A stretch of 24,803 bases of DNA from Candidatus Baldrarchaeum yapensis (lineage in GTDB: Archaea > Asgardarchaeota > Baldrarchaeia > Baldrarchaeales > Baldrarchaeaceae), in the NCBI GenBank assembly GCA_016840465.1, contig JAEOSH010000028.1, positions 1 through 24,803 of the forward strand. Direction: 5' to 3'. Below the pieces are notes generated by a model. That model ran no database searches. It had not been told where the DNA came from and saw only the letters and a program-made list of their open reading frames with translations. This document shows positions 1-24,803 of this stretch, in pieces. The position numbers and the translations under genes were made by a program. Position 1 is the stretch's first letter. Every line of letters begins with the position of its first letter.

Positions 1-19
1 AGATGTGTATAAGAGACAG
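1..19. other. Nextera/Tn5 mosaic-end adapter sequence (artefact)
   Basis: The first 19 bases, AGATGTGTATAAGAGACAG, are exactly the Tn5 transposase mosaic end used in Nextera-type sequencing libraries. It sits at the very edge of the window. It is residual adapter, not genome. Translating through it gives the spurious N-terminus MCIRDS. Genomic sequence should be taken to start at about base 20. Confidence 0.97.
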
Positions 20-1796
20 CGCCCCTGTTGTGCCGATCTCTGCAAAAATGAAGTGGGGAATAGAGGAACTCCTAAGTGAAGCAATTGCACATATAAAAGC
101 GAAAAGGGGAAAGGATAAGAGAATCGTAGTTTTGGGGCATGAGAGAAAAACGGGTATAGGGCAGGTTTTTCTCCTCTCGATTAGAGGGGGGACCATACGA
201 GAGGGGGAGGAATTAGGGCCTGTGAAAATAAGGGCGATATATGATCTTAGCATGAGGAGGAAGGGGGAAGCAAGAGCAGGGGAAATAGTATATGCGTCCA
301 TGATGGGCGAGGTGGCCGTCGGCACGGAAATCCTAGCGGACGGAACAATAAGGAAATCTGAGATATTTACCGAGGACATTTATCCCTCGAAGGTATTTAA
401 ACTGTCTCTCGATGCTGAAGGTCTCCAAAAGGCAATGAAAGTACTGGAGGGATTGTCAGGCGAAATTCATGGGTTTAAAGTGGAAAGAATCGATGGAGGC
501 CTCCAAATAAGCGTGCTTGGAGATATGCAAATGAAATACATAGAGGATGCGTTATCAGAGGCTGGGATCTCCTTCAAAATAGTAAGTGAGCGAAGAAAGG
601 GAATAGTCACTGTAGCGGGGCGTGGAGAGGCCCATGTTGGCACCGCTCATGTAGAAGTGCTTCCCAGAACGGTACCGAGGATAATAGTCACTCGATACGA
701 TTATGATGTGACTATGGATTTCGACTGGGTTACAGCATCTACCGTTGCCGACGCTTTGGGAATAGAGGGAATGCTCGTCATCATCCACCGTGGCGAGAAC
801 CCAGATGATCTTGCTGAGGCAATAGCAAAAGCAGTAGAAAAGGCAGGGTTAATGGAGGTATTTCCTCAAGGAAATGTTGTGGTGAGAACCCCAAAAGTTT
901 CGGAAATCATAAAGCTAACCTATGCGCATGGAGGGCAGATTCTTGAAAGTCGAGAGAACTCGCTGTGGATTTTATTACCAACATTTGAGTTAGACTCATT
1001 TGTCGATGAAGTATACTCGGTAACGGCCGGAAAAGTGGAGGTAAAGTTGATAGTACCGCCAAAGGAGGCAATCTTAGGCATTGACCCTGGTACAAAGCAT
1101 GTTGGCCTAGCTTATATTCAGGGAAGCACTGTAGAGGTTTGGCATATAAACTTTCCACAACCCCTCACCGAAAGGAAGAGTCAGCAGGCAATGATGTCGA
1201 AGTTCGTGAGGGAATTAAGACTATTCCTCGAAGGGAAAGATAAACCAACTAAGGTATTCATAGGGCTGGGTCCAGGTCTCAAATACGCCTATGAGGCGGT
1301 ACAAAGAGTCTTAGGAGATAGTATCAATGTATTCGGCGTAGATGAGACATGTACGACGAAAGAAGCATTATATCTAATATCGAGCGGTAAAATATTGGCG
1401 AAGAGATTTAAGGGAATTGTGGACCACGCTTACGCGGCGGTATTGATAGCAAAACATCGGCAGGTCGTTGGGAAGATAATGAGAGTGAGGCACGCAAGAC
1501 GTAAACTTGAAACATACATAGCATCGCATTCCCTGATAGGCTACATGTTCAAGAGGCTTGCTGGCGTGCATACGCTTCGAGATCTCAGGCCTGGAACCTA
1601 CATTGAAGTTAAAGATCCATCATATATAGACGGAAAAGTGTCAAAGGGCGATGTCTTCATATATTGGGGATTAACTAAAAATGGCGTGCTTGTACATACG
1701 CTTGCCGGATGCAGAATGGTCCTGCGCTGGAAAGCAGGAGTGCATCCAGAAAGGGATTTCTTTAAAGCGTTTAGCCCGGTAAAGCCAAGAACCTAA
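20..1796 (+). CDS. Translation-GTPase-like protein fused to YqgF/RuvC-type RNase H fold (5' truncated)
   Basis: The reading frame is open from the left edge, so the N-terminus is missing and the first codons are adapter. The visible protein (about 591 residues) starts with VVPISAK, which looks like the G5 (SAK) motif and last helix of a translational GTPase. It is followed by a domain-II-like beta-barrel containing TGIGQVF and GGTIREGEEL, as in the EF-Tu/SelB/IF2 class. A domain-III-like region and an unassigned alpha/beta region follow (about 135-355, counting from base 3). Residues 358-480 look like a YqgF/RuvC RNase H fold: GIDPGTKHVG with Asp361, VDETCTTKEA with Glu448 and VDHAYAA with Asp474, the usual D-E-D carboxylates. 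The last 110 residues are basic then beta-rich and unassigned. By family knowledge YqgF proteins are nucleases in rRNA maturation or resolvases. A link between ribosome function and RNA or DNA cleavage is inference. The GTPase part is only partly visible, so its subfamily is uncertain. Confidence 0.7.
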
Positions 1797-2018
1797 TTGT
1801 GTAACATCTTGAACTTTCTTGTTAAAGGAGTTAATGCTTACAAAGGATTTCATATGGGATAAATACTGCTACAAATAGCCAACAAAACTATTAACATCAG
1901 TACATAGCTATGGGCGAAACTCTATTTTGCCGATTCAGCGAAAGGTTCTTATTGCTATGAAAAAGCAGATGTATGATGATCATAAAGGGTCCTCAAAGGC
2001 AGAAGGCCATGGGATGTG

Positions 2019-2318
2019 ATGCATATGTTGCTTGTAACAAGCGGCGGACAGTACATAATAGTCGACGGGAAGATCAGTAGATATAAGGACGTAGAAAAGG
2101 CCATTAAGCTTCTGATTACGGTAATAAAGGAAACATCGGAACAAATAGGATACAAGATCTTCGTTGCCGAGCTGGATGAGCAGGACTTAGAATTACTGAA
2201 GAAAATCGTACGCAAACATCTCAACGGGAAAAAGAAAATGATAATAGATACCGCAAAGTTCTTGGATAAGGTTGGATGGGAGTGGAGGGACTGGTTCGAA
2301 CTTCCTCCAACGCTGTGA
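2019..2318 (+). CDS. Small hypothetical protein
   Basis: The product has 97-99 residues and no family I recognise. It begins with a short beta-rich stretch (LLVTSGGQYIIVDGKI), then an amphipathic helix (about 25-40), a beta-alpha segment, and a Trp-rich tail (GWEWRDWFELPP). There is no signal peptide or membrane segment. GTG at 2016, ATG at 2019 and ATG at 2025 are all possible starts. The sequence GATGTGAT upstream resembles a GGTGAT ribosome binding site and would best fit ATG 2025. The gene is convergent with the phosphodiesterase gene, with 6 bp between the stop codons. A TATA-like GGATAAATACT lies near 1858. Base composition matches the neighbours. Confidence 0.6.
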   Translation: MHMLLVTSGGQYIIVDGKISRYKDVEKAIKLLITVIKETSEQIGYKIFVAELDEQDLELLKKIVRKHLNGKKKMIIDTAKFLDKVGWEWRDWFELPPTL

Positions 2319-2324
2319 CGCCAA

Positions 2325-2855
2325 CTACAGTTCTATGACCTTCGCCTCCATTTTCTCGATATCCAGCACCATGACGGTGGACTTACCCGTCAAATATCCG
2401 CAAACCTCACCGGGGTTCAACACAAGCGCCTTTCCGATCTTTCGATTATCAACGTGATGGGTGTGCCCATATATGACGATATCATAGATCTCCTTTTCTG
2501 CTAAGGATTCAACAAACGCTCTCGTGACTTCAACGTTCTTGTATCCGTGCATGATAATAACTCGCTTATTGCTTATTTCCATCGCAAGAGGCCCCTCAGT
2601 GACCCCGAACCCCACCTCGTCAAATCTCTCCTTCAGTGTGGATTTATCTCCGTCGTTATTCCCGAATACGCCAACCATCTTGCAATTAAGTTTTGCAAAC
2701 CTCGCAACGGTGAATGGTGATATGTAATCTCCGCACGCAAGCACGAGTTCTACTCCTTGCTCGTTCAATACCTTAACTGCTTTTTCTATCATCCCAACGG
2801 CATCATGAGAATCCGATAAAATCCCTATGAGAGTTACAGTGTACTTCAACTCCAT
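2325..2855 (-). CDS. YfcE/MJ0936-type metallophosphoesterase
   Basis: This is a calcineurin-like phosphodiesterase of the YfcE/MJ0936 class, which hydrolyses phosphodiester bonds with two divalent metals; the natural substrate in archaea is not settled. The 176-residue protein has the ordered metal motifs SDSHD (about 14-18), ACGDY, FGNNDGD, MHGY and GHTH, then LNPGE near the end. The whole family core is present and the length is normal. I chose ATG at 2855 because GAGGTG ends 6 nt before it; a GTG at 2864 would place the start inside that site. On the minus strand a TATA-like CTTATATAC lies at 2895-2887, about 35 nt upstream. It is a single-gene unit, convergent with the small gene before it. 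Confidence 0.9.
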   Translation of the reverse strand: MELKYTVTLIGILSDSHDAVGMIEKAVKVLNEQGVELVLACGDYISPFTVARFAKLNCKMVGVFGNNDGDKSTLKERFDEVGFGVTEGPLAMEISNKRVIIMHGYKNVEVTRAFVESLAEKEIYDIVIYGHTHHVDNRKIGKALVLNPGEVCGYLTGKSTVMVLDIEKMEAKVIEL

Positions 2856-2886
2856 TGCGCCCACCTCACCATCACAAAATCAGAAC

Positions 2887-2895
2887 GTATATAAG
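2887..2895 (-). promoter_or_regulatory. TATA box for the YfcE-type gene
   Basis: On the minus strand the sequence reads CTTATATAC, centred about 35 nt upstream of the ATG at 2855. That predicts transcription starting close to 2865 and a very short leader that just contains the GAGGTG site. Confidence 0.5.
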
Positions 2896-2920
2896 AATTG
2901 TTTCAATTGTTTCAGGGGAT

Positions 2921-3039
2921 AAATTTATGGAGAATTACCATGCAAGAATGGTGACCGTGAGAGGGGCATTACAGGTGGAACACCGCAACATCAGAAAGCT
3001 TATCAATATTACTGGCACCTAAATTTTTATGGAGATTAC
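2921..3039 (+). repeat. Imperfect direct repeat of a TATA-like block
   Basis: Two near-copies lie about 100 bp apart: AAATTTATGGAGAATTAC at 2921-2938 and AAATTTTTATGGAGATTAC at 3021-3039. The second copy sits about 34 nt upstream of the GTG at 3061 and probably holds the TATA box for that gene. The first may be a second promoter or a duplicated regulatory block. Confidence 0.4.
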
Positions 3040-3060
3040 GTTTTTTCCGGATAATATTAC

Positions 3061-3738
3061 GTGAGGTACAGAAGTTTGAGGAAAAGTATATTGCTCGCCG
3101 ACGTGGTCGAAAAGGTTAGGGAAGCGAAAAGATTGGAAAAGGAGGGGAGATATGAAGACGCTATACGTACTGCTTTGGAAGCAGCGGAGATTTTGTTATC
3201 TTATTCGAAATTCGCCGACCTACCAGAAAAAGTATTAAGGGAACTTAAAGCAAGAGCCTGGAGAATAATCACATGGGCTCGGAGTATGCGTGATTTAGTG
3301 CAAATGAGGGAAGCCCTACATGGAACAAGAGCAGAGGTGCCAAAAGTTCCAGTTGCACGGGATAGCATGATTCGGAGTCTTTACATAATACACAATGACG
3401 GAATACCGTTATACACGTACGTTGATGGAAGCACGTCACTAAGTCCGACGCTCGTTTCGGGCGCACTTACTGGAATTATAGAGCTTCTGAAGGAGATCAC
3501 AAAGACCAAAGTTAAGAGTATAAGTCATGAAGACGGGATAATAATGATAGAGTATGGAAAGTTCGTAAACGTTGTGGTATTCGTGAGAGAAGAATCTCAA
3601 GAAATACGTAAGAAGATGGCAAACCTAGTAAGGGAAATAGAAACGAGATATAAGGAAATTTTAGAAAATTGGGACGGCAATCTTAATCACTTTAAGGACT
3701 TGGAAAATGTTGTTAGAGAAGTCATTTTCGGCGAGTAA
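3061..3738 (+). CDS. MIT-like helical domain plus longin/roadblock-like domain protein
   Basis: The protein has 225 residues. Residues about 12-80 form a charged three-helix pattern with EAKRLEKEGRYEDAIRTALE, close to the MIT (microtubule interacting and trafficking) consensus known from archaeal and eukaryotic Vps4. Residues about 105-215 read as strand-strand-helix-three strands-helix (SLYIIHNDGIPLYTYVDG, then a long helix, then GIIMIEYG, VNVVVFVRE and a final helix), which is the longin/roadblock topology. Such domains act in GTPase control and membrane trafficking in eukaryotes. A role with small GTPases or ESCRT-like proteins here is inference. No membrane segment or signal peptide is seen. 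The GTG start at 3061 has no upstream ribosome binding site but lies about 34 nt after a TATA-like block, so the mRNA may be leaderless. TTG at 3076, preceded by GTGAGGT, is an alternative. The 3' end overlaps convergent moaC by 17 nt. Confidence 0.7.
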   Translation: MRYRSLRKSILLADVVEKVREAKRLEKEGRYEDAIRTALEAAEILLSYSKFADLPEKVLRELKARAWRIITWARSMRDLVQMREALHGTRAEVPKVPVARDSMIRSLYIIHNDGIPLYTYVDGSTSLSPTLVSGALTGIIELLKEITKTKVKSISHEDGIIMIEYGKFVNVVVFVREESQEIRKKMANLVREIETRYKEILENWDGNLNHFKDLENVVREVIFGE

Positions 3739-4189
3739 TTGGCTCCTTGGTTTTACTGGCAACTCTTATTTCCTCAATGACCGTATAGGGATACTGTCCT
3801 TGTTCGTCTTTCTCGTATGCCTTGACCATGTCCCATATTGCTAGGAGAGCCGCCGATACACCAACGAGAGCCTCCATCTCAACCCCCGTTTTTCCTATGC
3901 TTCTCACCTCAACCTCGACTTCTACATGGTGATCTCTCACATTTACGTCGACATCAATTCCCGTTATTGGTATCGGATGACAAAGTGGTACGATTTCCGG
4001 AGTCTTCTTAACAGCCATTATTGCGGCTATTTGCGCCGTCATTCTTACATCCCCTTTTTCAATCTCCCCTCGTCTTATTCTCTCAATGGTCTCGGATTTT
4101 AATTTTATACGTCCTACCGCCCTAGCTATACGTAGCACGTCCGGTTTCCCGCCTATATCTACCATTCTTATCTCCTTAAGAAGAGACAT
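3722..4189 (-). CDS. moaC: Cyclic pyranopterin monophosphate synthase MoaC
   Basis: MoaC acts with MoaA to convert GTP to cyclic pyranopterin monophosphate, the first stage of molybdenum/tungsten cofactor synthesis in the cytoplasm. The 155-residue protein has the family signatures RMVDIGGK (8-15), IEKGDVRMTAQIAAIMA (with Lys45), PLCHPIPI (68-75), TGVEMEALVG and IWDMVKAYEK, where Asp120 and Lys123 match the catalytic pair of bacterial MoaC. I placed the start at ATG 4189 because GGTGG ends a few bases before it; an in-frame ATG at 4201 would add four residues. Length is normal. It lies between two small proteins with possible longin folds rather than with other moa genes. Its product is needed by the aldehyde oxidoreductase further along the window. 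Confidence 0.95.
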   Translation of the reverse strand: MSLLKEIRMVDIGGKPDVLRIARAVGRIKLKSETIERIRRGEIEKGDVRMTAQIAAIMAVKKTPEIVPLCHPIPITGIDVDVNVRDHHVEVEVEVRSIGKTGVEMEALVGVSAALLAIWDMVKAYEKDEQGQYPYTVIEEIRVASKTKEPITRRK

Positions 4190-4210
4190 CAAACCACCCA
4201 TATGTATGCC

Positions 4211-4645
4211 TTACTTTATCTTCAACAACTCATCATATAACCTCTCTAGTACCTTGCTACGAGGTTCACCTCTGGCTAGCATTTTCATGGCGGATCTTAG
4301 AGATTTTATTATCTTTTCTCTTTTCTTCCAAATAACCGTGGAAGCATCCGAATTAAACAAAGCAATTATCGATAGCCATTTCTCGGCATCTTCCTTAAAG
4401 ATGAAGATCATTCCGATTATTCCAAAGTCCTCGAGATAAAAGTACTTAAAATGCTCGTCCGCAGCCTCTTTAAGCATCAGTGACATCCATCGGAATAGTT
4501 CTAACAACGCCGAGAGTATTAGAGGAGAGGAGGTGAAGCCGTAGGGGAACGAATCTTCGAGGAGCGGTCCGAGCGACGGGTCTATCGACAGTGTTAATAT
4601 TCCCTTTAAGGGAGACCTCTTGCCTTTTCTGGCAAAAATCTGCAA
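4211..4645 (-). CDS. Hypothetical protein, possible longin/roadblock-like fold
   Basis: The 144-residue protein has no recognised family. The start is a TTG with a perfect GGAGGT ribosome binding site 7 nt upstream, which makes it a convincing gene. The order of elements is strand (GILTLSIDP), strand, a long helix (about 42-62, ILSALLELFRWMSLMLKEA), strand (FKYFYLED), strand (GIIGMIFIFK), then two helices. This resembles by eye the C-terminal half of the MIT-like protein on the other side of moaC, with similarly placed SP..L..A, a hydrophobic helix and a FIF/VVFV strand. Longin-like is a hypothesis with little residue identity behind it. It lies upstream of moaC on the same strand (about 21 nt gap) and may be co-transcribed. 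A TATA-like AAAAATATATG on the minus strand lies near 4690-4700. Confidence 0.65.
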   Translation of the reverse strand: MQIFARKGKRSPLKGILTLSIDPSLGPLLEDSFPYGFTSSPLILSALLELFRWMSLMLKEAADEHFKYFYLEDFGIIGMIFIFKEDAEKWLSIIALFNSDASTVIWKKREKIIKSLRSAMKMLARGEPRSKVLERLYDELLKIK

Positions 4646-5147
4646 AGTAAATACCTCCTGCAGTTCGAGGTGTTATGAAAAGAAAGCGACATATATTTTT
4701 GAGGAATACACTGCAATGCAGTTGATGTGATAGCGTAATACCACAGTTTTACGTAATACAATTACTTACGGTTGCACCAGAATATACAACTTGAACATCA
4801 ATCTATTGTTTCCGTACGCCGTTATGCATCACTACAAAAAGGTGACGTATAATCTCTGTTGTGAAACATTACAAAAATAGCGGTGCAACTTAGTAAAGAG
4901 GAATTATTACTCCGTCAACTGCAATTTTTATTAGCGACATGGTCTTGAAGTAAAAATACCTTTGGAATACTTAGGATGAATAAATAAAAATTAGCAAAGT
5001 AATTACAGTACACACGGATAAGGTCATAAAGCACTCTTCTGTACGTGTTAAAGGCTGGAGATTAAAATAGTTAGGTATCTCTTGTCACCTTCGAAACTTA
5101 TCGTCTTCGAAATATGTAAACAGATCACGAGGGGGTTTATTCCCCTA
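4646..5147. other. Long AT-rich intergenic region
   Basis: About 500 bases lie between the divergent small gene at 4645 and the RHH regulator. I see no tRNA, C/D-box RNA, CRISPR repeat or conserved reading frame. The left end holds the GGAGGT site and a TATA-like element for the minus-strand gene. The rest is AT-rich with several short A/T runs that could be TATA boxes (for example near 5065). The open frame extending upstream to TTG 5082 lacks a ribosome binding site and does not look coding. Confidence 0.5.
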
Positions 5148-5672
5148 ATGAAGAGAGCGCAGATCTCCCTGAGGCTAAATAAAGATCTATTGGATAAAAT
5201 TTTGGAAATTGCAAAAAGTAAAAACGTTACGACGACAACAGCGATCCGTGAGTTGATAATACTGGGCCTCGAGAGTCTGAAACGCCCACCTATTGAAAGT
5301 ATAACTCTTAGTAAGAACATTGTCAGATGGCTATTCGACGAAATAGTCAAGCATCAAATATCTCCACCCACTGATATATTTGTGGAGGAGGTTCGAGGTT
5401 ATTTCCTCTGGAAGTTTGGGAAAAGCCTCGAAGAAGTCGATAGAGAATTGCTGAAGAGAGAATTCAAGGGCATTCTGGAAGTCGTATTTGGTGCTGTCAA
5501 TGTACAGTTCGAGGCAAGATTAGATAAGATGGTTATGCGTGCGGACTTTCCGTTTCCATCTATTGCAACTGTGGCACATGAATTGATAAGGGACTTCCTC
5601 GAGAGTACCATCAAGTGCAGGGTCATTGAGAGTCGGGTCGTTGGCAATCGTGTGATTTTTGTATTGCAGTAG
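5148..5672 (+). CDS. Ribbon-helix-helix transcription regulator with C-terminal unknown domain
   Basis: The 174-residue protein begins MKRAQISLRLNKDLLDKI, followed by AKSKNVTTTTAIRELIILGLE. This is a textbook ribbon-helix-helix DNA-binding domain (residues 1-45): one beta strand with alternating residues, then two helices. Residues about 60-174 form a mixed alpha/beta domain that I do not recognise; it may bind a ligand or mediate oligomerisation. The frame is open further upstream to TTG 5082, but ATG 5148 makes the RHH strand N-terminal, as is usual, and follows GAGGGGG at 5129-5135. It is a lone gene. A perfect inverted repeat lies 31 bp after its stop, next to the promoter of the following gene, and could be its operator (inference). 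Confidence 0.8.
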   Translation: MKRAQISLRLNKDLLDKILEIAKSKNVTTTTAIRELIILGLESLKRPPIESITLSKNIVRWLFDEIVKHQISPPTDIFVEEVRGYFLWKFGKSLEEVDRELLKREFKGILEVVFGAVNVQFEARLDKMVMRADFPFPSIATVAHELIRDFLESTIKCRVIESRVVGNRVIFVLQ

Positions 5673-5703
5673 ATCGCTAAAGATGGCCAGTGATTACAGA
5701 TGG

Positions 5704-5723
5704 CTTATGTCGGTTTACATAAG
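5704..5723. promoter_or_regulatory. Perfect 7-bp inverted repeat, candidate operator
   Basis: CTTATGT CGGTTT ACATAAG is a perfect 7-bp inverted repeat with a 6-bp spacer. It directly abuts the TATA-like CTTTTATAA at 5724-5732. A dimeric regulator bound here would compete with TBP/TFB. The nearest regulator gene is the RHH protein ending at 5672. Confidence 0.55.
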
Positions 5724-5732
5724 CTTTTATAA
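5724..5732 (+). promoter_or_regulatory. TATA box for small membrane protein gene
   Basis: CTTTTATAA is a strong archaeal TATA-like element. Transcription would be expected about 25 nt downstream, near 5750-5755, which argues against the GTG at 5739 and for the ATG at 5781 as start. Confidence 0.5.
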
Positions 5733-5780
5733 CCGCTGGTGGAAGAACATTTCACAAAAAGTGCTAGGACCGGAATCCAA

Positions 5781-6065
5781 ATGGATTGGTACGTGTTCGC
5801 GTATGTCGTCTCTGCATTGCTACTGTCAATACTCCTAACGGCGCTGTGCGGCTATACGTATAGCAGATGGTACAGGTGGACGCGATCGCAACATGTCCTC
5901 TGCTATGCCTTTTTTTTATTCGTACTAACGATAGAATATGGGGTCGCTCTACCACTTTTCATGACGAGTATTGTAACGAGAGAGCTTTTCGGCATAATAT
6001 ATGGTTCATCAGGGATTCTCAAAAGCGCGGTCCTCGTATACATGACATTTTTCGCCGAAGATTGA
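5781..6065 (+). CDS. Small multi-pass membrane protein, unknown function
   Basis: The protein has 94 residues from ATG 5781. Two hydrophobic segments are clear: about 3-27 (VFAYVVSALLLSILLTALCGYT) and 39-60 (VLCYAFFLFVLTIEYGVALPLF). A third, weaker one runs about 70-92 (LFGIIYGSSGILKSAVLVYM). They are separated by an Arg/Trp-rich loop (SRWYRWTRSQH), so the loop probably faces the cytoplasm. I recognise no family. The frame extends upstream to GTG 5739, but the predicted transcription start lies after it. Its promoter carries the inverted repeat described at 5704-5723, suggesting regulated expression, perhaps by the RHH protein upstream. Confidence 0.55.
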   Translation: MDWYVFAYVVSALLLSILLTALCGYTYSRWYRWTRSQHVLCYAFFLFVLTIEYGVALPLFMTSIVTRELFGIIYGSSGILKSAVLVYMTFFAED

Positions 6066-6107
6066 TACTTAACGACCACTAAAACGAATACTCCCTTCCC
6101 ATTTTCT

Positions 6108-6117
6108 TTTTATATGC
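6108..6117 (+). promoter_or_regulatory. TATA box for OsmC-family gene
   Basis: TTTTTATATG lies about 45 nt upstream of the chosen ATG at 6158 and is the only strong TATA-like element in this gap. The predicted leader is about 20 nt and contains the GGGTGA site. Confidence 0.45.
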
Positions 6118-6157
6118 AATTTCTGACATATCCTCAGATGACCTTGGGGTGAGAGTT

Positions 6158-6586
6158 ATGGAAATTACGGTCACCGCAAGGTGGGATATAGAAAAATCGC
6201 GGGGGAAGGTTCTAACTGGTGATATCAATATTGCTGATTTCGATATACCAAAGGAGTTTGGCGGGTCGGGAAGTGCAGCGTCGCCGGAACAACTCTTTAT
6301 GGCATCCGTGGCATCCTGTATGATCACCACGTTCATATATCTCGCGAAAAAACTAAATCTTCATGTGGAAGAGGTGTTTGCTGAGGTCTCCGGACGCTTG
6401 GAAAGAGCAGAAAAGGGTGGTTATAAAATAGGAAATATTAATGTTAACATAGGGGTTAAGGTTGGAAAGGGCGAGGAGAAAGACGCTGAAAATTGCTTGC
6501 GTGCTTTAGACACGTATTGCATTATAAAGAACACTTTGGAATCTCCTCCACCCATAACAGTGAGATTTGAAGTAAAGTCCGCGTAA
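6158..6586 (+). CDS. OsmC/Ohr-family protein
   Basis: OsmC-family proteins reduce organic hydroperoxides through a pair of cysteines. The 142-residue protein has the family fold signatures: SPEQLFMASVASC with Cys54 on the central helix, and TYCIIKNTL with Cys121 at the place of the second redox cysteine (CPVSNTL in classical members). Both cysteines are present, so peroxidatic activity is plausible. A GTG at 6149 would extend the frame, but it overlaps GGGTGA, which is the ribosome binding site for ATG 6158. A TATA-like TTTTTATATGC lies at 6108-6117. It is a single-gene unit next to a decayed acyl-CoA synthetase gene. Confidence 0.9.
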   Translation: MEITVTARWDIEKSRGKVLTGDINIADFDIPKEFGGSGSAASPEQLFMASVASCMITTFIYLAKKLNLHVEEVFAEVSGRLERAEKGGYKIGNINVNIGVKVGKGEEKDAENCLRALDTYCIIKNTLESPPPITVRFEVKSA

Positions 6587-6639
6587 CTCACAACAGGTGT
6601 TATCTGAAAAATTCAGGAGGCCATCTGAGAAAGTCTTGA

Positions 6640-7290
6640 TGAGCTATGCGACTTGCCGCGATAGTATCTGAGTGCACGGCCGCATCCATGGGGACCCCTT
6701 GGTGGCAATGAACCCAAGACCCAGTGTGGGTGTTAACAAGCATGGTAGTGTAGGCCCGCCGCTCGATGGTGTTGAGGTAAAAATAGTGAACGAGGAGGCA
6801 AGGAAGGTCCTTCAGGTGAGCCTAGTGAACTTCTTGTTAGAAGTCCCTGTGTCATGAAAGATCCTGAAAGAACGAGAAAAGTTATAGATGTGGAGGGAGT
6901 ATTGCGGCCTCGATGGTTTTATTTCCGAGAGATGAGAGAGAATTTGTTTATATCTGGATGATGCTTCGCAGATGCGTTTTTTGTCCACTTAATTGTGGTT
7001 GCTCAACCTCTGGAGATAATAGCTGAGCATCCTGCTGTTGCAACGGTTGCAGTCATTGAAGTCCCCGATAAAGAGAGGGGCGAGGTTCTGAAGGCAATAA
7101 TCCAACTTAAATCGGGATATAAACCCTCAGAGGAACTGAAAAAGGAAATAATGAAATGGTGCAAAGAGAGGCTGATATCTTTCAAAGTTCCGCGGATTGT
7201 AGAATTCAGAAGCGCGCATTCACTTACGCCGATAGGAAAGGCGTGGGGATCATTATTAAGAGAAGAAGAAAGAAAAAATGCAAGAACAAC
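6640..7290 (+). pseudogene. Decayed acyl-CoA synthetase (AMP-binding) 3' remnant
   Basis: Pieces in different frames add up to the C-terminal third of an adenylate-forming acyl-CoA synthetase. Around 6640-6670 a frame reads IVSECTAAS, like the GLTETSP motif. From 6672 another reads GSVGPPLDGVEVKIVNEE. From 6797 a third frame reads GKEGPSGEPSELLVRSP and then VMKDPERTRKVIDVEG, the usual GE-GELLVRGP and YWNNPEAT region. The TGD/hinge region is scrambled. From about 7011 the C-terminal subdomain is clear: EIIAEHPAVATVAVIEVPD, then ERGEVLKAIIQLKSG, ERLISFKVPRIVEF and TPIGKAWGSLLREEE with the catalytic-type Lys. The N-terminal two thirds, including the P-loop-like AMP motif, is absent. At least two frameshifts and several stop codons separate the pieces, so no functional product is expected. 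The next gene encodes an intact SCP-2 protein, a plausible former partner in lipid metabolism. Confidence 0.85.
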
Positions 7291-7567
7291 AATAGAATCA
7301 GTCACCCATTATTGTTTCGATAGTCTGACATTACTGTTATAGGACAATCAGATAGCTAGAATCAAAGAACTAAATTTTGTTGCAAATTTGGATGCGCTAC
7401 GTCTTAGCTACAAAAGTCTTAATATTACGGTTACATACCTTAAATACGTATAAAATACGTATAGATGTCATGGTTAACATGCCAATTTTTAACACCCGCA
7501 TCCAGTGCACCGAAACCTTTTTCACCTCAGTGCATACATATATTACGAAAACCAGGAGGGAGTTGGT

Positions 7568-7903
7568 ATGTCCATTACCGCGGATGCTATTGCAAAGATC
7601 TTAGAGGAAAAGAAGGAGGCAATTAAGGACGACATCGCGGGACTCGAAAAGGTCTATCAGATAAAGTTTGAGGACAAGCCTGAAGAGAACTACTACATTC
7701 AGATCTCCGGTGGTGAGGTCAAGGTTGAGAAGGGAGAGCACTCAAGCCCAGATGTAACGTTCATTGCAACACTTGACACGTTCACAAAGATAGTCACCGG
7801 AGAACTCGATGCGACCGCTGCCTATATGAGTGGGCAATTAAAGATTGAGGGATCCCTCCCAGACGCAATTACCTTTGGAAACATTCTCCAGAAGCTTAGA
7901 TAA
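7568..7903 (+). CDS. SCP-2 sterol/lipid carrier family protein
   Basis: The 111-residue protein is a stand-alone SCP-2 domain, a small alpha/beta fold with a hydrophobic pocket that binds fatty acyl-CoA or other lipids in the cytoplasm. It shows the usual order: an N-terminal helix, YQIKFEDKPEENYYIQISGG, a long strand with SSPDVTFIATLDTFTKIVTGELDA, then AAYMSGQLKIEGSLPDAITF, which is the family's most conserved block (MxGKLKIxG). ATG 7568 follows GGAGG at 7555-7559; the frame upstream lacks the motif pattern. A T-rich tract after the stop looks like a terminator. No signal peptide is present. Confidence 0.9.
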   Translation: MSITADAIAKILEEKKEAIKDDIAGLEKVYQIKFEDKPEENYYIQISGGEVKVEKGEHSSPDVTFIATLDTFTKIVTGELDATAAYMSGQLKIEGSLPDAITFGNILQKLR

Positions 7904-7936
7904 TCGTATTTGAGAGGAAGAATAATACCATAAGAC

Positions 7937-7975
7937 TCCTTTTTTTATTTATTATTTTGTTTGCTTTTTTCTACA
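7937..7975 (+). terminator. Oligo-T terminator after SCP-2 gene
   Basis: The coding strand after the stop has successive T runs (CTCCTTTTTTTATTTATTATTTTGTTTGCTTTTTTC, in two parts), beginning about 35 nt after the stop codon. Archaeal RNA polymerase terminates at such oligo-T tracts without needing a hairpin. Confidence 0.6.
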
Positions 7976-8204
7976 AAAGATGCAGTAGGAAATACAGGTC
8001 CTATACTAGAGTAGTTTTGTTTAAATTTCCAGTCAAGTAGACAGTCTACCTGTGTGGATGGCACATTTATCGAACAAATGGTGTTAATATTGCTACTTAA
8101 TTAGAAAGTAATAAATACTACTACAAGCATTTGTAAAATCGAGAAACCACAACTACCAAATTTGATCCAATGCATGGAGAGATCTCTCTAGGGGTGCATT
8201 TTTT
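7976..8204. other. AT-rich intergenic region before KaiC-like gene
   Basis: No RNA gene or reading frame is supported. Several TATA-like stretches occur (for example AATAAATACTA near 8110). GGGGTG at 8191-8196 is the ribosome binding site for the ATG at 8205. Confidence 0.4.
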
Positions 8205-8933
8205 ATGGATTACGTCAGAACGGGCATAGAGGGACTCGATGAAATAGTGGGTGGGGGGATTCCTCGTGGTTCGACTGTTTTGATAACAGGGGAGAGCGGA
8301 ACTGGTAAAACAATTCTGGCTGTACAATTTATCGTAAACGGTATACTCAAATACGGCGAACCAGGACTTATAGTTACATGTGAGGAAGTTCCCGAAAAAT
8401 TGCGCGCTCGGATGCTCGCGTTTGGCTGGGATCTAAAAAAACTCGAGGAGAACGGCAAATTAATAACAATAGATCTCGCTAGTGTGAGAATAGGTGTGCC
8501 CGCAGAAACGAAGTTTCCGGAATACCAACCCCGCTCACTCGATCCTCAAAACCTGTTAGTATCGATATATAATGCAGTGAAGGAGCGCGGCATTAAGCGT
8601 GTGGCCATAGATTCGATTCCCGCCCTCGGGCTCCGTGTTGGTAGTGTTGAAGAGCTTAGAAACATAATATTCATGATGTGTGCACTTTTAAGCAAGATGG
8701 GGTGTACGACTTTTCTAGTTACCGAGACAACAGATGCTAGGAGAACAAGTCGATATGGGGTTGAGGAGTTCGTTTCTGATGGTATTATTGTATTAAGCTT
8801 GGTGAAAGATGAAAAAAGTGGAAGATGGATAAGAAAATTGTGGGTCAAAAAGATGCGTGGGACGAGGCACAGCCTAGATGAATGCGTTTTCGAGATTTTA
8901 GATGATGGAATACATGTGATGCGATCGCTGTAG
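8205..8933 (+). CDS. KaiC-like RecA-superfamily ATPase
   Basis: A single-domain KaiC-like ATPase of 242 residues, a widespread archaeal family related to RadA/RecA, often tied to signalling or motility regulation. It begins RTGIEGLDEIVGGGIPRG, followed by the Walker A motif GESGTGKT (29-36), the paired catalytic glutamates TCEE (Glu60, Glu61) and Walker B VAIDS (Asp136). The C-terminal part contains TTDARRTSRYGVEEFVSDGIIVL and KMRGTRHS, conserved in the family's subunit-interface region. It has one ATPase domain, unlike cyanobacterial KaiC with two. ATG 8205 follows GGGGTG with normal spacing. The gene stands alone, before the mobile-element region; a small RecA-like fragment on the far side of that region may be a broken relative. 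Confidence 0.92.
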   Translation: MDYVRTGIEGLDEIVGGGIPRGSTVLITGESGTGKTILAVQFIVNGILKYGEPGLIVTCEEVPEKLRARMLAFGWDLKKLEENGKLITIDLASVRIGVPAETKFPEYQPRSLDPQNLLVSIYNAVKERGIKRVAIDSIPALGLRVGSVEELRNIIFMMCALLSKMGCTTFLVTETTDARRTSRYGVEEFVSDGIIVLSLVKDEKSGRWIRKLWVKKMRGTRHSLDECVFEILDDGIHVMRSL

Positions 8934-9047
8934 GTATTTCATTGTGGTCCTTATTGGTGTTTTCTTCCCAGAATCTCAGTATACAAGCCGGAATGGTTGT
9001 ATGAGATGTTAAAAAAGAGCCTTGCGGAACTGTTACGGAAAAGCAAG

Positions 9048-9058
9048 CTTAAATATAC
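9048..9058 (+). promoter_or_regulatory. TATA-like box before broken HTH gene
   Basis: CTTAAATATAC lies about 30 nt upstream of the ATG at 9082, the expected spacing for an archaeal promoter with a short leader. Confidence 0.4.
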
Positions 9059-9081
9059 ATTTGGTTAACTTGTTTAACTCG

Positions 9082-9379
9082 ATGAAAATGGAGAAGATGA
9101 TGAAAGTTGGCAAAGTTGCGAAAATCTTGAACGTCAGTAGCACACTGTCCTGAACCGGATCAGGAAGGGTAAAATAAGAGCGTTGAGGCTCCCGGCGGGC
9201 GGTACTGGATCCCAGAGTCGGAGGTGCGGAGGATACTTGAGGGCGGAGGCGAAAAAGGCGTACGCGGTCCCGATAGATGATCCCCCGTAGATCTCATCTG
9301 GGACTACTTCGAAACAAGGAGGAGGGCACTGGAGGAAATCCTGAGGCACGTGAAGCGCTCGAAGAGCGGGAAGGCCTAA
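9082..9379 (+). pseudogene. Frameshifted MerR-like HTH gene of IS607-type element (orfA)
   Basis: From ATG 9082 one frame reads MKVGKVAKILNVSS, the first helix-turn-helix segment of a MerR/excisionase-type DNA-binding domain. The continuation is in other frames: HTVLNRIRKGKIRALRLP from about 9140, then RYWIPESEVRRILEGGGE from about 9196, together matching the orfA N-terminus of IS607-type transposons (TVxRWIRxGKIxAxRxxGGxxRIPESEI). A tail VDLIWDYFETRRRALEEI ends at TAA 9379. The serine-recombinase domain that normally follows is absent. At least two frameshifts and stops make this non-functional. It lies immediately upstream of a tnpB fragment, which supports the transposon assignment. Base composition becomes clearly GC-richer from about 9130. 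Confidence 0.65.
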
Positions 9380-9401
9380 CCCGAAGCCCGGCAGGGAGAG
9401 A

Positions 9402-9527
9402 AGGAGGCTGAGAAACGAACTCCTCAAAGACTGGGGGTACGCAAAACACCACGTCGACTCCGCAATAAACCTGCAATCGGGCCCATGAAGGGCCGGATCT
9501 CCCTCCTCAAGAGAGGCAGAGCGAAGG
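9402..9527 (+). pseudogene. tnpB: TnpB (transposon-encoded nuclease) internal fragment
   Basis: The frame from 9402 reads RRLRNELLKDWGYAKHHVD followed by SAINLQSGP, then after a frameshift near 9485 KGRISLLKRGRAK. This resembles the N-terminal third of archaeal TnpB proteins (W.YAKHHVDSAIN...KGW..LY.RGRAK). The true N-terminus and the RuvC-like catalytic two thirds are missing. The homology stops at the left inverted repeat of the next insertion sequence, so that element probably inserted into this gene. Nothing on the far side of the insertion resembles the rest of TnpB, so a deletion or rearrangement also occurred. Confidence 0.6.
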
Positions 9528-9547
9528 GAGCCCACCAAAAGGTTGTC
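9528..9547 (+). repeat. Left terminal inverted repeat of the insertion sequence
   Basis: GAGCCCACCAAAAGGTTGTC. It matches the reverse complement of 10564-10583 at all 20 positions. Inside this the two ends share scattered further matches. Confidence 0.9.
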
Positions 9548-9566
9548 CTTTGTCAAACCCTACACC

Positions 9567-10459
9567 TCAATCACCCCCGCCACCTATCCGCACAAAGAGG
9601 CCGGCCAGCGCCTCCAGCATCAGCATCCGCCTAACGTTGTGCGCCGCCCCACGCTCACCGTTCTTCCCTGCGATACCTCCGGGCCGAGAAACCCCCGGCC
9701 GCCCCCGGCGGAGAATGCGACACGAAAACACGCGCGACGGCCTCACCTGAAAGTCGATGCCCCTCCGAAACGCCTTCACGCAGTTCTCCCTCACGAAAAA
9801 CTCGCCATCCGCGTAGAGAGTCGAACCACGCGGAAGCACACCCATGGCCTCCGAGATGTCCCGCGACCGCGTCGCCCGCGCAAACGCGAACATGTACACC
9901 CCTATGTCGTAGATGAACTTTATGTCGACAGCGGGCCTCGAAAGCACGCCCCTGCCCCTCACAACCCTCTCCTCAAGAAATCCCGCCGAAACGGTGGTTC
10001 CGTCCCCAACGAACTCCTTAACGCCATCGCACCCCGAGAGATCCCAGATGAGGCGATGCCCCGATCTCTCAACCAGTTTAGGAACTCCAAGATTCACTGC
10101 CGGAGGCGGGGGTTCCTATAGTGGTAGCGCAACGTCTCCGCGGTCGGGACCCCGTGCTTCGCGTCGCCGGAAATTCTCATGTCGATCTCGGCCTCGATTG
10201 CGCGCCCCCTTATACTCTCGAAGTTGATGGGCTGTGGGGACATTTCCTTCAGGATCAGGAGGGCTACCACCATAAGCCTGTCGTACTTCGGGCGGGCGTG
10301 TGGGCTCGAGGGTGGCGCGTGTGTTTTCGAGAACTCCCTGAGGAGGCGGAGTGCGGTTTTAAAGGAGAGGGGTTTGCGGAGCAGGAGGAGAGCGTTGCGT
10401 CCATGCGGGACGTTTATATGCTGATGCTCACAACAGTAGTACTGGGCGTGGCCGGACAT
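9567..10459 (-). pseudogene. DDE transposase in two frames
   Basis: The upstream frame (10459-10094, 121 residues) starts at ATG 10459 after GGAGG and contains YYCCEHQHI, a possible zinc-binding motif, then a helical region (PKYDRLMVVALLILKEMS, TAETLRYHYRNP). It ends at TGA. The downstream frame continues from about 10100 to 9567 and carries the catalytic core: GDGTTVS (Asp32 counted from GTG 10097), LYADGEFF (Asp97) and NVRRMLMLEALAG (Glu162), the D-D-E triad with the usual C-terminal Asn/Glu helix. The frames are joined by a -1 shift, and a run of five C bases (minus strand AACCCCCG, just before the stop) is a natural slip site. Either programmed frameshifting or a single-base loss explains this. 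Total length of about 297 residues suits a 1-kb element. Confidence 0.7.
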
Positions 10460-10563
10460 CAGGCATCCTCCTGTCAGTTGGTTTGTCGGGTAGTATTACG
10501 ATGCCAGCCGTGCCCTTCTACTGTTTTGCATACTTGTCATAGACAATCATTAGCTTGGCAAGA

Positions 10564-10583
10564 GACAACCTTTTGGTGGGCTC
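10564..10583 (-). repeat. Right terminal inverted repeat of the insertion sequence
   Basis: GACAACCTTTTGGTGGGCTC, a perfect reverse complement of the left end at 9528-9547. Confidence 0.9.
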
Positions 10584-10746
10584 GGGGAACATAGTGATAT
10601 TAGATGTAACAACGGATCTTTTAGAGATCTTTAGAACGATCAACACGTATAAGGTTCTGATAAAGTTAACTGAAATGCTCATCGAGCGTGAGTGCGGCGT
10701 CGTAGTGATGCTGAATAGGAACCTGAAGAAAAGGACATTAGGGTGA
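10584..10746 (+). pseudogene. 3' gene fragment, possibly RecA/KaiC-like
   Basis: After the insertion sequence a frame of about 53 codons reads NIVILDVTTDLLEIF, then TYKVLIKLTEMLIERE and CGVVVMLNRNLKKRT before TGA 10746. The hydrophobic strand ending in Asp, the helices and the second strand resemble the Walker-B region and next strand of RecA/KaiC-like ATPases, but there is no diagnostic motif. Its composition is AT-richer than the insertion sequence, like host genes. It is probably the 3' end of a host gene whose front was lost when the mobile elements inserted and recombined. It could instead be a very short gene starting at GTG near 10591, but no ribosome binding site supports that. Confidence 0.4.
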
Positions 10747-11022
10747 TGCGTGCACTTGTCACGTGCAGATAGGATCAGTGGGGCGGGACACAATCATCCT
10801 ATCGTCAATAGGTTTAGGGGAGGGCATCATCATCTCCGAAGATAATAATAGTTATCTCTAAACAAAAGCTTAACGTAAGCATACGGCCATTATCCGGGGA
10901 ACTACTCCTGAATGGTAAGATTCTCTTTTAGTCAGGCAGACCGTTAAAAGTCCTTATGACACTTGAAGTGCGGGAAGTTTAAGTTTGACGAAAGTAGTAT
11001 TTGAGGGTGTGGTGGTGATAAC
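10747..11022. other. Promoter region of the aldehyde oxidoreductase operon
   Basis: No gene is seen. A TATA-like AGTTTAAGT lies at 10976-10984, about 43 nt before the GTG start, and GGTGGTGAT directly precedes that start. Short inverted repeats (for example TAGGAT...ATCCTA, 10770-10802) are too weak to interpret. Confidence 0.4.
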
Positions 11023-12855
11023 GTGAAGGGATGGACAGGCAGGTTTCTAAGGGTAAACTTGTCAGAGCAGTCCACATCCGTGCAAGAATACGAACCATCG
11101 CTTGCAAGGGCGTTTCTAGGTGGAAGAGGATTTGCAATAAAAATATTATGGGATGAGTTGAGAGCAGGAACTGCCCCCCTTTCCCCAGAAAATATATTGG
11201 TGTTTATGGCGGGACCGCTGACAGGGTTACCTGTTCCGAGCAGTGGGAAACTCGTTGTGGCCGCAAAGAGTCCCCTGACTAGTGGCTATGGAGATGGAAA
11301 TCTGGGCTCTCGTGCTGCTGTTATGCTAAGAAGAGCGGGATATGATGGCATTATAATAAAGGGAGCGAGCGATAAACCCGTTTACCTGTACATTGAGAAC
11401 GAAAAAGTCGAATTTCTTAATGCTGACGACCTGTGGGGGATGAGTACCTTTGACACTGAGAAAAAGCTCAGTGAGACGCATGGCAAAGATGTGGGGATCC
11501 TCTGTATAGGCCCCGCGGGGGAAAATTTGGTTCTTTACGCTAATGTTCATTCTCAGGAGGGAAGAGCCGGTGGAAGGCCGGGTATGGGTGCAGTTATGGG
11601 CTCCAAGAAACTAAAAGCAATAGTAATCCGAGGAACGAGGGAGATCGAGACTGCAAACCCAGAAGAGTTGAAGCGACTGGGAGAAGAAGGATACGAGGAG
11701 ATAAAGAAAAAGCCAAATTACGATTTCTGGCGAAGGCAGGGAACAATGGCAACTGTAGAATGGAGTCAGGAGAATTCCGTTTTGCCGACTTTTAACTTCA
11801 GAGAGGGTGAGTTTGAGAATGCTGACAAGATCGGCGGATATGCAATGGAAAAAATAAAGGTTCTCCAGAGGGGATGTCCCTACTGCAACATGATATGTGG
11901 CAATGTTGTCGAGGATGCGGAGGGCAAACGTGTTGAACTCGATTATGAGAACGTGGCAATGTTGGGCTCAGACATAGGCCTCGGAGATCTCAAGAAAATT
12001 TCGGTACTCAACAGACTGGCGGACGAGTACGGTATCGACACCATTTCAGTTGGTAATGCTATAGGCTTCGCAATGGAGGCCTCCGAGAAGAAACTATTAA
12101 AGGAGAAGATCGAATGGGGAGATTTTGATGCGGCAAAAACACTATTGGAGGACATAGTATTTAAGAGGAATGACATAGGGAGACTTCTCGCAAACGGCGT
12201 CAAATACGCAGCTGAAAAACTTGGAAACAACTCCAAGGATTGGGCCATGCAGGTCAAAGGCCTTGAAATCTCCGCTTATGATTGTCATTTTGCACCTGCG
12301 ATGGCTCTCTCCTTCGGAACCTCGCCCATTGGCGCCCACCATAAGGATGCCTGGGTAATTGCATGGGAGGTTCAGGTGGGCCGTGAGTCGTACACGAGGG
12401 AGAAGGTTGCCAAGGTCATAGAGTTGCAGAGAATACGTGGGGGAGTCTTCGAATGTTTAACTGCATGTAGACTTCCATGGATAGAATTAGGTTTTGAGTT
12501 GGATTGGTATCCTAAATTCTTAAAGGCAGCAACAGGCATGGAGTTCACATTCGACGAGTTATACAGGATCGCGGACAGGATATATACCCTGATAAGAGCC
12601 TTCTGGATCAGAGAATTCAGGGGGAGATGGGGAAGAGAGATGGACATTCCGCCGGCCCGCTGGTTTAAAGAGCCGTTGACTAAGGGGAGATATAAGGGCA
12701 AAACTCTCGACCTTGAAAAATACAATCAGATGCTATCATGGTATTATGAGATGAGGGGATGGGACGAGCGGGGCGTACCCACAAAGAAGGCTCTAAAAGA
12801 TCTTGGACTAGAAAATATTATTACAGAACTTGAGAAAATTATCACATTAAAGTAA
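11023..12855 (+). CDS. aor: Aldehyde:ferredoxin oxidoreductase (tungsten pterin enzyme)
   Basis: Enzymes of this family oxidise aldehydes to carboxylic acids with ferredoxin as acceptor, using a tungsten bis-pyranopterin and one [4Fe-4S] cluster. The 610-residue protein starts [13 protein letters not shown], the family N-terminus. It has the pterin-binding stretches [10 protein letters not shown] (about 90-99) and [20 protein letters not shown]. The cluster ligands are CPYCNMIC (Cys285, Cys288, Cys292) plus a distant Cys478 or Cys482 in [11 protein letters not shown]. The length matches characterised archaeal AORs (about 605). The substrate class (AOR, FOR, GOR and others) cannot be fixed by eye. 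The GTG start follows GGTGGTGAT. It is the first gene of an operon with a MoaD-like protein (11-bp gap) and a metallo-beta-lactamase-fold protein. Confidence 0.95.
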
Positions 12856-12866
12856 AGTGAAGGTGC

Positions 12867-13109
12867 ATGAGAAGCACCGAGACCCGTAAAGTTTGTGTTA
12901 AACTGCTCGGATATATTGCGGAGATGCTTGGATTTAGGAACAGGGAACTGAATATCGGAAAAGGGCTGAGAGTAAGAGAGTTACTTAAAGGAGTAAATGT
13001 TGACGAAAAGCGTATTATTGTGCTAATCAATGGAAAACCGGCAAACATGGACTCTATCTTACGTGGTGGAGAATATGTGGTTATAATGCCAGTAGTTGGA
13101 GGCGGATAG
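12867..13109 (+). CDS. moaD: MoaD/ThiS-like ubiquitin-fold sulfur carrier
   Basis: The 80-residue protein has the beta-grasp pattern: VKLLGYIAEMLGFRNREL, then LRVRELLKGV, IIVLINGKPA and a C-terminus GEYVVIMPVVGGG. The terminal Gly-Gly is the site that is adenylated and thiocarboxylated so that MoaD can give sulfur to the pterin in MPT synthase. Archaeal relatives (SAMPs) can also modify proteins. Following an AOR gene directly is a common arrangement and supports a role in making its tungstopterin. One extra Gly precedes the Gly-Gly end. AAGGTG lies just before the ATG. It is separated by 8 bp from the next gene. Confidence 0.88.
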   Translation: MRSTETRKVCVKLLGYIAEMLGFRNRELNIGKGLRVRELLKGVNVDEKRIIVLINGKPANMDSILRGGEYVVIMPVVGGG

Positions 13110-13117
13110 GTGATTTT

Positions 13118-14020
13118 ATGGAAATCCTTAAAGTAACGGACAGAGTTCACCTCATAATCGGGGAAAATAAGGGAAGATATCCGTACTCAAACTCACTTTT
13201 TATAAAAGACGAGAAAAACGTACTTATAGACACAGGGATCGGCGCTAAACAGATAAAAGAGCTTACTAAGGATGTAAAAATTGATATTGTGGTAAATTCG
13301 CATTTTCACGAGGATCATATAGCATTCAACAAAATGTTTTCTAAGTCTAAGATATGTGCACACGAACTTGACGCACCTGCAATTATGTCCATTGACAGGT
13401 TAATAGAGTTGTACGGTCCGAGAGATACGATGGCCGTAAAATATATCGAGTCTTTTATCCGGGAGACCTACAATCTTCAAAACTCACGAGTGGATATGAC
13501 GTTTAGAGACGGATTTGTTTTCCAACTAGGCGAACTGCGAATGGAAGTCGTACATACACCTGGCCACTCTGCAGGCCATTGCTGTTTCCTCATACCGGAA
13601 GAAGGTGTGATTTTTCTTGCGGATATAGATTTGACATCATTTGGTCCATGGTACGGCTGTGTTGACTCCGATGTAGATGCCTTTCTGAAATCGATCGAGA
13701 AAGTGAAAAAAGAAAGATTTGAGGTTGCCGTAACTAGTCATAAAAATGTAGTTTTTGAAAGAGAAGATGCGATACTTGCACTGGACAAATATGCTTCAAA
13801 AATTTTCGAAAGAGAGCGTAAGATACTCGATCTCTTAACGAAACCCAAGAGCTTGGACGAAATTGCAGAAAGATTTCCAATCTATGGAAAACCATATGAA
13901 CCAAAAGAAATTTTTCTGCTCTTTGAGAAAACTATGATAAAAAAGCATTTGAAGAGGCTTATTAAGCAAGGCCTTGTCGGGTTTGATGAAAAATCTGGAA
14001 AGTTTTTTGCTAATCCTTAA
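13118..14020 (+). CDS. Metallo-beta-lactamase-fold hydrolase with C-terminal winged-helix region
   Basis: The 300-residue protein has the metal motif SHFHEDH (His62, His64, Asp66, His67), VVHTPGHSAGH (His150 as ligand), ADID (Asp169) and TSHKN near 232, so two zinc ions are likely. Residues about 240-300 (LDLLTKPKSLDEIAERF, then a helix and LVGFDEKSGKFFA) look like the winged-helix tail found in LACTB2-type members. That subgroup includes endoribonucleases and thioesterases, so the substrate is unknown. ATG 13118 follows GGTGAT. As third gene after AOR and MoaD it may act on a product of the aldehyde pathway, for example a thioester, but this is inference. Its end overlaps the convergent luciferase-fold gene by 11 nt. 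Confidence 0.85.
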   Translation: MEILKVTDRVHLIIGENKGRYPYSNSLFIKDEKNVLIDTGIGAKQIKELTKDVKIDIVVNSHFHEDHIAFNKMFSKSKICAHELDAPAIMSIDRLIELYGPRDTMAVKYIESFIRETYNLQNSRVDMTFRDGFVFQLGELRMEVVHTPGHSAGHCCFLIPEEGVIFLADIDLTSFGPWYGCVDSDVDAFLKSIEKVKKERFEVAVTSHKNVVFEREDAILALDKYASKIFERERKILDLLTKPKSLDEIAERFPIYGKPYEPKEIFLLFEKTMIKKHLKRLIKQGLVGFDEKSGKFFANP

Positions 14021-15062
14021 ATGCCGGAATAATTTTCTCGGAGTATATCTTTAGAACTTCCTTCGGACGCGGCCCGACGTTTATTATTATCAGGTGTTTC
14101 AATCCCGCTTTACGGAAACGCTCAATCTGATCTATACAATCTTCCGGCGTACCGACAATGAAGAACTCCATTGCCACGTCATCCGGAACATAACTCGCCA
14201 GCCTTGCGAATTCAGTAAGCTTCTCTTGTGTCACAAGCAAGTCTGTTGAGTAGTACAGAGGGCTTATCTTCTCCGGAAGTTTTATTTCAAATCCCGCCTC
14301 CTGAACCTTACCATACATTGCAACAACAATTCCCTTATATGCGCGAATTCTCGCTATGGCCTCATTTCTATCGTGCGAAACTGCGGTATATATTTGGATT
14401 GCCGTGTCTATATCGTCTAAAGATCTTCCGCTTCTCTCAAGACCCCTTTTTACGTCCTCTAGATGTTTTTTATAAGTTTCCGGAGTTTCTATCATTGGCA
14501 TCCATCCTTCACAGCATTCTCCCGTGAATTCTCTGCTTTTAACGCTATTAGCCCCCACATATATTGGTATACTTCCACGAACTGGGGTTATCTGCAAAAA
14601 TGCATTGTTGAACTTGAAAAATTTTCCATCATATGAGAACCTTTCTCCCCTCCACAATCTCCTTAGTAAGTAAATGGCCTCTTTCAGCCTACTAAATGGC
14701 TTCTCAAATGGAAGTCCAAATGGTGTCAAATTCATAATTTCCCCGGCTCCAAGCCCCAAGAACATTCGACCACTAGACAAATGATCTATTGTTGCGGCGA
14801 GTTGGGCAAGAACCGCCGGATGATATCTTATCACATCTGAAACACCAGTCCCTATGGTGACACGTATCGTTTTAACAGCAAGTGCTGCGAGTATTCCAAA
14901 GGCATTTGGAGTAAATCCTGGTGGAACCATTAATAGATGATCGGGAACCACTATTGAGTCAAACCCCGCGTCTTCTGTCATTTTAGCGATTTCCATCACT
15001 TTGTTGACTGGCGGCATCGGCGGTGAAAGCACCATGCCGAATTTCATAGGTTCACTTCTCAT
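14010..15062 (-). CDS. Luciferase-like (LLM class) F420- or FMN-dependent oxidoreductase
   Basis: The 350-residue protein is a TIM-barrel luciferase-fold enzyme of the Mer/Fgd type. Signatures include KFGMVLSPPMPPVNKVMEIA at the start, DAGFDSIVVPDHLLM, TIRVTIGTGVSDVIRYHPAVL, GRMFLGLGAGE and IPIYVGANSVKSREFTGE, then FIVGTPEDCIDQIERFRKAG and HLIIINVGPR near the C-terminus. F420-dependent relatives in archaea include methylenetetrahydromethanopterin reductase (Mer); this one shows that overall plan, but whether it is true Mer cannot be decided by eye. ATG 15062 is preceded by GGTGGT. An upstream extension to 15176 has no coding character. On the minus strand a TATA-like CATTTTAAAG lies about 30 nt upstream. 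No other methanopterin gene is nearby. Confidence 0.85.
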   Translation of the reverse strand: MRSEPMKFGMVLSPPMPPVNKVMEIAKMTEDAGFDSIVVPDHLLMVPPGFTPNAFGILAALAVKTIRVTIGTGVSDVIRYHPAVLAQLAATIDHLSSGRMFLGLGAGEIMNLTPFGLPFEKPFSRLKEAIYLLRRLWRGERFSYDGKFFKFNNAFLQITPVRGSIPIYVGANSVKSREFTGECCEGWMPMIETPETYKKHLEDVKRGLERSGRSLDDIDTAIQIYTAVSHDRNEAIARIRAYKGIVVAMYGKVQEAGFEIKLPEKISPLYYSTDLLVTQEKLTEFARLASYVPDDVAMEFFIVGTPEDCIDQIERFRKAGLKHLIIINVGPRPKEVLKIYSEKIIPAFKD

Positions 15063-15084
15063 GGTACCACCCGATGAGATTATC

Positions 15085-15096
15085 ACTTTAAAATGA
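15085..15096 (-). promoter_or_regulatory. TATA-like box for luciferase-fold gene
   Basis: The minus strand reads CATTTTAAAGTG about 28 nt before the ATG at 15062, the expected spacing for an archaeal TATA box with a short leader. Confidence 0.4.
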
Positions 15097-15290
15097 TCGG
15101 TTATGAACTTGTAAGAATTTCCCGCAACGCAGTATTTACGATTTAAAATTACATCTAGCAACATATAAATGGACAAAATTCATAACAGGTTCCATGGGGT
15201 AGATCGAGAACAAATTATTCATTTGACAAGGTCTCATACTACTAGGTGGGATACTTACTAATAAGTGGAGAAGCCGTCGGCGTGGTATCC

Positions 15291-16343
15291 ATGAAGACGG
15301 CGATAATATACGATGACATGTTCCTAAAGCATGATCCGGGCCCGGGGCACCCGGAATCTCCACAACGGTTAAAAGTTATGATGAGAGCGATTAAGAAGAG
15401 TGATTTTTTGAGAAAGAAAGTCTTAAAAATAAGAAAACCTCGACAGGCATCTCTAGAGGATCTGCTTTACGTTCATTCTCCGGCACATATAAGACGAATT
15501 GAGGAAATCAGTAGACGTGGTGGAGGATATATCACCGAGGACACCGTACTTAACGAATATACCTACGACACGGCACTCATGGCTGCTGGCGGTGCAATTG
15601 TAGCCGCTGAAGCAGTAGTTAAGAGAGAAGCACGAAATGCATTTGCCCTTATACGTCCACCTGGGCATCATTCAGCATTCAATAGAGCGTGGGGCTTTTG
15701 CTTTTTCAATAACGTAGCAATCGCAACTAGATGGTTACAGAATAAAAAATATGTCAAAAAAGTTCTAATAGTTGATATAGACGCTCATCACGGCGATGGG
15801 ACACAAGAAACTTTCTATAACGACCCAAACGTCTTATACTTCAGTATTCATCAATATGGAATATTCCCAGGCACCGGAAGTGTTAATGAGGTGGGTGTTA
15901 GGGATGGAGAGGGCTTTACTGTCAATGTACCTTTTCCGGAGTTGACATCGGACAGCGCATATGAAAAAGCCATTGATGAAATTTTGGTGCCCATTGCTGA
16001 GCAGTTTAAACCCGATATTACTATGGTATCGCTAGGCTATGATGCCCATCACATGGATCCAATAACCCTAATGGGGCTTACTGTCCAAGGATATAAGAAA
16101 TTGGTCTCTAAGGTAATTGCCCTTTCCAATAAAATATGTAATGGTAAGCTTACGGTGGTTCTTGAGGGAGGATATAATTTAGAGATTCTCCCCAAAGTTT
16201 TTCTGGCAACAATATCGGCAATGACGGGCGAAGAAGTAGTACTAGAGGAAGATAAATTCGGGGTAAGTGATGCGGAGCAAAAGATGGCATTTCAGATCAT
16301 TGATCGTGTGAAGGAGGTAATGTCCCGTTACTGGAGTCTATAA
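15291..16343 (+). CDS. Histone deacetylase family (AcuC/HDLP-type) amidohydrolase
   Basis: The 350-residue zinc amidohydrolase removes acyl groups from lysine or polyamines. The full active site is visible: RPPGHHSA with His126 and His127, GFCFFNN, the zinc ligands in VDIDAHHGDGTQ (Asp164, His166; Asp162 nearby) and GYDAHHMDP (Asp251), and LEGGYN with catalytic-type Tyr295. An N-terminal HPESPQRLK is also typical. ATG 15291 is chosen because MKTAIIYDD is the usual N-terminus; an upstream GTG at 15246 lacks support. A TATA-like ATATAAAT at 15164-15171 may serve it. The next gene is elp3, whose relatives carry an acetyltransferase-type domain, but the two are not evidently in one operon (98 bp gap). 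The substrate in archaea (Alba, polyamine or other) is unknown. Confidence 0.93.
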   Translation: MKTAIIYDDMFLKHDPGPGHPESPQRLKVMMRAIKKSDFLRKKVLKIRKPRQASLEDLLYVHSPAHIRRIEEISRRGGGYITEDTVLNEYTYDTALMAAGGAIVAAEAVVKREARNAFALIRPPGHHSAFNRAWGFCFFNNVAIATRWLQNKKYVKKVLIVDIDAHHGDGTQETFYNDPNVLYFSIHQYGIFPGTGSVNEVGVRDGEGFTVNVPFPELTSDSAYEKAIDEILVPIAEQFKPDITMVSLGYDAHHMDPITLMGLTVQGYKKLVSKVIALSNKICNGKLTVVLEGGYNLEILPKVFLATISAMTGEEVVLEEDKFGVSDAEQKMAFQIIDRVKEVMSRYWSL

Positions 16344-16441
16344 CCGAAGGAATTAAGTATTACGCGAGATCTAGATAGAACGACCATTAGAGAAGACGTC
16401 TGATAAACTGATATGTGCCTGATGGTAAGGTGGCCCGATGA

Positions 16442-18067
16442 ATGTTAACGCTAAGGCAAGAATCTCTGACGGCGGAAGCCTGCAGAGAAATACTAAAGGA
16501 ATTGTTAGAGAAGGGAATATTTGATGAACAAGGAATAAATAGGCTAAAGAGGAGAATATGCAAAAAATACGGCTTGAAAAAAGTTCCCACGAATGCTGAC
16601 CTCCTGTCTTACGCATCCCCACAAGAGAGAGATAAGTTGCTGAGAATACTGAGATTAAAGCCCGTAAGGACCATCTCCGGGATTGCGGTAGTTGCAGTAA
16701 TGGCCAAACCTTTCCCATGCCCCCATGGAAAGTGTATTTATTGTCCAGGAGGTCCAAACTCCGTTTTTGGAGATGTTCCGCAGAGTTATACTGGAAGAGA
16801 GCCAGCTACTATGAGGGCTCTGAACAACAACTTTGACCCCTATCTTCAGGTGAAAAGCCGCATCGAGCAACTCATGAGAATAGGACATACTGTCGATAAG
16901 GTAGAATTGATAATCATGGGTGGAACATTCCCCGCCACGCCGCTTGAGTATCAGGAGCATTTTGTCAAGAGATGCTTGGACGCAATAACTGGTGTTGATT
17001 CTAGGGATCTGGAAGAAGCGAAAAAGTTCGCTGAAGCATCAAAAATTAGAGTCACTGGTATAACTGTTGAAACAAGACCGGATTATTGCAAGGAGAAACA
17101 TATAGATGAAATGCTCAGAATGGGAGTAACAAGAGTAGAAGTGGGTGTACAGACAATATATGATGAGATTTACCAGATGATTCGTCGGGGACATACGGTT
17201 AAAGACGTCATTGAGGCCACACGTCAGCTGAAGGATTCTGGGCTAAAGGTCACTTATCATCTCATGCCTGGACTTCCAGGCTCTGACGTTGATAGAGATT
17301 TTGAGATGTTCAAGGAAGTTTTTTCAAATCCAGATTTTAAGCCAGATGAGTTGAAGATATACCCCACCCTCGTGATAAGAGGTACTGAACTATATGAAAT
17401 GTGGAGAGAAGGAAAATACTCTCCGCTGGATGAAGAAACTCTCATAGATTTGCTTGTTAGGATTAAGAGAGAAGTAATTCCGAGATATGTTAGAATAAAG
17501 AGGATAATGAGGGATATACCGGCGAACGTGATATCTGCTGGTCCCAAGAAAGGTAATTTACGTGAGCTCGTATTAAGACGATTATTGCGGATGGGTCTGC
17601 GTTGTCGGTGCATACGTTGCAGAGAGGTGGGCCATGTTAAAGCAAAATTCGGTTTAGTTCCATCGTGGGACAATATAAGATTGATCACACTCGAATATGA
17701 AGCATCTGAAGGCACCGAGGTCTTCATTTCGTACGAAGACGTTACAAAGGACATATTAATAGGATTTCTAAGGCTTAGAATTCCCTCGGAGCATGCGCAC
17801 AGACCCGAAATTAAGGGAAAAAGGGCAGCATTAGTAAGGGAACTCCATGTATACGGCCCATCTGTTGCACTTCATAAGGAGCCGAGTGAAGATGAATGGC
17901 AGCACAGGGGCTTTGGTAGAAACTTACTTAAGGAGGCGGAGAGGATAGCCTTAGAGGAATTCGATGTGAAGAAGATTCTCGTAACTAGCGGGATAGGGGT
18001 TCGCGAATATTACTATACATTGGGTTATAAGCCAGATGGGCCCTATGTATCTAAGACCCTGAGGTGA
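16442..18067 (+). CDS. elp3: Elp3-type tRNA uridine-34 carboxymethyl-modification enzyme
   Basis: Archaeal Elp3 alone makes the 5-carboxymethyl group on wobble uridine of tRNAs, using radical SAM chemistry and acetyl-CoA. The 541-residue protein has the radical-SAM cluster motif CPHGKCIYC (Cys93, Cys98, Cys101) followed by PGGPNSVFGDVPQSYTGREP, the core VELIIMGGTFPATP and VETRPDYC, and the zinc region RCRCIRCREVG. The C-terminal GNAT-type domain has QHRGFGRNLL (acetyl-CoA loop) and a Tyr-rich end (REYYYTLGYK). All expected domains are complete. ATG 16442 follows GGTGG. Its last codons overlap the first possible codon of gatD, so the two genes are translationally coupled, joining tRNA modification with tRNA charging. 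Confidence 0.97.
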   Translation: MLTLRQESLTAEACREILKELLEKGIFDEQGINRLKRRICKKYGLKKVPTNADLLSYASPQERDKLLRILRLKPVRTISGIAVVAVMAKPFPCPHGKCIYCPGGPNSVFGDVPQSYTGREPATMRALNNNFDPYLQVKSRIEQLMRIGHTVDKVELIIMGGTFPATPLEYQEHFVKRCLDAITGVDSRDLEEAKKFAEASKIRVTGITVETRPDYCKEKHIDEMLRMGVTRVEVGVQTIYDEIYQMIRRGHTVKDVIEATRQLKDSGLKVTYHLMPGLPGSDVDRDFEMFKEVFSNPDFKPDELKIYPTLVIRGTELYEMWREGKYSPLDEETLIDLLVRIKREVIPRYVRIKRIMRDIPANVISAGPKKGNLRELVLRRLLRMGLRCRCIRCREVGHVKAKFGLVPSWDNIRLITLEYEASEGTEVFISYEDVTKDILIGFLRLRIPSEHAHRPEIKGKRAALVRELHVYGPSVALHKEPSEDEWQHRGFGRNLLKEAERIALEEFDVKKILVTSGIGVREYYYTLGYKPDGPYVSKTLR

Positions 18068-18072
18068 AAGGT

Positions 18073-19458
18073 ATGCCCGAGGAGGATCCACTTAAGGGCT
18101 ATCGCGGGAAGGCACGTCAAATTCTGGAGAAATTTGGTGTGAAAGTTTGGAGTGTTGTTGAAATAACGACGAAAAAAGCCGTCTTGCGTGGTATAATTCT
18201 ACCAAGGTATGAATATGCGGACGATAAGCACATCACGCTAAAGCTTCCGACCGGATACAATATAGGAATAGATGTTGCGGAAATTCTGAATATTAAAGAG
18301 ATCGGATACGAGCCGGGAGAGTACAAGCTTCCAAAACCGGAAGTCTTACCCGATAAATCAAAACCGAGAATTCCATTCCTCGGATGTGGGGGAACGATTG
18401 CATGTAGACTTGATTACAGAAGTGGAGCGGTCATTCCGGCGTTGACCCCTGAAGAGCTGTACAGTATGGTGAGTGAACTCGTTGAAATAGCGTATGTCGA
18501 ACCTCGTCTCCTCTTCTCACTATTAAGTGAAAACATGAGACCCGAATATTGGGTAAAAATAGCAGAGGAGGTTGCTAAAGAAATAAATGAGCGAGGAGCG
18601 CACGGCGTAGTACTTGCTCATGGGACTGATACCATGAGTTTCACGTCTGCTGCCTTATCCTTTATGTTAAGAAATTTGCCCGTTCCGGTCGTGATGGTCG
18701 GATCTCAGAGAAGCAGTGATAGGCCGTCAAGTGATGCAGCGATAAACTTAATAAATGCCGTCACCGTTGCCGCAAAGAGCGACATAGCGGAAGTTACGGT
18801 GTGTATGCACGGAACAAGCAGCGACAATTACTCGTTAATACATAGAGGGACGAGAGTTAGAAAGATGCACTCGTCACGCAGAGACGCCTTCCGAACAATA
18901 GGTGACATTCCGCTGGGTATGGTAAGTAATGGGAAAATCATAATGTTCACGAATAAGTATAGGAGGAGAACTGACGGCGAAGTTGTGGCTGATGTGAAGT
19001 ATGAGCCTAAGGTCTCATTGCTGTACTCGTATCCCGGTTTTGATCCTGAAATAATAGACTTTCTTGTGGATAAGGGCTACAAGGGAATAGTGTTTGCAGG
19101 CACGGGTCTCGGACATGTCGGGGACTATCTCTTTGACTCAATACGACGGGCAATAGAGGAGGGGGTGTTCATCGTAATGACCACTCAGTGCCTCTGGGGA
19201 TTTGTAGGAATGAACGTTTATGAGACGGGGAGAACCCTTCTAAGAATGGGCGTTATTCCCGGTCATAACATGCTACCGGAGGTTGCATACGTAAAATTGA
19301 TGTGGGTACTGGGACACACAACAAACCCCGATGAGGTAAGGAAACTTATTCAAACAAACATTGCAGGTGAGATAACCGAAGGGGAGCCATATAACGGCTA
19401 TGTGGTTCTGCAGGGAGGAATTCCCGAGGTTGACAAACTAATAGAAAAAATGTTATAG
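18073..19458 (+). CDS. gatD: Glu-tRNA(Gln) amidotransferase subunit D
   Basis: GatD is the asparaginase-like subunit of the archaeal GatDE complex that turns Glu-tRNA(Gln) into Gln-tRNA(Gln), supplying ammonia from Asn or Gln. The 461-residue protein has an N-terminal beta-barrel-like domain (about 1-90) and the L-asparaginase fold. Catalytic residues are in place: Thr108 in CGGTIA, Thr185 and Asp186 in HGTDTM, and Lys264 in RKMHSSRRDAFR. The usual STGGT motif reads GCGGT here, a mild change next to the nucleophile. ATG 18073 follows GAGGTGAAAGGT, which spans the elp3 stop codon; GTG 18064 overlaps that stop and is the alternative. It is coupled to elp3 upstream and overlaps convergent gatE by 6 nt. 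Confidence 0.97.
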   Translation: MPEEDPLKGYRGKARQILEKFGVKVWSVVEITTKKAVLRGIILPRYEYADDKHITLKLPTGYNIGIDVAEILNIKEIGYEPGEYKLPKPEVLPDKSKPRIPFLGCGGTIACRLDYRSGAVIPALTPEELYSMVSELVEIAYVEPRLLFSLLSENMRPEYWVKIAEEVAKEINERGAHGVVLAHGTDTMSFTSAALSFMLRNLPVPVVMVGSQRSSDRPSSDAAINLINAVTVAAKSDIAEVTVCMHGTSSDNYSLIHRGTRVRKMHSSRRDAFRTIGDIPLGMVSNGKIIMFTNKYRRRTDGEVVADVKYEPKVSLLYSYPGFDPEIIDFLVDKGYKGIVFAGTGLGHVGDYLFDSIRRAIEEGVFIVMTTQCLWGFVGMNVYETGRTLLRMGVIPGHNMLPEVAYVKLMWVLGHTTNPDEVRKLIQTNIAGEITEGEPYNGYVVLQGGIPEVDKLIEKML

Positions 19459-21399
19459 TTTTTTGAGGACTTCGTCTATTTTTCGCTTTAAGACCTCACT
19501 GACGGTTTTTCCATCTATTTTTCCTCTCACGACCCTCATAACATCTCCCATGAGAGGCTTAAAGGCCCTTTCTCTGCGCGATTTTATTAGTTCTATGTTC
19601 TTCGAAACTATCTCATCAACTATTCTCTCCAGTTCCTCCAAAGACATAGCCCTTACTCCGGCCATTCTCAAAACGTCGTCTATTGGAATATCCGGATTCT
19701 TCGCCCAATGAGTGAGTATTTCCGGTATTGCCTCCTTTGCAAATCTTCCCATTGCTAAGTATTCAAATAACTTCCTGAAGTGGCTATCAGTCAGATTCTC
19801 GACCGGAATGCCATCTCTACTCAGCGCTTTAGTTGTCTGTAATAGTGTTGTTGCAACAATCATGGAAGGTACTTTGTATTCCCTGATTACCTCCTCAAAT
19901 AAGTCCGCGAATCCCTCTTTTACTAACTCTTCGGCAAATTGTTCATCTATTTCGTATTCCTTAGCTAACCTCTTTATTCGATCCCAAGGAGGCTCCGGCA
20001 AAGATTTCCTTATCTTATCTATGCGATCTTCCGGGAGGGGAATGGGAGGCATATCAGTATCGGGGTATAACCTAGCCTGCCCGTGAAGTTCTCTTTGGAA
20101 AGATGAGGTTCCGTCTTCATGCACACCTCGGGTCTCACTGGGTACTCCTCGTATTGCTATGCGTGCCCTCTCAACTACATACCTTAGCGCCCTGATGCAC
20201 TCATCGGCATCCCCAGCAACAATGACAACGGCATCTTGTTCTCCCTTTTGTACAATTTTAAAGAGTTTCTGTAGTTCCTCATCAGATATGCCGTAATCTT
20301 TGAGGTTTTCATCCGTATGAAGAATTCCCCTTAACGTAGTATATGCTTTAACTCTATCTGCAAGCTCGGTGCCGAATCTGCGATTCGGTTGGATCTCCCA
20401 CCCAAGAATTCCTGCAAATCCTTTCAACTTCACAGCATACACTTTTCCACCCGATTTTATTACTCTCTTAATGATCTTGCTCTTCGTGTTCTTGAAGACA
20501 TCGGTTACGTCGAAGAAGTCTTCCTTCAGATCCTCCTCTTTCACCCCTCTCTTGGTCAACTCATCTCTAATCTTCAGAAGTTCCAACTGCCTTGCTATTT
20601 CCATATCTATCGCAACTGGTATCATCTCGAGTAATTGTATCCCTTTTAATTCAACTCTAGCTCCTCCCTCTATGCTCACGTTTATATCCTGCCTTATTGT
20701 ACCAAGTCCTCGTCGCGTTTTCCCTGACGCTCTTAATAGTAAACCTATTCTTCTTGCAGCCTCCACAACCTCTTCGGGTGTCCGCATATCGGGTGCCGTC
20801 ACTATTTCCACGAGCGGTATGCCCAATCTATCGAGTTTGTAGTATATCGTCTTACCCTTACTCTTTTCATCATCTTTTCGTGCGGCGTCTTCCTCCAAGT
20901 ATACATACTGTATCCCAATTTTCTTCCCATTTATTGGAACGTAGCCGTTAATTCCAATCAGCATCGTTCTTTGAAAACCACAAGGTACCGATCCGTCTAG
21001 ATAATTCTTTCTGCATACGTGGATTTCATCCACTATGTCGCAGTTCAAAAGCAAACTTATCAGAATGGCGATATCAACTGCCTCATCCGATGGCGGAAAC
21101 GGCGGGGTCTCATCAAGTTCATACGTGCATGTTGTGTCATTCCAACCTTCATAGATGATCGTCAGTCCCTTTTCGTATTCACGTAGCATTGCCTTATCAA
21201 ATTCTCCCAACTCCGACATTACAGGTCTAAAGAACCTCTTTATGTAAAAATGTGGCTCGTCGGTTCTCAACTGCGCCGGACATCTGCAGAACAATTTTGT
21301 CTTAGTATCTAACTGAGCGTGTATTTCGAGCCCCGCCTTGAACCCCAACTTTTCATAATCAAACTTTGAGGATCTTGTGGATGAAATCTTCTGCCCCAT
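19453..21399 (-). CDS. gatE: Glu-tRNA(Gln) amidotransferase subunit E
   Basis: GatE is the kinase and transfer subunit of GatDE. It phosphorylates the glutamate on tRNA(Gln) and uses ammonia from GatD. The 648-residue protein starts FKAGLEIHAQLDT (GatB/E cradle), with KLFCRCP and later VGYVP-like GINGYVPINGKKIGIQYVYLEEDAAR, LDRLGIPLVEIVTAPD and GLGTIRQDINVSI. A central insertion (about 280-420) is the AspRS-like domain that marks GatE apart from bacterial GatB, and the C-terminus has the helical YqeY-like tRNA-binding tail. ATG 21399 is preceded by GAGATGAT, a near-match to GAGGTGAT; TTG 21405 is less likely. It is convergent with gatD, so the two subunits are encoded on opposite strands with stop codons overlapping by 6 nt. 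Confidence 0.97.
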   Translation of the reverse strand: MGQKISSTRSSKFDYEKLGFKAGLEIHAQLDTKTKLFCRCPAQLRTDEPHFYIKRFFRPVMSELGEFDKAMLREYEKGLTIIYEGWNDTTCTYELDETPPFPPSDEAVDIAILISLLLNCDIVDEIHVCRKNYLDGSVPCGFQRTMLIGINGYVPINGKKIGIQYVYLEEDAARKDDEKSKGKTIYYKLDRLGIPLVEIVTAPDMRTPEEVVEAARRIGLLLRASGKTRRGLGTIRQDINVSIEGGARVELKGIQLLEMIPVAIDMEIARQLELLKIRDELTKRGVKEEDLKEDFFDVTDVFKNTKSKIIKRVIKSGGKVYAVKLKGFAGILGWEIQPNRRFGTELADRVKAYTTLRGILHTDENLKDYGISDEELQKLFKIVQKGEQDAVVIVAGDADECIRALRYVVERARIAIRGVPSETRGVHEDGTSSFQRELHGQARLYPDTDMPPIPLPEDRIDKIRKSLPEPPWDRIKRLAKEYEIDEQFAEELVKEGFADLFEEVIREYKVPSMIVATTLLQTTKALSRDGIPVENLTDSHFRKLFEYLAMGRFAKEAIPEILTHWAKNPDIPIDDVLRMAGVRAMSLEELERIVDEIVSKNIELIKSRRERAFKPLMGDVMRVVRGKIDGKTVSEVLKRKIDEVLKKL

Positions 21400-21420
21400 T
21401 TGCAATCATCTCATGCAGTT

Positions 21421-22383
21421 TTATTCGAGAAACTCGACCTCGTCAATAATACCATCACTGTCCTCATCTATTCCCCTAACAACTCTTGCACAGATACTGG
21501 GATTATAAAAATTCCCTTTTACGACTTCCCTATACCGCTTAGTTATCGCCAAAATTGCTGCCCTTGTCCCCCAGTGCCTCTTCCCTGCAAGTACCATCAT
21601 TGAGGTGCGCCCATCCGGATCAAATGGATTTCTTATCTTCATAACGACGCCGCACTCATCCTCATAGTAAACCTTTCCCGAAATTGTTGAAATGATACAT
21701 CCATCTCGCGAAAGGTCAAATCTCAGTGGTATTTTCTCGTTGATCCTATGTACTAGCGTGTTAACTCTCGGTCCTCCAATGAGTATTAGATTTCTCGTTA
21801 AGTCCTCAGTTCTAATCTCTGTATCCAATTTTATGGAGATCTTGCAAGAATCTCCGAGCAGAGATCCTAGGAAAAATGCAAGTTCGGCAGCATAGTGACC
21901 GTCCTTTGCTTGACTCCTAAATGGGCCGTGAACATCCGGACTTCCAACAACTATGATTGCACATGGTTGCTGATGTGATAAATACTCGTTAAAGAGTTTC
22001 TTTGTTGCCTCGTCAAGTGCCCTCATGGGCATTTTTATCTGTTTATCCTCCGAAAGCGCGCCTATCTTTATTACAAATGCTGATGCGACCGGTGCATAGT
22101 ACTTTGCAAGAGTGCCCTTTCTCTCCTTAACATCCACAATTTTTACCAGCCCAGCATCTTCCAATACCTTCATATGGTAGTAAATTTTCCTCTCATCGAC
22201 CCCTAATGACTTTGCAAGATCCCGTGGACACATAGGCCTCTTCCACAACTCTCTGAGAATTGTTATTCTCAGAGCATTAGAAAGAGCCGCAATGCCCTCA
22301 GCATCCGGTATTACCTTTGCTCTTGTCGAAAAGAGACTTCCATCTCTGTTTTCAACAACATAAACCTGATCCTCGGACGACAA
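21421..22383 (-). CDS. ArsR-type HTH protein with S-layer-C-like domain and EF-hand-like loop
   Basis: The 320-residue protein has a winged HTH at about 25-100 (IAALSNALRITILRELWKRP, then PRDLAKSLGVDERKIYYHMKV and AGLVKIV), as in ArsR-family regulators. Residues about 140-300 read AIIVVGSPDVHGP, LILIGGPRVNTLVHRINEK, VVMKIRNPFDPDGRTSMMVLAGKRHWGTRAAILAI. This matches by eye the S-layer C-terminal region family (an alpha/beta domain also found attached to archaeal regulators). The last 15 residues contain DEDSDGIIDEVE (306-317), which fits the 12-residue EF-hand calcium loop at every key position. No signal peptide or membrane segment is seen, so it is cytoplasmic. The start is TTG 22383 after GAGGG. 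A 9-bp inverted repeat lies just upstream. It follows gatE's start by about 20 nt and could share an mRNA with gatE. What it senses is unknown. Confidence 0.8.
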   Translation of the reverse strand: MSSEDQVYVVENRDGSLFSTRAKVIPDAEGIAALSNALRITILRELWKRPMCPRDLAKSLGVDERKIYYHMKVLEDAGLVKIVDVKERKGTLAKYYAPVASAFVIKIGALSEDKQIKMPMRALDEATKKLFNEYLSHQQPCAIIVVGSPDVHGPFRSQAKDGHYAAELAFFLGSLLGDSCKISIKLDTEIRTEDLTRNLILIGGPRVNTLVHRINEKIPLRFDLSRDGCIISTISGKVYYEDECGVVMKIRNPFDPDGRTSMMVLAGKRHWGTRAAILAITKRYREVVKGNFYNPSICARVVRGIDEDSDGIIDEVEFLE

Positions 22384-22396
22384 GGTGGACCCTCAG

Positions 22397-22432
22397 GTTG
22401 ATGATGTAAACATGTACAAGATGATCATCAAC
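22397..22432. promoter_or_regulatory. 9-bp inverted repeat upstream of the HTH/S-layer-C gene
   Basis: GTTGATGAT (22397-22405) and ATCATCAAC (22424-22432) form a perfect 9-bp inverted repeat with an 18-base loop. It lies 14 bases upstream of the TTG start on the minus strand and about where transcription should begin, given a TATA-like TTTATTTAAAAC near 22455-22466. It may be an operator for the HTH protein or an mRNA hairpin. Confidence 0.55.
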
Positions 22433-22695
22433 GTTCTAAAAACATTTGGTATGTTTTAAATAAATTGTCAGTAGTCTCCATTAAAAAAGCTCTCCATTTC
22501 AAGACATTACAGCCGAACAGAATGTTTATTTTCTAAAACTGGAAGACTCGCGTTTTTTCGATAGACTTTCTGACTATGGAATTTCTTCCGAAATCGCAAC
22601 AGTATGAGAAATTCCTATTTTCGAACATCTTTTTCGGCAATCCTTATTAAGAAATTGCGCGATCACATCTCCTTGCATTTTGCGGGGAACGAAGA
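22433..22695. other. Divergent promoter region between HTH gene and glmS
   Basis: Minus-strand TATA-like TTTATTTAAAAC (about 22455-22466) serves the HTH gene. Plus-strand CTTATTAAG at 22643-22651, about 48 nt before the glmS ATG, is the likely TATA box for glmS. No RNA gene, glmS-ribozyme-like element or reading frame is seen in between. Confidence 0.45.
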
Positions 22696-24516
22696 ATGTG
22701 CGGCATAATAGGCATAATTTCGACAAACGGAAATGTGTCACGAATGCTAAGGGAATCTCTAAAAAGATTAGAATACCGAGGGTATGATTCTGCAGGAATT
22801 GCCACAATCGCCAATGGAATAATTTTCGTCAAGAAGGATAAGGGAAAGATAGACGAGATCCATAGAATGTTGAACTTTGACAGTCTCCCAGGAAATATTG
22901 GTATCGGACATACCCGATGGGCGACTCATGGACAACCCTCCCGGGAAAACGCGCATCCACACCTCGATTGCAGTGGAATGATTGCCGTAGTGCACAACGG
23001 GATCATAGAAAATTACTTAGAACTAAGAGAGGAATTAAGTAAACTCGGGCATACTTTTAGGTCGGAAACGGATACCGAGGTCATACCGCATCTCATTGAG
23101 GAATTTTTAAAGAGTAACAAATCACTGGAGGAAGCCGTACGTCAGGCGCTTTTGAAAGTGAAAGGATCATTTGCAATCGCAGTAATATCCTCCAAAGAAC
23201 CGGATAAAATTATTTGCGCGAGAAAGGAAAGTCCTCTTTTGATAGGTATAGGAAACTCGCAAATGTTTTGCGCATCTGACATACCAGCAATTCTACCGTA
23301 CACAAGGAACATAATAGTACTCGATGATATGGAAATGGCAGTTTTAACGCCAAATAGCGTTACTATACGTCGTATAGACACCGGAGAGATAGTAAACAAA
23401 GACATTATACAAGTGAGTTGGTCACCGGAAGAGGCTGAGAAGGGAGGATTTCCCCACTTCATGTTAAAGGAAATTCATGAACAGCCACGTGCGATCAGAG
23501 ATACTCTAAGAGTTGACGAGAAGGCGTTAGAAATATTTGTACAGAAGATATTAACTGCAGACAAAATATACTTTGTTGCCGCAGGCACCTCCTATCATGC
23601 CGCGCTGGCGGCAAAGTATATGCTTGCAAAATTGGCTGGCTTGGGTAGCGATGCTATTATAGCATCTGAATTTGAAGAACAGTTTCCCGGAGACTCCTCC
23701 GGAGACTCCGTACTCATAGCGATAAGTCAATCCGGAGAGACGGCAGACACTCTCGTGGCATCAAGAATAGCAAAGAACGCGGGCGTCTGCGTTCTTGCCA
23801 TAGTTAATGTGGTGGGCAGTTCATTGACGAGATTGGCCGATCACGTGCTATATACGAGAGCCGGACCCGAAATAGGAGTAGCGGCCACAAAAACTTTCAC
23901 AACTCAGTTGACATTGCTATCTATGATCGCAGCAAAGGCGGCAAGAGAGAACGGAATGATAGATCTCGATGAATATATCAGATTGAACACCGAACTCAAT
24001 GAGATGCCACGTAAGGTACGTGATGTTATAGAGAGAATAGAAATTAAAGTGAAGCAATTGTCAAAGCATCTTGCGAACTGCAGGAATGCCTTTTACCTCG
24101 GAAGAGGAATCTCCACAGCAACAGCATTGGAAGGCGCGCTGAAAATGAAGGAAATTGCATACATCCATGCCGAAGGTTATCCGGCGGGAGAGTCGAAGCA
24201 TGGGCCAATAGCTCTTGTAGAGCCCGGATTCCCGTGCATATTCGTGGCGCCACCGGACTCAACCTATCATAGTATAATTGGAAACGTGACCGAAATGAAA
24301 GCACGAGGCGCTGAGATAATCGTACTAACATCAAAATCGTGCGATGATGTGATCAAAAATGCCAATACCGCATTAATACTCCCCGAGGTTCACCCGATAC
24401 TATCGCCAATACCATATATAGTCCCGCTTCAACTGCTCGCATACTACACGGCAGTTGAGCGTGGTTATGACCCCGATCGTCCAAGAAACCTGGCGAAAAG
24501 TGTAACAGTCCAGTAA
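22696..24516 (+). CDS. glmS: Glutamine:fructose-6-phosphate aminotransferase (isomerizing)
   Basis: GlmS makes glucosamine-6-phosphate from fructose-6-phosphate and glutamine, the entry step to amino-sugar synthesis for glycans and cell surfaces. The 606-residue protein begins MCGIIGI, so Cys2 is the N-terminal nucleophile after Met removal. The glutaminase domain (1 to about 220) shows GHTRWATHGQPS and ENAHPH. Two sugar isomerase (SIS) domains follow, with SQSGETADTL, GRGISTATALEGALKMKE and GYPAGESKHGPIAL. The end RNLAKSVTVQ is the conserved C-terminal closure with the catalytic-type Lys. Length is normal and nothing is missing. The start is fixed by the required Cys2; only a weak GGGGA precedes it. 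Confidence 0.97.
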   Translation: MCGIIGIISTNGNVSRMLRESLKRLEYRGYDSAGIATIANGIIFVKKDKGKIDEIHRMLNFDSLPGNIGIGHTRWATHGQPSRENAHPHLDCSGMIAVVHNGIIENYLELREELSKLGHTFRSETDTEVIPHLIEEFLKSNKSLEEAVRQALLKVKGSFAIAVISSKEPDKIICARKESPLLIGIGNSQMFCASDIPAILPYTRNIIVLDDMEMAVLTPNSVTIRRIDTGEIVNKDIIQVSWSPEEAEKGGFPHFMLKEIHEQPRAIRDTLRVDEKALEIFVQKILTADKIYFVAAGTSYHAALAAKYMLAKLAGLGSDAIIASEFEEQFPGDSSGDSVLIAISQSGETADTLVASRIAKNAGVCVLAIVNVVGSSLTRLADHVLYTRAGPEIGVAATKTFTTQLTLLSMIAAKAARENGMIDLDEYIRLNTELNEMPRKVRDVIERIEIKVKQLSKHLANCRNAFYLGRGISTATALEGALKMKEIAYIHAEGYPAGESKHGPIALVEPGFPCIFVAPPDSTYHSIIGNVTEMKARGAEIIVLTSKSCDDVIKNANTALILPEVHPILSPIPYIVPLQLLAYYTAVERGYDPDRPRNLAKSVTVQ

Positions 24517-24744
24517 TTTAAACTCTTGACAAATTTGTTTGGAGATATCAGCGTGTATATGATTTCTTTTTCGGATAAATACTACCTTACGTTCCGATAT
24601 TCTTTGTAAATACTCGTAATCATCGCTCGATTTATACCCCTGCAGAAAAACATTAGTATATGCGCATGAAAATTGTTAATGAAGCCACTGTACGTCATAT
24701 AGTCGATTGTGATGATACCGCGTTATATGGGAACGGGGATTAAC

Positions 24745-24803
24745 ATGTGGAGAATATATCGGCCTGATGCAATTCTAGTTTGGAGAGATGAGGAAGTGAA
24801 AAG
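24745..24803 (+). CDS. Possible start of a further gene (cut by window end)
   Basis: From ATG 24745 the frame is open to the window end and reads MWRIYRPDAILVWRDEEVK. GGGGAT lies 4-5 nt upstream and could be a ribosome binding site. Twenty codons are too few to identify a family. The 228 bases between glmS and this ATG contain short T-rich stretches and AT-rich TATA-like elements, with no RNA gene recognised. Confidence 0.3.
   Translation, partial: MWRIYRPDAILVWRDEEVK

Follow-up and report, generated by a model that had tools for sequence, protein, structure and literature searches.

Seven subfamilies of translational GTPases are all that a 2015 survey recognized in archaea, and the same survey described clostridial Tet proteins that carry a YacP-like NYN RNase domain, for which a function was only proposed (Atkinson 2015, PMC4342817). 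Among nucleases of the RNase H fold, YqgF of Escherichia coli is known to mature 16S precursors (PMC6943124), and the GTPases LepA and BipA are named in RefSeq as 30S/50S biogenesis factors.

The DNA analyzed here (the window) is a whole contig of 24,803 bases (C49) from the 2.27 Mb genome of an Asgard archaeon, which belongs to the phylum of Candidatus Lokiarchaeota. At its start lies a gene in which an EF-G-like GTPase is joined to a YqgF/RuvC-like nuclease, and this fusion is real, as three archaeal lineages with deep separation between them all keep it within a single gene. An earlier note on this DNA had read the gene as a translation GTPase fused to a YqgF/RuvC nuclease, and intact motifs, an RNase H fold and a shared architecture support that reading as a whole.

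Extent of the truncated gene

The frame from nt 3 to nt 1796 is open and comprises 597 aa according to the ORF list, so that its description as uninterrupted was correct. The first 19 nucleotides are exactly AGATGTGTATAAGAGACAG, a 19-nt match that occurs within the window at position 1 only and that we take to be the Tn5/Nextera mosaic end. Because nt 1-19 are adapter, the ATG at nt 3 and the residues MCIRDS are artefacts. The frame is open at nt 20, where the earlier note had placed the start, but real coding begins at about nt 21, which is also where the frame starts. Residues are numbered here without the adapter, which gives values lower by 6 than a count from the ATG at nt 3 (Table 1).

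The gene runs off the contig start, and the window copy therefore lacks most of the G domain and possesses only G5 of the motifs G1-G5; 591 residues are present, and roughly 145-150 N-terminal residues are missing. Recovery of this N-terminus from other contigs had been suggested, and a search for it found no matching piece elsewhere in the window's genome. GTP_EFTU matches in this genome (n=17) were considered as the lost part, and among the matches listed, which are EF1A, two EF-2, IF2-gamma, aIF5B, a GTPBP-like protein and small GTPases, none fits.

Table 1. Features of the fusion gene and of the contig end (positions in the window; residue numbers without the adapter)
Feature	Position (nt)	Strand	Basis
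Presumed Tn5/Nextera mosaic-end adapter	1..19	none	exact 19-nt match; gives false start MCIRDS
5'-truncated EF-G-like GTPase / YqgF-RuvC-like nuclease fusion gene	21..1796	+	open frame; colinear with complete homologues
End of G domain including G5 SAK motif (nt 39-47)	21..92	+	alignment to complete homologues
Domain II, EF-Tu/EF-G type beta-barrel, boundaries approximate	93..344	+	EF-G_D2 in Methanopyrus homologues; NCBIfam EF-G
EF-G/EF-2-type domains III and IV, mutual boundary not exact	345..866	+	model of homologue L034 compared with EF-2
EF-G domain V-like region	867..1052	+	weak Pfam EFG_C in Methanopyrus homologues; hhalign
YqgF/RuvX/RuvC-like RNase H domain (predicted)	1056..1454	+	Pfam RuvX; carboxylates; Foldseek; E. 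coli YqgF alignment
D355	1083-1085	+	
E442	1344-1346	+	
D468	1422-1424	+	
Conserved C-terminal domain, mostly beta, FF..F.P motif	1512..1793	+	present in all complete homologues

Some further observations concern the same genome. Two divergent EF-2 paralogues (G000:C94, L092, and G000:C32, L093) are encoded besides the fusion, and according to the ORF list, long ORFs overlap on both strands of the window at 9134-10594, perhaps a degenerate transposase. In the aIF5B gene (locus L095, on the minus strand of G000:C67 at about 54.1-54.75 kb), AGGI and TQHIGA are separated by an insert of 30 nt that includes two in-frame stops. This insert folds as a bulge-helix-bulge (z -3.96) with a 6-bp outer helix, a 4-bp central helix and the 3-nt bulges UAA and AGA, and if each bulge were cut behind its second base, AGGITQHIGA would be restored. 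It is likely a mini-intron in a protein gene.

The GTPase half

Both elements on which the first reading of this half had been based, a G5-like SAK motif and an EF-Tu-type beta-barrel, are present in the window protein. Barrel and nuclease follow in this order in one frame, as proposed, but EF-G/EF-2-type domains III and IV and a domain V-like region lie between them. In the complete homologues the motifs G1-G5 read AGHxxxGKSSL, G-T in switch I, D-PGH, T/NKMD and SAK, with TAGH in place of D-PGH in two Lokiarchaeal copies, and GTP_EFTU scores above its cut-off (E up to 1.6e-42). The NCBIfam EF-G match covers residues 20-141 of the window protein, and Pfam EF-G_D2 reaches 30.7-47.9 bits in the Methanopyrus homologues, against a cut-off of 27.

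The full-length AlphaFold model of a complete Lokiarchaeal copy was built from four input sequences and has a pLDDT of 49.8, which makes it usable for domains III-IV only. Residues 265-431 of the model of homologue L034, which correspond to these domains, align with EF-2 (5h7j; Z 12.9, rmsd 4.2, 164 residues aligned) and also with EF-G, LepA and Snu114, with Z of 11-13 overall. For domain V, EFG_C matches the Methanopyrus homologues weakly and below the cut-off (E 0.01-0.04), and hhalign of the fusion family against E. coli EF-G spans domains III-V with an E of 0.023.

Every named-subfamily equivalog model of NCBIfam (EF-G, aEF-2, IF-2/aIF5B, SelB, LepA, TypA, RF3 and Tet) remains far below its cut-off, with 152 of 424 bits for IF-2 and 64 of 738 for aEF-2. 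A G-domain tree placed bacterial IF-2 nearest, and as this placement is weak and long-branched, the tree was not used for family assignment. The fusion looks like an archaeal subfamily of translational GTPases that is so far undescribed. In the open-access PMC literature no description of it was found, and the Methanopyrus kandleri gene may be described beyond that scope.

The nuclease half and the C-terminal domain

The stretches GIDPGTKHVG, VDETCTTKEA and VDHAYAA, in which the earlier note had seen the three carboxylates of YqgF/RuvC nucleases (its Asp361, Glu448 and Asp474), are all present, and their acids become D355, E442 and D468 once the adapter is subtracted. These three are invariant in all homologues that reach the nuclease domain, and T445, T446, K447, E448 and H469 are likewise invariant across the window, Lokiarchaeal and Methanopyrus versions. 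Pfam RuvX (PF03652) scores 28.1 bits on residues 350-476 for the window alone and 33.6 bits with neighbors, against a cut-off of 29.2, and the homologues score lower; the Pfam RuvC model matches just one member of 15, with E 0.048. As there is a RuvX match and the same residues recur in two other deep lineages, the motif pattern is not due to chance. In a whole-length comparison of the fusion profile with E. coli YqgF, the pairs DPGT/DFGT, DE..TTKEA/DERLSTVEA and VDHAYAA/VDSASAV fall in register, the background being 0.05 or worse in E for unrelated E. coli proteins.

An AlphaFold model of the RNase H and C-terminal part of the window protein alone has a mean pLDDT of 68.4, with low values in the second half of the nuclease domain; they fall below 50 in the section that holds the third acid and in the latter half of the active site. 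The predicted order of elements in the nuclease, bbb-a-b-a-b-a, is that of RNase H, with strands at 10-16, 20-27 and 30-37 followed by alternating helices and strands. Foldseek retrieves RuvC (4ep5), E. coli YqgF (1nmn) and RuvX (7ess) with probabilities of 0.98-1.00 and low TM, and VIA-align gives Z 8.3 for RuvC (4ld0) and Z 8.4 for Pelota; eRF1, Tex and Spt6 are among the structure matches as well. With fold matches at Z about 8, we think with moderate confidence that the nuclease half, with its three carboxylates, adopts an RNase H fold, as had been anticipated from the motifs. In profile searches, neither the nuclease alone nor the C-terminal domain alone significantly matched any PDB sequence, and a single-sequence PDB search found nothing.

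The nuclease had been described as following the GTPase, which is the case, but beyond it the protein continues with another conserved domain, which has about 95 aa. This domain is conserved in all complete homologues, and its pLDDT is mostly 80-90 in the model.

Distribution and gene neighborhood

A single-sequence search led to a first homologue in one Lokiarchaeal genome, which is 28-32% identical and forms an uninterrupted ORF of 776 aa. A profile search of 227 genomes of the phylum found the fusion in 15 Lokiarchaeal genomes, i.e. 15 of about 65 genomes of that family (f3), with 14 complete copies and one that is cut by a contig end (G168). Within this search no other family was positive except the window's own, and the genomes of the same order (G001-G003) contained none. 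When a profile of the nuclease and C-terminal part was used in a survey of about 390 archaeal genomes, the same architecture was found in the cultivated methanogen Methanopyrus, where all five genomes carry the fusion as one gene, one of them being a single chromosome of 1,694,969 bases, presumably Methanopyrus kandleri AV19. The occurrence of this architecture in related genomes, which the earlier note had named as support for its reading, is borne out. Uninterrupted homologues have about 735-780 aa with the whole architecture in one gene, and in all homologues the two halves form a single ORF instead of separate genes.

A profile from domain III to the C-terminus, applied at 1e-5 to 393 Methanopyrus-centred genomes (251 genera), retrieved only the five Methanopyrus genomes and one Lokiarchaeal genome. 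The two archaeal surveys, each of about 390 genomes with sets that may overlap, revealed no further copy and no split halves; pattern scans of genome contigs are weakly sensitive. RuvX matches in two other Asgard genomes turned out to differ from the fusion, one being a Tex protein and the other a small RuvC-like protein that stands alone. In plasmids and phages only ordinary LepA/IF-2 occurred among the matches listed, plasmids gave no match to the nuclease part, and viral contigs gave no match. Pairwise identity among the versions from the window, Lokiarchaea and Methanopyrus is about 28-35%, and each of the three lineages is set apart by a long branch of about one substitution per site.

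In Lokiarchaea the gene is found near a glycerol-dehydrogenase-like oxidoreductase/DUF1667 block, a dual-specificity phosphatase gene and a zinc-ribbon gene. As it keeps its position near the same neighbors, vertical inheritance with losses is suggested in this family. The phosphatase gene adjoins or lies near the fusion in most Lokiarchaeal loci (e.g. L068:10680-11132), with two copies in L071. In Methanopyrus the neighbors are dCTP deaminase-like and beta-lactamase-fold genes, and neither the Lokiarchaeal nor the Methanopyrus loci contain neighbors linked to the ribosome.

Proposed function and alternatives

Among the readings considered here, a GTP-gated nuclease that acts on the ribosome or its precursors is the most likely one. 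The body is an EF-G/EF-2-like GTPase of probably five domains (G, II, III, IV and a V-like region), followed C-terminally by a YqgF/RuvX/RuvC-type RNase H nuclease with an apparently intact D-E-D metal site and by the small extra domain. The GTP form may dock at the factor-binding site of the ribosome or a subunit, as EF-G, LepA and BipA do, and docking or GTP hydrolysis would place the nuclease on nearby RNA, which it could then cut by two-metal catalysis. That the fusion is a GTP-dependent, ribosome-associated nuclease seems to us an evenly balanced proposition. The target would most likely be rRNA, e.g. a precursor end late in subunit maturation, and rRNA is favored because the YqgF of bacteria is a 16S rRNA maturation enzyme and because LepA and BipA, both EF-G-like, act in the biogenesis of the subunits; as a specific substrate assignment it is tentative and rather doubtful. 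Several points count against a ribosome nuclease, namely the patchy distribution, which is odd for a core biogenesis step, the gene neighbors without ribosome link, and the low pLDDT both of the full-length model and of the latter half of the modelled active site.

In view of the patchy distribution, a role in rescue or stress is conceivable as well. As a factor of ribosome quality control, the fusion would enter the A site, as EF-G does, on ribosomes that have stalled, and the nuclease would cut mRNA or A-site tRNA. An EF-G-like body should be able to reach the A site, and a distribution that makes the gene look dispensable is more to be expected of a rescue or stress factor than of a core one, but no rescue genes are found among the neighbors and we know of no YqgF-type domain that cuts mRNA on ribosomes, so that this explanation appears unlikely. 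It is still less probable that the RNase H domain has lost catalysis and functions in the EF-G-like GTPase as an RNA- or protein-binding module, comparable to the YqgF domain of Tex/Spt6 or the RNase H-like domain of eRF1/Pelota. RNase H-fold domains without nuclease activity do occur in translation factors (PMC6514570), and Pelota, eRF1, Tex and Spt6 are all among the structure matches; however, none of the three lineages shows any change in the three carboxylates or in the TTKEA and DH..A motifs, and the strand-1 acid that is missing in eRF1/Pelota (PMC6514570) is kept.

The matched Pfam family is named Holliday junction resolvase, and RuvC and RuvX are among the structure matches, which would agree with a GTP-switched Holliday-junction or structure-specific DNA nuclease on a borrowed translation-GTPase body. 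As EF-G-type domains II-V have no DNA role to our knowledge and no repair genes were recognized beside the fusion, we consider such a DNA enzyme very improbable. A merger of two adjoining genes by mis-assembly, annotation or contamination, which the position of the window copy at a contig end with adapter sequence might suggest, is practically out of the question and already refuted, because independent genomes share the single ORF (14 complete Lokiarchaeal copies on contigs of up to 700 kb and five Methanopyrus genomes, one a single-contig chromosome), and the window contig carries archaeal GatD/GatE.

The full proposal is that Asgard archaea and Methanopyrus have kept an eighth subfamily of archaeal translational GTPases, which would be a ribonuclease gated by GTP and activated by the ribosome; in our view it stands just short of an even chance. 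If it is true, archaea possess a further subfamily beyond the seven, with a built-in nuclease, and GTP-controlled RNA cleavage on ribosomes could be tested directly in lineages near the origin of eukaryotes. M. kandleri appears to hold the gene in complete form (L062:7464-9689), so that its product can be expressed and tested in assays.

Comparison with known systems

With EF-G/EF-2, LepA, BipA and Snu114 the fusion shares the G domain with G1-G5, domain II and an EF-G-like arrangement of domains III and IV, which a domain V-like region follows. It differs from them by a short domain IV and by the added nuclease and C-terminal domain, and it scores far below every curated subfamily cut-off. 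The motifs D...DE-x-TT-x-EA...vD-x-xxA and the RNase H topology are shared with YqgF/RuvX (PF03652); YqgF, with about 140 aa, forms a protein by itself and was found only in those of 14 control genomes that are bacterial, whereas the domain of the fusion sits within an archaeal GTPase and its sequence score is borderline.

Among the proteins compared, the best profile match of the fusion nuclease is the archaeal stand-alone YqgF/RuvC-like protein L119 (hhalign E 2.2e-6), ahead of RuvC (1.5e-4) and YqgF (1.4e-3). Such proteins (e.g. L119 in genome G012) are encoded by separate genes and have about 200-310 aa and no GTPase. They occur in 88 of 293 archaeal genomes, in some of them alongside the fusion (e.g. 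G130, G131, G157 and G162). The acidic motifs are kept in the stand-alone protein at L119:1180-1851.

The clostridial Tet-NYN fusion is the only precedent found. It, too, consists of an EF-G-like translational GTPase to which an RNase domain has been added, but it belongs to the bacterial Tet subfamily and its RNase has an NYN (PIN-like) fold instead of RNase H. A related fold in a ribosome-acting factor is the RNase H-like domain of eRF1/Pelota (Z about 8), where the GTPase partner is a separate protein and the strand-1 acid is absent (PMC6514570), whereas the fusion keeps all three acids.
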